A stretch of DNA of 64,000 nucleotides from assembly GCF_021246445.1 (NCBI RefSeq), contig NZ_JAJQXW010000003.1:62001-126000 (forward strand), read 5' to 3'. A program made the position numbers and the translations under genes. The notes beneath the pieces were generated by a model. The model did no database searches. It was given only the letters and a program-made list of their open reading frames with translations, and was not told where the DNA came from. Source of the stretch: Rhabdothermincola salaria. GTDB taxonomy: Bacteria; Actinomycetota; Acidimicrobiia; Acidimicrobiales; Acidimicrobilacustridaceae. Below are positions 1 to 64,000 of the stretch, in pieces. Position 1 is the stretch's first letter. Each line of letters opens with the position of its first letter.

Positions 1-1106
1 ACGGCCCGGTTCATCCACGCGGCCGTCATGGCGTGACCGAGGAAGGACCGGCGATGATCGATCCACGTCGTGTCGGCCGTGTGCTCGACCCGGGCGTCGC
101 CGGCCGAACGCCGGTGCATCCCCCACTGTGCGGCCGGGAAGCGGGGCTCGCGGAACGCCCGCTCGGGATGCCCCCATCTGCGGGCCGCGTCACGGGTGCG
201 TTCGAGCCCCGGTGAGACGGCCAGCGCCGGCGCCGCACCGGAGACGGCCCCTGCGGCGGCGACCACCTCGGCATCGCGGTGGCCGGAGGGGTCGTCGTGG
301 CCCATCACGACCACGAGACCGTCCCGTAGCTCGAGTTCCTCGACGGACTTCCCCGACTCACCCATCATCGCCACGAGCCGGCGCACCACGAGGTCCTCGT
401 CGTCGAAGAAGGGCCGGAGGCGGCCGAGGGAGTACCGACGCCGCACCTCCGGATCGAACGACGAGGGAACGGTGACGACGAGGTGTCGGCTGCCATCGGC
501 GGACAGCTCGCCACGGAAGTGCACAACCAACGCGGCGGCTCCCTCGGTGAGCGACAGCCCAGCCGGTGCCGGACGCCAGTGCGCCTCCGTCCCCCAGCGA
601 CGCGGGAGCACGAACGGCGTGGGGGGAGGGACGGTGGACGGCGCGGCCGGGTCCAGACGGAGGGCGTCGAGCTGTTCCGCGATGGCACAGGCCACCTCCG
701 CCGGGCGGTCGTCGTCGTCACCGGCGGCGATGACGACGACCGAACCCTCGAGGAGGGCCACGACCTGGGTCTCCCGCCCGACCAGACCGTCGGTCGCGTC
801 GGCCAGCGCCTCGGCCCAGGCGTCGCGCGGCAACGGGAGCACCTCGGGGTCGAGCCGGTAGGGCAGCACGCGCGGGACACCCTCGGTTCGCAGGGGCACG
901 ATGGCACCGCGCCCGATGTAGACGACCTCGCGCACCTCACGCTGCGGCTCGTCCTCGCCGACGACGCCGAAGCGTCCGACCAACCGGGGGTGCTCGTCCC
1001 AGTCCACGTCGTGCAGGTGCACGTAGTCGACCGACAAGAGCCTCTCGACGGTGCCGTACAACACCGTGAGACGCCTGGCCACAACTCCTGCGCCCTCCTC
1101 GACCAT
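1..1106 (-). CDS. Hypothetical protein, 3' end cut by window edge
   Basis: An open frame of 368 codons runs from ATG at 1106 leftward off the window without a stop. It has the G/C-ending codon pattern of the neighbours, while the overlapping frames give Arg/Ser-rich shadow proteins. An in-frame TAG near 1185 limits the start. I recognise no family. The visible protein is soluble, with no signal peptide or membrane segment. It begins MVEEGAGVVARRLTVLYG, is rich in beta-type Val/Asp stretches, and has acidic clusters such as GDDDDRP near residue 130. It follows the nrdJ terminator hairpin, so it probably has its own promoter. Function unknown. Confidence 0.6.
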   Translation of the reverse strand, partial: MVEEGAGVVARRLTVLYGTVERLLSVDYVHLHDVDWDEHPRLVGRFGVVGEDEPQREVREVVYIGRGAIVPLRTEGVPRVLPYRLDPEVLPLPRDAWAEALADATDGLVGRETQVVALLEGSVVVIAAGDDDDRPAEVACAIAEQLDALRLDPAAPSTVPPPTPFVLPRRWGTEAHWRPAPAGLSLTEGAAALVVHFRGELSADGSRHLVVTVPSSFDPEVRRRYSLGRLRPFFDDEDLVVRRLVAMMGESGKSVEELELRDGLVVVMGHDDPSGHRDAEVVAAAGAVSGAAPALAVSPGLERTRDAARRWGHPERAFREPRFPAAQWGMHRRSAGDARVEHTADTTWIDHRRSFLGHAMTAAWMNRA

Positions 1107-1280
1107 CTCCGCACGATACGGCGCCTGCCGAATCGCGGGTCGGCTGGCCGATCGGAGCAGCCTCGCCGAGCTGTACCAGTGCTACTCCAGCCCCGACGAG
1201 GTCGTGCGGCTTCGGGCCTCCAGCGCGATGAAGCGGGTCACGATCGCCCACGCGCCCTTGACCGGACGGCTTCGACCGAT

Positions 1281-1318
1281 CGAGAGGTCACCGGGGCCGA
1301 GAACCCGGTGACCTCTCG
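1281..1318 (-). terminator. Perfect 15-bp hairpin after nrdJ
   Basis: A 15-bp perfect inverted repeat (arms 1281-1295 and 1304-1318, 8-nt loop) starts 13 nt after the nrdJ stop on the minus strand. There is no clear U-tract, which is common for terminators in high-GC actinobacteria. It separates nrdJ from the unknown gene downstream. Confidence 0.7.
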
Positions 1319-1330
1319 TGGTCGTTCACA

Positions 1331-4144
1331 TCAGCTGCAGCCGCTGGTGGTGCCGCAGCTGGGGCAGGCATGGCAGCTGCCCGAACGCTGCATGACCACG
1401 CCGCACTGCATGCACATCGGCGCATCGTGGCTCACCGTGTGGGTCTCGCGCATGACCCGGCTCGAGCTCTGCGTCTCGGCGATCAGCGTCGACACCGACT
1501 CGATCGACGGCGGATCGGAGGCGATCTCGCGACCCTGGTTGGTCTCGACGATGGTCTCCTCCACCCCCGGCAGCGTGGGCTGCATGCGCTCGGCCGTGCT
1601 GAGGATGTTCAGTTCGGCGCGCTCCTCCACCGAGAGGTATTCGAGGGCCAAGCGGCGGAACAGGTAGTCCATCAGCGAGTTGGCGATGCGGATGTCGGGA
1701 TCGTCGGTCATGCCGGCGGGCTCGAAGCGCATGCCGGTGAAGGCGTCGATGAAGCTGCGCAGCGGCACGCCGTACTGCAGGCCATGGCTCACCGAGATGG
1801 CGAAGGCGTCCATGATGCCGGCGAGGGTGGAGCCCTGCTTGGACACCCGCACGAAGATCTCGCCGGGTCGGCCGTCCTCGTACTCGCCGACGGTGACGAA
1901 CCCCTTGCAGTCGGCCACCCGGAACTCGAAGGTCTTCGAGGTGCGGGTGCGGGGCAGCTTCTGGCGGACGGGCTCGTAGACGATCCGCTCGACCACGCGC
2001 TCGACGACCTTCTCGACCACCTCGACGGCGGCGGTGTCGCCGTCGGCGGTGTCGGCGTCCTTCTTGGAGGCCGACAGCGGCTGGGCCACCTTGCAGTTGT
2101 CACGGTAGATGGCGACGGCCTTGATGCCTAGCTGCCAGGCGTCGATGTGGAGCTGCTCGACCTCTTCCACGGTGGCCTCCTCGGGGAGGTTGACCGTCTT
2201 GGAGATGGCGCCGGAGATGAAGGGCTGGACCGCACCCATCATCCGGACGTGTCCCGAGTAGTGGATGGTGTTGTCGCCCATGGAGCAGGCGAACACCGGC
2301 AGGTGCTCAGCCGCGACGTGGGGCGCACCGATGATCGACATGTTCTCGTCGATGTAGGCGATGATCTCGGCGACCTGCTCCGGGGTGTAGCCCATGCGGG
2401 CCAGGGCCCGGGGCACGGTCTGGTTGACGATCGACATGGTGCCGCCGCCCACCAGCTTCTTCATCTTCACCAGCCCGAGATCGGGCTCCACGCCGGTGGT
2501 GTCGCAGTCCATCATCAGCCCGATGGTGCCGGTGGGAGCCAGCACCGATGCCTGCGAGTTGCGCACGCCGACCTCGGCCGCGATCTCGCAGGCGGCGTCC
2601 CATGCCTGCTGGGCGGCGCTGAGCAGCTCGTGGGGCACCAGCTCCTCGTCGATCTCGGCCGCCGCGCTGCGGTGCTGGTCGAGCACCCGCAGCATGTGCT
2701 CTTCGTTCTCGGCGTAGCCGGCGAAGGGGCCCATGCGGGCTGCCGTGCGGGCCGAGGTGGCGTAGGCGTGGCCCGTCATGAGCGAGGTGACGGCGCCGGC
2801 GAGGGCCCGGCCCTCGTCGGAGTCGTAGGGCAGGCCGAGCGCCATGAGCATGGCGCCCAGGTTGGCGTAGCCGATGCCGAGCTGGCGGAAGCGACGGGAG
2901 GTCTCGCCGATGCTCTCGGTGGGGTAGTCGGCGTTGCCGACCAGGATCTCCTGGGCGGTGAACACGCACTCCACCGCCGCCTTGAAGCCATCGGTGTCGA
3001 AGGCCCCGCCGACCGGCAGGAAGGTGAGCAGGTTGAGGCTGGCCAGGTTGCACGCCGAGTTGTCGAGGTGCATGTACTCCGAGCAGGGGTTCGACCCGTT
3101 GATGCGGCCGGTGTTGGCCGCGGTGTGCCACCGGTTGATGGTGGTGTCGAACTGCATGCCCGGGTCGGCGCACTCCCACGCGGCGTGGGAGATCTGGCGC
3201 ATGAGGTCGCGGGCCTTGACGGTCCTGATGACCTCGCCGCCGAGGACGCCACGCAGGTGCCAGTCGGCGTCGTCGACCACGGCCTGCATGAAGTCGTCGG
3301 TGACGCGCACCGAGTTGTTGGCGTTCTGGTACTGCACGGAGGTGATGTCGTCACCGTCGAGGGTCATGTCGAAGCCGGCGGCCTCGAGGGCCCGGGCCTT
3401 CTTCTCCTCGCGAGCCTTGCACCAGATGAACTCCTCGATGTCGGGGTGCTCGACGTCGAGGATGACCATCTTGGCGGCCCGGCGGGTCTTGCCGCCGCTC
3501 TTGATGGTGCCGGCCGATGCGTCGGCGCCGCGCATGAAGCTGACGGGGCCGGACGCGGTGCCGCCGCCCTTGAGCAGCTCCTTGGAGGAACGGATGCGGC
3601 TGAGGTTGATGCCCGCGCCCGAGCCGCCCTTGAAGATGGTGCCCTCCTCGACGTACCAGTTGAGGATCGAGTCCATGGTGTCGTCGACGGAGAGGATGAA
3701 GCAGGCCGAGGCCTGCTGGGGCACGCCCGCCACGCCGATGTTGAACCACACCGGCGAGTTGAAGGCCGCCCGCTGGGTGATGATCAGGTACTTCAACTCG
3801 TCGGAGAAGGCCTGGGCCTCGGCGTCGTCGACGAAGTAGCCGTCGCGGATGCCCCACTCGGTGATGGTGTCGACCACCCGATCGGCGACCTGCTTGAGTG
3901 ACCACTCGCGCTCGGGGGTGCCGACCGTGCCCCGGAAGTACTTCTGGGCGACGATGTTGGTGGCGTTGAGCGACCACCCGACGGGGAACTCGACGCCGAG
4001 CTGCTCGAAGGCCACCTCGCCCGTCTTCCAGTTGGAGATGCGGGCGTCGCGGCGTTCCCACTCGACCATGTCGTAGGGGTGGGTCCCCTCGGTGGTGAAG
4101 TGACGGCGGATGCCGATGCCGGCCTGCTCGGGTGCCAGGGCCAT
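1331..4144 (-). CDS. nrdJ: Vitamin B12-dependent (class II) ribonucleoside-diphosphate reductase
   Basis: Reduces ribonucleotides to deoxyribonucleotides using adenosylcobalamin instead of a diiron-tyrosyl cofactor, so it works with or without oxygen. The start at 4144 has AGGAGC just upstream and gives 937 aa. Visible residues match the class II pattern: C148 and C365 as the redox pair, C354 in NPCSE (352-356) as the thiyl site, E356, and a PTGTIG motif further on. A TSCPD-type domain occupies the C-terminal third. The tail ends in two CxxC pairs (CMQC, CPSC), typical of the long actinobacterial NrdJ that uses a C-terminal zinc/thiol tail. A promoter with two NrdR boxes lies upstream, and nrdR itself is 1.4 kb away. 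No class I nrdAB is in the window. Confidence 0.97.
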   Translation of the reverse strand: MALAPEQAGIGIRRHFTTEGTHPYDMVEWERRDARISNWKTGEVAFEQLGVEFPVGWSLNATNIVAQKYFRGTVGTPEREWSLKQVADRVVDTITEWGIRDGYFVDDAEAQAFSDELKYLIITQRAAFNSPVWFNIGVAGVPQQASACFILSVDDTMDSILNWYVEEGTIFKGGSGAGINLSRIRSSKELLKGGGTASGPVSFMRGADASAGTIKSGGKTRRAAKMVILDVEHPDIEEFIWCKAREEKKARALEAAGFDMTLDGDDITSVQYQNANNSVRVTDDFMQAVVDDADWHLRGVLGGEVIRTVKARDLMRQISHAAWECADPGMQFDTTINRWHTAANTGRINGSNPCSEYMHLDNSACNLASLNLLTFLPVGGAFDTDGFKAAVECVFTAQEILVGNADYPTESIGETSRRFRQLGIGYANLGAMLMALGLPYDSDEGRALAGAVTSLMTGHAYATSARTAARMGPFAGYAENEEHMLRVLDQHRSAAAEIDEELVPHELLSAAQQAWDAACEIAAEVGVRNSQASVLAPTGTIGLMMDCDTTGVEPDLGLVKMKKLVGGGTMSIVNQTVPRALARMGYTPEQVAEIIAYIDENMSIIGAPHVAAEHLPVFACSMGDNTIHYSGHVRMMGAVQPFISGAISKTVNLPEEATVEEVEQLHIDAWQLGIKAVAIYRDNCKVAQPLSASKKDADTADGDTAAVEVVEKVVERVVERIVYEPVRQKLPRTRTSKTFEFRVADCKGFVTVGEYEDGRPGEIFVRVSKQGSTLAGIMDAFAISVSHGLQYGVPLRSFIDAFTGMRFEPAGMTDDPDIRIANSLMDYLFRRLALEYLSVEERAELNILSTAERMQPTLPGVEETIVETNQGREIASDPPSIESVSTLIAETQSSSRVMRETHTVSHDAPMCMQCGVVMQRSGSCHACPSCGTTSGCS

Positions 4145-4324
4145 GGGTGCTCCTTCGCGCAAGGTGTCGCGCTGCTTCGGGATGGTCGAGAGGGTGCTGC
4201 GGGCGATGCGGGTGCTGCGGCGCTGCGATGGTCGATGAACCGGCGACGGTGCGGGCCCGGGTGGCCCTGCCGGGTGGTCGGGTGGGCGAGGCCTGCGTCG
4301 CCCTGCGGCTCGATTCTGAGGCGA

Positions 4325-4340
4325 ACACAAGATCTTGTGG
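4325..4340 (-). promoter_or_regulatory. NrdR box, promoter-distal
   Basis: A 16-bp palindromic site with core CACAAGATCTTGTG resembles the NrdR box consensus (acaCwAtATaTwgtgt). It lies in the nrdJ leader, about 40 bp downstream of the predicted transcription start. Its CACAAGAT core is exactly 42 bp from that of the second box, four helical turns, as expected for paired NrdR sites. Confidence 0.8.
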
Positions 4341-4365
4341 TGGACATGCCCCCCGCAGGTCGGGA

Positions 4366-4381
4366 ACCACAAGATGTCGAG
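4366..4381 (-). promoter_or_regulatory. NrdR box, promoter-proximal
   Basis: The left half CACAAGAT is identical to the other box, while the right half is degenerate. It overlaps the predicted nrdJ transcription start, immediately after the -10 hexamer, so bound NrdR would block RNA polymerase. The weaker half-site is compensated by the exact 42-bp phasing with the distal box. Confidence 0.7.
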
Positions 4382-4383
4382 GG

Positions 4384-4413
4384 ATTACACCAGAGTAATT
4401 ACGCCGCTGTCAA
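4384..4413 (-). promoter_or_regulatory. nrdJ promoter (-35 TTGACA, -10 TGTAAT)
   Basis: On the minus strand a consensus -35 TTGACA (4408-4413) and -10 TGTAAT (4384-4389) are separated by 18 bp. Transcription would start near 4377, giving a leader of about 230 nt before the nrdJ ATG. I looked for a cobalamin-riboswitch B12 box in this leader and saw none. Confidence 0.75.
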
Positions 4414-4723
4414 CGGTTCCGGCCGACATTGTCATCAGCGTTCATCGAACCCTCCCGACCTCTGGCCGGGTTGCTGCGGCGCGAACGCCAGGTAGAGCGA
4501 TTCCCCCCTGGGACCCACTCAAGGCGTCGTCCTGCCACCACGAACGTCAAGACGCCAGCCACCATCCGTCGCTCGCGCCGCAGCATTGGTACCCACGGCG
4601 GTTCACCCTAGGGAAGGCGCCCTGTGGAGGGTAAGGGGAACAACGCTGTGAATTGCCGGTGGATTTCGAGTGTCGACGTCCACAAGCCGGGGGATGACGG
4701 CGTCGTGGCCTACGGTTCGACCG
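4414..4723. other. Divergent intergenic region, little recognisable
   Basis: This 310-bp stretch lies between the nrdJ promoter and the plus-strand reductase gene. It has no open frame with the local codon pattern. The only signal I can point to is TACGGT, 7 nt before the ATG at 4724, which fits an actinobacterial -10 placed for a leaderless transcript. No clear -35 accompanies it. Confidence 0.4.
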
Positions 4724-5467
4724 ATGCGTGAGCTGTGGCCCCGGCCCGACGACGACGTGGCGATCGAGCAACGCCTGGCCGACGACCCCCGCCCCTCCCC
4801 CGACACCAGGCCCTGGGTGATGGTCAACATGATCGCCAGCATCGACGGGGCCACGGCCGTGGACGGGCTCTCGGGCGAGCTGGGCGGCGAGGGCGACGCC
4901 CGGATGTTCCGGGCGGTGCGAGCGCTGCCCGACGCCATCGTGGTGGGCGCCGCCACCGTCCGGGCCGAGAACTACGGCCCGGCGCGGCCCTCGGCCGCCG
5001 TGCGCGCCGCACGCGCCGCCCGTGGACAGGACCCGGTGCCGTCCATCGCCGTGGTGACGCGGGGAGCCGACCTCGATCCGGGCCTGCCGTTGTTCACCAG
5101 CGACGACCCCCGCCCCCTCGTGTACGTGGGGTCCGACGCCCCCGACGAGCGGCGCCGGCGGCTGGCGGCGGTGGCCGAGGTGGTGGCCGCCGACCACGAG
5201 GACCTGGACCTGACCGAGGTGCTGGGCGACCTGTCCCGCCGGGGCATGGCCATGGTGCTGTGCGAGGGCGGCCCGTCGCTCAACGGCCAGATGGTGGCCG
5301 GCGGGCTGGTGGACGAGTGGTGCCTCACCCTGGCCCCGCGCCTGGTGGCCGGGCATGCCGCTCGCGCCGCCCACGGACCGCTGCCCCCGGCCCCGATGGG
5401 CATGGTCCTGCACCGGGTGGCCGCCGACGACGAGGGCTACCTCTTCTTGAACTATCGGCGGGGCTGA
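4724..5467 (+). CDS. RibD C-terminal-domain pyrimidine reductase family protein
   Basis: A stand-alone protein of 247 aa with the dihydrofolate reductase-like fold of the RibD reductase domain. That domain uses NADPH to reduce 5-amino-6-ribosylaminouracil phosphate in riboflavin synthesis. Family features are MVNMIASIDGATAVDG near residues 30-45, GAATVRAENYGP near 80-91, and the glycine-rich CEGGPSLNGQM loop near 185. No deaminase domain is present, so it may be a paralogue with another substrate. The start at 4724 was preferred because the family begins close to this point and a -10-like TACGGT sits 7 nt upstream; an in-frame ATG at 4670 would add 18 residues. Confidence 0.8.
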   Translation: MRELWPRPDDDVAIEQRLADDPRPSPDTRPWVMVNMIASIDGATAVDGLSGELGGEGDARMFRAVRALPDAIVVGAATVRAENYGPARPSAAVRAARAARGQDPVPSIAVVTRGADLDPGLPLFTSDDPRPLVYVGSDAPDERRRRLAAVAEVVAADHEDLDLTEVLGDLSRRGMAMVLCEGGPSLNGQMVAGGLVDEWCLTLAPRLVAGHAARAAHGPLPPAPMGMVLHRVAADDEGYLFLNYRRG

Positions 5468-5516
5468 CAGGCCGGCCCACCTGGCCCACCCCGGCTGCCG
5501 GTGCGGCCGGTGAGCG

Positions 5517-5984
5517 TCAATGTCGCTTCGGTGCGGTGCTCTTGGTGAGCAGGCGGATCTCTCGGGAGAAGTCCGACGGGTCGTCGAAGCCCTTGTACAC
5601 ACTGGCGAAGCGCACATAGGCGACCTGGTCGAGATCGCGCAGCCGCTCGAGGACCGCCAGCCCGAGCCGCTCGCTGGCGATCTCCCCGCCCGACTGGCGC
5701 ACCAGGTTCTCGAGGTCGGTGCACAGGTCTTCGACGGCTTCGAGGGTGACAGGTCGGCCCTTGGCGGCCGCCACCACCCCGGCCGAGATCTTGGACCGAT
5801 CGAACGGGACCCGGTCGCCCGACCGCTTGACCACCACCAACGGCACCTCTTCGAGACGCTCGAAGGTGGTGAAGCGCTGCCCGCAGGCCAGGCACTCGCG
5901 CCGGCGCCGGATGGTGACGCCGTCGTCGGCCTGGCGCGAATCGACGACCTTGTCGTCGAGGTGGGTACAGGCCGGGCAGCGCAC
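5517..5984 (-). CDS. nrdR: Transcriptional repressor NrdR
   Basis: Zn-ribbon/ATP-cone repressor of ribonucleotide reductase genes that senses ATP/dATP. The 155-aa protein starts with GTG at 5984. It has the zinc-ribbon cysteines C3, C6, C31 and C34, then an ATP-cone domain from about residue 49 to 139, the usual full length. Its likely targets, two NrdR boxes, lie before nrdJ nearby. The start is only 48 nt after the stop of the LysM gene, so it may be transcribed with it from the SOS-controlled region. It converges on the RibD-C reductase gene. Confidence 0.96.
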   Translation of the reverse strand: MRCPACTHLDDKVVDSRQADDGVTIRRRRECLACGQRFTTFERLEEVPLVVVKRSGDRVPFDRSKISAGVVAAAKGRPVTLEAVEDLCTDLENLVRQSGGEIASERLGLAVLERLRDLDQVAYVRFASVYKGFDDPSDFSREIRLLTKSTAPKRH

Positions 5985-6032
5985 GAGGCCGACGCTACCG
6001 GCCCGAGGGACCGCCCCCGCACCGCCAGGGCC

Positions 6033-6509
6033 TCAGCTCAGGCCACGGACATCGATGCGCTGCCCCGGCACGAGATCGGCACCCCCGGCCCGCTGGGCCA
6101 GGGCGTCGACCACCGGGCGAACGTCGCCGTCGGGGCGCAACGAGGCGGCGATGCTCCAGAGCGTGTCGCCGGGACGCACCACGACCTCGGTGGCGACGGA
6201 GGCGGCCGGGGCGGTGGCGACCGCCCCGGCGCCGTCGATGGCGGTCGGTGCCGGCCCGGGGGCGGCAGCACCGGCGCCGAGGAGGCTGGCCACGCCGACG
6301 AGGACGAGTGCGACCAACGCGGCGAGCACCAGGCCCGCCACCAGGACGAGTGGCTCGGGCCGGACGGTGCGGCGACGCTGGGCCCGCACGGCGGCCCGGC
6401 CACCGTCGAGGACGCGGAGCTGCGGCCGGGACGGGGCGACCCGGCCCCGGGGGGCGGGCTCGAGGTCGTGCCACGGTGCGGGGGTGCTGGTGGTGAGGAC
6501 GGCGGTCAT
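6033..6509 (-). CDS. Single-pass membrane protein with LysM domain (YneA/Rv2719c/DivS-like position)
   Basis: The 158-aa protein has a basic cytoplasmic N-terminus, one transmembrane helix at about residues 53-78, a short Ala/Pro linker, and a C-terminal LysM peptidoglycan-binding domain (about 108-155, with VVRPGDTLWSIA). The ATG at 6509 has GGAG upstream; an in-frame start further upstream would add a low-complexity leader and is unlikely. It is divergent from lexA with four SOS boxes between them. This is the place occupied by the DNA-damage-induced division suppressors yneA (Bacillus), divS (Corynebacterium) and Rv2719c (Mycobacterium). By analogy it probably delays septation during DNA damage. 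That role is inference; the domain call is firm. Confidence 0.85.
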   Translation of the reverse strand: MTAVLTTSTPAPWHDLEPAPRGRVAPSRPQLRVLDGGRAAVRAQRRRTVRPEPLVLVAGLVLAALVALVLVGVASLLGAGAAAPGPAPTAIDGAGAVATAPAASVATEVVVRPGDTLWSIAASLRPDGDVRPVVDALAQRAGGADLVPGQRIDVRGLS

Positions 6510-6671
6510 GGCGTTCAGTCTCCGCAAGGGGTGGGACAGTGCCGGCCGGGAGGTCCGGGCGGGGCGATGAGGTGGGGCGATGAGGTGGGGCGACGAGGCG
6601 GGGCGGGCCGACCGGGAGTGGGTCCGGGCCCAGGTGGGTCCCGGGGGTCCACCGCGTGGGTCCACCGGTGC

Positions 6672-6685
6672 CGAACGGCTGTTCG
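6672..6685. promoter_or_regulatory. SOS box 1 (LexA operator)
   Basis: CGAACGGCTGTTCG matches the Gram-positive/actinobacterial LexA consensus CGAAC-N4-GTTCG exactly. It is the box nearest to the LysM gene and, with box 2, probably controls the leftward transcript. Confidence 0.9.
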
Positions 6686-6704
6686 CTAGAGTGCGAGCGA
6701 ACCA

Positions 6705-6718
6705 CGAACAGCCGTTCG
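6705..6718. promoter_or_regulatory. SOS box 2 (LexA operator)
   Basis: CGAACAGCCGTTCG is a full match to the consensus and is base-for-base the same as the recA box at 17600. It lies 33 bp from box 1 and 29 bp from box 3. Confidence 0.9.
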
Positions 6719-6733
6719 CCGTCAAGTGATTTT

Positions 6734-6747
6734 CGAACGGGTGTTTG
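6734..6747. promoter_or_regulatory. SOS box 3 (LexA operator)
   Basis: CGAACGGGTGTTTG differs from the consensus by one base in the right half. It overlaps the predicted -35 element of the lexA promoter. Confidence 0.8.
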
Positions 6748-6773
6748 CCTCACCACCTCGGCCGGGGTACCCT
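6744..6773 (+). promoter_or_regulatory. lexA promoter (-35 TTTGCC, -10 TACCCT)
   Basis: TTTGCC (6744-6749) and TACCCT (6768-6773) are spaced 18 bp apart. SOS box 3 covers the -35 and box 4 the start point near 6780, the geometry of a repressor-occluded autoregulated promoter. The hexamers are only partial matches, so the exact start is inferred. Confidence 0.55.
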
Positions 6774-6778
6774 CGGCA

Positions 6779-6792
6779 CGAACGAGCGTTCG
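6779..6792. promoter_or_regulatory. SOS box 4 (LexA operator)
   Basis: CGAACGAGCGTTCG is a full consensus match. It covers the predicted lexA transcription start and lies 72 bp before the lexA ATG. Confidence 0.9.
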
Positions 6793-6864
6793 TCGACACC
6801 AGTCGGTGCCGACCTCAGCCCACACCCGGGCCGACGGACCCGGGACCACCCCGCGGAGGGGACC

Positions 6865-7497
6865 ATGTCAACCACCCGGCTCAGCAAGCGTCAGCAGCAG
6901 ATCCTCGACGTCATCGAACAGCACATGTCCGAGCGGGGCTATCCCCCGTCGGTCCGCGAGATCGGCGATGCCGTGGGCCTGCTCTCCCCCTCGAGCGTGC
7001 ACTCCCAGCTCAACACCCTGCAGCGCCTCGGCTACCTGCGGCGCGACCCCACCAAGCCGCGGGCCATCGAGGTCCGCTACGACCCCAACTCCGGCGCGTC
7101 CATGGAACGTCGCCCGGTGCGTCACGTCCCCCTGGTGGGCGACGTCGCCGCCGGCACCGACGTGCTGGCCGAAGAGAACGTCGAGGAGATCCTGCCGCTG
7201 CCCCAGGACTTCTGCGGCGACGGCGAGCTGTTCATGCTGCGGGTCCGCGGCGACTCGATGATCGACGCCGGCATCCTCGACGGCGACTTCATCGTGGCCC
7301 GCGCCCAGGAGACCGCCGAGAAGGGCGACATCGTCGTGGCCGGCATCCCCGGCGACGAGGCCACGGTCAAGACCTACACCCGCAAGGGCGACCTGGTCGT
7401 ACTGGTGCCCGCCAACCCGTCGCTCGAACCCATGGAGTTCGAGCCCGACGACGTGGCCGTCTACGGCCGTGTCGTCACCGTGCTGCGCAAGCTCTGA
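6865..7497 (+). CDS. lexA: SOS repressor LexA
   Basis: Repressor of the DNA-damage response that cuts itself when RecA filaments form. The 210-aa protein has an N-terminal winged helix-turn-helix (residues 5-65), the Ala-Gly self-cleavage bond at A96-G97, and the serine/lysine dyad S131 (GDSM) and K169 (ATVKTYTR). The ATG at 6865 follows GGAGGGG; an earlier in-frame ATG at 6745 would start upstream of the predicted promoter and is rejected. Four SOS boxes upstream imply strong autoregulation. It converges on dapE with a shared terminator hairpin. Confidence 0.98.
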   Translation: MSTTRLSKRQQQILDVIEQHMSERGYPPSVREIGDAVGLLSPSSVHSQLNTLQRLGYLRRDPTKPRAIEVRYDPNSGASMERRPVRHVPLVGDVAAGTDVLAEENVEEILPLPQDFCGDGELFMLRVRGDSMIDAGILDGDFIVARAQETAEKGDIVVAGIPGDEATVKTYTRKGDLVVLVPANPSLEPMEFEPDDVAVYGRVVTVLRKL

Positions 7498-7516
7498 TCA
7501 CCACGCCCAGCCGGTC

Positions 7517-7549
7517 GGGCCCGGCGTCGCTCAGGCGACGTCCGGGCCC
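7517..7549. terminator. Bidirectional hairpin between lexA and dapE
   Basis: A 14-bp stem with one bulged T (arms 7517-7530 and 7535-7549) and the tetraloop TCAG lies at the ends of two convergent genes. The dapE stop codon sits in the loop. It can form on either strand and probably ends both transcripts. Confidence 0.7.
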
Positions 7550-8634
7550 CGGGTGACCAGGTCGTGGGTCGCCGTCCACACGGCATCGAGATGGCGCCGG
7601 TCGAGGTACTCGCCCTGGGTGTGGGCCACGGTGGAATCGCCCGGTCCGAAGTTGGCGGCCGGCACCCCCCGGGCCGCGAAGCGGGCCACGTCGGTCCATC
7701 CCAGCTTGGCCCGCACGGCCAGGTCGTTGCGCTCCACCAGGGTGGCGATGAGCGGGTGCGTGTGCGAGGGAGCTGCGCCCGACGCGCACTCGGTGCGCTC
7801 GACGGTGTCGCCGTCCGTGAGCCACGGGCCGAGCACCTCGCGCACGTGCGCCTCGGCCTCCTCCGCGCTGCGGTCGGGTGCGAAGCGGTGGTTGACCACC
7901 AGCTCCGCCTGGTCGGGAACGACGTTGCCGGCCACGCCGGCCTGCACCGAGACCGCCTGGAGCGCCTCGCGGAACTCGCAGCCGTCGATCACCGGGCGCC
8001 GCTCGACGTAGGCCTCGAGGTCGCCCAGCAGGCCGGCCAGGCGGTGGATGGCGTTGCGCCCCATCCACGGCCGAGCGGTGTGGGCCCGCGCCCCCCGCAG
8101 GGTGACGCGCAGGCGCATCGTGCCCTGGCAGCCGGCTTCGAGAGCGCCCTCGGTGGGCTCGCCGAGCAGGGCGGCGTCGGCCTCCAGCAGGTCGGGGCGT
8201 CGGTCGAAGAGCTCGCCCAGCCCGCTCTCGGCGGACCCGACCTCCTCGCGGGCGTAGAAGACGTAGGTGCAGTCGACCGCCGGCTCGCTCACCTCCAGCG
8301 CCAGCTGCAACATGACGGCCAGACCGCCCTTCATGTCGGCCGAGCCCACCCCGCTGAGGCGATCGCCGACGAGACGGGCCACGTCGTTGCCGTTGGCCGG
8401 CACGGTGTCGGTGTGCCCGGCGAGGGCCAGGCGCCACCGACGGCCGAGTCTGGTGCGAGCCACGAGGTTGTCACCGACGCGTGTGACCTCCAGGTGGGCG
8501 GCGGCCCGGAGCCGGTCCTCGAGCAGGTCGACCAGGGGAGCCTCCTCCCTCGACGGTGAGGCCACGTCGACCAGCTCGGCGGTGAGCGCGAGCAGATCGA
8601 CCCCGGCACCGACGGTGAGGGGTGACGCGGTCAT
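7531..8634 (-). CDS. dapE: Succinyl-diaminopimelate desuccinylase
   Basis: Dinuclear zinc M20-family hydrolase that removes succinate from N-succinyl-LL-diaminopimelate, making LL-DAP for lysine and cell wall. The 367-aa product has the metal and catalytic motifs in order: AGHTDTVP, GVGSADMKGG, AREEVGS and LLGEPTEG, with a C-terminal VAHTQGEY histidine. The ATG at 8634 lies 1 nt after the dapD stop, which indicates translational coupling; an alternative start at 8652 would overlap dapD. Full length for the family. Confidence 0.95.
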   Translation of the reverse strand: MTASPLTVGAGVDLLALTAELVDVASPSREEAPLVDLLEDRLRAAAHLEVTRVGDNLVARTRLGRRWRLALAGHTDTVPANGNDVARLVGDRLSGVGSADMKGGLAVMLQLALEVSEPAVDCTYVFYAREEVGSAESGLGELFDRRPDLLEADAALLGEPTEGALEAGCQGTMRLRVTLRGARAHTARPWMGRNAIHRLAGLLGDLEAYVERRPVIDGCEFREALQAVSVQAGVAGNVVPDQAELVVNHRFAPDRSAEEAEAHVREVLGPWLTDGDTVERTECASGAAPSHTHPLIATLVERNDLAVRAKLGWTDVARFAARGVPAANFGPGDSTVAHTQGEYLDRRHLDAVWTATHDLVTRGPDVA

Positions 8635-8635
8635 C

Positions 8636-9460
8636 TCAGGTGGCCGCGCCATGGGTGCGCAGCACGTCGTTGAGGGCGGCCTTGTCGTGGCGCTCGCCCT
8701 CGGACAGGCGCTTGATCACCAGCACGCACGGCAGACCGAACTCCCCGCCGGGGAAGGTGCGGCTGCGGGTGGCCGACACGGCGACGCACCAGGACGGCAC
8801 CACGCCGCGGCTGAGCTCCTCGCCGGTCTCGGCGTCGATGACGGGGATGGACCCGGTGAGGATGCAGCCGGCACCGAGCACGGCCCCGTCGCCCACCCGG
8901 GCGCCCTCGGCGACGATGCAGCGGCTGCCGATGAGGCAGTCGTCGCCCACGATCACCGGTGCCGCCTGAGGCGGCTCGAGCACGCCCCCGATGCCCACAC
9001 CCCCGGACAGATGCACGTTGGCGCCGATCTGGGCGCAAGAGCCGACGGTGGCCCAGGTGTCGACCATGGTGTTGGCCCCCACCCGGGCGCCGATGTTGGT
9101 GTAGCTCGGCATGAGCACCACCCCCCGGTCGAGGAAGGAGCCGTAGCGAGCCGAGGCACCGGGCACGACCCGCACCCCGGCGGCGGCGTAGTCGGACTTC
9201 AGCGGGATCTTGTCGGCGTACTCGAAGGGGCCGAGCTCGGTGGTGGCCATCTGCGACTGGCGGAAGTACAGCAGGATGGCGTGCTTGAGCCACTGGTGGA
9301 CCACGGGTTCACCGGAGGCATCGAGTTCGGCGACACGGGCGTCACCCCGGTCGAGCCGGGCGATCGCCTCGCCGATGGCGGTGTTGGCGTCCTGGTCGTC
9401 GGGGGTGAGCTCGCTCCGGCGTTCCCAGAGCTCGTCGATGGTTGCAGCGAGATCGGCCAT
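8636..9460 (-). CDS. dapD: 2,3,4,5-tetrahydropyridine-2,6-dicarboxylate N-succinyltransferase, E. coli-type
   Basis: Transfers succinate from succinyl-CoA to tetrahydrodipicolinate in the succinylase branch of DAP synthesis. The 274-aa protein has a helical N-terminal domain with VHQWLKHAILLYFR, then a left-handed beta-helix of hexapeptide repeats from about residue 100 (VLMPSYTNIGA, TMVDTWATVGS, VHLSGGVGIGGV). Length and motifs fit the E. coli-type family and not the roughly 317-aa family found in Mycobacterium and Corynebacterium. It is read before dapE. Confidence 0.94.
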   Translation of the reverse strand: MADLAATIDELWERRSELTPDDQDANTAIGEAIARLDRGDARVAELDASGEPVVHQWLKHAILLYFRQSQMATTELGPFEYADKIPLKSDYAAAGVRVVPGASARYGSFLDRGVVLMPSYTNIGARVGANTMVDTWATVGSCAQIGANVHLSGGVGIGGVLEPPQAAPVIVGDDCLIGSRCIVAEGARVGDGAVLGAGCILTGSIPVIDAETGEELSRGVVPSWCVAVSATRSRTFPGGEFGLPCVLVIKRLSEGERHDKAALNDVLRTHGAAT

Positions 9461-9514
9461 GGCGGCGCAGGCTACCTGCCCGCCGGTGGGCCTCCCGCCC
9501 CCGGATGGGCGTGA

Positions 9515-10402
9515 TCAGCCCTGGGCGGGCGGCGGGCCCGGCGGGGGCGGCGGCGGCACCGAGCCGGGCGCAGGTGGCGGCGGGGTGGGCGCCGGCGGAG
9601 GCGGAGTCGGCGCCGCGGGTGGCGGCGGGGTGGGCGCCGGCGGGGGCGGAGTCGGGGCGGGGGGCGGAGTCGGGGCGGAGGGCGGAGTCGGCGCCGCGGG
9701 TGGCGACGGGGGCGGACCAGCCCCCGGGGCCGGCGCCGCGGGCGGCGGCGGGGTCGGGGCCTGGCCCGGCATCGGAGCCGGCGGCGGCATGGGGCCACCG
9801 GGCGCCGGCGGGTACCCACCGGGACCGCCGTAGGTGGCGGCCAGCTGCTTCTTCTTGCGACCCCGTCGCACCAGCGTGACGATGAGGATGATCACGGCGA
9901 GGAGGAAGCCGAGGGCCCCGACGACGATGCCACCGATGAACAGGCCCACGATGCGGCTGACGGGGATCTTGCCGATGCGCACCGATGTGTCGGGGGGGCC
10001 GTCGGTCTCGAAGAGGTAGACGCCCGCTTCTTCGATGTCGACGCTGCCGAGCGAGCTGAACTGGTCGCCGCCCGAGTCGGCCTCGTACTGGCCGAAGTCG
10101 GACTCGAGCGACAGGCTGCCGCCGTCGGGAGCGGTGATGCGCACGTCGACCTGGCCCAGGCCGATGTCGGTCGGGCTCCCGGCGAAGATCCAGTACTCAC
10201 CCTCGCCCAGGCGCACCTCGGCGGTGTCGGGCACGTCGATCTCGGCGAAGCCGTCGATGGTGCTGGCGATCGTGCCGACCGAGACGACGATCATCGCCAC
10301 GCCGCCGATCGCCGTGGCCAGGAAGATGAGCAGCGCCCACCAGAACCCTGCCTTGGGCAGCTTCGGTGGTTTCTGGCTCGGGGAACTCACGGGACTCGCC
10401 AT
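9515..10402 (-). CDS. Two-pass membrane protein with proline-rich cytoplasmic tail
   Basis: The 295-aa protein has a short basic N-terminus, a first membrane helix at about residues 20-48, an external beta-rich domain of about 95 residues, a second helix at about 150-175, a basic stop (RRGRKKK), and a tail of about 110 residues made mostly of Pro, Ala and Thr in PTPPPPA-like repeats. The predicted topology puts both ends inside the cell. I do not recognise a named function. The start at 10402 was chosen because upstream in-frame sequence is a shadow of dapC. It lies between dapD and dapC, so an envelope role is plausible but unproven. Confidence 0.75.
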   Translation of the reverse strand: MASPVSSPSQKPPKLPKAGFWWALLIFLATAIGGVAMIVVSVGTIASTIDGFAEIDVPDTAEVRLGEGEYWIFAGSPTDIGLGQVDVRITAPDGGSLSLESDFGQYEADSGGDQFSSLGSVDIEEAGVYLFETDGPPDTSVRIGKIPVSRIVGLFIGGIVVGALGFLLAVIILIVTLVRRGRKKKQLAATYGGPGGYPPAPGGPMPPPAPMPGQAPTPPPPAAPAPGAGPPPSPPAAPTPPSAPTPPPAPTPPPPAPTPPPPAAPTPPPPAPTPPPPAPGSVPPPPPPGPPPAQG

Positions 10403-10470
10403 GGGCTCACTATTGCCGACGCGCCGGCCCGCGCGCGGGAATTCGCTGGGCGGGGTCGGTGCGGGGTGGC

Positions 10471-11601
10471 TCAGCCGACACCACGGAGACGGCGGGCCAG
10501 CAACTCCAGGCGGTCGTCGGGTTGGACCGCGGCGATGCGCACGAAGCCCGCCCCCTGGGGTCCGTAGAACTCCCCCGGGCTGACCAGGGCGCCGCCCTCC
10601 GCGGCCAGCCGCCGGGCCAGCCCCCACGCGTCGCCGTCGGGTGCTGCCACCCAGAGGTAGAAGGCACCGTCGGGCCGCGCCGCAAGGATGTCGCGCTCGC
10701 ACAGGGTGTCGGCCAGCAGGTCGAGGCGGGCCAGGTAGCGCCCGCACTGCTCGTCGACGTGCGCGTCGTCGCGCCACGCGGCCACGGCGGCGGCCTGCAC
10801 CGGTCCGGGCACCATGAACCCGGCGTGCTTGCGGAGCTCGGACAGGTAGTGCACCAGCTCGGCGTCGCCGGCGTAGAACCCGGCCCTCACCCCCGCCAGG
10901 TTCGAGCGTTTCGACAGCGAGTGCACGGCCAGGACCCCGTCGGTGCCGTGCTCGAGGATGGTGCGGCGAGGGCCCTGCCACGTGAACTCCACGTAGCACT
11001 CGTCGCTGGCGACGGGGACGCCGTGCGCTCGCCCCCAGGCGGCCGCAGGCCCGAGGTCGGTCACCGCTCCGGTGGGGTTGCCGGGCACGTTGACCCACAG
11101 GCACAGGGCTCGAGAGGCGTCGTCGGCAGAGATGGCGTCGAGGTCGGGAGCGCCGTCGGGGCCCGGGGGGACGGGCACCGCTCGGGCCCCGGCCAGCGTG
11201 GCCCCCATGGCGTAGCTCGGGTAGCTGATGGCGGGGTACAGCACGGTGTCGCGCGAGGGATCGCGCAGGCGCAGCCAGTGGGGCAGGCCGGCGACGAACT
11301 CCTTGGTCCCGATGCAGGCCGCGAGCTCGTCGACCGCCACGGTCACGCCCAGGCGACGCTCCAGCCATCCGGCGGCCGCGTCCCGGTACGCCGGCGACCC
11401 GATCGAGGCCGGGTACCCCCGCTCGGTGCCCGACGAGGACAGCGCGTCGAGCACGAACGCCGGCGGCGCATCGCACGGGGTGCCGATGGAGAGGTCGACC
11501 ACGCCGCCCTCGTGGGCGGCGGCCAGGGGCTCGAGCTCGCGCAGGCGGTCGTAGGGGTAGGGCGGGGGCACGAAGCCCGGCTGGTCACCTGGAGGCGTCA
11601 T
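10471..11601 (-). CDS. dapC: Succinyldiaminopimelate transaminase
   Basis: PLP-dependent fold-type I aminotransferase expected to convert N-succinyl-2-amino-6-ketopimelate to N-succinyl-LL-DAP with glutamate as donor. The 376-aa protein shows VNVPGNPTGAV near 170-180, the cofactor-binding ASDECY near 198-203, and the Schiff-base lysine K231 in SLSKRSNLAG. Placement beside dapD/dapE supports DapC over other class I aminotransferases. Sequence alone cannot fix substrate specificity. Confidence 0.87.
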   Translation of the reverse strand: MTPPGDQPGFVPPPYPYDRLRELEPLAAAHEGGVVDLSIGTPCDAPPAFVLDALSSSGTERGYPASIGSPAYRDAAAGWLERRLGVTVAVDELAACIGTKEFVAGLPHWLRLRDPSRDTVLYPAISYPSYAMGATLAGARAVPVPPGPDGAPDLDAISADDASRALCLWVNVPGNPTGAVTDLGPAAAWGRAHGVPVASDECYVEFTWQGPRRTILEHGTDGVLAVHSLSKRSNLAGVRAGFYAGDAELVHYLSELRKHAGFMVPGPVQAAAVAAWRDDAHVDEQCGRYLARLDLLADTLCERDILAARPDGAFYLWVAAPDGDAWGLARRLAAEGGALVSPGEFYGPQGAGFVRIAAVQPDDRLELLARRLRGVG

Positions 11602-11631
11602 CGTCGGCCAGTCTCGCCGATCGGGTCGGCC

Positions 11632-12993
11632 TCATTCGACGACGAAGTCGCGCAGCCGGCTGGCCGACGCCTCGTCGAGGCGGGCCCGGACCGACATGCC
11701 CTCGTCGGTGGCGGTCTCGACCAGCACCTCCCCTTCGCGGTGCAACGAGGCCAGCACGTCGCCGCGCTCGAAGGGCACGACCAGCTCGACGACCTCTGCC
11801 AGGCCCCGGAGGCGATCGCCGATGGTGCGCAACAACACGTCGACGCCGTCGCCAGTGATGGCGCTGATGGCGACCGAGCCGGGGTGGGCGCGGGCCAGTC
11901 GCCGGGCGGCGACGGGGTCGAGGTCGGCCTTGTTGGCCACCACGAGCTGGGGCACCTCCCCGGCGCCGATCTCGTCGAGCACCGTGTTGACCGCGTCGAT
12001 GTGGGTCTCGGGATCGGGGCCGGAGCCGTCGACGACGTGCACCAACAGGTCGGCGTCGACCACGACCTCGAGCGTGGACTTGAAGGCCTCCACGAGCTGG
12101 TGGGGCAGCTTGGTGATGAACCCGACCGTGTCGGTGACCAGAACCGCCTCGCCGCCGGGGAGCTGCAACCGGCGGGTGGTGGCGTCGAGGGTGGCGAAGA
12201 GGCGGTCCTCCACCAGCACGCCGGCGTCGGTGAGGCGGTTGAGCAACGTCGACTTGCCGGCGTTGGTGTACCCGACGATGGCGACGGTGCTCAGGCGGGA
12301 TCGCTGGCGCGACTTGGCCTGGGTGGCGCGCACGCGTGAGACGTCGCGCAGCTCGGCTTCGAGCTTGTGCATGCGGCGCAGCAACCGGCGCCGATCGACC
12401 TCGAGCTGGGTCTCGCCGCCACCCTGGCGGGCGCCGATGCCGCCGCGCTGCTGCGACATCTGGGTGCCGCGACCTCGCAGGCGGGGCAGGCGGTAGCGGA
12501 TCTGAGCCAGCTCGACCTGGGCCTTGCCCTCCTGGGAGTGGGCGTTCTGGCCGAAGATGTCGAGGATCACCGCGGTGCGGTCGATGGCGGTACGACCCAG
12601 CGCCTTCTCCAGGTTGCGCTGCTGAGCGGGGCTGAGCTCGTCGTCGAACACCACCGTGTCGGCATCGAGCTGCTCGCACAGGGCCCGGAGCTCCTCGACC
12701 TTTCCGGCACCGAGGAACGTGGCCGGATCGGGGGTCTGACGCCGTTGGACCATGGTGGCGGCGGCGTCGGCGCCGGCGGTGTCGACCAGCAGCGCCAGCT
12801 CGTCGAGGTGGCGTTCGGTGTCCTCTTCGGTCTCGGGTGGCCGGGTGACCCCCACGAGCACGATCTGCTCCCGGAACGCCCGGTCGATGAGCCCACCCGA
12901 CTCACCACCGAAGTCGCCGAACGCCCCGCGGTGGCCCCCCGGCGCGCCGGTCGAAGCCGGGTCGCGGCGACGGCCGGTGCCGTCGTCACCCAT
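11632..12993 (-). CDS. hflX: Ribosome-associated GTPase HflX
   Basis: OBG-HflX family GTPase that binds the 50S subunit and rescues or splits stalled ribosomes. The 453-aa protein has the HflX N-terminal domain (about 40-150, with GAGKVEEL), a coiled-coil/linker rich in Arg/Gln (about 160-230), then a G domain starting at P-loop GYTNAGKS (241-248), DTVGF and NKAD, and a C-terminal domain. The first 30 residues are a low-complexity tail. Its start overlaps the dapF stop by 8 nt, an arrangement common in Actinobacteria. Confidence 0.96.
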   Translation of the reverse strand: MGDDGTGRRRDPASTGAPGGHRGAFGDFGGESGGLIDRAFREQIVLVGVTRPPETEEDTERHLDELALLVDTAGADAAATMVQRRQTPDPATFLGAGKVEELRALCEQLDADTVVFDDELSPAQQRNLEKALGRTAIDRTAVILDIFGQNAHSQEGKAQVELAQIRYRLPRLRGRGTQMSQQRGGIGARQGGGETQLEVDRRRLLRRMHKLEAELRDVSRVRATQAKSRQRSRLSTVAIVGYTNAGKSTLLNRLTDAGVLVEDRLFATLDATTRRLQLPGGEAVLVTDTVGFITKLPHQLVEAFKSTLEVVVDADLLVHVVDGSGPDPETHIDAVNTVLDEIGAGEVPQLVVANKADLDPVAARRLARAHPGSVAISAITGDGVDVLLRTIGDRLRGLAEVVELVVPFERGDVLASLHREGEVLVETATDEGMSVRARLDEASASRLRDFVVE

Positions 12994-13801
12994 CAGCGAG
13001 CTCGAGGGTGGCGACGTGCTGGGAGGGGCCGATCAGGAGCGGTTCGTCGCCGCCGAGCACGACGTCGGCGGTGCCGCCCGGCATGCTCACCTGGACCTGG
13101 GCACCCACGAGACCCCACCTGTGGGCGAGGTGGGCCGCGGCGGTGGCGCCTGTGCCGCACGCCGCGGTGGCACCGGCCCCGCGCTCCCAGACCAGCAGCT
13201 CGATGGTGTCCGTGCCGGGCTCCACGGTGATGTACTCGACGTTGACCCCCGCCGGGAAGCGCTGCTCGAACCAGGAGCCCTCTCCGGTGAGCTCGACGGA
13301 CGCCAGGTCGTCGACCAGCACGACGAGGTGGGGGTTGCCCAGGTCGGCGGTGCCGTGCCGTCGCTCGCCGAGGCGCTCGGCCACCGACGCCGGCACCTCC
13401 GGCCCGGCGCCCACCGAGCCCATGGAGACGCTGACCGTGGCCACCCGGTGCTCGGCGTCGTCGTGCACAACGAGGTGACGGGGACCGCCCTCGGTGGCGA
13501 CGAGGTAGTGCACCTCGTGCTCGTCGCGAGCCATGGCCATGGCGTGCCCGAGACAACGGATGCCGTTGCCGCTCATCTCGGCCCGGCTGCCGTCGGCGTT
13601 CCAGAGCTCCATGACCACGGCGATGCCCTCACCGTCGTCGGGGCGGGGGCGGCGCCCGACGATGAGGCCGTCGGCGCCCACCCCCCGACGGCGGTCGCAG
13701 AGCGCGCGGGCGCGGTCGGCGTCCACGTCGAGGGGGCCGTTGACCTCTTCGAGCGCGACGAGGAAGTCGTTGCCCAGTCCGTGGTGCTTGGTGAGCTGCA
13801 T
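12986..13801 (-). CDS. dapF: Diaminopimelate epimerase, first catalytic Cys replaced by Ser
   Basis: Interconverts LL- and meso-diaminopimelate without cofactor, normally using two cysteines as acid and base. The 271-aa protein starts at 13801 (MQLTKHHGLGNDF), the conserved family N-terminus. The second catalytic cysteine is intact (C215 in ACGTGAT). At the first site the usual CGNG reads SGNG: the codon is AGC, giving S77, with C83 six residues later. The serine is clear in the DNA. Whether activity survives, or C83 takes over, cannot be told from sequence. It lies between miaA and hflX. Confidence 0.93.
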   Translation of the reverse strand: MQLTKHHGLGNDFLVALEEVNGPLDVDADRARALCDRRRGVGADGLIVGRRPRPDDGEGIAVVMELWNADGSRAEMSGNGIRCLGHAMAMARDEHEVHYLVATEGGPRHLVVHDDAEHRVATVSVSMGSVGAGPEVPASVAERLGERRHGTADLGNPHLVVLVDDLASVELTGEGSWFEQRFPAGVNVEYITVEPGTDTIELLVWERGAGATAACGTGATAAAHLAHRWGLVGAQVQVSMPGGTADVVLGGDEPLLIGPSQHVATLELADG

Positions 13802-13809
13802 GATGGGTC

Positions 13810-14784
13810 TCAGTCTCTCAGCATCGACGCCAAAGCGGCGACGGCGTTCTCCTCGTCGGGGGGATCGATGCGCCCGGCTCCGCCGTGGGATGCGGGACCG
13901 AGGTCCAGCCACTCGATCCTCGGGTCGCGGCGGAACCAACGCTGCTGACGGCGAGCGAAGCGGCGCGTGCGGGTGACGGCGGTGGCGAGGGCCTCGTCGA
14001 GGGGGGTGCCGTGCTCGAGGTGGTCGAGGATCTCGGCGTAGCCCAACGCCTGGCGGGCCGTGGGCGACAGCCCCCCGGGGCGGGCGGTCAGGGCGACCAC
14101 CTCCTCGAGGAACCCGTCGGCCATCTGGGTCTGGTAGCGGTGCTCGATGCGCGCGTCGAGCAGCGGCCGCTCGAGGCGGAGGCCGACGACCGGGAAGGGT
14201 GTCGGCGGGTACGACTCGAGACCGGGCCCGAACGACGAGAACGGACGTCCGGCGCCGAGCGTGACCTCGAGCGCCCGCACCACCCGACGCCGGTTGGTGG
14301 GCTCCATCCGGGCCGCGGCGAGGGGATCGAGGGCGCGGAGGCGCTCGTGGAGGCTGACGGTGTCGGTCTCGGCATCCAGCTCGGATCGGATCTCGGGGTA
14401 GCGCCCGGGGATCTGCAGGTCGTCCACGACGGCCTGCAAGTAGAGGCCCGTCCCGCCCACGAGCAGGCCCCGCCGGCCGCGGGCCTCGATGTCGGCGAGC
14501 ACTGCGTAGGCGTCGGCCTTGAAGCGCGAGACCGTGTACTCCTCGTCGGGGTCGACCAGGTCGAGGAGGTGGTGGGGCACCTCGGCGCGCTCGGCAGCGG
14601 TGGGTTTGGCCGTACCGACGTCCATGCCCCGATACACCTGCATCGAGTCGACGGTGACGATCTCCACCTCGGGGTGGCGTCGGGCCACCTCGAGGGCCAG
14701 CGCGGACTTGCCCGAGGCCGTGGGCCCCACCAGCGCCAGGTGACGGCCACCCGGGCGATAGCCGGCGGGGGCATGGGGGGGCAC
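13810..14784 (-). CDS. miaA: tRNA dimethylallyltransferase
   Basis: Adds an isopentenyl group from DMAPP to A37 of tRNAs reading U-starting codons; MiaB then methylthiolates the product. The 324-aa protein starts with GTG at 14784, 4 nt after the miaB stop, so the two are coupled. The P-loop GPTASGKS (20-27) is at the N-terminus, followed by TVDSMQVYRGMDVGTAKP and a C-terminal TRRFARRQQRWFRRD basic segment. Longer upstream reading is a shadow of miaB. Confidence 0.96.
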   Translation of the reverse strand: MPPHAPAGYRPGGRHLALVGPTASGKSALALEVARRHPEVEIVTVDSMQVYRGMDVGTAKPTAAERAEVPHHLLDLVDPDEEYTVSRFKADAYAVLADIEARGRRGLLVGGTGLYLQAVVDDLQIPGRYPEIRSELDAETDTVSLHERLRALDPLAAARMEPTNRRRVVRALEVTLGAGRPFSSFGPGLESYPPTPFPVVGLRLERPLLDARIEHRYQTQMADGFLEEVVALTARPGGLSPTARQALGYAEILDHLEHGTPLDEALATAVTRTRRFARRQQRWFRRDPRIEWLDLGPASHGGAGRIDPPDEENAVAALASMLRD

Positions 14785-14788
14785 GAGA

Positions 14789-16255
14789 TCAGACGGAGAC
14801 GACGGGGATGCGGGTGCGATGACGCGGTGCGGCCAGCACCTCGACGAGCTCGCCCCGCAGGAAGTGGGGCCCGGCCCCGACGACCAGCGTCTCGGCCAGG
14901 GTTCCGGCCCGCAGGGGTCGCTCGCTGGCGAAGTGCACGAGCTTGTTCTGGGTGGTGCGGCCGGTGAGCACCGAGGGGTCACGCTTGGAGGGGCCCTCGA
15001 CCACGACCTCCTCGGTGCGACCGATGCGGGCCTGGTGCTTGGCCAGGGCCGAGCGCTCGACGACGACCCGGAGCCGGTCGAAGCGCTCACCCACCACCGC
15101 GGGGTCGACGAAGCGCTCGGTGAGCTCGGCGGCCTCGGTGCCGGGCCGCGGCGAGTAGATGAAGGTGTAGGCCGAGTCGTACTCGGCGGTGGCAGCCACC
15201 TCGAGCGTGGCCTCGAAGTCGGCGGCGGTCTCCCCCGGGAAGCCCACGATGATGTCGGTGGTGAGGGCCAGGTCGTCGATGGCCGCTCGGGCCGCCGCCA
15301 CCTTCTCGAGGTAGCGCGCCCCCGTGTAGCCCCGATGCATGGCGGCCAGCACGTCGTCGCTCCCCGACTGCAGCGGGAGGTGGAGGTGGGGGCACACCTC
15401 GGGGTGGCCGGCCATGGCGGCGATGGTCTCGGGCCGGAGGTCCTTGGGGTGCGGGGAGGTGTAGCGGACCCGACGGATGCCGTCGACAGCGGCGACCGCA
15501 CCCAGCAGGTCGGCGAAGAGCGGTCGGGGCCGGCGGGCCGGGTCGCCCGCCCACAGCGCGCCGGCCAGATCGGCATCGGTGCCCGAAGGGTCCTCGCGTC
15601 GCAGCGACGTGGTCAGGTCACGGCCGTAGGAGTTGACGTTCTGGCCGAGCAGCGTCACCTCGAGCACGCCGTCGGCGGCCAGTCGCTCCACCTCGGTGAC
15701 CAGCTCGCCGAAGGGCCGGCTGATCTCGCGACCCCTGACCGAGGGGACGATGCAGAAGGCGCAGTTGTTGTCACAGCCGATCTGGATGGTGACCCAGGCG
15801 GCGTGGTCGACCTCGCGGCGGACCGGGAGGGCCGAGGGCCAGGCCTCGGCCTCGTCGAGCGCCTCGTCCCAGATCTCGACCACCGGCCCCGACTCTCGGG
15901 CCTGGTGCAACAGATCGACCGCCCGGTGCACGTTGTGGGTGCCGAGGACCACGTCGACGTGGCCGGCCCGTTGGGCGATGAGGTCACGGTCCTTCTGGGC
16001 CAGGCAACCGCTGACCACGATCTCCATGCCGGGGCGGGCGGCCTTGGCCGACTTGAGGTGCCCGAGGGTGCCGTAGAGCTTGTTGTCGGCGTTCTCACGG
16101 ATGCAGCAGGTGTTGAGCACCACCACGTCGGCATCGTCCGGGGATGCGGCCGGCACCAGCCCGTCGGCCTCGAGCAATCCCGCCAGACGCTCGGAGTCGT
16201 GCTCGTTCATCTGGCACCCGAAGGTGCGGATGGCATAGGTGCGGCCGTCGGTCAC
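14789..16255 (-). CDS. miaB: tRNA-2-methylthio-N6-dimethylallyladenosine synthase
   Basis: Radical-SAM methylthiotransferase acting on i6A37 made by MiaA. With the GTG start at 16255 it is 488 aa. The N-terminal UPF0004 domain ligates one 4Fe-4S cluster through C14, C50 and C84. The radical-SAM cluster uses C161, C165 and C168 (GCDNNCAFC). A TRAM domain ends the protein. The upstream ATG at 16351 would add a Ser/Pro/His-rich leader and is less likely. The recA stop lies about 110 nt upstream with no recX in between. Confidence 0.95.
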   Translation of the reverse strand: MTDGRTYAIRTFGCQMNEHDSERLAGLLEADGLVPAASPDDADVVVLNTCCIRENADNKLYGTLGHLKSAKAARPGMEIVVSGCLAQKDRDLIAQRAGHVDVVLGTHNVHRAVDLLHQARESGPVVEIWDEALDEAEAWPSALPVRREVDHAAWVTIQIGCDNNCAFCIVPSVRGREISRPFGELVTEVERLAADGVLEVTLLGQNVNSYGRDLTTSLRREDPSGTDADLAGALWAGDPARRPRPLFADLLGAVAAVDGIRRVRYTSPHPKDLRPETIAAMAGHPEVCPHLHLPLQSGSDDVLAAMHRGYTGARYLEKVAAARAAIDDLALTTDIIVGFPGETAADFEATLEVAATAEYDSAYTFIYSPRPGTEAAELTERFVDPAVVGERFDRLRVVVERSALAKHQARIGRTEEVVVEGPSKRDPSVLTGRTTQNKLVHFASERPLRAGTLAETLVVGAGPHFLRGELVEVLAAPRHRTRIPVVSV

Positions 16256-16364
16256 GGACGCCCAGGGTACCGGGCCCCCTCTCGGGGACCCAGACGGATG
16301 CGACGGCGACGACGGCCCCCGGTGGTGGTGTGTGGAGGGGACCGCCGTCACCGACGAACGGGGA

Positions 16365-17417
<1,053 letters not shown>

Positions 17418-17589
17418 CGTTGTCTCCTCGGGTCTCGTGGCGGTCTCGCCGTGTACGTCTCTTGCGTTGGGATGCGTCGTGCGTCGGATGCGACGGGAGG
17501 GCCGGGCGGGGTGGCCTCGGCGATGTGGTCACCCTACGAAGGGGGTGGGACAGTGCCGCCGAGCTCTCTGGCGCCGTGCGAACCACAGC

Positions 17590-17619
17590 AGTGTAAGTAC
17601 GAACAGCCGTTCGGATCAA
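17590..17619 (-). promoter_or_regulatory. recA promoter (-35 TTGATC, -10 TACACT)
   Basis: On the minus strand TTGATC (17614-17619) and TACACT (17590-17595) are 18 bp apart, and the SOS box lies in the spacer, so LexA would occlude polymerase directly. Transcription would start near 17583, leaving a leader of about 165 nt. The rest of the 328-bp interval to msrB shows no open frame. On the other side, TACGGT at 17701 could serve as a -10 for msrB. Confidence 0.65.
17600..17613. promoter_or_regulatory. SOS box of recA (LexA operator)
   Basis: CGAACAGCCGTTCG is a full consensus match, identical to SOS box 2 of the lexA region. It fills most of the spacer of the predicted recA promoter. Confidence 0.92.
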
Positions 17620-17745
17620 GGACCCTCGCACCGGAGACCGCGACGGACCGGCTCCACCCCTGCCTCGGACCCCGAGCCCCGCATCACCGGGTGCTGTCGC
17701 TACGGTGACGGGAGACGTCCCCCGCTCGCCTCCAGGAGTGCCGCC

Positions 17746-18168
17746 ATGAGCCAGCCCCTCCCCGCCGACCCCACCGAGCGCGACGCCGAGCTGCGCCGTC
17801 GCCTCACCCCCGAGCAGTACCAGGTCACCCAGCAGCAGGGCACCGAGCGGGCGTTCACCGGCACCTACTGGGACTGCCACGACGAGGGCGTCTACCGCTG
17901 CATCGTCTGCGACACCCCGCTGTTCACCTCCGACACCAAGTTCGACTCCGGCACCGGGTGGCCCAGCTTCTGGACCGCGGTGGACGAGGGCGCGGTGGAG
18001 ACCCGCACCGACAGCTCCCACGGCATGGTGCGCACCGAGGCCGTGTGCGCCACCTGCGGGGCCCACCTCGGTCACGTCTTCGACGACGGCCCGGCCCCCA
18101 CCGGCCTGCGGTACTGCATGAACTCGGCCTCGCTGCGCCTCGACGCCGCCACCGGCACCGACGCCTGA
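17746..18168 (+). CDS. msrB: Peptide-methionine (R)-S-oxide reductase
   Basis: Repairs methionine-R-sulfoxide in proteins with thioredoxin as reductant. The 140-aa protein has the structural zinc site C52/C55 and C101/C104, the substrate motif SGTGWPSF (68-75), and catalytic C124 in RYCMN. The resolving position near residue 70 is Thr, not Cys, so recycling probably uses an alternative thiol. AGGAG lies 8 nt before the ATG, and longer in-frame upstream sequence overlaps the recA promoter. thpR follows 29 nt later. Confidence 0.96.
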
Positions 18169-18197
18169 ACCTGACTCGGACGACCCCCCGGGCCCCG

Positions 18198-18695
18198 GTG
18201 TCCCGGCTCTTCGTGGCGGTCGACCCGCCCGACCAGGTGCGCCACGCCCTCACCGAGGTGGTGCCCCGACCCGAAGGCCCCGGGGTGCGCTGGGTCCCGC
18301 CCGACCAGTGGCACGTCACCCTGCGCTTCCTCGGTGAGGCCGACGAGCGCGCGGCGGTGGCGGCGCTGGCCCGGCTCCGGGCCCCGCGAGCGACGGCGAC
18401 GATCGGGCCCAGAGTGTCCCGGCTCGGCCGCACCGTCGTGTGCCTGCCGGTTTCCGGTCTCGACGACTTGGCCGGCGCCGTCGAGGAGGCCACCATCCAC
18501 GTCGGCGTTCCTCCGGACCATCGTTTCCGGGGCCACCTCACCCTGGCCCGGCTCAAGGCCCGGGCCGCGTGCGGGGTCACCGGCACCGCGGTGTCGGCCG
18601 CCTTCGAAGTGGGCGCGGTGCGCCTGTACCGCAGCACCCTGCACCCCGACGGGGCGCGCCACGAGCTGGTGGCCGAGGTGGCCCTCGGCGGGTGA
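18198..18695 (+). CDS. thpR: RNA 2',3'-cyclic phosphodiesterase
   Basis: 2H phosphoesterase of the LigT/ThpR family that opens 2',3'-cyclic phosphates on RNA. The 165-aa protein (GTG start at 18198, VSRLFVAVDPPD) carries both catalytic HxTL motifs: HVTL near residue 37 and HLTL near 114. Length is slightly short of the usual 175-190. It follows msrB on the same strand. Its stop codon directly abuts the cinA stop on the other strand, leaving no room for a terminator. Confidence 0.9.
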   Translation: MSRLFVAVDPPDQVRHALTEVVPRPEGPGVRWVPPDQWHVTLRFLGEADERAAVAALARLRAPRATATIGPRVSRLGRTVVCLPVSGLDDLAGAVEEATIHVGVPPDHRFRGHLTLARLKARAACGVTGTAVSAAFEVGAVRLYRSTLHPDGARHELVAEVALGG

Positions 18696-19931
18696 TCAGC
18701 GGGCGAGCAGGCGCCGCCTGAGGTGATCGAGCAGCGAGATGACCGTGTACTGGGCGACCTGGTCGCGTCCACCGGGAAGGCGCATCATGGCGGTCTCGGT
18801 GACACCGTCGAGGTGGCTGGCGATGAACACCGTCCCCGGTTGGACCCCCTCCTGGGCCGTCGGGCCGGCCACCCCGGTGGTGGCCAGGCCCACGTCGCTG
18901 CCCACCACCCGGCAGATGCCCTCGGCCATGGCGGCCGCGCACTCCTCGGTGACCACGGGACCCTCGGGGACACCGAGCAGGTCGAACTTCACGTCGCTGG
19001 CGTAGGCCACCACGCCCCCACGCACCACGTCGCTGGCTCCGGGGGCGGCGGTGAGGCGGGACGCCACCAAGCCCCCGGTGAGCGACTCGGCCACCCCCAC
19101 GCTGAGTCCGGCCGTGCGCAGCAGGTCGTTGACGACCACCTCCATGGTGTCGTCGTCGGTGGAGAAGACGATGTCGCCCAGGACCTCGGTGAGCAGCTCG
19201 ACCTCGCGCTCGAGCACGGCGTCGGCCTCCTCGCCGGTGTCGGCCTTGGCCGTGACCCGCACCTTGAGGCCCTCGATGCCGCTGGCCAGGAAGGCGATGG
19301 TGGCGTGGCCCTGCTGGTCGAGCTCGTCGATGCGCGGGGCGAGGATCTCGGCCAGACCCGACTCGGACTGGCCCCAGGTGCGCAGCGTGCGGCTGCGCAG
19401 CGCCCCGGTGTCGCCGGCGCGGCGGCGCAGCTCGGGCAGCACCGTGCCGGTGACCATCTCCTTCATCTCGTAGGGGACGCCGGGCACGGCGAAGACGACC
19501 TTGTCGCCCACGGGGCAGATGAGCCCGGGGGCGGTGCCGGGCTGCTGGGCGATGCGGGTGGCACCCACCGGCACCATGGCCTGGCGCAGGTTGTTGGCCG
19601 GCATGGTGCGCCCGTGGGATCCGAAGATCTCCATGAGCCGTTCGACGACCTCGGGGTCCTCCTCGAGGGGGACGCCCATGACCTCGGCGATCACGTCGCG
19701 GGTGATGTCGTCCTGGGTGGGGCCGAGGCCGCCGCAGACGATGACGGCGTCGCTGCGCTCGAGTGCGTCGCTGATCGCCGTGCGGATCCGGCCCCAGTTG
19801 TCGCCCACCTTGGTCTGCAGGTAGCTGTCGATGCCGGCCAGCGCCAGTTGCTCGCCGATCCACGACGAGTTGGTGTCCACGATCTGGCCCAGCAACAGCT
19901 CGGTGCCGACGGCCACGACTTCACAGTTCAC
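18696..19931 (-). CDS. cinA: CinA family protein (competence/damage-inducible; NMN deamidase domain)
   Basis: The 411-aa protein joins an N-terminal MoCF/CinA domain (about 1-170, with VGTELLLGQIVDTNSSWI and GGLGPTQDD) and a C-terminal CinA domain (about 255-405, with VAESLTGGLVASRLT). The C-terminal family deamidates nicotinamide mononucleotide in NAD salvage, and the N-terminal family acts as a COG1058-type pyrophosphatase. In many bacteria cinA lies near recA, as here. No SOS box is seen in the 67-bp gap to pgsA. Its 3' end is back-to-back with thpR. Confidence 0.93.
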   Translation of the reverse strand: MNCEVVAVGTELLLGQIVDTNSSWIGEQLALAGIDSYLQTKVGDNWGRIRTAISDALERSDAVIVCGGLGPTQDDITRDVIAEVMGVPLEEDPEVVERLMEIFGSHGRTMPANNLRQAMVPVGATRIAQQPGTAPGLICPVGDKVVFAVPGVPYEMKEMVTGTVLPELRRRAGDTGALRSRTLRTWGQSESGLAEILAPRIDELDQQGHATIAFLASGIEGLKVRVTAKADTGEEADAVLEREVELLTEVLGDIVFSTDDDTMEVVVNDLLRTAGLSVGVAESLTGGLVASRLTAAPGASDVVRGGVVAYASDVKFDLLGVPEGPVVTEECAAAMAEGICRVVGSDVGLATTGVAGPTAQEGVQPGTVFIASHLDGVTETAMMRLPGGRDQVAQYTVISLLDHLRRRLLAR

Positions 19932-19998
19932 CGGTAGGTCCTCCCCTGGTCCCCGAACCGGCGAATGTAGCGCCCACCCGACGGGCCCCGGCCCGTGC

Positions 19999-20658
19999 TC
20001 AGGGGGCCAGGTCGGAGCGGTCGCCGAGCGTGGTCGCCGCGCTGCGGCCGTCGAGGACGTACTGGGCCCCGCTGATCACGGCCAGGGCGGCGGCCAGGTA
20101 CAGCAGGCCGTCGGCCAGCCAGGTGAGGTCGGTGAGCGGCGGCATGAGGACGGCCCCCACGGCGAGCGACTGCACGAGGGTCTTGGCCTTGGCGCTGCGC
20201 CGGGCGGGAACGGCCAGGCCCCGGCGACCCCAGTAGACCCGGTAGAGGCTGATGGCGACCTCGCGCACGGCGATGAGGGCGACCGGCCAGACGGGGAAGC
20301 GGTCGACCGCGACCAGCGAGAACATGGCCCCGAGCACCAGCACCTTGTCGGCCAGCGGGTCGAGGAAGGCGCCGCTGCGGGTGGTGCCGTAGCGGCGGGC
20401 CACCCACCCGTCGACGCCGTCGGTGAGCGACAGCACCGTCCACACGAACCAGACCAGCCAGCCGCTGGGGCGATCGCTGATCATGGCGAAGAGCAACGGT
20501 GACACCAAGAGACGCACCACGGTGACGGCGTTGGCCGGGGTGGCCAGCGCCGACGGGCCGAAGCCGGACTCGCCGGCGAGGGCGCCCACGCCCACCACCC
20601 GGTGCTCGCCGGAGCCCTCGTGCGCGTCCGTCTCGCGTCGGGGACCCTGCTCGCTCAT
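19999..20658 (-). CDS. pgsA: CDP-diacylglycerol--glycerol-3-phosphate 3-phosphatidyltransferase
   Basis: CDP-alcohol phosphatidyltransferase making phosphatidylglycerol phosphate, a membrane enzyme with about six helices. The 219-aa protein has a polar N-terminal extension of about 40 residues and the metal/substrate signature DGWVAR...GAFLDPLAD near residues 82-104. The spacing between AR and G is one residue shorter than in E. coli PgsA. The start overlaps the rimO stop as ATGA. The pgsA-cinA order is common in Actinobacteria. Confidence 0.9.
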   Translation of the reverse strand: MSEQGPRRETDAHEGSGEHRVVGVGALAGESGFGPSALATPANAVTVVRLLVSPLLFAMISDRPSGWLVWFVWTVLSLTDGVDGWVARRYGTTRSGAFLDPLADKVLVLGAMFSLVAVDRFPVWPVALIAVREVAISLYRVYWGRRGLAVPARRSAKAKTLVQSLAVGAVLMPPLTDLTWLADGLLYLAAALAVISGAQYVLDGRSAATTLGDRSDLAP

Positions 20659-21959
20659 CGCCGGGCCCCACCCACTGCGGGGACCGCCTCCACGGCGGCG
20701 AGGGGCTCGGCCACCAGGTCCGGTCCGAGGGCGTCGACCACCCGGACGGCCTCGACGGTGCCGACGGCCATGGTGTCGGGCACCACCACGATGCCGTCGA
20801 TCTCCGGGGCTTCACGGTGCGAGCGGGCCTGGCCGGGAGCGTCCACGAGGACTTCGACCACCGACCCGATCAATTGGTCACGTCGAGCTGCGGTGATGTC
20901 GTCCTGACGCTCACGGAGCTCGGCCAGGCGCTCGGCCACGAGGCTCTCGGCCACCACGCCGTCGAGGCCGGCGGCGTGCGTTCCCTCTTCGCGGGAGTAG
21001 GCGAAGAAGCCGCACCAGTCGAGCTGGGCCTCTTCGACGAAGGCCAGCAGGGCGTCGTGGTCGTCCTCGGTCTCCCCCGGGTAGCCGACGATGAAGTTCG
21101 ACCGGAAGGTGGCCTCCGGCTCGCGTGCGCGGATGTCGGCGATGCGGCGCAGGAAGCGCTCCCCGTCGCCCCATCGGCGCATCCGCCGCATGAGCGGAGG
21201 TGAGACGTGCTGCAGGGAGAGGTCGAAGTACGGCACCCCGGTGCGACCCACTGCGTCGATGAGCTCGTCGGTGAGGTCGGAGGGGTACAGGTAGAGCAGC
21301 CGGGTGCGGTCGACCCGGGCCGCCACCGCGTCGACGAGCGCCACGATGGAGCGCTCGCCGACACCCTGGTCGCGGCCGTAGGCGGCCAGGTCCTGGGCCA
21401 CCAGCACGATCTCCCGGGCGCCGAGGGCGTCGACCTCGGCGAGGACGTCGTCCATGGCCCGGGACCGCTGCTTGCCCCGGAACGACGGGATGGCGCAGAA
21501 CCCGCAGGCCCGATCGCACCCCTCGGCCACCTTGACGTACGCCCACGGGGCCGACGAAGGGGGGCGGGGCAGGTTGAGCAGATCGAAGGTGGGCAGCGGG
21601 GCGGCTCCGGGGTCGGTGTCGGAGGGCTTGCGACCCAGGGTGACCGGCACGCCGAAGCCCACGACGGCGTCGGCCTCGGGGAGGGCCTCGGCCAGCTCGG
21701 TGCCGTAGCGCTCGGCCATGCACCCGGTGACGACGAGGCGGGCGCCGTCGCGCCGCACGTCGTCGAGGCCGAGGATGGTGTCGACGGATTCCTGGCGGGC
21801 ATCCTCGACGAAGGCACAGGTGTTGACCACGACGACGTCGGCGTCGTCCGGCCCGGAGGCCGGCTGGTAGCCGTCGGCGAGGAACGTGCCCGCCAACTTG
21901 TCGGAGTCGACGTGGTTCTTCGGGCACCCGAGAGTCTCGATCCAGAAGCGCCCGGCCAT
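20655..21959 (-). CDS. rimO: Ribosomal protein S12 methylthiotransferase
   Basis: Radical-SAM enzyme that adds a methylthio group to the conserved aspartate of ribosomal protein S12. The 434-aa protein begins MAGRFWIETLGCPKNHVDSD, the RimO signature that separates it from MiaB. It has the N-terminal cluster cysteines (C12, NTCAFV, TGCMAE), the radical-SAM CDRACGFC, and a C-terminal TRAM domain. The start at 21959 matches the family N-terminus; the longer upstream frame is a shadow of the NUDIX gene. Confidence 0.96.
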   Translation of the reverse strand: MAGRFWIETLGCPKNHVDSDKLAGTFLADGYQPASGPDDADVVVVNTCAFVEDARQESVDTILGLDDVRRDGARLVVTGCMAERYGTELAEALPEADAVVGFGVPVTLGRKPSDTDPGAAPLPTFDLLNLPRPPSSAPWAYVKVAEGCDRACGFCAIPSFRGKQRSRAMDDVLAEVDALGAREIVLVAQDLAAYGRDQGVGERSIVALVDAVAARVDRTRLLYLYPSDLTDELIDAVGRTGVPYFDLSLQHVSPPLMRRMRRWGDGERFLRRIADIRAREPEATFRSNFIVGYPGETEDDHDALLAFVEEAQLDWCGFFAYSREEGTHAAGLDGVVAESLVAERLAELRERQDDITAARRDQLIGSVVEVLVDAPGQARSHREAPEIDGIVVVPDTMAVGTVEAVRVVDALGPDLVAEPLAAVEAVPAVGGARR

Positions 21960-22014
21960 GGGAGCCCATGCTAGGCCGCGCCCGGTGGCACCCCTCACGG
22001 CCGCCGGCCCGACG

Positions 22015-22569
22015 TCAGCGGCGGTCGAGGGACCCGGTGAGCAGGGCGAGGGCGAGCGCGGTGAGCGACATGCCCTCGGTGACCCGCCCGTCGGTGAGGG
22101 CGGTGCGCACCTCCGCCGTCGGGACCCACTCGACCCGTTCGGACTCCCCCGGGTCGGTGGGCTCTCCCCGACGGTCCGCTCCGGCGGCCACGAAGAGGTG
22201 GAAGGTCTGGTCCACTGCGCCGGCCATGGGGTGGTAGCTGGTGAGCGGTCGCAGCGCCCGGGGGGCCCACCCGGTCTCCTCGAGCGCCTCGCGCTCGGCG
22301 CCCGCTCGGGGCGTCTCGCCCGGGTCGAGGTTGCCGGCGGGGATCTCCCAGCCCCACGAGTCGGTGATGAAGCGATGTCGCCACAGCAACAGCACACGGT
22401 CGGTGTCGACGTCGTGGATCACCGTCCCCGCCGCGTGGTTGGGCAGGCGCAGGACGTGGTGGTCGAAGCGGGGACCGCCCGGCACCTCGACGTCGACCAG
22501 TCGGAGGCTCATCCAGTCGCTCTCGTAGAGCGAGCGCTCGCCGTGCACGTCCCACCGCATCCGCCGCAC
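22015..22569 (-). CDS. NUDIX hydrolase, ADP-ribose pyrophosphatase-like
   Basis: Hydrolase of nucleoside diphosphates linked to another moiety. The 184-aa protein has a complete Nudix box at residues 79-101 (G79, E85, R93-E94, E97-E98, G100). The N-terminal HHVLRLPNHAAGTV and the preceding strands resemble ADP-ribose pyrophosphatases, so ADP-ribose is the best substrate guess. An in-frame second ATG at 22560 is possible. It lies 55 nt upstream of rimO on the same strand. Confidence 0.88.
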   Translation of the reverse strand: MRRMRWDVHGERSLYESDWMSLRLVDVEVPGGPRFDHHVLRLPNHAAGTVIHDVDTDRVLLLWRHRFITDSWGWEIPAGNLDPGETPRAGAEREALEETGWAPRALRPLTSYHPMAGAVDQTFHLFVAAGADRRGEPTDPGESERVEWVPTAEVRTALTDGRVTEGMSLTALALALLTGSLDRR

Positions 22570-22605
22570 GGTACCGGCCCGGCCAGCCGTGGTGACCGAG
22601 GGTGC

Positions 22606-23547
22606 TCAGCTCGCCAGGGGCGTGCCCGGCCGGGGCCACGGCAGCACCATCACGACCCCGGTGCCCGACCCGGTGCAGAAGGCCCCGAGGCCGTCGAGGG
22701 TGAAGCACACGTTGGTGATCAGGGGATCGGGCAGGGCGATGAAGGCGGCCTCCCGCGACGACGGGTCGACCACGGTGAGCCCGCCGGCGGCCAGCGTGCC
22801 CACCACCACCGCTCCGGCAGCGTCGACGGCGAGGGAGTCGAACAGGTGCCCTTCGGGGGCGTCGAACAGCAGCCGGCCGCCGTGGGGCCCCACCCCGTCG
22901 TCGTGGCGCCCGAGGGAGCCGGGTGCCACCACCGGCCAGGCCCAGAGGCGGCCCGTGTGGGTCTCGGCCGCGTAGAGCTCGTCGCCCGCCGGGGACAGGC
23001 CGATGCCGTTGGCCGCATCGAGGCCCACGACCGCGCCGCGCAGGTCGCCGCCGTCGGTCGTCCCGTACAGCACCGACGGGAGGTGGGCGTTGCCCGAGCC
23101 CTCCTCCTGGCGGACCCCGTGGTCGGTGAACCACACCCCGCCGTGGCCGTCGAGCACGAGGTCGTTGGGGGCCTGGAGGCGCTCGTCGAGGCGATCCCAC
23201 ACGGTGGTGACCGACCCGGTGGCGAGGTCCACCCGGTCGATGCTGCCGCCGGTCCAGGTCGCCGGGGTCGGGCCGGGCACGACCATCCCGTCGATGTCGT
23301 GCCACGCGAAGAAGCCGCCGTTGTTGCACAACAGGAGCCCCTCGCCGCACGAAGCGGCTCCGTTGGGACCCCCGGGCACGTCGGCCACCCGGGTGGTGGT
23401 GCCGTCGGCGCCGACGCGGGTCACGCACTCCCCCGCGACCTCCACGACGAAGAGCGATCCGTCGTCGAGCGCCACGGGGCCTTCGGGGAACCGCAGCCCG
23501 GTGGCGAGGATGACGGCGTCAGCGGCGACGGGGAGGTTCTCGGCCAT
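22606..23547 (-). CDS. SMP-30/gluconolactonase/LRE family protein
   Basis: Six-bladed beta-propeller of the SMP-30 family, which includes metal-dependent lactonases such as gluconolactonase. The 313-aa protein has the metal-ligand glutamate in RFPEGPVAL (about residue 22), a propeller Asn in APNDLVLDGHGGVWFTDHG, and a later Asp region LFDSLAVD. The start at 23547 (MAENLPVAADAV) is preferred because the upstream extension overlaps ftsK coding sequence. It lacks a signal peptide. Substrate unknown. Confidence 0.85.
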   Translation of the reverse strand: MAENLPVAADAVILATGLRFPEGPVALDDGSLFVVEVAGECVTRVGADGTTTRVADVPGGPNGAASCGEGLLLCNNGGFFAWHDIDGMVVPGPTPATWTGGSIDRVDLATGSVTTVWDRLDERLQAPNDLVLDGHGGVWFTDHGVRQEEGSGNAHLPSVLYGTTDGGDLRGAVVGLDAANGIGLSPAGDELYAAETHTGRLWAWPVVAPGSLGRHDDGVGPHGGRLLFDAPEGHLFDSLAVDAAGAVVVGTLAAGGLTVVDPSSREAAFIALPDPLITNVCFTLDGLGAFCTGSGTGVVMVLPWPRPGTPLAS

Positions 23548-23602
23548 GCCGCGGTCTACCACCGAGGGCGCAGGCCGTGTCGGACGGAGGCGACGCCGGG
23601 GG

Positions 23603-26188
23603 TCAGGCGTCACCGCCGAGGAGCTCATCGAGCTCCTCCGGCGTCATGAGCACCGCCCGGGCCTTGGAGCCCTCCGACGGTCCGACCACACCCCGCTGCT
23701 CGAGGAGGTCCATGAGGCGACCGGCGCGGGCGAAGCCCACCCGCAGCTTGCGCTGCAGCATGGAGGTGGAGCCGAGCTGCGAGCGCACGATGAGCTCCAT
23801 GGCCTGGCGCACCAGCTCCTCGTCGTCGTCGTCGCCGCTGCCCCCGCCGCTGCCGGTGGTGGCTCCCGGCGACCCCGACGAGCTCTCGTCGTTGCCCTGC
23901 ACGGCATCGTCGTCGTAGCTGACCTCGGGCGACTGGCGACGCCAGTAGGCCACCACGTTGCGGACCTCGGCCTCGGTGACCCACGCCCCCTGGATGCGCT
24001 GGGCCACGCTCGAGGTGGGGCCGAGCAGGAGCATGTCGCCCTTGCCCAGGAGCTTCTCGGCGCCGGCCTGGTCGAGGATCACCCGACTGTCGGCCAGGCT
24101 GGCCACGGCGAAGGCCAGACGGGCGGGCACGTTGGCCTTGATGACGCCGGTGATGACGTTCACCGACGGCCGCTGGGTGGCGATCACGAGGTGGATGCCC
24201 ACGGCGCGGGCCATCGCCGCGATGCGCTGGATCGACTCCTCCACGTCGCGGGCCGCCACCATCATGAGGTCGGCCAGCTCGTCGACCACCACGAGGATGT
24301 AGGGCAGGCGGTGGTATTCGCGCCCCTCGAGGGGGTCGTCGACGACGTCGCCGCGGTCGTAGGCCGCGTTGTAGCCGTTGATGTCGCGGAAGCCGACCTC
24401 GCTGAGCAGGTCGTAGCGGCGTTCCATCTCCTTGACCGCCCAGGAGAGGGCGTTGGCGGCCTTCTTGGGGTTGGTGACGACCTGGGTGAGCAGGTGGGGA
24501 AGTCGGTTGTACTGCCCCATCTCCACCCGCTTGGGGTCCACCAGGATGAGGCGCACCTGGTCGGGGGTCGAGCGCATGAGGATGGACGTGAGCAGCGAGT
24601 TGAGGCTCGAGGACTTGCCCGCGCCGGTGGCCCCGGCGATGAGGATGTGGGGCATCTTGGCCAGGTCGGCCATCACCGAGCGGCCGTTGATGTCGCGCCC
24701 GATGGCGACCTCGAGGGGGTTGGTGGCCGCCTTGGCCTCGGGGGAGGCCAGGATGTCGCCGACCGCCACCAGCTGGCGGTTGTCGTTGGGCACCTCCACG
24801 CCGATGGCCTGCTTGCCGGGGATCGGGGCCAGGATGCGCACGTCGGCGGCCGCCATGGCGTAGGCGATGTCCTTGTGCAGGCTGGTGACCCGGGCGACCT
24901 TCACCCCGGGGGCGAGCTCGAGCTCGTAGCGGGTGACGGTGGGGCCGACCACCATGCCGACCAGGCGGGTCTCCACCCCGTGCTCGGCGAGGGCGCTCTC
25001 GAGCGTGCGACCGCGCTCCTCGACCAGGGCCCGGTCGACCTCCTGGCGTTCGGAGCGATCGAGGAGCTTCATCGGGGGGAGCTTCCAGGGGTTCGGGCGC
25101 ACGGCCGGCCCCACGGGCATGGCCAGCTGCTCCACCTCGGTCGGCACCTCTTCGGCGGTGGGGACGTGCAGGACCGGGCCGTCGGCGTCGTCGCTGTGCG
25201 CGTCGGGATCGAGGATGGCGTCGAGCTCCTCGGGATCGACCAGGTCCCCGAGCAGCTCGTCGTCCTCCCCGGCGATGAAGACCTGCAGGCCGCCGGGGTC
25301 GTCGGCCGGCGCGTCGGGGTCGGTCTCGTCGCCCGTGGGGTCTGCGTTCCTGCGGCGGCGCCGCCGGGGCGGCTCGTCGTCGTCGAGGGCACCGTCGAAG
25401 AGGGCGGGACGATCGTCGGTGAGGTCCACGACCGCGTCGTCGGAGCCCAGCTCGAAGAGCGAGTCGACGCCGCGCCGCACCACGTGGCGCACCGGCTTCA
25501 CCGACTCGGCGGTCTTGTTGGCGGCGGTGCGGATGGGCATGCCCGTGAGCACCACCAACCCGATGATGCCCACGGCGACGAGGACGAGCGCGGCCCCCCA
25601 CAGCGACAGGAGGGCCTCGAGGGGACCGCCGACCAGCATGCCGAGGTGGCCGCCCGCATCGATGACGTCGTCGAGGGGGTCGCCGAGCTCGGGGCTCCCC
25701 TGGGTCAGGTGCAACAAGCCGGCGGCGGCGACCACGATGACCGCGGACCCGACGGCCATGCGGGCCCGTCGCCACCGCACCGGATCGTCGTCGTCGCGCG
25801 GCCCGCGCACCAACAAGGCGCCGCCCACGAGCAGGGCGACCGGCGCCAGCAGGCGCAGGTCGCCCACCAGCGCGCCGAAGGCGTCGGACAGGCCCCGGCC
25901 CACCGGACCGGCGAGGTCGGCGTACACGCCGAGGGCGGTGAGCAGGCCGAGGGCGATGAGGGCCACGCCCCACACGTCGTGGCCGTGGCCGTCGAACGCC
26001 CGCCGCAGGGGGTTCGGGCCCGGGCGGCGCGCCGCAGTGGACGGACGGCCCTTGGGCGCGGCGGCACCCTTGGTGGTCTTGGTGGTCTTGGTCGTGCGAC
26101 GAGACGACCCCGAACCGCGGCTGGACGCAGTGGAGGAGGTGCGGCCCGAACTCGACCGGCTCGTCTTGGATCCTTGTTTCGTGGCCAC
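23603..26188 (-). CDS. ftsK: DNA translocase FtsK
   Basis: Septum-anchored ATPase that pumps chromosome DNA during division. The 861-aa protein starts with GTG at 26188. It has a Ser/Thr/Lys-rich cytoplasmic start, a membrane region with about five helices (roughly 65-225), an acidic linker, the alpha/beta RecA-like motor with Walker A GATGAGKSS at about 519-527 and VVVDEL near 635, then a winged-helix gamma domain (about 790-850) that in other FtsKs reads KOPS. An acidic Ser/Gly insert separates motor and gamma domain. GTG was chosen because sequence further upstream is low-complexity shadow; the start remains uncertain. Confidence 0.93.
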   Translation of the reverse strand: MATKQGSKTSRSSSGRTSSTASSRGSGSSRRTTKTTKTTKGAAAPKGRPSTAARRPGPNPLRRAFDGHGHDVWGVALIALGLLTALGVYADLAGPVGRGLSDAFGALVGDLRLLAPVALLVGGALLVRGPRDDDDPVRWRRARMAVGSAVIVVAAAGLLHLTQGSPELGDPLDDVIDAGGHLGMLVGGPLEALLSLWGAALVLVAVGIIGLVVLTGMPIRTAANKTAESVKPVRHVVRRGVDSLFELGSDDAVVDLTDDRPALFDGALDDDEPPRRRRRRNADPTGDETDPDAPADDPGGLQVFIAGEDDELLGDLVDPEELDAILDPDAHSDDADGPVLHVPTAEEVPTEVEQLAMPVGPAVRPNPWKLPPMKLLDRSERQEVDRALVEERGRTLESALAEHGVETRLVGMVVGPTVTRYELELAPGVKVARVTSLHKDIAYAMAAADVRILAPIPGKQAIGVEVPNDNRQLVAVGDILASPEAKAATNPLEVAIGRDINGRSVMADLAKMPHILIAGATGAGKSSSLNSLLTSILMRSTPDQVRLILVDPKRVEMGQYNRLPHLLTQVVTNPKKAANALSWAVKEMERRYDLLSEVGFRDINGYNAAYDRGDVVDDPLEGREYHRLPYILVVVDELADLMMVAARDVEESIQRIAAMARAVGIHLVIATQRPSVNVITGVIKANVPARLAFAVASLADSRVILDQAGAEKLLGKGDMLLLGPTSSVAQRIQGAWVTEAEVRNVVAYWRRQSPEVSYDDDAVQGNDESSSGSPGATTGSGGGSGDDDDEELVRQAMELIVRSQLGSTSMLQRKLRVGFARAGRLMDLLEQRGVVGPSEGSKARAVLMTPEELDELLGGDA

Positions 26189-26358
26189 AGGCGTGCGCGT
26201 TCCGTTCGGGGCCCCACTCCGCGCGCCAGAGGTGAGGTTACCGGCCTCGTCGGCCGCGGGCGCGGACCGTGAACGATTCCCGAGGAGGTGTCCGCTCGGG
26301 TACCTCGGGCCCGGTGACGCCCCGGTAGCGTGCCGGTGACCACCAGGGGGGATCGACC

Positions 26359-27663
26359 ATGCCGAGACGGGGACCGACGCGAGTGGCGCGCCTGCTGGGG
26401 GCAGCCGTGGCGCTGACCCTGGTGATGGGCGCATGCTCGTCCGACGACGACGACGCCACCACCACCACCGACGACCCGGGCACCACCGCCGCAGCCACGA
26501 CGCCGTCCACCCTCGCACCGCCCGACGGGCTGCCGGCGTTCTACGGGGTGCCCGATCCCCTTCCGGCCGGGGAACCGGGTGACCTGATCGCCGCCGAGCG
26601 CCTCGAGGTCCCGGAGATCGACGGCACCACCTGGCGGGTGATGTACCACTCCGAGTCCACCCGCGGCGACGACATCGCCGTCACCGGGATGGTGATGGCT
26701 CCCGAAGGCCCGGCACCCGACGGCGGGTGGCCGATCATCAGCTGGGCCCACGGCACCACCGGCATCGCCGACCAGTGCGCCCCCTCGCTGGAGCCGGCGG
26801 ACCTGGCCGTGCTGGCCAACCCCCTACTCGAGCGGGGCTACGTCGTCACCGCCACCGACTACGAGGGGATGGGCACGCCGGGCCGGCACCCCTACATCGC
26901 CGGCGAGAGCGAAGCCCGGGGCACCATCGACATCGTCCGGGCCGCCGAGGACCTCGATGCCGACCTCGACCTCAGCGACCGCTACCTGGTGTGGGGCCAC
27001 TCCCAGGGCGGCCACGCCGCCATGTTCACCCTCGAGATCGGTGAGCAGTGGGCGCCCGAGCTCGAGCAGGTCGGGGTGGTGGCCGGTGCCCCGCCGTCGC
27101 AGCTGCTGCTCATCAACGCCGCCCTGCAGACCAGCCCCTTCCGCTACTACATCGCCATGGCCGCGGCCGGCCTCAACGCCGCCTATGGCGACGAGGCGGC
27201 ACCGCTCGACGAGGTCCTCACCCCCGAAGGCCTCGAGTTCCTCGACAACGTCGACGAGGGCTGCACCGCCGAGCTCCGCGAGGCCGCAGCCGGCATCGAG
27301 GACTTCGCCGCCCTCCAGCTGGCCGATCCCGCCGACGTCCCCGCCTGGAACGAGCTCCTCGTCGCCAACGACCCCGGGTCCTTCGACACCGCCCGAGACG
27401 CCCCGCTGCTCATCATCCAAGGTGGCGAGGACGAGCAGATCCCGGTGGCCTCCAGCGCCTTGTTGTTCGACCAGCTGTGCGAGATCGGCCAGGTCGTGCA
27501 GCGGTGGGTGTACCCGGGCCAGAGCCACGCCGGTGTCGTCCTGCCGTCGTCGGGGGACATGTTGCGCTGGATCGACGACCGCTTCGCCGGCGAGCCGGCC
27601 CCGGACCCCTACCAGCCGGTCGGTCCGCCCGTGCCGGAGACCCAGAGCTGCCCTCCGGTCTGA
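26359..27663 (+). CDS. Secreted lipase-family alpha/beta hydrolase lipoprotein
   Basis: A 434-aa exported protein with a lipoprotein signal: basic N-terminus, hydrophobic stretch and lipobox LVMGAC with C26. An Asp/Thr-rich linker follows (about 27-55), then an alpha/beta-hydrolase domain like secretory triacylglycerol lipases. The nucleophile is S215 in GHSQGG, with an acidic residue in QGGEDEQIP and a histidine in YPGQSHAG near the end. Probably an envelope-anchored lipase or esterase. It is divergent from ftsK; TAGCGT about 30 nt before the ATG may be a -10. Confidence 0.88.
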   Translation: MPRRGPTRVARLLGAAVALTLVMGACSSDDDDATTTTDDPGTTAAATTPSTLAPPDGLPAFYGVPDPLPAGEPGDLIAAERLEVPEIDGTTWRVMYHSESTRGDDIAVTGMVMAPEGPAPDGGWPIISWAHGTTGIADQCAPSLEPADLAVLANPLLERGYVVTATDYEGMGTPGRHPYIAGESEARGTIDIVRAAEDLDADLDLSDRYLVWGHSQGGHAAMFTLEIGEQWAPELEQVGVVAGAPPSQLLLINAALQTSPFRYYIAMAAAGLNAAYGDEAAPLDEVLTPEGLEFLDNVDEGCTAELREAAAGIEDFAALQLADPADVPAWNELLVANDPGSFDTARDAPLLIIQGGEDEQIPVASSALLFDQLCEIGQVVQRWVYPGQSHAGVVLPSSGDMLRWIDDRFAGEPAPDPYQPVGPPVPETQSCPPV

Positions 27664-27798
27664 CCACCCGAGAGCCACGGTCACGGTCCGGTTGGTCCCG
27701 GTCGTAGCCGGTCTGCCTAGACCTGGGCGTCGTCGTGCTGCGGCGCCTCTCGTGCTTCGGTGCGGGAGCGTTCCTGTGCCCCTGTACGCCTGTGCCCG

Positions 27799-27981
27799 TC
27801 AGGCCGGAAGGGGGCCGTGGTCGCGGCAGTCGGCGTCCCATCCGGCCGGGTGGACCTTCACCCGCAGACGACGCCCACAGGTGGGGCAGAAGCGGGGCGG
27901 GTCGAGGGCGCGCCGGCACGGACGGGCGGGATGGGTGGCCAGGCTCGCGCCACACCAGATGCAGAACCCGGCGACGTCCAC
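27799..27981 (-). CDS. bsaP: Biotin synthase auxiliary protein (BsaP)-like small cysteine protein
   Basis: A 60-aa protein (GTG at 27981) with six cysteines: C7, C10, C22, C32, C35 and C52. They form two CxxC pairs, and a closing motif PAGWDADCRDHG follows. Its size, cysteine pattern and position 14 nt after bioB match the actinobacterial BsaP family, represented in Mycobacterium by a small gene next to bioB and thought to support the iron-sulfur chemistry of BioB. The identification is from motif and context memory. The shadow frames here are longer but have the wrong codon pattern. Confidence 0.72.
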   Translation of the reverse strand: MDVAGFCIWCGASLATHPARPCRRALDPPRFCPTCGRRLRVKVHPAGWDADCRDHGPLPA

Positions 27982-27994
27982 GGGCGGACCAGGC

Positions 27995-29068
27995 TCAGAT
28001 GGCCTTGGAGAGCGCCCCGATGGGCATGGCGAGGTCCTCGAGCATCTGGAGGTCCTCGTCGGGCGAGCGGCCCAGGGTGGTGAGGTAGTTGCCCACGATC
28101 AAGGCGTTGATGCCGGCGGTGAGGCCGAGGGCCTGCAGCTCGCGGAGGGTGACCTCGCGGCCGCCGGCGTAGCGCAGGATGACCGACGGCAGACCCAGGC
28201 GGAACAGGGCGATCCAGCGCAGCGCCTCGAGGGGCTCGACGAGCGGCCGCCCGGCGAACGGGGTGCCGGGACGGGGGTTCAAGAAGTTGAGCGGGACCTC
28301 GGCCGGCTCGACGGCGCGGAGCTGGCCGATGAGCTCGAGGCGCTGCTCGACGGACTCGCCCATGCCCAGCAGCACGCCACAGCACAGCTCCATGCCCTCG
28401 TTGCGCACGAGCTGGCAGGTGTCGAACCGCTCGGCCCACGAGTGGGTGGTGACGACCTCGGGGAAGAACGACTCGGCGGTCTCGAGGTTGTGGTTGTAGC
28501 GGTGCACGCCACCGTCGGCGAAGCGCTTGGCCTGCTCGGGGGTGAGCACCCCGGCGCTGACCGCCACGTTGAGGCCCGTCTCCTCCTGCACCAGCGGCAC
28601 CAGCTCGAGCACTCGCTGCATGGTGCGTTCGTCAGGACCACGGATGGCCAGCACGATGCAGAACTCGCTGGCGCCGAGGGCCGCGGTCTCGCGGGCGGCG
28701 GCCAGCACGTCGGTCGTGTCGAGGAACGGGGTGGCCTGGACGGCGGACTCGAACTTGGAGGACTGGCTGCAGAAGTGGCAGTCCTCGGGGCAGCCGCCCG
28801 TCTTGGCCGACAGGATGCCTTCCACCTCGACGGTGTCGCCGCACCACGCCAGGCGCACCTCGTGGGCGAGGGCGGCCAGGGCGGGCACCGACGCGTCGGG
28901 GACGTCGGCCAACGCCGAGAGCTCGTCGTGGGTGAGCTGGCGGCGTTCGTCGAGCAGGGCCGCCTCGGCGCCTCGGATGGCCCGGCGGGCCTCCTCGGGG
29001 CTGAGCCGGGGCCGCTCGGGCTCGGTGCTGCGGGGGTTGGACGAGAGGGCGACGGGCACGTCGGGCAT
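27995..29068 (-). CDS. bioB: Biotin synthase
   Basis: Radical-SAM enzyme inserting sulfur into dethiobiotin, the last step of biotin synthesis. The 357-aa protein has the radical-SAM cluster cysteines C93, C97 and C100 (CPEDCHFC), then YNHNLETA and the conserved FLNPRPGTP region. The first 35 residues form an extra polar N-terminal segment. No other bio genes are in the window, so dethiobiotin must come from elsewhere. It is read with the BsaP-like gene just downstream. Confidence 0.97.
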
Positions 29069-29154
29069 AGGGCCGTGAGGCTATCGGCCGTCCCGGGTGC
29101 ACCGGAAAACGTCCCCCGGCACGAGCGGTTCGCAGCCGGCGCAGGAGCCGGTGG

Positions 29155-30039
29155 TCACGCCTTGTAGAGCCGCCGGTGGACCTCGAGGGCCCGGGCTTCG
29201 AGGCCCTCGGGCGTGGGGCCCAACGGGGGTCGGCACTCCCCGGCCGGCAGGCCGAGCGCCCGCAACATGGCCTTGGTCGGCACCGGGTTGGGCGCGTCGT
29301 CGCCGGTCTCGTAGGCGTAGCTCTCGACCATACGGGCGTTCAGCTCGGTGGCCCGGGCGACATCGCCCTTGGCGTAGGCGGCGAACATGTCGGCCATGAC
29401 CGGGGCGCACCAGTGGGTGGCCACCCCGATGACCCCGACCGCACCGACCGCCAGCAGCGGCAGGGTGAGCGGGTCGTCGCCGCTGTAGACCTCGAAGCCG
29501 TCGGGCGCCTGGGCGATCAGACGGGCGGTCTCGCCGGGGTTCCCGGCGGCGTCCTTCACCCCGAGGATGTTGGGCACCTCACGGGCCAACCGCAACAGCA
29601 CCTCGGTGCTGACCTTGCGGCCGGTGCGCACCGGGATGTCGTAGATCACCATCGGGAGCTCGGTGCAGGAGGCCACGTGGCGGAAGTGGGCCTCGATACC
29701 GGCCTGCGACGGGCGGTTGTAGTACGGGGTGACCACGAGGACGCCGTCCATGCCCGCACCGGCTGCCCGGGCGGTGAGCTCACCTGCGTGGCGGGTGTCG
29801 TTGGTGCCGCTGCCCACCATGATGGGGACGTCGACGGCCTCGCGCACCGTGTGCCACAGGGCGACCTGCTCGGCATCGTCGAGGCACGACACCTCACCGG
29901 TGGTGCCGCTCACCACGAGCGCGTCGTTGCCCTGCTCGACCAGGTGGCGGGCCAGCACGGCGGCGCCGTCGTGGTCGACCGCACCGGTCTCGTCGAACGG
30001 TGTGATCATGGCGGTGATCACCGGACCGAAGCGTGGCAT
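29155..30039 (-). CDS. dapA: 4-hydroxy-tetrahydrodipicolinate synthase
   Basis: Class I aldolase condensing pyruvate with aspartate semialdehyde, the first committed step to DAP and lysine. The 294-aa TIM barrel has the Schiff-base lysine K162 (GVKDAAGN), Y133 (VIYDIPVRTG), the T46-T47 pair in SGTTGE, and TPYYNRPSQAG near 104-114. Full length, all catalytic residues intact. It lies alone between bioB and the diiron oxygenase, away from the other dap genes. Confidence 0.96.
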   Translation of the reverse strand: MPRFGPVITAMITPFDETGAVDHDGAAVLARHLVEQGNDALVVSGTTGEVSCLDDAEQVALWHTVREAVDVPIMVGSGTNDTRHAGELTARAAGAGMDGVLVVTPYYNRPSQAGIEAHFRHVASCTELPMVIYDIPVRTGRKVSTEVLLRLAREVPNILGVKDAAGNPGETARLIAQAPDGFEVYSGDDPLTLPLLAVGAVGVIGVATHWCAPVMADMFAAYAKGDVARATELNARMVESYAYETGDDAPNPVPTKAMLRALGLPAGECRPPLGPTPEGLEARALEVHRRLYKA

Positions 30040-30113
30040 GGCGCCGAATGTACCAGTGCCACCGACGGCCCCGGAGCGGGTTCACACGATCGTGACCTGG
30101 GAGAACGACGCCG

Positions 30114-31229
30114 CTAGGCCGGGCGGACCTCGCTGGTGGCGAGGGCGAAGTCCTCGTACTCCTCGCCGGTGTCGACGAGGTTCTCGAACTCGATCACGCC
30201 GAGCTCGGTAAACTTGGTGCGCAGCCAACCGTCGCCGGCGTCGAGCAGGCCGAGCTTGCGACAGTTGGGCACGATCTTGGAGAACAGCATCTGCTGGAAC
30301 AGCAGCTGGTCGGGCCCGCGCATGGCCACCGAGACGGCCTCCTTGACGTCGACGCCCATGCGCTCCCAGACCTCTTGTTGCAAGAAGCGGTCGCGCATGC
30401 GCACGGCGGCCTCGTACGCGAACTCCTGGCGCTCACGGATCTCGGCGGCGTCGAGCTCGGCGTAGTACTCCTTGAGCGACAGCACCCCGAAGGCCACGTG
30501 CCGGGCCTCGTCGCTCATGACGTAGCGCAGCAGCTGCTTGAGCAGCGGTTCGGTGGTCATCTGGTGCATGAAGCCGAACGCGGCGAGGGCCAGGCCCTCC
30601 ACCATGATCTGCATCCCCAGGTACGTCATGTCCCATCGGGGGTCGGCGACGATGTCGTCGAGCAGGAGCCGCAGGTGGGCGTTGACCGGGTAGCTGCCCG
30701 AGAGCTTCTCGTTCAGGTACTTGGCGAACACCTCGACGTGGCGGGCCTCGTCCATGACCTGGGTGGCGGCGTAGTACTTGGCGTCGATCCAGGGCACCGT
30801 CTCGACGATCTTGGCGGTGCAGATCAGCGCGCCCTGCTCGCCGTGCATGAACTGGCTCAGGATCCAGTTCTGGGACTGGATGCCGAGCTCGGTCCACTCC
30901 TTGTCGCCCCACGACTCGAAGAAGGTCCCGGAGACGTCGAGGTTGGCGCCCCGGTTGTTGGCCGCGGCGTTGGCCACGACGACGGCCTCCTGGTCGACGT
31001 CGAGCTCCCAGGGCAGGTCGGTCTCACCGTTCCACTGCGAGCTCTTGGCCTTCTCGTAGAGCTTCTCCAGCGCCGGCCGGGCGCCCTTCTCGTAGTCCCA
31101 GGTGAAGATGGACTCGGCGTTGTTGGCCACGGTGTGCGCCACCGCGTCGACGTCATCGTTGGTGATGCCGAGGATGGCGTCGAGGTCGTCGACCTCGGTC
31201 CGGCCGATGAGGCGTTCGGTGCTGGTCAT
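30114..31229 (-). CDS. Ferritin-like diiron oxygenase family protein
   Basis: A 371-aa helical protein with a complete carboxylate-bridged diiron ligand set: E131, E161-x-x-H164 (DEARHVEVF), E211, and E241-x-x-H244 (DEARHVAFG). This is the arrangement of ferritin-like oxygenases, desaturases and AurF-type N-oxygenases. I cannot place it in a characterised subfamily, and the substrate is unknown. AGGAGA precedes the ATG at 31229. It follows a TetR gene by 70 nt on the same strand and is probably its target. Nearby SURF1 and acyl-CoA ligase genes hint at lipid or membrane chemistry, which is speculation. Confidence 0.82.
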   Translation of the reverse strand: MTSTERLIGRTEVDDLDAILGITNDDVDAVAHTVANNAESIFTWDYEKGARPALEKLYEKAKSSQWNGETDLPWELDVDQEAVVVANAAANNRGANLDVSGTFFESWGDKEWTELGIQSQNWILSQFMHGEQGALICTAKIVETVPWIDAKYYAATQVMDEARHVEVFAKYLNEKLSGSYPVNAHLRLLLDDIVADPRWDMTYLGMQIMVEGLALAAFGFMHQMTTEPLLKQLLRYVMSDEARHVAFGVLSLKEYYAELDAAEIRERQEFAYEAAVRMRDRFLQQEVWERMGVDVKEAVSVAMRGPDQLLFQQMLFSKIVPNCRKLGLLDAGDGWLRTKFTELGVIEFENLVDTGEEYEDFALATSEVRPA

Positions 31230-31299
31230 GGGGATCTCCTGGCGAGCGGACTCGAGCGGGTCACGGCGGTGAGAGCGAAGCGGACGGCGTAGGGAGGGC

Positions 31300-31926
31300 T
31301 CATGCGAGGGCTCCGGCGCGGACGCCGGGCACGAGGTACGCGTCGACGAGGTGGCGCACGCACGCCGGGTCGGTGAGGTCGAACCGGGTGCTGGGTTGGT
31401 GGAGGTGGCCGAGCACGATGCGCGCCGCCCACTCCCCCACGGCCTCGGCGTCGTCGGGGCCCACGAAGCGGGCGAGGTGGTCACGGCCCCATGCCGCCAC
31501 CCGGGCGTAGAGAGGGGCGGCGCCGTCGAAGGAGATGTAGGGCAGGACGGATCCGGGGTCCTCGACGAGGGAACGCTGCAGCACCGGGTGCACCGCCAAG
31601 GCGGAGGCGGCGGCGTGCACGGCCTCGGCCACCGCGGTGGGCAGGTCGGCCGCGGCGTCGACGGTGTCGGCGAGGCCCTCGAGCAGCGCTTCCACCTCGG
31701 CGTGGACCATGGCCAGCAGCAGCCCGCGTCGTCCGCCGGGGAACAGCCGGTAGATGCTGGCCCGCCCGCAGCCCGCCGCCACCGCGATGTCGTCGACAGT
31801 GGTGTCGCGCAGGCCCTTGGCCCCGATGCAGTCGCGGGCGGCGAGCAGGACCCGCTCCTCGAGGGTCGTGCCGAAGACGTCGACGGTGGGGGCGACCGGG
31901 TTCGGAGCAGGCGCTGTGACATCCAT
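31300..31926 (-). CDS. TetR family transcriptional regulator
   Basis: A 208-aa regulator with a TetR helix-turn-helix at about residues 22-68 (TTVDDIAVAAGCGRASIYRLF). The ligand-binding half is helical and not assignable. A 23-bp palindrome overlapping its predicted -35 is the likely operator, implying autoregulation and joint control of the downstream diiron gene. The predicted -10 lies only 10 nt before the ATG and there is no Shine-Dalgarno, so the message is probably leaderless or nearly so. Confidence 0.9.
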   Translation of the reverse strand: MDVTAPAPNPVAPTVDVFGTTLEERVLLAARDCIGAKGLRDTTVDDIAVAAGCGRASIYRLFPGGRRGLLLAMVHAEVEALLEGLADTVDAAADLPTAVAEAVHAAASALAVHPVLQRSLVEDPGSVLPYISFDGAAPLYARVAAWGRDHLARFVGPDDAEAVGEWAARIVLGHLHQPSTRFDLTDPACVRHLVDAYLVPGVRAGALA

Positions 31927-31936
31927 CGCACGTGAG

Positions 31937-31965
31937 ACACTATGCCCATCGATGTCTCAGAGCAA
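31937..31965 (-). promoter_or_regulatory. Predicted TetR-gene promoter
   Basis: TTGCTC (31960-31965) and TAGTGT (31937-31942) are spaced 17 bp on the minus strand. The -10 ends 10 nt before the start codon, a geometry giving a leader of only a few nucleotides. Confidence 0.5.
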
Positions 31966-31972
31966 GACATCG
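31950..31972. promoter_or_regulatory. Palindromic operator, probable TetR binding site
   Basis: Perfect 8-bp arms CGATGTCT and AGACATCG flank a 7-bp spacer, 24 nt upstream of the TetR start and overlapping its -35. Extra TGTCTCA/TGAGACA half-sites occur at 31933-31939, 31953-31959 and 31983-31989. Size and position fit a TetR dimer site. Confidence 0.65.
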
Positions 31973-32073
31973 CTGCCCGATCTGTCTCAGGGGTCGGCCG
32001 GAGCCGACCTGCGCCCGGGGCGCGGGACCCCGCGAGCCCGGACCCCCGGAGCCCGGTGGACAGGAGAGGACGA

Positions 32074-32697
32074 CTACGCCGGGACGGCTCGCACGCCGGC
32101 GAGGAACTGCGACTCGACCAGGCGACCCACCGCGGCCGGGTCGTCGAGGTCCCAGCGTCCGGGGCTGCCGAGGTAGGAGAGGTAGAGGCGGGCCAGGTGC
32201 TCGGCCGCCTCGGGGACGTCGCAGTCGGCACGCACGACCCCGTCGCGGCGGGCTCGGTCGAGGAGCGCACCGAGGTAGTCGACGATGGCACCCAGCACCA
32301 ACGAGGTGGCCACGGACAGCTCGGAGAGCACCGCTTCGGGTTCGGTGCGCAGCAGCCGCTGCAGGAGCGCGTGCTGGTCGAGCGCCCGGTGCCCCACGAC
32401 CAGACCGGTGGAGAGCTTCGATGCCAGGTCGGGCTCGTCGGCCACCGCCGACTCGATCCGGGCGAAGAACCGGGCGACCTCCCAGGTCACCGTCTCGGTG
32501 ATCAGCTGCTGGCGGCCCCCCGGGAAGACCCGATACAGCGTGGCGCGTGACGACCCGGCGGCGCGGGCCACGTCCTCGACGGACGTGGCGTCGAGGCCGG
32601 CCACATCGACACAGTCGACGGCGGCCCGGTAGAAGCGGATCCGCCGTTCGTCGGGCCGGTCCCTCCCGGACCCGTCCGCCGGGGTCGTCGGGGCCAT
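32074..32697 (-). CDS. TetR family transcriptional regulator
   Basis: A 207-aa TetR protein with helix-turn-helix at about residues 35-65 (TSVEDVARAAGSSRATLYRVF). It is clearly a paralogue of the neighbouring TetR: both share the R-x-S/T-x-YR-x-FPGGR stretch and similar C-terminal ends (SQFLAGVRAVPA and DAYLVPGVRAGALA). The start at 32697 overlaps the SURF1 stop as ATGA, so it is translated from the SURF1 message. Ligand unknown. Confidence 0.88.
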   Translation of the reverse strand: MAPTTPADGSGRDRPDERRIRFYRAAVDCVDVAGLDATSVEDVARAAGSSRATLYRVFPGGRQQLITETVTWEVARFFARIESAVADEPDLASKLSTGLVVGHRALDQHALLQRLLRTEPEAVLSELSVATSLVLGAIVDYLGALLDRARRDGVVRADCDVPEAAEHLARLYLSYLGSPGRWDLDDPAAVGRLVESQFLAGVRAVPA

Positions 32698-33644
32698 CAG
32701 CCGGCCGGGCCTGCCCGACGGGCACCGGCAGCCGTCGGAGCCGCGCCGGCGACGGGCCTGGCGTGGTCGACTGCAGCGGCCACCGGGCTGGCGCCCGGGG
32801 TCGGGTCGCCCCCTGGACCATGGCCACCCGGTCCCCCGTCGTCTCCGGGATCGGTGTCGTCCTCCGAGCGGCGAGCCGCGGCCCGGTTGCGCGCCACCCG
32901 TCGCAGCAGCAACGGGTACACCACGACCGTGAGCGCGGCGAAGATGAACCACTGCCCGGCGTACCCGAGGTGCGGTCCTTCGTCGAGCTGCGGAGCGGGC
33001 ACCGGCACCGGCACCGACTCGGGCTGGGGCGGCTCCTGGGCCCGCAGGTCCAGGTAGAGGGGCAGCAGGGCCACGTCGACCTGCTGGTCGAGACGGGCCA
33101 CGTCGACCCTCGACAGGGTGCGCAGCACCCCCTCGGCGGGGTCCTCGGGGCTCGACACGATGCCCCCGGTGTCGCGCACCTGGGGTGGGCGCACGAGGCC
33201 GGTGACGGTGACGGGCCCGGCCGGTGGGGCGAAGCGGTCCCAGGGGCCGTCGGGCTGGACGTCGAAGGGGACCCAGCCCCGGTTGACCACCACGGCCGTG
33301 CCGTCGGCCTGCACCAGGGGCGTCAACACCCAGTACCCGGGTGCTCCCTCGTAGGTGCGGTTCCGCACCAGCACCTGACCGTCGACGAGGTAGGTGCCGG
33401 TGACGGTCGCCGTGCGGTACTGCACGGCATCCACGTCGTCGGCCGACGCCGACGTCCCCTCGGGGACCAGCTCGGTGACCGGCGCCGGGCGCTCCTCCTG
33501 AGCGGCCACGACCAGGCGGTTGGCAGCGCGCCGTTCGTCGAGGCGGTCGAGCTGCCAGATGCCGGCGGCCACCATGGCGACCACGCAGGCGGCGACGAAG
33601 AGGTGCGACAGGATCCAGCGGGGGGACACCAGGAACCGGTACAC
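32697..33644 (-). CDS. SURF1 family cytochrome oxidase assembly protein
   Basis: A 315-aa inner-membrane protein with an N-terminal helix (about 10-30), an external domain of about 200 residues with the SURF1 motifs GIWQLDRL, GYWVLTPL and VVNRGWVP, and a second helix near 230-250 (WFIFAALTVVVYPLLL). A Gly/Pro/Asp-rich cytoplasmic tail ends the protein. SURF1 proteins help insert heme into aa3-type cytochrome oxidase. No oxidase subunit is in the window. Confidence 0.9.
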   Translation of the reverse strand: MYRFLVSPRWILSHLFVAACVVAMVAAGIWQLDRLDERRAANRLVVAAQEERPAPVTELVPEGTSASADDVDAVQYRTATVTGTYLVDGQVLVRNRTYEGAPGYWVLTPLVQADGTAVVVNRGWVPFDVQPDGPWDRFAPPAGPVTVTGLVRPPQVRDTGGIVSSPEDPAEGVLRTLSRVDVARLDQQVDVALLPLYLDLRAQEPPQPESVPVPVPAPQLDEGPHLGYAGQWFIFAALTVVVYPLLLRRVARNRAAARRSEDDTDPGDDGGPGGHGPGGDPTPGASPVAAAVDHARPVAGAAPTAAGARRAGPAG

Positions 33645-33706
33645 ACCGCCAGGCTATGGCTCACGGTACGGGCTCCACGAACCCGGACCCCGGGGCCCGA
33701 CCCGAA

Positions 33707-35335
33707 TCAGCTGGTGGGCAGCTCGTGGTCGGCGAAGCGGTCACGCAGGTCGCGCTTGGAGAACTTGCCCACCGAGGTCTTGGGGACCTCGTCGATGAAG
33801 ACCACGTCGTCGGGCAGCCACCACTTGGCCACCTTGCCGTCGAGGAAGCCGAGCAGCTCGTCCTTGGTGACGCTCTCGTCCGGCTTCACCACCACGCAGG
33901 CCAGCGGACGCTCGCCCCACTTGGGATGACGGACCCCGATGACGGCTGCTTCGGCCACCGACGGGTGACCCATGATCTCGTTCTCGAGCTCGACCGACGA
34001 GATCCACTCGCCGCCCGACTTCACCACGTCCTTGGTGCGGTCGACGATGCGCAGGTACCCCTCGGTGTCGCAGGTGACCACGTCGCCGGTCCGGAGCCAC
34101 CCGTCGTCGGTGAAGGAGTCCCCGGAGCGATCGTCGTCGTAGTACTCGCGGGCGATCCAGGGCCCGGCCACCTGCAGCTCGCCCCGGCTGACGCCGTCCC
34201 ACGGCACGGCCTCGCCGGTGGCCTGGTCGACCACCCGGAAGTCGACACCCGGGGCGATCAGCCCGATGCTGGCTCGCAGGTCGGCCTTGGCGTCCTCGGT
34301 GAGGTGGTCGAGGGTCGACTTGATGCGACAGATCGAGGCCACCGGACTCGTCTCGGTCATGCCCCACGCCTGGAGGATGGGCATCCCCAGCTTGGCCCGG
34401 TAGGCCTCGGAGAGGACCTTGGGCACGGCCGAGCCGCCGCACGGGATGGCCCGCAGGCTGGAGACGTCGTGGCCGTCGACGGCATCGAGCACCCCCATCC
34501 AGATGGTGGGCACCCCGGCGGCCACCGTGACGCGCTGGGTCTCGATGAGGCGGACCAGCGCAGCCGGCGAGAGGTCCGGGCCCGGCATCACCAGGTCGGC
34601 GCCGCTGGCCACGCCGGCATGGGCCAGCCCCCATGCGTTGGCGTGGAACATGGGCACCACGGGCATGATCGTGTCGCGCTCGCAGGCCCCCAGGCTGTCG
34701 GCCATCATCACACCCGCGGTGTGCAGCCACGTCGAGCGGTGGCTGTAGACGACGCCCTTGGGGTTGCCCGTCGTGCCGCTCGTGTAGCACATCGACGCGG
34801 CCTGGTTCTCGTCGTCGACGTGGAACTCCGCCGGGCTGGCGGCGCCGAGCAGGTCCTCGTAGTCGTGGAGGCTCACGCCCTTGGTGTCGGCCGGGAGCTC
34901 GCCCACGCCGTCGTCCATGACCACGAGGTGGCGCACGGTGGTGAAGGTGTCGACGAGCGGCCACAAGAGCCCCAGGAGGGACCGGTCGACGAAGATGACC
35001 TCGTCCTCGGCGTGGTTCACGATGTAGGTGACCTGCTCGGGGAAGAGGCGGATGTTGAGGGTGTGCACCACCCGTCCGCTGCAGGGCACCCCGAAGTAGA
35101 GCTCGAGGTGGCGCGCCGTGTTCCAGGCGAACGTGCCCACTCGGCCGTCGGCGCTGATCCCGAGGTCGTCGAGGACCCCACCGAGACGGCGGGTGCGCTC
35201 GGCCCACTGCCCGTACGACACCCGGTCGATGCCGGTGGCGGTGGCGGTGACCACCTCCTTGTCGCGAAAGAGCTTCTCGGCGCGATCGAAGAAGTGGGTG
35301 AGCACGAGCGGTCGGTCCTGCATCAAGCCCAACAT
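33707..35335 (-). CDS. Long-chain fatty acid--CoA ligase (AMP-binding, FadD-like)
   Basis: Activates carboxylic acids as acyl-adenylates and passes them to CoA. The 542-aa protein has the ANL-superfamily motifs: P-loop YTSGTTGNPKGVVYSH near 185-200, WGMTETSP, GWLRTGDV, and the C-terminal lysine motif KTSVGKFSKRDLR. The MVVPMFHANAWGL-type A4 region fits medium- to long-chain fatty acyl ligases. Start at 35335. It is divergent from the DedA-like gene. Chain-length preference is not visible. Confidence 0.92.
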   Translation of the reverse strand: MLGLMQDRPLVLTHFFDRAEKLFRDKEVVTATATGIDRVSYGQWAERTRRLGGVLDDLGISADGRVGTFAWNTARHLELYFGVPCSGRVVHTLNIRLFPEQVTYIVNHAEDEVIFVDRSLLGLLWPLVDTFTTVRHLVVMDDGVGELPADTKGVSLHDYEDLLGAASPAEFHVDDENQAASMCYTSGTTGNPKGVVYSHRSTWLHTAGVMMADSLGACERDTIMPVVPMFHANAWGLAHAGVASGADLVMPGPDLSPAALVRLIETQRVTVAAGVPTIWMGVLDAVDGHDVSSLRAIPCGGSAVPKVLSEAYRAKLGMPILQAWGMTETSPVASICRIKSTLDHLTEDAKADLRASIGLIAPGVDFRVVDQATGEAVPWDGVSRGELQVAGPWIAREYYDDDRSGDSFTDDGWLRTGDVVTCDTEGYLRIVDRTKDVVKSGGEWISSVELENEIMGHPSVAEAAVIGVRHPKWGERPLACVVVKPDESVTKDELLGFLDGKVAKWWLPDDVVFIDEVPKTSVGKFSKRDLRDRFADHELPTS

Positions 35336-35467
35336 GGCGACCCTCCGTTCCGGAACCGCGCGTCTCGGACCGCGGTTCGATGAGTCGAGCGTACGTGAAA
35401 GGATCTCGGCCTGGCCGAGAAGTCCGCTCCTCCCTCCGAGGCCCCCCTGCGACGGGGGCGCCTGGCG

Positions 35468-36274
35468 TTGCTGCTCGGCCCCGTCGCGGTCATGGTCGTG
35501 ATGACCCAGCTGGCGGATGCCTTCTGGCCCAGCCTCGTCGATCGGGCGCCGGAGCTGTTGATCGCCCTCAGCGCCCGCAACCGCTACCTGGTGCTGGTGG
35601 CCGGGCGCATCGACGAGTGGGCCTACTTCCTCATAGGCACGATCCGGCTCATGGCCCCGGATCCGTTCCTCTTCGCCCTGGGGTGGTTCTACGGCCCGGC
35701 CGCGCTGCGCTGGATGGAGACGCGCACCCCCACCGTCGGTTCCATCATGCGCACGGTGGAGAAGCTGTTCGTGCGCTTCGGTCATCCCCTCGTGGTGATC
35801 ATCCCCAACAACTACGTGTGCATCATCGCCGGAGCCGCAGGCATGTCGCCGTGGCTGTTCGGGTTCTTGAACCTCACCGGCACGGTGGGCCGGCTGGTGG
35901 TCATCCGCATCGTCGGCGACGTCTTCTCGGGACCCATCGACACGGTGCTGGGCTGGATCGGCGACTACCGCATCCCGCTGCTCGTCATCTCGATCACCAT
36001 CGTGGCGATCGGCGCGGCCGCCGAGGCCCGCCGGGGCCGCAGGGAGCTCGCCGCCCTGCACCTGCTCGAGGCCCAAGGACCCGGCGCCGAGCCCGAGGAC
36101 GAGCCGTCCGCCGCCGACGCCGAGCCCCCTCCGCCGGGCTCGACGGTCGACCCCGAGGCGATGGGCGACCTCGACGCCGGCCACGACTCGCTGGGTGCCA
36201 CCGGCTCCGGGACCCCGGGCGACGACGGGCCGGGGACCCCGGGCGACGTCGATGCCGGCCCCGAACGCCCTTGA
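35468..36274 (+). CDS. DedA/VTT-like integral membrane protein
   Basis: A 268-aa protein with about five hydrophobic helices in the first 190 residues and a cytoplasmic Gly/Pro/Asp-rich tail. The central part (LGWFYGPAALRW, RFGHPLVVIIPNNYVCIIAGAAGM) resembles the DedA/VTT family, whose members affect lipid flipping and proton-coupled transport; the match is partial. The start is uncertain. TTG at 35468 has no clear ribosome site, while AAAGGAT at 35398 lies near an upstream CTG codon in the same frame. Convergent and nearly abutting with the CcdA-like gene. Confidence 0.7.
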   Translation: MLLGPVAVMVVMTQLADAFWPSLVDRAPELLIALSARNRYLVLVAGRIDEWAYFLIGTIRLMAPDPFLFALGWFYGPAALRWMETRTPTVGSIMRTVEKLFVRFGHPLVVIIPNNYVCIIAGAAGMSPWLFGFLNLTGTVGRLVVIRIVGDVFSGPIDTVLGWIGDYRIPLLVISITIVAIGAAAEARRGRRELAALHLLEAQGPGAEPEDEPSAADAEPPPPGSTVDPEAMGDLDAGHDSLGATGSGTPGDDGPGTPGDVDAGPERP

Positions 36275-36277
36275 GGG

Positions 36278-36949
36278 TCAGACGTACTCGGGCCTGACGT
36301 CGGTCCAGAACCCGAACGCGGCGATGCCGACGAGCAGCAGGCCCGACGCCACGGTGATGGCGCGATGACGGCGGGTCAGGAAGCGGGTGATCTGGTGCTG
36401 CGCGGGCGCGGCCAGCAACGGCAACAGCACGAGAGGCCAACCGAACCCGAGGGCGAACCACAGGAAGTAGAGGAGGGAGTCGACCAGCGCGCCGCTCCCG
36501 CTGACGCTGCCGACGACGAAGGCCGACACGATGAGAGGCCCCGTGCACGGAAGGGTGAGCGGAGCGAGCAGCATCCCGTACACGTAGGCGGTGGCCGCCG
36601 GGCTCCGCAGGATCGGCACCTGGGTCCCGGACAGGCGGGCGAACGGGTTGCGGCCCACCAGCATGGCGATGCCGAGGACGAGCACCAGGCCGTACATGAC
36701 CGGGAGCAACCAGCCGAGGACGTCGGCCACGCTGCGTTGGATCTGGTGGAAGAGGAAGCCCAACGCCACCATCACCGTGACGATCCCGGCCAGCACCAGC
36801 AGGCCCATCCACTTCACCGTGCGGGCGGCCCTCGGGTCCCGGCGCTGGTTGGCCAACAGCACGAAGAGCCCCGGGTACAGCGGGAGCATGCAGACGTTGC
36901 CGAGGATGGCGGCGTTGCCGAGGGAGAACGCCTCGAGGAACTGGTCCAT
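36278..36949 (-). CDS. CcdA-like cytochrome c biogenesis/thiol-disulfide transporter
   Basis: A 223-aa protein with about six membrane helices. It carries two membrane-embedded cysteines, C20 (NVCMLPLYPG) and C135 (LPCTGPL), the redox pair that moves electrons from cytoplasmic thioredoxin across the membrane in CcdA/DsbD proteins. The gene is 21 nt after the thioredoxin-like lipoprotein gene, its likely partner on the outside. Together they would deliver reductant for cytochrome c or other exported thiols. Confidence 0.88.
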   Translation of the reverse strand: MDQFLEAFSLGNAAILGNVCMLPLYPGLFVLLANQRRDPRAARTVKWMGLLVLAGIVTVMVALGFLFHQIQRSVADVLGWLLPVMYGLVLVLGIAMLVGRNPFARLSGTQVPILRSPAATAYVYGMLLAPLTLPCTGPLIVSAFVVGSVSGSGALVDSLLYFLWFALGFGWPLVLLPLLAAPAQHQITRFLTRRHRAITVASGLLLVGIAAFGFWTDVRPEYV

Positions 36950-36970
36950 CGGGTCGTCGAGGGCGGTCGC

Positions 36971-37642
36971 TCAGACGGCCGAGCGCAGGGCGTCGACGAT
37001 GTCGGCCTCGCCGATGCTCCCGGTGCTCATCTCGCCGGCGGCGCCCGACGGGCCGATCACCACGTGCGGGGTGCTCGGCGGGTTGACGGCGCTGTTGCCG
37101 AAGGCCTCGACGAACGCCGCCAGCAGCTCAGGGGTCATGACGGCGAAACGCATGTCGGTGAACCCGTTGTCCTCGGCGTAGTCGGCCACCTCCGCGGGCG
37201 ACAGCGACGTCTCCACGCTGAGCACCACGAACACCGCTTCGTCACCCAGGGAGGCAGCCGCCGCCTGCGTGGTGCCCAGCTGCGACCGGCAGGTCGAGCA
37301 CCAGGTGGCGAAGTTCTCGACGAACACCGGGGTGCCGGCGAAGTCGCCCAGGGTGAACGTCGCACCGTCGACGTCGGTGATCTCGATGGTCTGCCACGGC
37401 TCCAGCTCGGCCATCGGGGTGCCCGCCGTGGTCGGCGACGTGGGGTCGGCCCCGGTCGCCCCCGCCGCGGTGGTCGTGCTCGGCGCCGCGGTGGTGTCGG
37501 ACGCCGGGGTGTCGGACCCGGCGTCGTCGGTCGACCCGCCGCACGCCGCCCCCACCAGGACGACCACCACGGCCACCGCGGCGACCAGCGCGCCTCGGTC
37601 GGTGCGACGGTTCGAGCGGTTCGCGGAACGCTGGTCGGTCAT
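36971..37642 (-). CDS. TlpA/ResA-like thioredoxin-fold lipoprotein
   Basis: A 223-aa exported protein: basic N-terminus, hydrophobic helix, lipobox ending at C34, an Ala/Thr-rich linker to about residue 78, then a thioredoxin fold with the redox motif WCSTC (C115, C118) and a cis-proline region NPPSTPHVVI. The fold has the insert typical of TlpA/ResA reductants. It is co-oriented with the CcdA-like gene and probably takes electrons from it. Confidence 0.88.
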   Translation of the reverse strand: MTDQRSANRSNRRTDRGALVAAVAVVVVLVGAACGGSTDDAGSDTPASDTTAAPSTTTAAGATGADPTSPTTAGTPMAELEPWQTIEITDVDGATFTLGDFAGTPVFVENFATWCSTCRSQLGTTQAAAASLGDEAVFVVLSVETSLSPAEVADYAEDNGFTDMRFAVMTPELLAAFVEAFGNSAVNPPSTPHVVIGPSGAAGEMSTGSIGEADIVDALRSAV

Positions 37643-37735
37643 GGACCCCAGGAGACCACACGCGCGGCCCGCGGCGACCGGCGGGCGGGCAGAGTTTCGC
37701 GAAAGTTTCGTGGATGACGGCCCGCGAGGGCTGAC

Positions 37736-38617
37736 TCAGCGATCCTGGTCGAGCTTGAACACCCGCAGCGCGTTCTCGCGCAGGAACTTGGGCCACACGT
37801 CGTCGTTGAACGGCACGTTCGGCATCTCGCGGAACTGGCGCTCGAGGGACAGCCCCGCGGGGAAGTACCCGCAGTACATGATCTTGTCGGCGCCACGGGT
37901 GTTGGCGTAGCGGATGATGTCCTTGGGGTAGTGCTTGGGCGCGAAGGCGCTGGTCATGTAGTGCAGCCCGGGCCACTTGAGCATCAGCTTCACCGCCAGC
38001 TCGGTCCAGGGCTCCCCGCCGTGCATCATCACCATGGTGAGCTCGGGGAAGTCGTAGAGCACCTCGTCGAACTGCTCGACGTGCTGGGGCCAGCTGGGCA
38101 TGCGCGGCCCGACGATGCCGCCGTTGATGCAGATCGGGATGTCGAGCTCGCAGCAGGTGGCGTAGATCGGGTACATCAACTTGTCGCCCACACCGACCTG
38201 GGGGACCATCCCCGACGGGAAGGTCATGGCGGCGACCACGTTGTGCTCGGCCTTGAGCTGCTTGAGGCGCCGCACGGTGTCCATGCCCTTGTTGGGGTCG
38301 GCCTGGGCCATGAGGTGGAACCGGCCCGGGTGCTCGGCCTTGGCCCGGATCGAGTGATCGTTGATCCCGGTCATGCACTGCTCGATGCCGAACGCGTCCA
38401 TCTTCTCGACGATCCACTGCACCGGGTCGGTGCCCGGATCCACGACGTCGGGCACGTCCTTGAACATGTACTGCGCCGGGAACTCGAACTCCTCGAGGGA
38501 CTGGCGGTCCTTGAGGTTGGCCTTGAAGAAGTCGTAGGCCGCCTTCTTCTCCTCGACGCTGGTGTACGGGAACCCCATCCCGAGGTCGATGATCCCGATG
38601 TCGGTCGGCATGGCCAT
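37736..38617 (-). CDS. Amidohydrolase-2-like protein lacking canonical metal ligands
   Basis: A 293-aa TIM-barrel-like protein resembling the actinobacterial amidohydrolase (PF04909) group, as judged from the tail SAFAPKHYPKDIIRYANTRG and the barrel-end strand TMVMMHGGEPW. The N-terminal strand reads IIDLGMGFP where active members have DxHxH. The later Asp of GSDxP-type motifs is replaced in IMYCGYFPAG. The usual metal site is therefore probably absent. Start could also be the ATG at 38611. Function unknown. Confidence 0.75.
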   Translation of the reverse strand: MAMPTDIGIIDLGMGFPYTSVEEKKAAYDFFKANLKDRQSLEEFEFPAQYMFKDVPDVVDPGTDPVQWIVEKMDAFGIEQCMTGINDHSIRAKAEHPGRFHLMAQADPNKGMDTVRRLKQLKAEHNVVAAMTFPSGMVPQVGVGDKLMYPIYATCCELDIPICINGGIVGPRMPSWPQHVEQFDEVLYDFPELTMVMMHGGEPWTELAVKLMLKWPGLHYMTSAFAPKHYPKDIIRYANTRGADKIMYCGYFPAGLSLERQFREMPNVPFNDDVWPKFLRENALRVFKLDQDR

Positions 38618-38741
38618 GAGTGCGTGTGTCCCCCTGTGGTGGCGCTCCCCCATGGGCGCCGGTAGCGACGAACCTACCGCCGATCGCCGAGCCGCTCGAA
38701 CGCCCTCGCCGCGGGCGGCTGGGCCGCACGCGAGCGGTGCT

Positions 38742-39530
38742 CTACAGATCCAGGAGGGCGTCGAGGCCGACGGTGACCCCGGGACAGCCCGCCACCGCCT
38801 TGACCGCGATCAGCACACCGGGCATGAACGAGGCCCGGTCGTAGGAGTCGTGGCGGATGCTGAGGGTCTGGCCGGTGGTGCCCAGCACCACCTCCTGGTG
38901 GGCGACCATCCCCCGCAGGCGCAGCGAGTGCACCCGGATGTCGCCGGGGCCGGCGCCGCCGCGAGCGCCCTCGAGCACCTCGGTGGTGGTGGGGTCGGGG
39001 GCCCACTCGGCCGACGCCGCCGCCATGCGCTCGGCGGTGAGCATGGCCGTGCCCGACGGAGCGTCGAGCTTCTCGTCGTGGTGCAGCTCGATGATCTCGG
39101 CGGTCTCGAAGTAGGGGGCGGCCAGCTCGGCGAAGCGCATCATCAGCACCGCGCCGATGGCGAAGTTGGGGGCGATGACGCAGTTCGAGCGGCTGAACGC
39201 GTGGGCGAAGCTCTCGTAGTCGGCGTCGGTGAAGCCGGTGGTGCCGGTGACGGCGTGGATGCCGTGGTCGGCGAGCCATCGCAGGTTCTGGCGTCCGGCG
39301 CTGACGTGGGTGAAGTCGACGGCGACGTCGACCTTGGCATCGACGAACACGTCGGCGCCCATCGCCACCTGCCACGGCAGGTCCACGCCCGCCACCTGGC
39401 GCAGGTCGAGGCCCGCATGGTGCGGGTCGACGGCCGCCACCAGCTCGAGCGCGGGGTCGGCGGCCACGGCCTGGCAGACGGTGCGACCCATCCGCCCTCC
39501 TGCCCCGAACACCCCGACACGCAGCGTCAC
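38742..39530 (-). CDS. dapB: 4-hydroxy-tetrahydrodipicolinate reductase
   Basis: NAD(P)H-dependent reductase for the second step of DAP synthesis. The 262-aa protein starts with GTG at 39530. It has the nucleotide-binding GAGGRMGR (9-16), the substrate motif HHDEKLDAPSGTA near residue 150, and TGTTGF near 95. Upstream codons in the same frame do not look like a DapB N-terminus. Two hairpins separate it from the M16 peptidase gene. The pnp-M16-dapB order is conserved in Actinobacteria. Confidence 0.96.
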   Translation of the reverse strand: MTLRVGVFGAGGRMGRTVCQAVAADPALELVAAVDPHHAGLDLRQVAGVDLPWQVAMGADVFVDAKVDVAVDFTHVSAGRQNLRWLADHGIHAVTGTTGFTDADYESFAHAFSRSNCVIAPNFAIGAVLMMRFAELAAPYFETAEIIELHHDEKLDAPSGTAMLTAERMAAASAEWAPDPTTTEVLEGARGGAGPGDIRVHSLRLRGMVAHQEVVLGTTGQTLSIRHDSYDRASFMPGVLIAVKAVAGCPGVTVGLDALLDL

Positions 39531-39559
39531 AGCGCGCAATCTACGGGCGTCCGGTCGCC

Positions 39560-39586
39560 CGGCGCCACCTGATGGGGTGGGCGCCG
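39560..39586 (-). terminator. GC-rich hairpin upstream of dapB
   Basis: A 10-bp stem with one bulged base (39560-39569 with 39576-39586) and a 6-nt loop lies 30 nt before the dapB start. It may be part of a double terminator after the M16 gene or a dapB leader structure. Confidence 0.4.
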
Positions 39587-39597
39587 ACGCGACAGAG

Positions 39598-39630
39598 GGT
39601 CGATGGACCCGGTCGTCGGACCCATCGACC
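39598..39630 (-). terminator. Hairpin after the M16 peptidase gene
   Basis: Perfect 9-bp arms (39598-39606 and 39622-39630) with a 15-nt loop that can add three inner pairs. It starts 19 nt after the M16 stop and probably ends or attenuates the pnp-M16 transcript. Confidence 0.5.
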
Positions 39631-39648
39631 GACAGCCCGCGGCGCGGT

Positions 39649-40962
39649 TCAGGGACCGGCGACGAAGTCGGTGAGGACCGCCTCGTCGCCACCGAAGGGC
39701 CCGACCACGGCCACCGAGCGGGGGGCCGTGAGCACCCGGGCGAGGACCCGCTGGACGTCGTCGACGGTGACCTCGCGGTAGCGACGCAGGTGCTCGTCGA
39801 CGGCGACGATCTCGTCGCGGGCCATGACGGCGTTGCCGAGGCGGGCCATGCGGCTGCCCGAGTCCTCGAGTCCGAGCACCATCGAGCCCTCGATGCAGCC
39901 CAGGGCCACCTCGTGCTCCACCTCGGTGATGCCGTGATCGACGAGGTCGCCCAACACGCCCTCGACGACGCTCAGGAGCTCGTCGAGCCGTTCGGGGCTG
40001 GTGCCGGCATAGACCGAGAGGCTGCCGGCGTCGCCGTAGGACGACGGTGCCGAGAACACGGTGTAGGCCAGGCCCCGCTCCTCGCGGACCTCCTGGAAGA
40101 GGCGACTGGAGAGCCCGCCCCCGAGGACGTGGTTGGCCACGGCGAGGGCGTAGCGGTCGTCGTCGCCGTAGGGCAGCCCTCGCCAGCCGATGGCCACGTG
40201 GGCCTGCTCGGTCGGGCGGTGCAGCACGCTGAGGGGCACCAGATCCGAGCCGGGCGCGGACCGCGCTGGAGTCCGCCCGGCGGGCCCGTCGCCGAACAGG
40301 CCGACGACGGCATCGAGGACCTCGGCGTGGTGCAGGTCGCCGGCGGCGGCCACCACCAGGTTGGCCGGCCGGTACCACCCGCCGTGGAAGTCGACGATGG
40401 CGTCGCGCGACATGGACTCGACGGTGTCGCGCGTGCCGAGCGTCTCGCGCCCCAGCGGATGGGCCGGGAAGAGGCTCTCGTAGAGCGCGGTGAAGACCTG
40501 GTCGTCGGGGGTGTCCTCGCTCATGAGGATCTCCTCGACGATCACGTCGCGCTCGGCGTCGATCTCGTCGGGCCGGAAGGCCGGTTCGCTGACCACGTCG
40601 GCCAGCAGGTCGAGGCCGGTGCGGAGGTGCCGAGCGGGCAGCCGCGTGTAGTAGGCGGTGTGCTCGCGGGTCGTGTAGGCGTTCAGCTCGCCGCCTGCGG
40701 CGTCGACGGTGCGGGCGATGTCGCGCGCCGAACGCTCGTCGGTGCCCTTGAACAGGAGGTGCTCGAGGAAGTGCGACACCCCGGCGATGGCCGGGGCTTC
40801 GTCACGGCTGCCGACGCCGAACCACAGGCCGGCCGAGACCGACCGTGCGTCGGGCATGCGCTCGGTGACGACGCGCACGCCCGACGGCAGGTCGGTCCGT
40901 TCGATCTCCGGGGCACCGTCGGGCGCACCGGGGACGCGGGGATCAGCGGCGACGACCGCCAC
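39649..40962 (-). CDS. M16 family zinc metallopeptidase (YmxG/PepR-like)
   Basis: Processing-peptidase-type zinc protease. With GTG at 40962 it is 437 aa and has the inverted zinc motif HFLEH at 64-68 with a downstream glutamate in ERDVIVEE. A second, inactive M16 half follows (GGLSSRLFQEVREERGLAY). The frame continues upstream into pnp sequence; GTG at 40962 is chosen for the conserved IERTDLPSGVRVV N-terminus, giving a 20-nt overlap with pnp. GTG 40971 is an alternative. Confidence 0.9.
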   Translation of the reverse strand: MAVVAADPRVPGAPDGAPEIERTDLPSGVRVVTERMPDARSVSAGLWFGVGSRDEAPAIAGVSHFLEHLLFKGTDERSARDIARTVDAAGGELNAYTTREHTAYYTRLPARHLRTGLDLLADVVSEPAFRPDEIDAERDVIVEEILMSEDTPDDQVFTALYESLFPAHPLGRETLGTRDTVESMSRDAIVDFHGGWYRPANLVVAAAGDLHHAEVLDAVVGLFGDGPAGRTPARSAPGSDLVPLSVLHRPTEQAHVAIGWRGLPYGDDDRYALAVANHVLGGGLSSRLFQEVREERGLAYTVFSAPSSYGDAGSLSVYAGTSPERLDELLSVVEGVLGDLVDHGITEVEHEVALGCIEGSMVLGLEDSGSRMARLGNAVMARDEIVAVDEHLRRYREVTVDDVQRVLARVLTAPRSVAVVGPFGGDEAVLTDFVAGP

Positions 40963-43354
40963 CTCCGCCGCCACGACGGCCACGGCCACCGCCGCCACCG
41001 CCGCTGTTGCGGCGCTCCTCGGCGGTGTCGGGACCGAGGTCGCCGAGCTCGCTGCGGACCTCGTCGTCGAAGGAGTCCTCGAACGAGACGTACTCGCGCT
41101 CGGCACCGCTGTCGGCCGGGGCCGACTCGGCCGGGGCCGGTGCCCCACCGGCGTCGGACGCCTCGGCAGCACCGCCGCCGGACTCGCCACCCTCGATCGG
41201 GGTGGCCAGCGACAGCGACACCTTGCCGTTGGGGTCGACGTCGTCGACCTTGACCTCGACGGTGTCGCCGAGGTCGAGGACGTCCTCGACCTTGTCGATG
41301 CGCTTGCCGCCGCCGATCTTGGAGATGTGCAGCAGGCCGTCGCGGCCGGGGAGGATGTTGACGAACGCGCCGAACTTGGTGACGTTGACGACCCGACCGG
41401 TGTAGGTCTGGCCGACGTCGGCGGTGGGCGGGTTGAGGATGAGGCGGATCTGGCGCTCGGCCTCGGCCACGGCACCGTTGTCGGTGGAGCCGATGCTCAC
41501 CCGGCCGACCGAACCGTCGTCGTCGACGCTGATGTCGGCGCCGGTCTCCTGCTGGATGGCGTTGATGACCTTGCCCTTGGGACCGATGACCTCACCGATC
41601 TTGTCCATGGGGATCTCGAAGCTGATGATCTTCGGGGCGGTCGCGCCGACCTCGTCGCGACCCTCGGCGAGGGTGGCGTTCATGACGGCCAGGATCTCGA
41701 GGCGGGCTTCCTTGGCCTGCTGGAGGGCCTGGGCCAGCACGTCGGCGGGGATGCCGTCGATCTTGGTGTCGAGCTGCAGGGCGGTGACGAACTCCGAGGT
41801 GCCGGCGACCTTGAAGTCCATGTCGCCGAAGGCGTCCTCGGCGCCGAGGATGTCGGTGAGGGTGGTGTACTTGCCGTCGGCGTACACCAGGCCCATGGCG
41901 ATGCCGGCCACGGCGGCCCGCAGGGGCACGCCGGCGTCCATCATCGACAGCGACGAACCGCAGACCGACGCCATCGAGGTGGAGCCGTTGGAGCTCAGCA
42001 CGTCGGAGACGGTGCGGATGGTGTAGGCGAACTCCTCGGGGGTGGGCAGCACCGGGACGAGGGCCCGCTCGGCGAGGATGCCATGGCCGATCTCGCGGCG
42101 CTTGGGGCCCCGCATGAAGCCGGTCTCACCGGTGGAGTACGGCGGGAAGTTGTAGTGGTGCATGTACCGCTTGCGGTCCACGGTGCCCAGGGCGTCGATG
42201 AACTGCTCCATGCGGGGCATGCCCAGGGTGGCCACGTTGAGCACCTGGGTCTCGCCGCGCTGGAACAGGCCCGAGCCGTGCACGGACGGCAGCACGCCGA
42301 CCTCGGCCGACAGCGGGCGGATGTCCTTGGGGCCTCGGCCGTCGATGCGCACGCCCTCGTTGACGATGCGGCTGCGGACCACGGCCTTGGTGACCGAGCG
42401 GAAGGCAGCCTTGATCTGCTTCTCGGCCCCGTCGACCTCGGCGAAGCGCGGGCCCAGCTCGGCGACGATCTCGTCGCGCAGGGCGCCCTCGGCGGCCTGG
42501 CGCTCGGCCTTGTCGGAGATCTCCTGGGTGGCGACGATGCGGTCGCGCTGCTCGTCGACCGCGGCGTACACCTCGTCGGTGTAGTCGGAGGCGACGTTGT
42601 AGGGCATCGGGTCCTTGACCCCGGCCTCGGCCATGAGCTGGCGTTGGGCGTCGATGGAGGCCTTGATGTAGCGCTCGGCCGTCTGCAGGCCGTCGGCCAC
42701 CACGGCCTCGTCGACCTTGGGGGCGCCGTCTTCGAAGGCGGGCCACGAGGCCTCGGTGCCACCGGCCTCGACCATGGAGATGGCCACGCCGCCGTCGTCG
42801 AGGGCCCGTCCGGCCACGACCATCTCGAAGGTGGACTCCTCGCCCTCTTCGTAGGTGGGGAAGGGGATCCAGGTGCCGTCGGCGGTGTAGGCCAGGCGCA
42901 CGGCGCCGATGGGGCCGTCGAAGGGGATGCCCGACAGCATGAGGGCGGCCGAGGCGCCGTTGATGGCCACCACGTCGTGGGGGTTCACGAGGTCGGCGGC
43001 GAGGGTGGTGCCCACCACGTGGACCTCGTTGCGGAAGCCGTCGGGGAAGCACGGGCGCAGCGGACGGTCGATCAGGCGGCAGGTGAGGATGGCCTGGTCG
43101 GGGGCCTTGCCCTCGCGACGGAAGAACGAGCCGGGGATCTTGCCGGCGGCGTACATGCGCTCTTCGATATCGACGGTGAGCGGGAAGAAGTCGGCGCCCT
43201 CGCGGGCGGACTTCGAGGCGGTGGCGGTGACGAGCACGACGGTGTCGCCAAGCTGGACGGTGACGGCACCGTCGGCCTGACCGGCGAGCTTGCCGGTGCT
43301 GAAGTTGATGGTCTTGTCGTCGACGGGAGCGTCGACGGAGATGGCGTCTGCCAT
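40943..43354 (-). CDS. pnp: Polyribonucleotide nucleotidyltransferase (PNPase)
   Basis: Phosphorolytic 3'-5' exoribonuclease of RNA decay. The 803-aa protein has two RNase PH domains (about 1-230 and 320-550), a KH domain (EVIGPKGKVINAIQQETGA) and an S1 domain. A C-terminal tail of acidic residues ends in a Gly/Arg run. Residues of the active RNase PH half such as GSSLSMMDAGVP are intact. The ATG at 43354 follows AGGAGG. A strong hairpin in its leader may serve PNPase autoregulation. The M16 gene overlaps its 3' end. Confidence 0.98.
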   Translation of the reverse strand: MADAISVDAPVDDKTINFSTGKLAGQADGAVTVQLGDTVVLVTATASKSAREGADFFPLTVDIEERMYAAGKIPGSFFRREGKAPDQAILTCRLIDRPLRPCFPDGFRNEVHVVGTTLAADLVNPHDVVAINGASAALMLSGIPFDGPIGAVRLAYTADGTWIPFPTYEEGEESTFEMVVAGRALDDGGVAISMVEAGGTEASWPAFEDGAPKVDEAVVADGLQTAERYIKASIDAQRQLMAEAGVKDPMPYNVASDYTDEVYAAVDEQRDRIVATQEISDKAERQAAEGALRDEIVAELGPRFAEVDGAEKQIKAAFRSVTKAVVRSRIVNEGVRIDGRGPKDIRPLSAEVGVLPSVHGSGLFQRGETQVLNVATLGMPRMEQFIDALGTVDRKRYMHHYNFPPYSTGETGFMRGPKRREIGHGILAERALVPVLPTPEEFAYTIRTVSDVLSSNGSTSMASVCGSSLSMMDAGVPLRAAVAGIAMGLVYADGKYTTLTDILGAEDAFGDMDFKVAGTSEFVTALQLDTKIDGIPADVLAQALQQAKEARLEILAVMNATLAEGRDEVGATAPKIISFEIPMDKIGEVIGPKGKVINAIQQETGADISVDDDGSVGRVSIGSTDNGAVAEAERQIRLILNPPTADVGQTYTGRVVNVTKFGAFVNILPGRDGLLHISKIGGGKRIDKVEDVLDLGDTVEVKVDDVDPNGKVSLSLATPIEGGESGGGAAEASDAGGAPAPAESAPADSGAEREYVSFEDSFDDEVRSELGDLGPDTAEERRNSGGGGGGRGRRGGGGGGRRR

Positions 43355-43376
43355 GTGTTCCTCCTGGAACTCTTCT

Positions 43377-43395
43377 TGCGGGCATCGGGCCCGCA
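43377..43395 (-). other. Small hairpin in pnp leader
   Basis: Perfect 7-bp arms TGCGGGC/GCCCGCA with a 5-nt loop lie 23 nt before the pnp start codon, just upstream of the AGGAGG ribosome site. Confidence 0.4.
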
Positions 43396-43427
43396 TGTCT
43401 CGGAGGCGGTGGCGGCACCAGTTCCCA

Positions 43428-43467
43428 GTGGTGAACGGCGGAGCGGGTGCGACCCGCCGCTCACCAC
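43428..43467 (-). other. Long hairpin in pnp leader, possible autoregulatory element
   Basis: Fourteen-base arms (43428-43441 and 43454-43467) pair fully on the minus-strand RNA with one G-U wobble. A shorter GC hairpin in the loop region can compete. E. coli pnp is autoregulated through RNase III cleavage of a leader stem in the same rpsO-pnp gap; a similar role here is inference. Confidence 0.5.
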
Positions 43468-43533
43468 CGGCAACTGAGGTCGTCCGACCGCCGGGGTGTC
43501 CCACCACGATGCCAGGCACCGGGGCGGAAACGG

Positions 43534-43562
43534 CGGAGGGCGACCGCTGGGGTCGCCCTCCG
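43534..43562 (-). terminator. Perfect 12-bp hairpin after rpsO
   Basis: Arms 43534-43545 and 43551-43562 pair without mismatch around a 5-nt loop, 11 nt after the rpsO stop. It could end most rpsO transcripts or act as a decay barrier between rpsO and pnp. Confidence 0.7.
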
Positions 43563-43573
43563 AGAACTCTGAG

Positions 43574-43852
43574 CTAGCGGCGCAGGCCGAGCTTGGCGAT
43601 GATGGCGCGGTAGCGCTCGACGTCGTTCTTCTTGACGTAGTCGAGCAGGCGACGCCGTTGACCCACGAGCATCAACAGGCCTCGACGGCTGTGATGGTCC
43701 TTCTTGTGGGACTTGAGGTGTTCGGTGAGATGGATGATCCGATCGGTGAGCAGCGCGATCTGCACTTCGGGAGAACCGGTGTCGGTCTCGTGCAGCCGGT
43801 GCTCGGCGATGGTGTCGGCCTTGGGGGCCAGGTTGGCGGGATCCTGGGACAA
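43574..43852 (-). CDS. rpsO: 30S ribosomal protein S15
   Basis: Primary 16S rRNA-binding protein of the small subunit. The 92-aa product has the S15 core [35 protein letters not shown] and [14 protein letters not shown]. The start is TTG at 43852 with GAGGAA 8 nt upstream. No ATG fits the family N-terminus, and the usual KA-x-x-IAE region follows shortly. It is read before pnp. Confidence 0.95.
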
Positions 43853-43911
43853 AGTGTGGTTTCCTCGGCTGTGGGTGTGGGACCCGGCTCCATGGCTCGC
43901 TGAGCGCGTGG

Positions 43912-43941
43912 CGCCGGCGGTCTCGAGGTGAGACACCGGCG
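43912..43941 (-). other. Imperfect hairpin in rpsO leader
   Basis: CGCCGG...TCTC pairs with GAGA...CCGGCG around a 5-nt loop with small internal mismatches, 60-90 nt upstream of the rpsO start. S15 represses its own message through leader structures in several bacteria; this is only a candidate. The rest of the 290-bp gap to the sulfotransferase gene has no open frame. Confidence 0.3.
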
Positions 43942-44143
43942 GGAGGCGTCTGGCGCAGCCCGGGGCGGATGGCGTCGACCGGGTCGGTCGGCGACCCATC
44001 AACGCTACCAGCGATCCTGCCCGAACCCCAAGGGCGGGTGACGGGGCCCGGGTCGGCCGACCGGATCGTCGCCGTCGTCGGGTCGGTAGCATGAGAGGGC
44101 GCCGACCGGGGGGTCTGCGGCCACCACAGGGGGAGTTCCACCG

Positions 44144-45421
44144 ATGTCCGACACCACCACGCGTCCCGAACCCGTCCGCCTCGACGACCTCGCCGCACCG
44201 CGGTTCTCGCCGGAGGCCCGGGCCATCGTGGACGGCGCCGCCGCCTTCGCCGATGCCGTGCAGCTCGACGCCGCCGCGCTGATGGACCAGGCGTGCGAGG
44301 CCACCGGCCTCGACGACTTCGGGCCCATGGACTTCGTGGAGCGCCTCGAGCTGTTGGTGTGGTGCCTCGAGCACGAGGGGCAGCGTTCGCCGATGGGCAA
44401 GGTGTCCGCCGCCTCCCAGCTGGGCCAGCTGCTCCAGAACCGACTCCTGCTCCAACATCTGCTGACCCGGCACCCCGAGATCCACGACGTCGAGATCGCG
44501 GCGCCGATGATCATCGCCGGGCTGCCCCGCACCGGCACCACCCACCTGCACAACCTCATCTCGGCCGATCCTGCGCTGCGCAGCCTCCCCTACTGGGAGT
44601 CGCTGCAGCCGGTGCCCTTCCCGGCCGAGGCCGAGCTGGCCGGCACCCCCGACGACCCCCGCCTGGCTCGCACCGAGGGGGCGCTGTCGATGCTCGACGT
44701 GATCATGCCCCACTTCCGGCGCATGCACGACATGACCACCTGGCACGTGCACGAGGAGATCCAGATCCTGGCCATGGACTTCTCGACGATGCTCTTCGAG
44801 ACCATGGCGCCGATGCCCACGTGGCGCGACTACTACCTGGCCCACGATCAGCGACCCCACTACGAGTACATGAAGACGGTGCTCAAGGCCTGCCAGTTCC
44901 TGCGCGGTGGCGACCGGTGGATCCTCAAGTCCCCCCAGCACCTCGAGCAGTTCGGGCCCCTCATCGACACCTTCGGCGACGCCACCGTGCTGGTCACCCA
45001 CCGCGACCCGGTCTCGGTGATGATCTCGATGGGCACGATGCTGGCCTACTCGGCGCGCACCTCCCAGGAGCCCGTCGACCCGAAGGCCATCGCCGGCTAC
45101 TGGGCCGACCGCCTCGAGACGATGCTCAACGCCGCCCTGCGCGACCGCGACCTGCTCCCCGCCGAGCAGTCGATGGACGTGCGCTTCGACGAGTTCATGG
45201 CCGACGACCTCGGCATGGTGCGCCGCATCTACGACCTGGCCGACCAGCCCATGCCGCCCGAGTCCGAGGCCGCGCTGGCCGACTACGTGGCCACCCACCA
45301 GCGCGACCGCTACGGCAAGGTGATCTACGAACCCGAGGTCCTGGGCATCGACGTCGCCGCCCGGCGCACGGCCATGCGTGCCTACAGCGAACGCTTCGCC
45401 ATCCCCGACGAGCCCTGGTAG
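44144..45421 (+). CDS. Sulfotransferase family protein
   Basis: PAPS-dependent sulfotransferase fold of 425 aa. The 5'-phosphosulfate loop is [10 protein letters not shown] at 127-136 and the 3'-phosphate motif is in [15 protein letters not shown]. The overall layout matches bacterial proteins annotated as sulfotransferases in Actinobacteria, with unknown acceptors. It is the only plus-strand gene within the translation superoperon, between ribF and rpsO, where most Actinobacteria have no gene. TAGCAT at 44087 may be its -10. Confidence 0.85.
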
Positions 45422-45479
45422 CCCCCGCAAGGGCGCTCAGCTGGGCGCGCCTGCCAGCGTCGTCCAGCGGTCGTGCCGC

Positions 45480-46430
45480 TCAGAGGGCGGCGAGGAGGGT
45501 GCGGGCCTGGTCGACGTCGCGCCCCATCTGCTCGACGAGGGCGTCGACGGAGTCGAACTTCACCTCGTCGCGCAGCCACTGCACGAACTGCACCCGGGCC
45601 GACTGGCCGTAGAGGTCGCCGTCGAAGTCGATGAGGTGGGCCTCGAGCACCGAGGCCTCGGCGTCCTCGTAGAAGGTGGGCCGCCGCCCGAGGGAGATGG
45701 CCGCCGGACGGCGCATGCCGTCGGCGCCCAGGTACCAGCCGGCATAGATGCCGTCACGGGGCAGGCAGATGGCCTCGGGCACGCCCACGTTGGCGGTGCG
45801 GTAGCCCAGCTCGCGGGCGCGGCCGTCGCCGCGACCGACGACGCCGCGCACCTCGTGGTGCCGGCCGAGCATGGCGGCGGCGCCGTCGAGGTCGCCGTCG
45901 CGCAGCGCGGCCCGGATGCGGGTGGAGGACACCGGCGTGGCGCTGGCCTGGCCGTCGAGCCCGATCAGGTCGTGGCCCACCACCTCGAAGCCCAGGTCGG
46001 AGCCCATGGCCCGCAGCAGGTTCACGTCGCCGGAGCGACGGTGCCCGAAGTGGAAGTCCTCCCCCACGGCCACCAACCGGGCGTTGAGGCAACCGGCCAG
46101 GACCTCGTTCACGAACTCGTCGGCCGGTTCCTTGGAGCGCACCTCGTCGAAGTGCACGACGAGGGTGTAGTCGACCCCGCAGTCGGCCAGCAGCTCGAGC
46201 TTCTGATCGAGGTCGGTGAGCAGCAGAGGGGCCGAGTCGGGTCGCACCACGCTGGCCGGGTGGCGGTCGAAGGTGACGACCGCCGTCTTGAGGCCCCGCT
46301 CCCGGGCCCGGTCCTTGAGCGTCGCGATGACGGCCCGGTGCCCCAGGTGCACGCCGTCGTAGGCGCCGATGGTGAGGGCGGTGCCCTCGGGCGGACGGGG
46401 GCAGACAGCGATGTCGCTCAGGACCTCCAT
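45480..46430 (-). CDS. ribF: Bifunctional riboflavin kinase/FAD synthetase
   Basis: Makes FMN and then FAD from riboflavin and ATP. The 316-aa protein has an N-terminal FAD synthetase domain with TIGAYDGVHLGHRAVI (21-36) and a C-terminal flavokinase domain (about 185-310) with GYRTANVG. Full length with both domains intact. It follows truB by 12 nt in the usual truB-ribF order. Confidence 0.96.
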   Translation of the reverse strand: MEVLSDIAVCPRPPEGTALTIGAYDGVHLGHRAVIATLKDRARERGLKTAVVTFDRHPASVVRPDSAPLLLTDLDQKLELLADCGVDYTLVVHFDEVRSKEPADEFVNEVLAGCLNARLVAVGEDFHFGHRRSGDVNLLRAMGSDLGFEVVGHDLIGLDGQASATPVSSTRIRAALRDGDLDGAAAMLGRHHEVRGVVGRGDGRARELGYRTANVGVPEAICLPRDGIYAGWYLGADGMRRPAAISLGRRPTFYEDAEASVLEAHLIDFDGDLYGQSARVQFVQWLRDEVKFDSVDALVEQMGRDVDQARTLLAAL

Positions 46431-46442
46431 GGCGACGCGAAC

Positions 46443-47372
46443 CTACCCGGGCTCGGCCCGGGGAGCCGAAGCCGGGCCGGGACCCTCGACGGGGGCGACC
46501 ACCACCTCGGGCTTCACGGTGCCGGCCCGATGCGCCACGTAGACGGCCAGCAGACGACCATCGGCGTCGAGCACCCGCCAGGGCCCCTCGCCCTCGAAGC
46601 CGTCGGCCGGGAGCACCTTGCCGTGGCCCACATCGACCCGGGCCTCGTCGTCGACCACGACCGCCGGGAGGTCGCGGAGCGCCTCGGCGGGCGACACCAG
46701 CACGTCGGGGCCGATCTCGCCGAGGGGTCGGGCCTCGGCCTCGGTGAACGAGCCGCTGCGGGTGCGGCGCAGGTCTCGGAGGTGGGCGCCGCCGCCGAGC
46801 GCAGCACCGAGGTCGGCGGCGAGGGCGCGCACGTAGGTGCCCGAGGAGCACTCGACCTCGGCGCGATAGCGGAGGGGTTCGCCCGGCACCGGGGACACCT
46901 CGAAGCGGTACACGGTGACCGGACGGGCGGCCCGCTCGACCTCCTTGCCCTCGCGGGCCAGCTCGTGCAGACGACGCCCGTCGACCTTCACCGCCGAGAC
47001 CATCGGCGGCACCTGCATGATGTCGCCGGTCAGCCCGGCGGCGGCGGCCGCCACCTGGTCGGGGGTGACCTCCATGGCGTGGGTGGCGGTGACCTCGCCG
47101 GAGTCGTCGAGCGTGCTGGTCTCGACCCCCAGCACGATTTCGCAGGTGTAGGCCTTGGGCAGGGCCGTCAGGTAGCGCAGCAGGCGCGTCACCCGCCCCA
47201 CGCCCAGCAGCAGCACGCCGGTGGCGTCGGGATCGAGGGTGCCGGAGTGGCCCACCTTGCGGGTGCCGAGCAGACCGCGGCTCTTGGCCACCACGTCGTG
47301 GGAGGTCCAGCCCGCCTCCTTGTCGACCACGACCAGCCCGTCGGGTCCGTCGCCCGACCGGCGACGGCTCAC
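46443..47372 (-). CDS. truB: tRNA pseudouridine(55) synthase
   Basis: Forms pseudouridine 55 in the T-loop of tRNAs. The 309-aa protein starts with GTG at 47372, overlapping the rbfA stop as GTGA. The catalytic aspartate is D47 in GHSGTLDPDATGVL. KVDGRRLHELAREG and CSSGTYVRALA are family motifs, and a C-terminal PUA-like region (about 225-290) follows. Longer upstream reading is a shadow of rbfA. Confidence 0.96.
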   Translation of the reverse strand: MSRRRSGDGPDGLVVVDKEAGWTSHDVVAKSRGLLGTRKVGHSGTLDPDATGVLLLGVGRVTRLLRYLTALPKAYTCEIVLGVETSTLDDSGEVTATHAMEVTPDQVAAAAAGLTGDIMQVPPMVSAVKVDGRRLHELAREGKEVERAARPVTVYRFEVSPVPGEPLRYRAEVECSSGTYVRALAADLGAALGGGAHLRDLRRTRSGSFTEAEARPLGEIGPDVLVSPAEALRDLPAVVVDDEARVDVGHGKVLPADGFEGEGPWRVLDADGRLLAVYVAHRAGTVKPEVVVAPVEGPGPASAPRAEPG

Positions 47373-47866
47373 GAGGGGGTGCCGGGCCCGGCCTCGTCGG
47401 CCGGGGTGCCCGGTCCGGACGTGTCGCCGGCCGGGGTGCCCGGTCCGGACGTGTCGCCGGCCGGGGCGCCGTCGTCCGCCGAGGCGTCGTCCGCGGCGAT
47501 CGGGCCCACCTCGGCCAGCAGCTCCTCGATGCGGGCTCCGCTGCGCACGGCGGCATCGGGGGCGAAGGTCAGCTCGGGGGTGCGCTTGATGCGGGCCTGG
47601 CGGGCGATGGCCCCCTTGAGGCGCCACTTCACCTCGCCGAGGGCCTCGAGGATCTCCTCGTCGCCTTCCTCGCCCTGCAGGGAGTCGAAGAAGACCATGG
47701 CCTGGCGCAGGTCGCCGTCGATGTCGACCGCGGTGATGCTCAACAGGTCGAGGCGTTCGTCGTCGATCTTCTCGAGCTCGTCGGCGAGGATCTCGCGCAA
47801 CAGCTCGTTGAGCCGCGCCGTGCGCGGGTACTGGCGGGGTCCTCCCCGGTTCGGGCGCGGGCTCAT
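47369..47866 (-). CDS. rbfA: 30S ribosome-binding factor A, with repeat tail
   Basis: KH-fold factor for late 16S rRNA processing and cold growth. The 165-aa protein has the RbfA core to about residue 118 (RTARLNELLREILADELEKI, LRQAMVFFDSL, RTPELTF). A low-complexity tail of about 45 residues then contains GDTSGPGTPA twice, encoded by a perfect 30-bp tandem repeat. Start overlaps the DUF503 stop (ATGA), end overlaps truB (GTGA). Confidence 0.94.
   Translation of the reverse strand: MSPRPNRGGPRQYPRTARLNELLREILADELEKIDDERLDLLSITAVDIDGDLRQAMVFFDSLQGEEGDEEILEALGEVKWRLKGAIARQARIKRTPELTFAPDAAVRSGARIEELLAEVGPIAADDASADDGAPAGDTSGPGTPAGDTSGPGTPADEAGPGTPS
47401..47460. repeat. Two perfect 30-bp tandem repeats in rbfA
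   Basis: Units 47401-47430 and 47431-47460 are identical, with a degenerate partial unit on each side. They encode the 10-residue unit GDTSGPGTPA in the RbfA tail. A likely site of slippage and length variation. Confidence 0.9.
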
Positions 47867-48162
47867 CGGTCCACCTCCGTCCAGTGGCGATCGGTCGCCA
47901 CCACGTCGATCTCCGGGAACGACCACACGAACCGCTCGACGGCGTCGAGCACCTCGGTGCACTGTCCCGGACTGGATGCGGCCACCGCGAAGCCCAGCTC
48001 GGCTCGTTGGTGGTCGTCGTTGCGGCCCGTCTCGGCGGCACTCACCCCGTGGCGGCGGCGGGCGCCCTCGACGATCGTGCGGACCACCGAGCGCTTGTCC
48101 TTGAGGGACTCGGCGTTCGGGATCCGCAGATCGACAGCGAGGGCCAGGACGTGCAGCGCCAC
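47863..48162 (-). CDS. DUF503 family protein (YlxP-like)
   Basis: A 99-aa protein beginning with GTG at 48162 ([28 protein letters not shown]), the typical DUF503 start, and ending near WTEVDR. The family is widely linked to infB-rbfA operons as here, and its molecular role is not established. Its stop overlaps the rbfA start by ATGA. The infB stop is 28 nt upstream. Confidence 0.9.
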
Positions 48163-48190
48163 CCGGGTGAGGGTACCGCTGCGGTGTCGG

Positions 48191-51133
<2,943 letters not shown>

Positions 51134-51185
51134 CCTCGACCTCAGTCCTCGCAGCAAATGAGACGCACCGCATGGAGCGTCACGG

Positions 51186-51204
51186 CGCTCGGCTGGGCCG
51201 AGCG
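51186..51204 (-). other. 8-bp hairpin in nusA-infB spacer
   Basis: Perfect CGCTCGGC/GCCGAGCG arms around a TGG loop, 53 nt before the infB start. Possible attenuator or RNA-processing site. Confidence 0.45.
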
Positions 51205-51230
51205 GCCATCTATCCTCGCGCAGGCCGGCG

Positions 51231-51248
51231 GGTCCGTACGAACGGACC
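51231..51248 (-). other. 7-bp hairpin in nusA-infB spacer
   Basis: Perfect GGTCCGT/ACGGACC arms with the tetraloop ACGA, 36 nt after the nusA stop. It is in tandem with the second hairpin at 51186. Confidence 0.45.
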
Positions 51249-51284
51249 GCTTCGCGATGGCAGTCTCAGCCCCCCGAGCGGGGC

Positions 51285-52619
51285 CTAACCGACGCTATCG
51301 GCCTCGCTGGTGGCTTCCTCCGCCGGAGCCTCGACACCGGCCTCGTCGGCCCCGTCACCGGCCTCGCCGGCGGGCGCGACGGCGTCGGCGGCTTCGGGCT
51401 CGTCGGGGGTCTCGGGCTCGCCGACGGCCTCCGCGGTCGTGTCGGTGGCCTCCGGCGCCTCGGCCTCGTCGCCGGCCTCGGCCGCGGCCTCGGCGGCCGC
51501 GTCCTCGGCCGAGCGCTGGGCGTAGGCCTCGGCCGAGAGCACCTCGCCGCCTTCGGCCGGCTGCCACACCTGCTCGCCGGTCTCGGGGTCGACGACCCAC
51601 TCGCCCTCGGCCCAGTCCTGGTCGGCGTAGGCCTCTTCCTCGGCCAGCTGCGTCTCGCTCTTGATGTCGACGCGCCAGCCGGTGAGGCGGGCAGCCAGGC
51701 GGGCGTTCTGGCCCTCCTTGCCGATGGCCAGCGACAGCTGGTAGTCGGGCACGATGACCTCGGCGGTGCCGGTGTCCTCGTGGATCCGCACCTCCTTGAC
51801 CTTGGCCGGCGAGAGGGCCTTCATGACGAAGTCGGCCGGGTCGTCGGAGAAGGGGACGATGTCGATCTTCTCGCCCCGCAGCTCGTTGACGACCATGCGC
51901 ACGCGGGCGCCGCGAGCGCCGACGCAGGCCCCGACGGGATCGACGTTGGCGTCGTTGGACCACACGGCGATCTTGGTGCGTGCCCCTGGCTCACGGGCGC
52001 AGGCCTTGATCTCCACCACGCCGTCGGCGATCTCGGGGACCTCGAGCTCGAAGAGCCGCTTGATGAGCCCCGGGTGGGTGCGGCTGGTGACGATCTGGGG
52101 GCCCTTGGCCGTCTTGCGCACCTCGACGATGTAGGCCTTGACCCGGCTGCCGGGCTCGGGGCGCTCGTAGGGCACCTGCTCGGCCTGGGGCATGAGCGCC
52201 TCGACGCGTCCGAGGTCGAGCAGGGTGTAGCGGGCATCGGTCTGTTGGATGATGCCGGTGACGATGTCGCCCTCGCGGCCGGCGTACTCCTCGTACTTCA
52301 TCTCCCGCTCGGCCTCGCGGATGCGCTGGCTCATGACCTGCTTCATGGTCTGGGCCGCGACCCGGCCCCACACCTCGGGCGGCGGGGTGACGTCGAACTC
52401 GGTGCCCACGGGCACGCCGTCCTCGTCGAGCTCCTGGGCCATGACCCGGATCTCGCCGGAGTCGGGGTCGATGACCACCCAGGCGTACTCCTGGGCGTCG
52501 GGAAGGCGCTTGTAGGCGGACTCGAAGGCGTCGGCGAGCGCGCCGAAGAGGGTGTCGACCGAGATGCCCCGGTCGGTGGCGAGGGCCTGGAGGGCCTCCA
52601 TGAGGTCGGGGTTGTTCAT
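51285..52619 (-). CDS. nusA: Transcription termination/antitermination protein NusA
   Basis: RNA polymerase-bound elongation factor. The 444-aa protein has the N-terminal polymerase-binding domain (1-125), S1 (about 130-200), and two KH domains (about 205-345, with [18 protein letters not shown] and [19 protein letters not shown]). An acidic Ala/Glu tail of about 80 residues replaces the E. coli AR repeats. Its ATG shares a base with the rimP stop (TGATG). Full actinobacterial layout apart from the long tail. Confidence 0.97.
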
Positions 52620-53236
52620 CACTCCGGGACCGTCTCCTGCGTGGTGGATGAGGTGGACGTCGGCGACGACGATCCACGGGACTTCGCCTTGGCCGCCTTG
52701 GCGGCCTTCTTGCCCTTGCCCGACGTGGCCTGGGGGGCGGCTTTGGTGTTCTTGGGGCCCTTGGGACCACCGGGCTTGGGGGCGGGGCCCCAGTCGAAGA
52801 CCGTGCGGGCCTTCTCGATGTCGGGGTAGTCGAGGCGGATCTGCTCGCCCGCCGGCTCGTCGAGGGCGACGACGACGCCCGTGGCGTCGGCCGAGGCCAG
52901 GGTGCCGGCGAAGCGCCGGCCGCGGGCGAAGCCGGGGACCGTCTTCACCGAGACCTGGCGGCCCACGGCCCAGGCGTAGTGCCCGGGGGTGCGTAGCGTG
53001 CGCTCGAGGCCGGGGCTCGACACCTCGAGGGTGTACTGCCCGTTGATGGGGTCGTGCTCGTCGAGGGCCCGCGACAGCGCCCGGGTGACCGAGGCGATGG
53101 CCTGCATGTCGAGGCCACCGGGACGGTCGACGGTGACCCGGAGGACGGGCCCGGCCTGCTCGAGGTCGAACAGCTCCACGTCCTCCGCGGCCACGACGGG
53201 CTCCACGACGGCACGCACCCTCTCGGACACGCTCAT
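52619..53236 (-). CDS. rimP: Ribosome maturation factor RimP
   Basis: 30S assembly factor with an N-terminal alpha/beta domain and C-terminal Sm-like domain. The 205-aa protein has the family motifs VDRPGGLDMQAIASVTRALS and YTLEVSSPGLERTL. A Lys/Ala/Gly/Ser-rich tail of about 45 residues extends beyond the usual end. GAGGAGG precedes the ATG at 53236. A predicted promoter and a perfect hairpin lie upstream, and nusA is translationally coupled downstream. Confidence 0.96.
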   Translation of the reverse strand: MSVSERVRAVVEPVVAAEDVELFDLEQAGPVLRVTVDRPGGLDMQAIASVTRALSRALDEHDPINGQYTLEVSSPGLERTLRTPGHYAWAVGRQVSVKTVPGFARGRRFAGTLASADATGVVVALDEPAGEQIRLDYPDIEKARTVFDWGPAPKPGGPKGPKNTKAAPQATSGKGKKAAKAAKAKSRGSSSPTSTSSTTQETVPE

Positions 53237-53293
53237 GGCTCGACCTCCTCTCGACTGCTCGACGACGGGATGCGACCGGGGCCCCGAACGAGA

Positions 53294-53320
53294 GAAGGCG
53301 TGGGCAGCGCCCACGCCTTC
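53294..53320 (-). other. Perfect 12-bp hairpin in rimP leader (candidate attenuator)
   Basis: Arms 53294-53305 and 53309-53320 (GAAGGCGTGGGC and its complement) leave a 3-nt loop. On the minus strand the stem is followed by TCTCGTT. It lies 58 nt before the rimP ATG, 81 nt after the proS stop, and about 25 nt after the predicted start site. It could be a proS terminator or a rimP-nusA leader attenuator. Confidence 0.65.
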
Positions 53321-53349
53321 GGTCGGAGAAACGATCGAATGCAGCGCCC

Positions 53350-53355
53350 AGTATA
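53350..53355 (-). promoter_or_regulatory. Probable -10 element for rimP-nusA
   Basis: TATACT on the minus strand matches five of six consensus bases in an otherwise very GC-rich gap. No convincing -35 is seen. Transcription would start near 53343, just before the leader hairpin. Confidence 0.5.
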
Positions 53356-53401
53356 GCCCCCGAGCCCGGTGACGACCCCGTCGGTGAGGTGGTGCGGCGC
53401 C

Positions 53402-54814
53402 TCAGTAGGCCCGGGCGACGATGGCCACGGCGTCGGGATCGTCGTCGGTGCGGGGCAGGCTGCCATCGGGCATCACCAGACACCGAACCGTGACGCCCTG
53501 CTGGGCCAGCTCCCCTTCGCCGTCGGTGCCGAGGGCCGACCACGCGATGCGTGCCCAACCGGTGGCGGCCGCCTCGGCGGCCTCGGCGATGGTGGACACC
53601 TCGGCGGTGTGGGCGTCGCGGCGCTCGATGGCCTCGGCCAGCAGCGTGGCCTGGCCCTCGTCGAGGGCGGCACGCACGCCGGCGACGATGCCGTCGAGCG
53701 GCGTGGCGTCCTTGGTACCGGAGATGCGCCGGGCCACGGTGACCACGCCCTCGGCCAGGTCGCGGGGGCCCAACTCGAGTCGGACGGGCACGCCCTTGAG
53801 CTCCCAGTCGGTGGCCCGGCGCCCCATCGAGGTCTCGACGCGCACGTCGAGCTCGACCCGCAGCCCGGCATCGGTGAGCTCGGCGGCCAGCGCCCGGCAG
53901 CGCTCGACGACGGCGTCGTCGTCGCGCACAGCCAGGACCACGACCTGCACGGGCGCCAACGCCGGCGGCACGCGCAGGCCGGCGTCGTCGCCGTGGCCCA
54001 TGATCAGGCCGCCCACCATGCGGGTGGACACCCCCCAGGAGGTGGTCCAGGCCAGCTGCTGGGTGCCCTCGGCGTCGAGGTAGGCGATGTCGAAGGCCTT
54101 GGCGAAGTTCTGGCCGAGCTCGTGGCTGGTCCCCATCTGCAGCGCCTTGCCGTCGCCCATCATGGCCTCGCACGTCATGGTGTTGGTGGCCCCGGCGAAG
54201 CGCTCCTTCTTGGTCTTGCGCCCGACTACGACCGGCAGGGCGAGCACGTCGCGCATGAAGCCTTCGTAGACGTCGTGCAGGATGCGTTCGGCGTAGGCCC
54301 GGCCGTCGTCCTCGCTGACGTGGGCGGTGTGGCCCTCCTGCCAGAGGAATTCGCTGGTGCGCAGGAACACGCGGGGGCGCAGCTCCCAGCGCACCACGTT
54401 GGCCCACTGGTTGAGCAACAGGGGCAGGTCGCGGTAGCTCTGCACCCACTTGGCCATGAACTCGCCGATGACCGTCTCGGAGGTGGGGCGGACCACGACG
54501 GGCTCGTCGAGGTCCTTGCCCCCGGCGTGGGTGACCACCGCCAGTTCGGGGCTGAAGCCCTCGACGTGCTCGGCCTCGCGGGTGAGGTAGCTCTCGGGGA
54601 TGAACAGCGGGAAGTAGGCGTTCTTGGCCCCGGCGGCCTTGATGCGCCGGTCGACCTCGGCCTGCATCTGCTCCCAGATGGCGTAGCCGTAGGGGCGGAT
54701 GACCATGGTGCCGCGCACGGGACCGTTGTCGGCCAGCTCCGCCTTGGCGACGACGTCTTGGTACCAGCGAGGGAAGTCCTCGGCCTGGGGGGTGAGCACA
54801 GGTGCCTTGGCCAT
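53402..54814 (-). CDS. proS: Prolyl-tRNA synthetase, archaeal/eukaryotic type
   Basis: Class II aminoacyl-tRNA synthetase for proline. The 470-aa protein lacks the large editing insertion of bacterial-type ProRS (about 570-590 aa). It starts PRWYQDVVAKAELADNGPVRGTM and has VVRPTSETVI, RTSEFLWQEGHTAH and a C-terminal domain ending in Tyr (IVARAY), all features of the archaeal/eukaryotic group. It occupies the place beside rimP-nusA where Actinobacteria such as Mycobacterium have the bacterial-type enzyme. Start at 54814. Confidence 0.95.
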   Translation of the reverse strand: MAKAPVLTPQAEDFPRWYQDVVAKAELADNGPVRGTMVIRPYGYAIWEQMQAEVDRRIKAAGAKNAYFPLFIPESYLTREAEHVEGFSPELAVVTHAGGKDLDEPVVVRPTSETVIGEFMAKWVQSYRDLPLLLNQWANVVRWELRPRVFLRTSEFLWQEGHTAHVSEDDGRAYAERILHDVYEGFMRDVLALPVVVGRKTKKERFAGATNTMTCEAMMGDGKALQMGTSHELGQNFAKAFDIAYLDAEGTQQLAWTTSWGVSTRMVGGLIMGHGDDAGLRVPPALAPVQVVVLAVRDDDAVVERCRALAAELTDAGLRVELDVRVETSMGRRATDWELKGVPVRLELGPRDLAEGVVTVARRISGTKDATPLDGIVAGVRAALDEGQATLLAEAIERRDAHTAEVSTIAEAAEAAATGWARIAWSALGTDGEGELAQQGVTVRCLVMPDGSLPRTDDDPDAVAIVARAY

Positions 54815-54852
54815 AGGGCGCCGATGCTACGACAGGGTGACCCGGGCCCCTT

Positions 54853-56160
54853 TCAGGGGTTCGGGCGATCGGGCCCGTCGCCCCCGCGGCCGTCGTCCCG
54901 GTCGGCGTCGGGCGGGGCGGCCGAACCGGGGTCCTCGAGGCGGCGGATCTCGGTGATGCGCTCGCCGGCGTGGTTCACGTCGTCGCCCTTGTCGTCGAGC
55001 AGCTTGGCCCGGTCGGCTTCGGCCTCGGCCGCGGCGCTGTCGTCCTTGCGGCGCAACGCCTCTTCCACGCCGCCTTCGGCGATGATGCCGGCCCATTCGA
55101 CCAGGGCCTCGACCATCCCGGCCTCGGGCACGACCTTGACGACCTCGCCCTTGACGAACAGGTGCCCCCGCTTGCGACCGGCGGCGATGCCGAGGTCGGC
55201 TTCGCGGGCTTCGCCCGGACCGTTGACCACGCAGCCCATGACCGCCACCTGGATGGGGATGTTCATGCCGTCGAGGGCGGCCTGGGCCTTCTCGGCCACC
55301 TCGATGACGTCGACCTCGGCCCGGCCGCACGACGGGCAGGCAATGAGGTCGAGGCCCCGGCGCTCGCGCAGCCCGAGGCTCTCGAGCAGCCAACGCCCGG
55401 CCCGGACTTCCTCGACCGGGTCGGCGGTGAGCGAGTAGCGGATGGTGTCGCCGATGCCCTCGGCCAGCAGGGTGGCCATGCCGGCGGTGGCCTTGACCAG
55501 CCCCGCCGGGGGCGGACCGGCCTCGGTGACCCCGAGGTGCAGGGGGAAGTCGACCGTGTCGGCCAGCAGCCGGTAGGCGTCGATCATGAGGGCCACGTTG
55601 GAGGCCTTCACCGAGATCTTGACGTCGTCGAAGCCGACCTCCTCGAAGTAGGCCAACTCGCGCTGGGCGGACTCGACCATGGCCTCGGCCGTGACCCGGC
55701 CGCCGTACTTCTCGTAGAGCTCGGGGTCGAGCGACCCGCCGTTGACCCCGATGCGGATGGGGAGGCCTCGGTCCTTGGCCTCGGCCGCGACGGTCTTGAT
55801 GTGCTCGGGCCGTCGGATGTTGCCGGGGTTCAGACGCAGGCCCTGGACGCCGGCCTCCATGGCCTCGAGCGCGCGGCGGTACTGGTGGTGGATGTCGGCG
55901 ATGATGGGCAACGGCGAACGCGGCACGATCTGGGCCAGGCCCTCGGCCGCCTCGACCTCGTTGCACGTGCAGCGCACGATGTCGCATCCGGCGCCGGCGA
56001 GGGCGTAGATCTGCTGCAAGGTGCCCTCGACGTCGGCGGTCTTGGTGGTGGTCATCGACTGCACCGTGATCGGGGCACCACCGCCGACGGGGACCTTGCC
56101 CACGTGGAGCTGCCGGGTGCGCCGTCGCTCGTACCGGGTCTGGGGGGAGAGGTCGCTCAC
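54853..56160 (-). CDS. ispG: 4-hydroxy-3-methylbut-2-en-1-yl diphosphate synthase (flavodoxin)
   Basis: Iron-sulfur enzyme of the non-mevalonate isoprenoid pathway, converting MEcPP to HMBPP. The 435-aa protein has the N-terminal TIM barrel (VGGGAPITVQSMTTTKTADV, LRLNPGNI) and the C-terminal cluster cysteines in CPSCGR and CVVNGPGEA. A tail of about 50 polar residues extends past the family end. It lies next to dxr and the site-2 protease gene, as in most Actinobacteria. Confidence 0.97.
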   Translation of the reverse strand: MSDLSPQTRYERRRTRQLHVGKVPVGGGAPITVQSMTTTKTADVEGTLQQIYALAGAGCDIVRCTCNEVEAAEGLAQIVPRSPLPIIADIHHQYRRALEAMEAGVQGLRLNPGNIRRPEHIKTVAAEAKDRGLPIRIGVNGGSLDPELYEKYGGRVTAEAMVESAQRELAYFEEVGFDDVKISVKASNVALMIDAYRLLADTVDFPLHLGVTEAGPPPAGLVKATAGMATLLAEGIGDTIRYSLTADPVEEVRAGRWLLESLGLRERRGLDLIACPSCGRAEVDVIEVAEKAQAALDGMNIPIQVAVMGCVVNGPGEAREADLGIAAGRKRGHLFVKGEVVKVVPEAGMVEALVEWAGIIAEGGVEEALRRKDDSAAAEAEADRAKLLDDKGDDVNHAGERITEIRRLEDPGSAAPPDADRDDGRGGDGPDRPNP

Positions 56161-56170
56161 GGCACCGACC

Positions 56171-57793
56171 CTACGGGCCGAACGGGTTCTCGGCGGGGTT
56201 CACGATGTCGAGGTACAGCGACGACAAGCCGAGCCCGATGAAGAGGAACACCACCACGTAGGTGACCGGCATCAGCTTGGCCATGTCGGCGCGGTAGGGG
56301 CGCCCGGCGATGCGGCTGCGGATGCCCTCGTAGATGGCGACCGTGGCGTGCCCGCCGTCGAAGGGCAACAACGGCAGCAGGTTGATGAGGCCGAGGAAGA
56401 TGTTGACGGTGATGAGCAGGAAGAGGAACGTGACCGCTCCCCCACCGTCGGCCGCCTGGGATCCCAGGCGGATGACCCCCAGGATCGACAGCACCCGATC
56501 CTCGTCGCCCGCCGAGGAGGACGACACGGCTTCGGGGGCCGGCGCATCGGGGTCGAGGGGGGTGAGCTCGGCCGTGGAGGCGGGCGAGGCCGGCGACTCC
56601 TCCGCGGTGAAGAGGTCGGCGTAGCGACTGAGGCCCTCGGGGGAGAAGAACCGGCCGAGACCCTGCACGGAGGCGACGGTGATCTCACCGAAGGTGCTTG
56701 CCGCGTCGCCGCTGGCGGCCACGACGTTCTCGCGCACCCGGGGGCTCTCGGGGCCCACCCCGAGCAGACCCCGATCGCCGTCGTCGGGCAGGGTGACCGG
56801 AGCCTCGACCTCGGCGGCGTACAGGAAGCCGTCGCGGTCGAACTCCACGCGCACGGGACCGTCGGCGGCCGCCAGGGCGGCGCGGAGCTCGCCGTAGTCG
56901 GCGACCTCGGTGTCGCCCACCCGGGTGACCATGTCGCCGCTCTGGAGCTGCCCGAGAGCCGCCGCGCCGGGGGCGGTGAGCTCCCAACCGATGTCGGCGG
57001 TGAGCGGCACGAGCTCGCCATCGCGCTCGACCACCAGGGTGACCTCGGAGCCGGCGCTCGGACGCACGAGGGAGCCGAACTCGTCGAAGTCGCCCACGGG
57101 TCGGCCGTCGAACTCGACGATGCGGTCGCCCTCCTGGACCCCGGCGACGGCTGCGGCGGACCCCTCGAGCACTCGGCTCACCTGCCACTGGTCGGGCTGG
57201 GGGGCGCCGAAGCCGGCGAAGATCACGACCAGCAGCAGCAGGCCGATGAGCAGGTTCATGGCCGGCCCGGCCAACACCACCGGCAGTCGCTTGAGGAAGG
57301 GCTTGTTGCGGTAGGTGCGCTCCTCGTCGGCCGGGTCGACCTCCTCGAGGGCGTGCATCCCGATGATGCGCACGTAGGCCCCCGCCGGGATCGCCTTGAG
57401 GCCGTACTCGGTCTCGCCTCGGTGGAACGACCAGATGCGCGGGCCGAAGCCGATGAAGAACTCGGTGACCTTCATGCCCGCCCACTTGGCCACCAGGTAG
57501 TGGCCCATCTCGTGGAGGAACACCGACACCACGATGGCCAGCACCATCAACAGCACGGGCCAGCCGGCGAAGAGGCCGAGGGCGACGACCGAGGCGATCA
57601 GCATCCCGAGGCGGACCCGGTGGTCGGCGAGGGGCGACGGCCCGGCGGCAGGGTCGGAACCCGGGTCGCCCTGACCGCCAGGGCCACCCTCGCCCCCGGG
57701 CGGCGGTGGCGGGTCGGCCGGTCGGCCGTGCTGGGGCCAGGGTCGGGGATCGGTCCCCGCGTCGGGGGCCGAGGGGCGGAGGGTGTCGCTCAC
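56171..57793 (-). CDS. Site-2 (M50) zinc metalloprotease RseP/Rip1-like
   Basis: Intramembrane protease that cuts transmembrane anti-sigma factors and other membrane proteins. The 540-aa protein starts with GTG at 57793 (GTGA overlap with dxr). It has a Pro/Gly-rich cytoplasmic start, the membrane active site HEMGH at 94-98, one or two PDZ domains (about 210-370), and the second motif LLPLLPFDGGH near the end. An Ala/Ser/Pro insert of about 60 residues precedes the last helices. Rip1 in Mycobacterium lies in the same dxr-rip-ispG order. Confidence 0.93.
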   Translation of the reverse strand: MSDTLRPSAPDAGTDPRPWPQHGRPADPPPPPGGEGGPGGQGDPGSDPAAGPSPLADHRVRLGMLIASVVALGLFAGWPVLLMVLAIVVSVFLHEMGHYLVAKWAGMKVTEFFIGFGPRIWSFHRGETEYGLKAIPAGAYVRIIGMHALEEVDPADEERTYRNKPFLKRLPVVLAGPAMNLLIGLLLLVVIFAGFGAPQPDQWQVSRVLEGSAAAVAGVQEGDRIVEFDGRPVGDFDEFGSLVRPSAGSEVTLVVERDGELVPLTADIGWELTAPGAAALGQLQSGDMVTRVGDTEVADYGELRAALAAADGPVRVEFDRDGFLYAAEVEAPVTLPDDGDRGLLGVGPESPRVRENVVAASGDAASTFGEITVASVQGLGRFFSPEGLSRYADLFTAEESPASPASTAELTPLDPDAPAPEAVSSSSAGDEDRVLSILGVIRLGSQAADGGGAVTFLFLLITVNIFLGLINLLPLLPFDGGHATVAIYEGIRSRIAGRPYRADMAKLMPVTYVVVFLFIGLGLSSLYLDIVNPAENPFGP

Positions 57794-58998
57794 GAGCGTG
57801 CTCCGGTGACGTCGAGGGGCGATCGGTCGAGCAGGTCGGTGGCCACCCGCCGGGCGGTGCGATCGGCGTCGACGACCGCGTCGGCGTCGGTGGCGGGGGC
57901 GTCGTCGTGGTGGTCGAGCGTGGACGCGATGACGGCGGCGATGTCGGCCCAGCGGATCCGTCCGGCGAGGAAGGCCTCCACGGCCACCTCGTTGGCGGCG
58001 TTGAGCCAGGCCGGGGCGGTGCCGCCCCGCCGACCGGCGGCGTAGGCCAGGTCGAGGCAGCCGAACGCGGCCCGATCGGGGGGCTCGAAGTCGAGGCGAC
58101 CGAGGGTGGTCCAGTCGATGCGACCGAACGGGGTGGCGATGCGGTCGGGCCAGGCCAGCGCATAGCCGATGGGCAGGCGCATGTCGGGGGCCGAGAGCTG
58201 GGCGATGGTCGACGCGTCGGTGAACTCCACCATGGAGTGCACGATCGACTGCGGGTGCACCACCACGTCGATCTGGTCGTAGCCCAGCCCGACGCCGGCG
58301 TCGCCCGCCGGTGCGCCGAAGAGCTCGTGGGCCTCGATGACCTCGAGACCCTTGTTCATGAGGGTGGAGGAGTCCACCGTGATCTTCGGACCCATCGACC
58401 AGGTGGGATGGGCGAGGGCCTCGTCGACGGTGACGGCCGCCAGGTCGTCGGCCGACCGACCCCGGAACGGTCCGCCGCTGGCGGTGAGCAACAGGCGCGC
58501 CACCCGGCGGGGGTCGTCGTTGGCCCGCAGGCACTGGTGCAGGGCGCCGTGCTCGCTGTCGACGGGCACCAGCTCGGCGCCGGGGGTGCGGCGGGCCTGC
58601 TGCACGACCGGCCCGGCGGCGATGAGCGACTCCTTGTTGGCCAGGGCCAGACGGCGCCCGGCCCGCAGGGTGGCCAGGGTGACGCCGAGGCCGGCGAAGC
58701 CCACCACGCCGTTGACCACCACGTCGGCATCGGCGGCCAGGCTGGCCATGGCCTCGGGACCGCCGCGGACCTCACACTGCGGCAGGGCCTCGGCGATCAC
58801 GGCTGCGGCGGACGGGTCGCTGACGGCCACGATCCGAGGCCGCACGGCCCGGGCCTGCTCGACCAGGACCTGGGGGTCGCGGCCGGTGGCCCCGATGGCG
58901 ACGACCTCGAAGCGCTCGGGTTCGGCCGCCACCACGTCGAGGGTCTGCGTGCCGATGGAACCGGTGGAGCCGGCCAGAGCGACCCGGGTGGCGGTCAT
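57790..58998 (-). CDS. dxr: 1-deoxy-D-xylulose 5-phosphate reductoisomerase
   Basis: NADPH-dependent second enzyme of the MEP isoprenoid pathway. The 402-aa protein has the nucleotide-binding GSTGSIGTQTL (10-20), ANKESL, the metal/substrate motifs PVDSEHGALHQCL and GPKITVDSSTLMNKGLE, and a C-terminal helical domain. Full length. It precedes the M50 protease and ispG; two of the three are isoprenoid enzymes. Confidence 0.97.
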   Translation of the reverse strand: MTATRVALAGSTGSIGTQTLDVVAAEPERFEVVAIGATGRDPQVLVEQARAVRPRIVAVSDPSAAAVIAEALPQCEVRGGPEAMASLAADADVVVNGVVGFAGLGVTLATLRAGRRLALANKESLIAAGPVVQQARRTPGAELVPVDSEHGALHQCLRANDDPRRVARLLLTASGGPFRGRSADDLAAVTVDEALAHPTWSMGPKITVDSSTLMNKGLEVIEAHELFGAPAGDAGVGLGYDQIDVVVHPQSIVHSMVEFTDASTIAQLSAPDMRLPIGYALAWPDRIATPFGRIDWTTLGRLDFEPPDRAAFGCLDLAYAAGRRGGTAPAWLNAANEVAVEAFLAGRIRWADIAAVIASTLDHHDDAPATDADAVVDADRTARRVATDLLDRSPLDVTGARS

Positions 58999-59034
58999 GG
59001 TCCGAGCCTACCGAGGGCCCGGCGCCGTGGGACC

Positions 59035-61014
59035 TCAGGCCAGGCCGAAGGCCCGCACCAGGTAGTAGGCGGTGGGCAGGACGAACAGCATGCCGTCGAA
59101 GCGGTCGAGGAGACCGCCGTGCTCGGGCAGCAACGACCCCATGTCCTTGATGCCCAGGTCCCGTTTGAACAGCGACTCCGCCAGGTCGCCGAGCGGGGCG
59201 GCCAGCGCGGTGACGAGCCCGAAGACCAGCGCCTGGCCGGCACTGAGCGGACCGACGCCGAGCACGACGGCGACGAGGAACACCGCCACCAGCGTGCCGA
59301 GGATCCCCCCCACGAGACCTTCGACGGTCTTGTGGGGCGAGGCCGCCACCAGCGGGGTGCGGCCCATGGACCGTCCGACGAAGAACCCACCCACGTCGGC
59401 CGCGACCGCGGCGATCACCGTGACGAGCAGGATCGAGACGCCCTCGACCGGGATCCGCAAGATCAGCGCGGCATAGGCACCGAGCACGCCGACCCACACG
59501 ACGCCCACCATGGTGACGCCCAGGTTGGCGGTGGGCCGCGCCCGTCCGCCCACGCCGAGCAGGTACCACAGCACCCCGACCACGAGGGACAGGAACAGCA
59601 CCAGCGGCATGGCTCCCTCGCCCCGCCAGTAGGTGGCGGCCGGGAGCACCGCCACCGCCACCAGGCCGAGCAGGGTGGCCGGTCGGAAGCCCCCGCGCTG
59701 CACGGCCTGGAAGTACTCGGCGCCGGCGAGGGCGACCACCACGGTGACCACGACCATGGCCGCCGCCGGACCGATCCAGAAGGCGATGAGGGCGACGACG
59801 GCGATGGCCACGCCGACGATGGCGGCCTGGCGGACGTTGCGCCCGGCGGGCGGCTCGTCGCCGGTGGGCTCCGGGCGCCGCCGCCGAGGGCGCGGCGCGG
59901 CGGGGTCGTCGTCGGGGGCGACGGTGTCGGCCGGAGGCGCCGGGGGGCGCGGTCGGGCCGGGCGCGGCTCGCGCGAACGGCGCGGGGCGGCCGAGGCCGC
60001 GGCCGGTGGCGGCGGAGGGAGGTCGGCGCGCGGCGTGTCCGCGCCCTCGAGGCCCAGCGCGCCGGTGATGGCGGCCTCCGCCACGTCGCCGGGATCGGGG
60101 ACGTCGACGTCGTCACGTCGTCCTCGACCTCGCCGGCCGCGCCCCCGGCCGCGTCGAGCGTCGGCCTCGGCGGCGAGGTCGACGTCGTCGAAGTTCAAGA
60201 AGGCCTCGTCGGAGGTCCGCTCGCTGGTGTCGAGGGCCCCCAGGCGGTGGTCGTCGTCGTCCTCGGGCACGTTGGCCAGGTCGGCCATGAGGTCGCCGTG
60301 GTCGGTGGTGTCGTGCTCGCCGCGCCAGCGCGTGGAGCCGGCGGCGTACTGCGACCAGCGAGCCTCCTCGTCGGGATCGCTCGGGGCCTCGTCGCCCACG
60401 ACCACACGCGGTACCTGACCGGTGGCCGGCTCGGTCCAGTGGGGCAGGAGCGACTCGCCGGTGGGTGGCCCGAGGTCGAGCACCGGTTCGGACGACTCGC
60501 CCACCACGACCCGGGTGACGTCGGACGATCCGTAGGCCGGCGGCCCGGTGAGCGGGTCGCCGTGGGGCGGGGCATCGTCGGCGGGCGGGGCCGACGGACG
60601 GGGTGCGGGCGCGGGGCGCTCGTCGCCGGAGTCCTCGGGGAACGGCGCCGCCGCCGCCGGGGCGGGCGGCTCGGGTGGCACCTGTGACTCGGGCGGGGCC
60701 GGGGGCTCGGGGCGCGGCGGGACCGATCCCTCCGCCCGCCGGGGCTCCACCGGGGCCACCCGGGGACGCTCGATGTCGCGGGCGTCGGAGGTCCCCGCGA
60801 GGGGGAACCGGATCGCCGGCTGCACGTCGTCGGGTGGCGGCGGCGGACGATCGCCGTACTTCTGGCCCTGACCACGGCGCCGGGCCACGCCTCCGCGCTC
60901 GGCCGCCTGCTCGATCTCCTCGGCGGAGATGATGCGCACGCCCTCGGCCGGGTCGGCCGTGGGGTCGGTCGTGGGTGACTCTTCGGAGCCGGGGAACCCC
61001 TCGTCGGACGTCAT
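59035..61014 (-). CDS. cdsA: Phosphatidate cytidylyltransferase with ~390-residue N-terminal extension
   Basis: Makes CDP-diacylglycerol from phosphatidate and CTP, the substrate PgsA uses. The 659-aa protein has its membrane enzyme only in the last 267 residues: about eight helices and the signature SLFKRDLGIKDMG...HGGLLDRFD. The first ~390 residues are acidic/proline-rich and look disordered, apart from short ordered-looking patches: VRIISAEEIEQAAERGG near 26-42, RVVVGE and RVVVGDE with LLPHWTEPATG between, and a basic [12 protein letters not shown] run. Start overlaps the frr stop (TGATG), which supports the long form. Confidence 0.92.
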   Translation of the reverse strand: MTSDEGFPGSEESPTTDPTADPAEGVRIISAEEIEQAAERGGVARRRGQGQKYGDRPPPPPDDVQPAIRFPLAGTSDARDIERPRVAPVEPRRAEGSVPPRPEPPAPPESQVPPEPPAPAAAAPFPEDSGDERPAPAPRPSAPPADDAPPHGDPLTGPPAYGSSDVTRVVVGESSEPVLDLGPPTGESLLPHWTEPATGQVPRVVVGDEAPSDPDEEARWSQYAAGSTRWRGEHDTTDHGDLMADLANVPEDDDDHRLGALDTSERTSDEAFLNFDDVDLAAEADARRGRGRGRRGRGRRDDVDVPDPGDVAEAAITGALGLEGADTPRADLPPPPPAAASAAPRRSREPRPARPRPPAPPADTVAPDDDPAAPRPRRRRPEPTGDEPPAGRNVRQAAIVGVAIAVVALIAFWIGPAAAMVVVTVVVALAGAEYFQAVQRGGFRPATLLGLVAVAVLPAATYWRGEGAMPLVLFLSLVVGVLWYLLGVGGRARPTANLGVTMVGVVWVGVLGAYAALILRIPVEGVSILLVTVIAAVAADVGGFFVGRSMGRTPLVAASPHKTVEGLVGGILGTLVAVFLVAVVLGVGPLSAGQALVFGLVTALAAPLGDLAESLFKRDLGIKDMGSLLPEHGGLLDRFDGMLFVLPTAYYLVRAFGLA

Positions 61015-61583
61015 CAGTCCTCCAGCAGCTCGGTTTCCTTGACGGCCAGGGCCTTGTCGATCTCGGCCTCCTGGGCGTGGATGATCTTGTCCAGCTCCTT
61101 CTCGGCCCGGGCCAGCTCGTCGCCGGACAGGTCTCCGTCCTTCTCCAGGGCGTCGAGCTCGTGGCGGGTCTGGCGTCGCACCTGGCGCAGGGCGATGCGG
61201 CCCTCCTCGGCCATGTGCTTGACGACCTTCACCAGCTCCTTGCGCCGGTCCTGGGTGAGCGGCGGGAACGACAGCCGGATGGAGTGGCCGTCGTTGCTCG
61301 GGTTCAACCCGAGGTCGGAGTGCTGGATCGCCTTCTCGATGGCCCCCATGGCGCCCTTGTCGAACGGGGTGATGATCAGCTGGCGGGCCTCGGGCACCGA
61401 GAACCCGGCGAGCTGCTGCATCGGGACCTCGGAGCCGTAGTAGTCGACCACGATGCGCTCGACGAGCGCCGGCGCCGCCCGGCCGGTGCGGATGCTCGAG
61501 AACTCCGACTTGGCGTGGGTCACCGCCTTCTTCATCTTCTCGAGGCCTTCGGCCAGGGCCAGGTCGGCCATCTCGCTCGTCAT
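61014..61583 (-). CDS. frr: Ribosome recycling factor
   Basis: Splits post-termination ribosomes with EF-G. The 189-aa protein has the RRF motifs FSSIRTGRAAPALV, LNPSNDGHSIRLSFPPLT and DELARAEKELDKII. The start at 61583 (MTSEMADL) matches the family; MADL four residues later is possible. The cdsA start is fused to its stop. About 200 bp without a gene separates it from pyrH. Confidence 0.97.
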   Translation of the reverse strand: MTSEMADLALAEGLEKMKKAVTHAKSEFSSIRTGRAAPALVERIVVDYYGSEVPMQQLAGFSVPEARQLIITPFDKGAMGAIEKAIQHSDLGLNPSNDGHSIRLSFPPLTQDRRKELVKVVKHMAEEGRIALRQVRRQTRHELDALEKDGDLSGDELARAEKELDKIIHAQEAEIDKALAVKETELLED

Positions 61584-61782
61584 CTGGGGGACTCCTTCAC
61601 GTCGGCCTCGCCGGGCGGTGCGGTCGCGGCGAACAGCGAACCCGGGTACGCCCGGCGCACCTCCGCCAGCGGGGCGGGGTGCCTCGGATGGTGGCGGGCC
61701 CACGGCCCGACCGGATGACAGCGACGCTACCCCTTCGACGCCGCGCCCGGCATCCATGCCGCCGGGGCCGGCGCCACCGGGG

Positions 61783-64000
<2,218 letters not shown>

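What the first reader, a model, noticed from the sequence alone, without database searches (positions are those of the whole stretch)
13559..13590. DapF has serine at the first catalytic cysteine position
The DNA reads AGC at the codon that is Cys in the DapF active-site motif CGNG, giving NADGSRAEMSGNG. The partner cysteine C215 (ACGTGAT) is intact. DapF is known as a two-base epimerase with two cysteines. A one-sided Ser could weaken racemisation, change specificity, or be rescued by C83 six residues later. With dapC, dapD and dapE present, LL-DAP would accumulate if DapF were weak, which bears on whether the wall uses LL- or meso-DAP.
Basis: partly seen in the sequence, partly recalled or inferred. 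Interest (0 to 1): 0.6.

Follow-up and report, generated by a model that had tools for sequence, protein, structure and literature searches.

The report
DapF with serine replacing catalytic cysteine
The enzyme that makes meso-diaminopimelate in this bacterium carries a serine where textbooks require a cysteine; the change is shared across its order, and some distant relatives have lost both catalytic cysteines while still building meso-diaminopimelate walls.

Summary
dapF (window 12986-13801, minus strand) reads AGC, Ser77, where Haemophilus DapF has Cys73; Cys215, His158 and Glu206 are intact.

It is not an error. All 58 DapFs read from the window's order have Ser there, inside a 94-row Ser/Thr clade. 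The genome matches Rhabdothermincola salaria EGI L10124T by contig statistics, a strain reported to have meso-DAP. It has one DapF, a lysA, and no meso-DAP dehydrogenase above cut-off. Two further Ser/Cys species, identified likewise, also have meso-DAP. So the Ser enzyme most likely works in vivo.

The wider result is stronger. Position 77 changed at least 8 times and 215 at least 8 times in the Actinomycetota sample. All 56 genomes read from the order holding Conexibacter woesei (100 had a match) have Ser at both positions plus Gln for His158, with lysA and no dehydrogenase where tested, although C. woesei peptidoglycan is meso-A2pm.

Engineered Cys-to-Ser versions of this fold are nearly dead, but a natural Ser/Cys hydroxyproline epimerase is active. 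Activity was not measured here.

The parts
12986..13801 (-). dapF, 271 codons plus stop; S/C-type diaminopimelate epimerase
   Evidence: TIGR00652 190.7 bits over cut-off 114.65; model mean pLDDT 92.5; Foldseek rank 2 is the Haemophilus C73S mutant 2q9h
13571..13573 (-). AGC codon, Ser77, at the first catalytic cysteine position (Cys73 of Haemophilus DapF)
   Evidence: sequence; alignment to solved DapFs
13157..13159 (-). TGC codon, Cys215, second catalytic cysteine (Cys217 of Haemophilus DapF), intact
13553..13555 (-).
   Evidence: 92 of 120 C/C rows and 86 of 97 S/C rows
13328..13330 (-). CAC codon, His158, conserved active-site histidine (an essential His and Glu of DapF are named in PMC5885031, passages; the Haemophilus number H159 is recalled)
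   Evidence: H in 97 of 97 S/C rows
13184..13186 (-). GAG codon, Glu206, conserved active-site glutamate (Haemophilus number E208 recalled)
   Evidence: E in 242 of 242 rows
13810..14775 (-). miaA, directly upstream of dapF, 8 bases between; start codon assumed
   Evidence: TIGR00174 244.8 bits, cut-off 148.65
11632..12993 (-). hflX, downstream, overlapping the dapF stop if its first start is used
   Evidence: TIGR03156 442.1 bits, cut-off 216.75
10471..11601 (-). dapC-like succinyl-DAP aminotransferase
   Evidence: best model TIGR03539 330.4 bits, below its cut-off 355.65
8636..9460 (-). dapD
   Evidence: NF008808 305.5 bits, cut-off 204
7531..8652 (-). dapE, succinyl-DAP desuccinylase (product LL-DAP)
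   Evidence: TIGR01900 427.3 bits, cut-off 304.2

Best explanation
The gene is the working diaminopimelate epimerase of this organism, a lineage-wide Ser/Cys version of DapF. It binds LL-DAP as DapF does and epimerises one alpha carbon by the same two-face proton transfer, with Cys215 as one acid/base and Ser77, held just before a helix, as the other. Shown here: the residue swap, its conservation in every row read from the order, the intact rest of the active site, the single copy, and the absence of the known bypass enzyme above cut-off. Taken from print: meso-DAP in three such species. Inferred: that this protein makes that meso-DAP, and that Ser77 itself moves the proton rather than a water or a neighbouring group.
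For: TIGR00652 equivalog hit; one DapF locus in the genome; Ser in 58 of 58 order rows, inside a 94-row clade (92 S/C, one S/S, one T/C); columns near-invariant in C/C rows keep the same commonest residue in S/C rows except 77, with looser conservation at a few, 211 above all; lysA over cut-off in 13 of 18 S/C genomes tested, weaker in 2, not found in 3; DAP dehydrogenase over cut-off in 0 of 52 genomes, while 2 of 14 control genomes pass; dapE, dapD and a dapC-like gene within 7 kb; reported meso-DAP for R. salaria (G000: contig C1 2,005,197, 7 contigs, 97.83/0.25), I. majanohamensis (G020: 4,576,919) and A. ferrooxidans (G109: 2,158,157), all three with Ser/Cys DapF and lysA; an active natural Ser/Cys 4-hydroxyproline epimerase of the proline racemase superfamily (PMC4113996, passages).
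Against: No activity was measured. PMC8225329 reports under 0.1% activity for Cys mutants of PddB and says the same was reported for Cys-to-Ser M. tuberculosis DapF (passages); PMC11602996 reports greatly reduced turnover for HisR C67S and C209S (passages); [quoted passage not shown] lysA was not found in 3 S/C genomes and only weakly in 2. Glu211, 114 of 120 in C/C rows, is kept in only 47 of 97 S/C rows. A second, unknown epimerase is not excluded.
Confidence: 0.8

Rival explanations
1. The Ser protein is a crippled or very slow epimerase, and an unrecognised second enzyme supplies most of the meso-DAP.
For: Engineered Cys-to-Ser versions are nearly inactive. Recalled, not read: E. coli dapF mutants are not strict meso-DAP auxotrophs.
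Against: Ser is conserved over a 94-row clade and the active site stays intact, which is not the pattern of a decaying gene; DAP dehydrogenase was over cut-off in 0 of 74 different genomes (52 and 30, 8 of them in both), and a second PF01678 protein was found in only 1 of 41 genomes (G097).
Confidence: 0.12
2. The protein has become a racemase for another amino acid, as the predicted DapF of Fusobacterium nucleatum turned out to be a histidine racemase.
For: PMC11602996 documents such a case (passages).
Against: The TIGR00652 score is well over cut-off, the gene sits near dapE, dapD and a dapC-like gene, it is the only DapF in the genome, and lysA in the same genome needs meso-DAP (established knowledge).
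Confidence: 0.05
3. Ser at this place is selected because it makes DapF insensitive to oxidation: the two catalytic cysteines of C. glutamicum DapF close into an inactivating disulfide, which a Ser form cannot make.
For: Disulfide switch and loss of activity with H2O2 in C. glutamicum DapF (PMC5296763, passages); repeated loss of one or both cysteines.
Against: No test here links the Ser state to oxygen or redox life style. This concerns why, not what, and is compatible with the best explanation.
Confidence: 0.3
4. Sequencing error or pseudogene.
For: None found.
Against: The same state in 58 of 58 order rows, an open frame, and a high-confidence fold.
Confidence: 0.01

Closest known systems
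Cys/Cys diaminopimelate epimerase DapF (H. influenzae, E. coli, C. glutamicum)
   Same: Fold, length, near-invariant active-site columns, second catalytic cysteine, single copy near other DAP genes
   Different: First catalytic cysteine is serine, a state that I found in print only as a laboratory mutant (C73S, PDB 2q9h)
Natural Ser/Cys 4-hydroxyproline 2-epimerase from Agrobacterium vitis (proline racemase superfamily, PMC4113996)
   Same: Natural Ser93 on one face and a Cys on the other (Cys255 in the text, Cys236 in the legend), reported to epimerise; DapF-like fold (passages)
   Different: Different family and substrate; for a Ser member of that family the authors describe an Asn three residues on that positions the serine, while in DapF the Asn is two residues on and is present in Cys forms too
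Ser/Ser/Gln DapF of the order of Conexibacter woesei
   Same: DapF by TIGR00652 (99 of 101 genomes over cut-off), lysA present, DAP dehydrogenase absent above cut-off
   Different: Both cysteines and the histidine are gone (56 of 56 genomes read); a separate branch of the tree

Membership tests
NCBIfam TIGR00652 DapF (equivalog) | Whole-protein score over 114.65 bits | tested here: met
   190.7 bits, positions 1-266 of 270
DapF fold | DapF-like fold with the catalytic residues just before two helices | tested here: met
   Mean pLDDT 92.5; Ser77 and Cys215 (residues 78 and 216 of the 272-residue model) just before helices 79-92 and 217-229; the first 26 Foldseek rows are DapF or O-ureidoserine racemase entries, RppH-DapF complexes included.
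Two-cysteine (thiolate-thiol) DapF, PROSITE signature as quoted in PMC8225329 | Cys in N-x-(DN)-(GS)-(SENGFT)-x(4)-C-(GI)-N-(GA)-x-R | tested here: not met
   The window reads NADGSRAEMSGNGIR, Ser at the Cys place
Two-cysteine (thiolate-thiol) DapF | Second catalytic cysteine, ACGTG | tested here: met
   Cys215
DapF | Active-site His and Glu | tested here: met
   His158, Glu206
DapF | Epimerises LL-DAP to meso-DAP | not testable with these tools
   Inferred from reported meso-DAP, lysA, single copy and missing bypass
DapF | Genome context of the DAP pathway | tested here: met
   dapE, dapD, dapC-like within 7 kb; dapE within 10 kb of dapF in G020 and G109 by coordinates; not so in G141, which has no dapE over that cut-off

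The most novel reading that the evidence does not exclude
DapF does not need cysteine chemistry. Actinomycetota repeatedly replaced either or both catalytic cysteines by serine, and one order runs meso-DAP synthesis on an epimerase with Ser, Ser and Gln in place of Cys, Cys and His, that is, a thiol-free way to abstract an unactivated amino acid alpha proton. The window's enzyme is one branch of this, with one thiol left.
Probability: 0.45. Interest if true: 0.85.

Novelty: new variant of a known kind. Interest (0 to 1): 0.62.

Why it matters
DapF is a model for cofactor-free racemases and a drug target, and the papers seen here treat both cysteines as the catalytic pair. Natural Ser/Cys and Ser/Ser forms in organisms that must make meso-DAP would show that the chemistry can run without a thiolate-thiol pair, make the question of how such a weak acid-base pair can work directly testable with ready-made proteins, and warn that inhibitors which attack the first cysteine would miss whole lineages. 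Signatures that demand the cysteine also miss these proteins.

Tried and rejected
Rejected: base error or pseudogene. Rejected: C83 as a special rescue residue. Rejected as unproven: loss of Glu211 as compensation for Ser77; it is relaxed in the Acidimicrobiia S/C clade but kept in the S/C families f47 and f74, and the paired test on the tree gave no signal, with too few pairs to reach significance. Rejected: meso-DAP dehydrogenase as bypass (0 of 52 and 0 of 30 genomes over cut-off; weak hits in 11 and 3 genomes, at most 29.4 bits against a cut-off of 180.6).

Limits. The rows are not a random sample: they are the loci the tools returned plus regions I chose, one or a few per family outside the class; many genomes with a listed match were not read (for example order members G257, G367, G376, G506, G521). 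Two genomes of the window's order gave no DapF match (G002; G215). FastTree and quick IQ-TREE trees have many weak forks; counts of changes are minima, give no direction, and at position 77 include the Ser/Thr difference. In the 112-row IQ-TREE tree the long-branched Ser/Cys row L143, which the first tree put inside the clade, fell far outside it; this may be why that tree needs 9 changes instead of 8. That tree used one row per family and type; rows under 235 residues and L153, L158, L172, L223, L242, L243 and L244 were dropped. The test of one clade for all 45 Ser/Thr-77 rows of that set gave p-AU 0.0326 for a group named after seeing the tree, so it is moderate evidence against a single origin. 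The genome-contig scan with a single protein found only two loci. Outside the phylum I read six named DapFs, all Cys/Cys (E. coli, and 5 from a list of 82 plasmid-collection records), and 14 viral-collection contigs, two of them fragments. TIGR01900 dapE was over cut-off in 17 of 41 genomes and not in C. woesei, so its LL-DAP route was not established; DapL was not searched. Literature searches that could have shown natural Ser in DapF listed no such report in the held open-access library, as far as titles, abstracts and the passages I opened go; subscription papers are not covered. Ilumatobacter as an LL-DAP genus is recalled only; the listing did not settle it.

Full report
What is there. 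The minus-strand gene at 12986-13801 encodes a 271-residue protein. It matches the DapF equivalog model TIGR00652 at 190.7 bits, cut-off 114.65; its nearest solved relatives by sequence are DapFs; its AlphaFold2 model has mean pLDDT 92.5; and the first 26 Foldseek rows are DapF or O-ureidoserine racemase entries, rank 2 being the laboratory C73S mutant of Haemophilus DapF. Residue 77 is Ser (AGC) where Haemophilus has Cys73; Cys215, His158 and Glu206 are intact. It is the only PF01678 protein found in the genome. Upstream are miaA and miaB, downstream hflX, then a dapC-like gene, dapD and dapE on the same strand.

Which organism. The genome has 3,908,307 bases in 7 contigs, completeness 97.83 and contamination 0.25, and its contig C1 is 2,005,197 bases. 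PMC12263773 (passages) lists 3.91 Mb, 7 contigs, N50 2,005,197, 97.83 and 0.25 for Rhabdothermincola salaria EGI L10124T, and gives meso-DAP for it in Table 4. The text of the same paper names Actinomarinicola tropica as an exception to meso-DAP, while its table gives dd-DAP for Dermatobacter hominis; the entry for R. salaria is not affected.

How widespread. I read DapF in 292 rows, one of them E. coli: 120 Cys/Cys, 97 Ser/Cys, 63 Ser/Ser, 10 Cys/Ser, 1 Thr/Cys and 1 incomplete. Before the order search there were 242 rows, 241 of which went into the first tree (the fragment L242 was left out). In that tree the window's protein lies in a 94-row clade with 99% local support: 58 rows of its own order and 36 of other orders of the class. 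All have Ser except one Thr (L084), and one (L010) has also lost the second cysteine. Other rows of the same class are Cys/Cys (43) or Cys/Ser (5). The fewest changes are 8 at position 77 and 8 at 215. A 112-row IQ-TREE tree with six DapFs from outside the phylum, in which the three varying catalytic columns were left out, gives 9 and 8; there one long-branched Ser/Cys row, L143, falls outside the clade, and the clade has 34 rows at 93% support. Holding all Ser/Thr-77 rows together is disfavoured with p-AU 0.0326. Serine codons are of both kinds, and the single Thr codon, ACC, is a one-step bridge between AGC and TCC.

Does it work. Three arguments. First, pathway: in 52 genomes chosen to span the types, lysA was over cut-off in 45 and DAP dehydrogenase in none. 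Among the 18 Ser/Cys genomes of that set lysA was over cut-off in 13, weaker in 2 (G301, G240) and not found in 3 (G437, G063, G088). Among the 14 genomes whose DapF is Ser/Ser only, it was over cut-off in 14. LysA acts on meso-DAP (established knowledge), so such cells need an epimerase. Second, the wall: R. salaria, I. majanohamensis (contig 4,576,919) and A. ferrooxidans (2,158,157) are Ser/Cys and reported to have meso-DAP. Third, constraint: in the columns that are at least 95% one residue in Cys/Cys rows, Ser/Cys rows keep the same commonest residue except at 77, though less strictly at a few, Glu211 above all (47 of 97).

The stronger case elsewhere in the phylum. A genome with a contig of 6,359,369 bases matches Conexibacter woesei (PMC3035278, passages: A1gamma peptidoglycan with meso-A2pm, the latter said to hold for all members of the Solirubrobacterales). 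In its order 100 of 101 genomes searched had a DapF match. I read DapF in 56 of these genomes; 56 of 56 have Ser at both positions and Gln at 158; a 57th row, L310, is a second, very divergent Cys/Cys copy in G590. In 30 genomes of the order (27 of which I had read; G245, G374 and G392 not), 30 have lysA over cut-off, 0 have DAP dehydrogenase over cut-off, and each has one PF01678 protein. Of 11 genomes read as Ser/Ser with a dapE over cut-off, 9 have it within 5 kb of dapF by coordinates, the other two on a different contig; the unread G245 has it within 5 kb as well. C. woesei itself has no dapE over that cut-off. Outside the three catalytic positions, the near-invariant columns of these Ser/Ser/Gln rows depart only at Phe13Tyr, Met64Leu, Val204Ile and Ala221Gly. 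Seven further Ser/Ser rows from other families keep the histidine.

What is known. Laboratory Cys-to-Ser versions of this fold are nearly dead: under 0.1% for PddB, said there to match M. tuberculosis DapF (PMC8225329, passages), and greatly reduced for HisR (PMC11602996, passages). [quoted passage not shown] So serine in this place is compatible with epimerisation when the rest of the site has evolved with it. I found no paper on natural serine DapFs in the held library (searches; listings and some passages seen).

How it most likely works. Ser77 and Cys215 sit just before two helices of the model; that they face each other across the cleft follows from the known DapF fold, since no coordinates were available. 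I infer the usual two-face proton transfer with Cys215 as one partner and Ser77 as the other, the serine helped by its helix start and by His158. That the first position is the base towards LL-DAP is recalled from the aziDAP work, not shown here. A possible reason for the swap is protection from the inactivating disulfide seen in C. glutamicum DapF (PMC5296763, passages); this is a hypothesis without a test here.

Verdict. By model score, fold and context this is an orthologue of DapF and most likely works like one; it does not meet the two-cysteine signature that defines the textbook enzyme, so it is best called a Ser/Cys variant. For the window alone the finding is of moderate interest; the repeated loss, up to a cysteine-free catalytic pair in an order that makes meso-DAP, raises it.

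Noticed in passing
L291 (G613), L224, L231-L234, L238-L240, L262-L309: DapFs of the order of Conexibacter woesei lack both catalytic cysteines and have Gln for His158, in 56 of 56 genomes read.
   Followed up: partly
L085, L094, L096, L110, L124 (f22); L200, L216, L220; L202, L203; L314-L316 (viral-collection contigs): Cys/Ser DapFs: the second catalytic cysteine is serine instead, in several branches and in three IMG/VR contigs.
   Followed up: partly
L084 (G461): Thr (ACC) at the first catalytic position inside the Ser clade; ACC is a one-step codon bridge between AGC and TCC serine.
   Followed up: no
L186 and L205 (G097): One genome with two DapFs, one Cys/Cys and one Ser/Ser with an altered first motif.
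   Followed up: no
window 13169-13171 (Ala211) and S/C rows: The glutamate four residues before the second catalytic cysteine is near-invariant in Cys/Cys DapFs (114 of 120) but kept in only 47 of 97 Ser/Cys rows; the window has Ala.
   Followed up: partly
L317-L322: Six viral-collection contigs carry a short DapF-like protein with the motif KDMTTAxMCGNAIRC in place of NADGS.
   Followed up: no
G437, G063, G088: Ser/Cys genomes in which no lysA was found; incomplete assemblies or lysine auxotrophs are possible reasons.
   Followed up: no
PMC12263773, Table 4 and text: Table and text disagree on which Iamiaceae species departs from meso-DAP (Dermatobacter hominis with dd-DAP, or Actinomarinicola tropica).
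   Followed up: no
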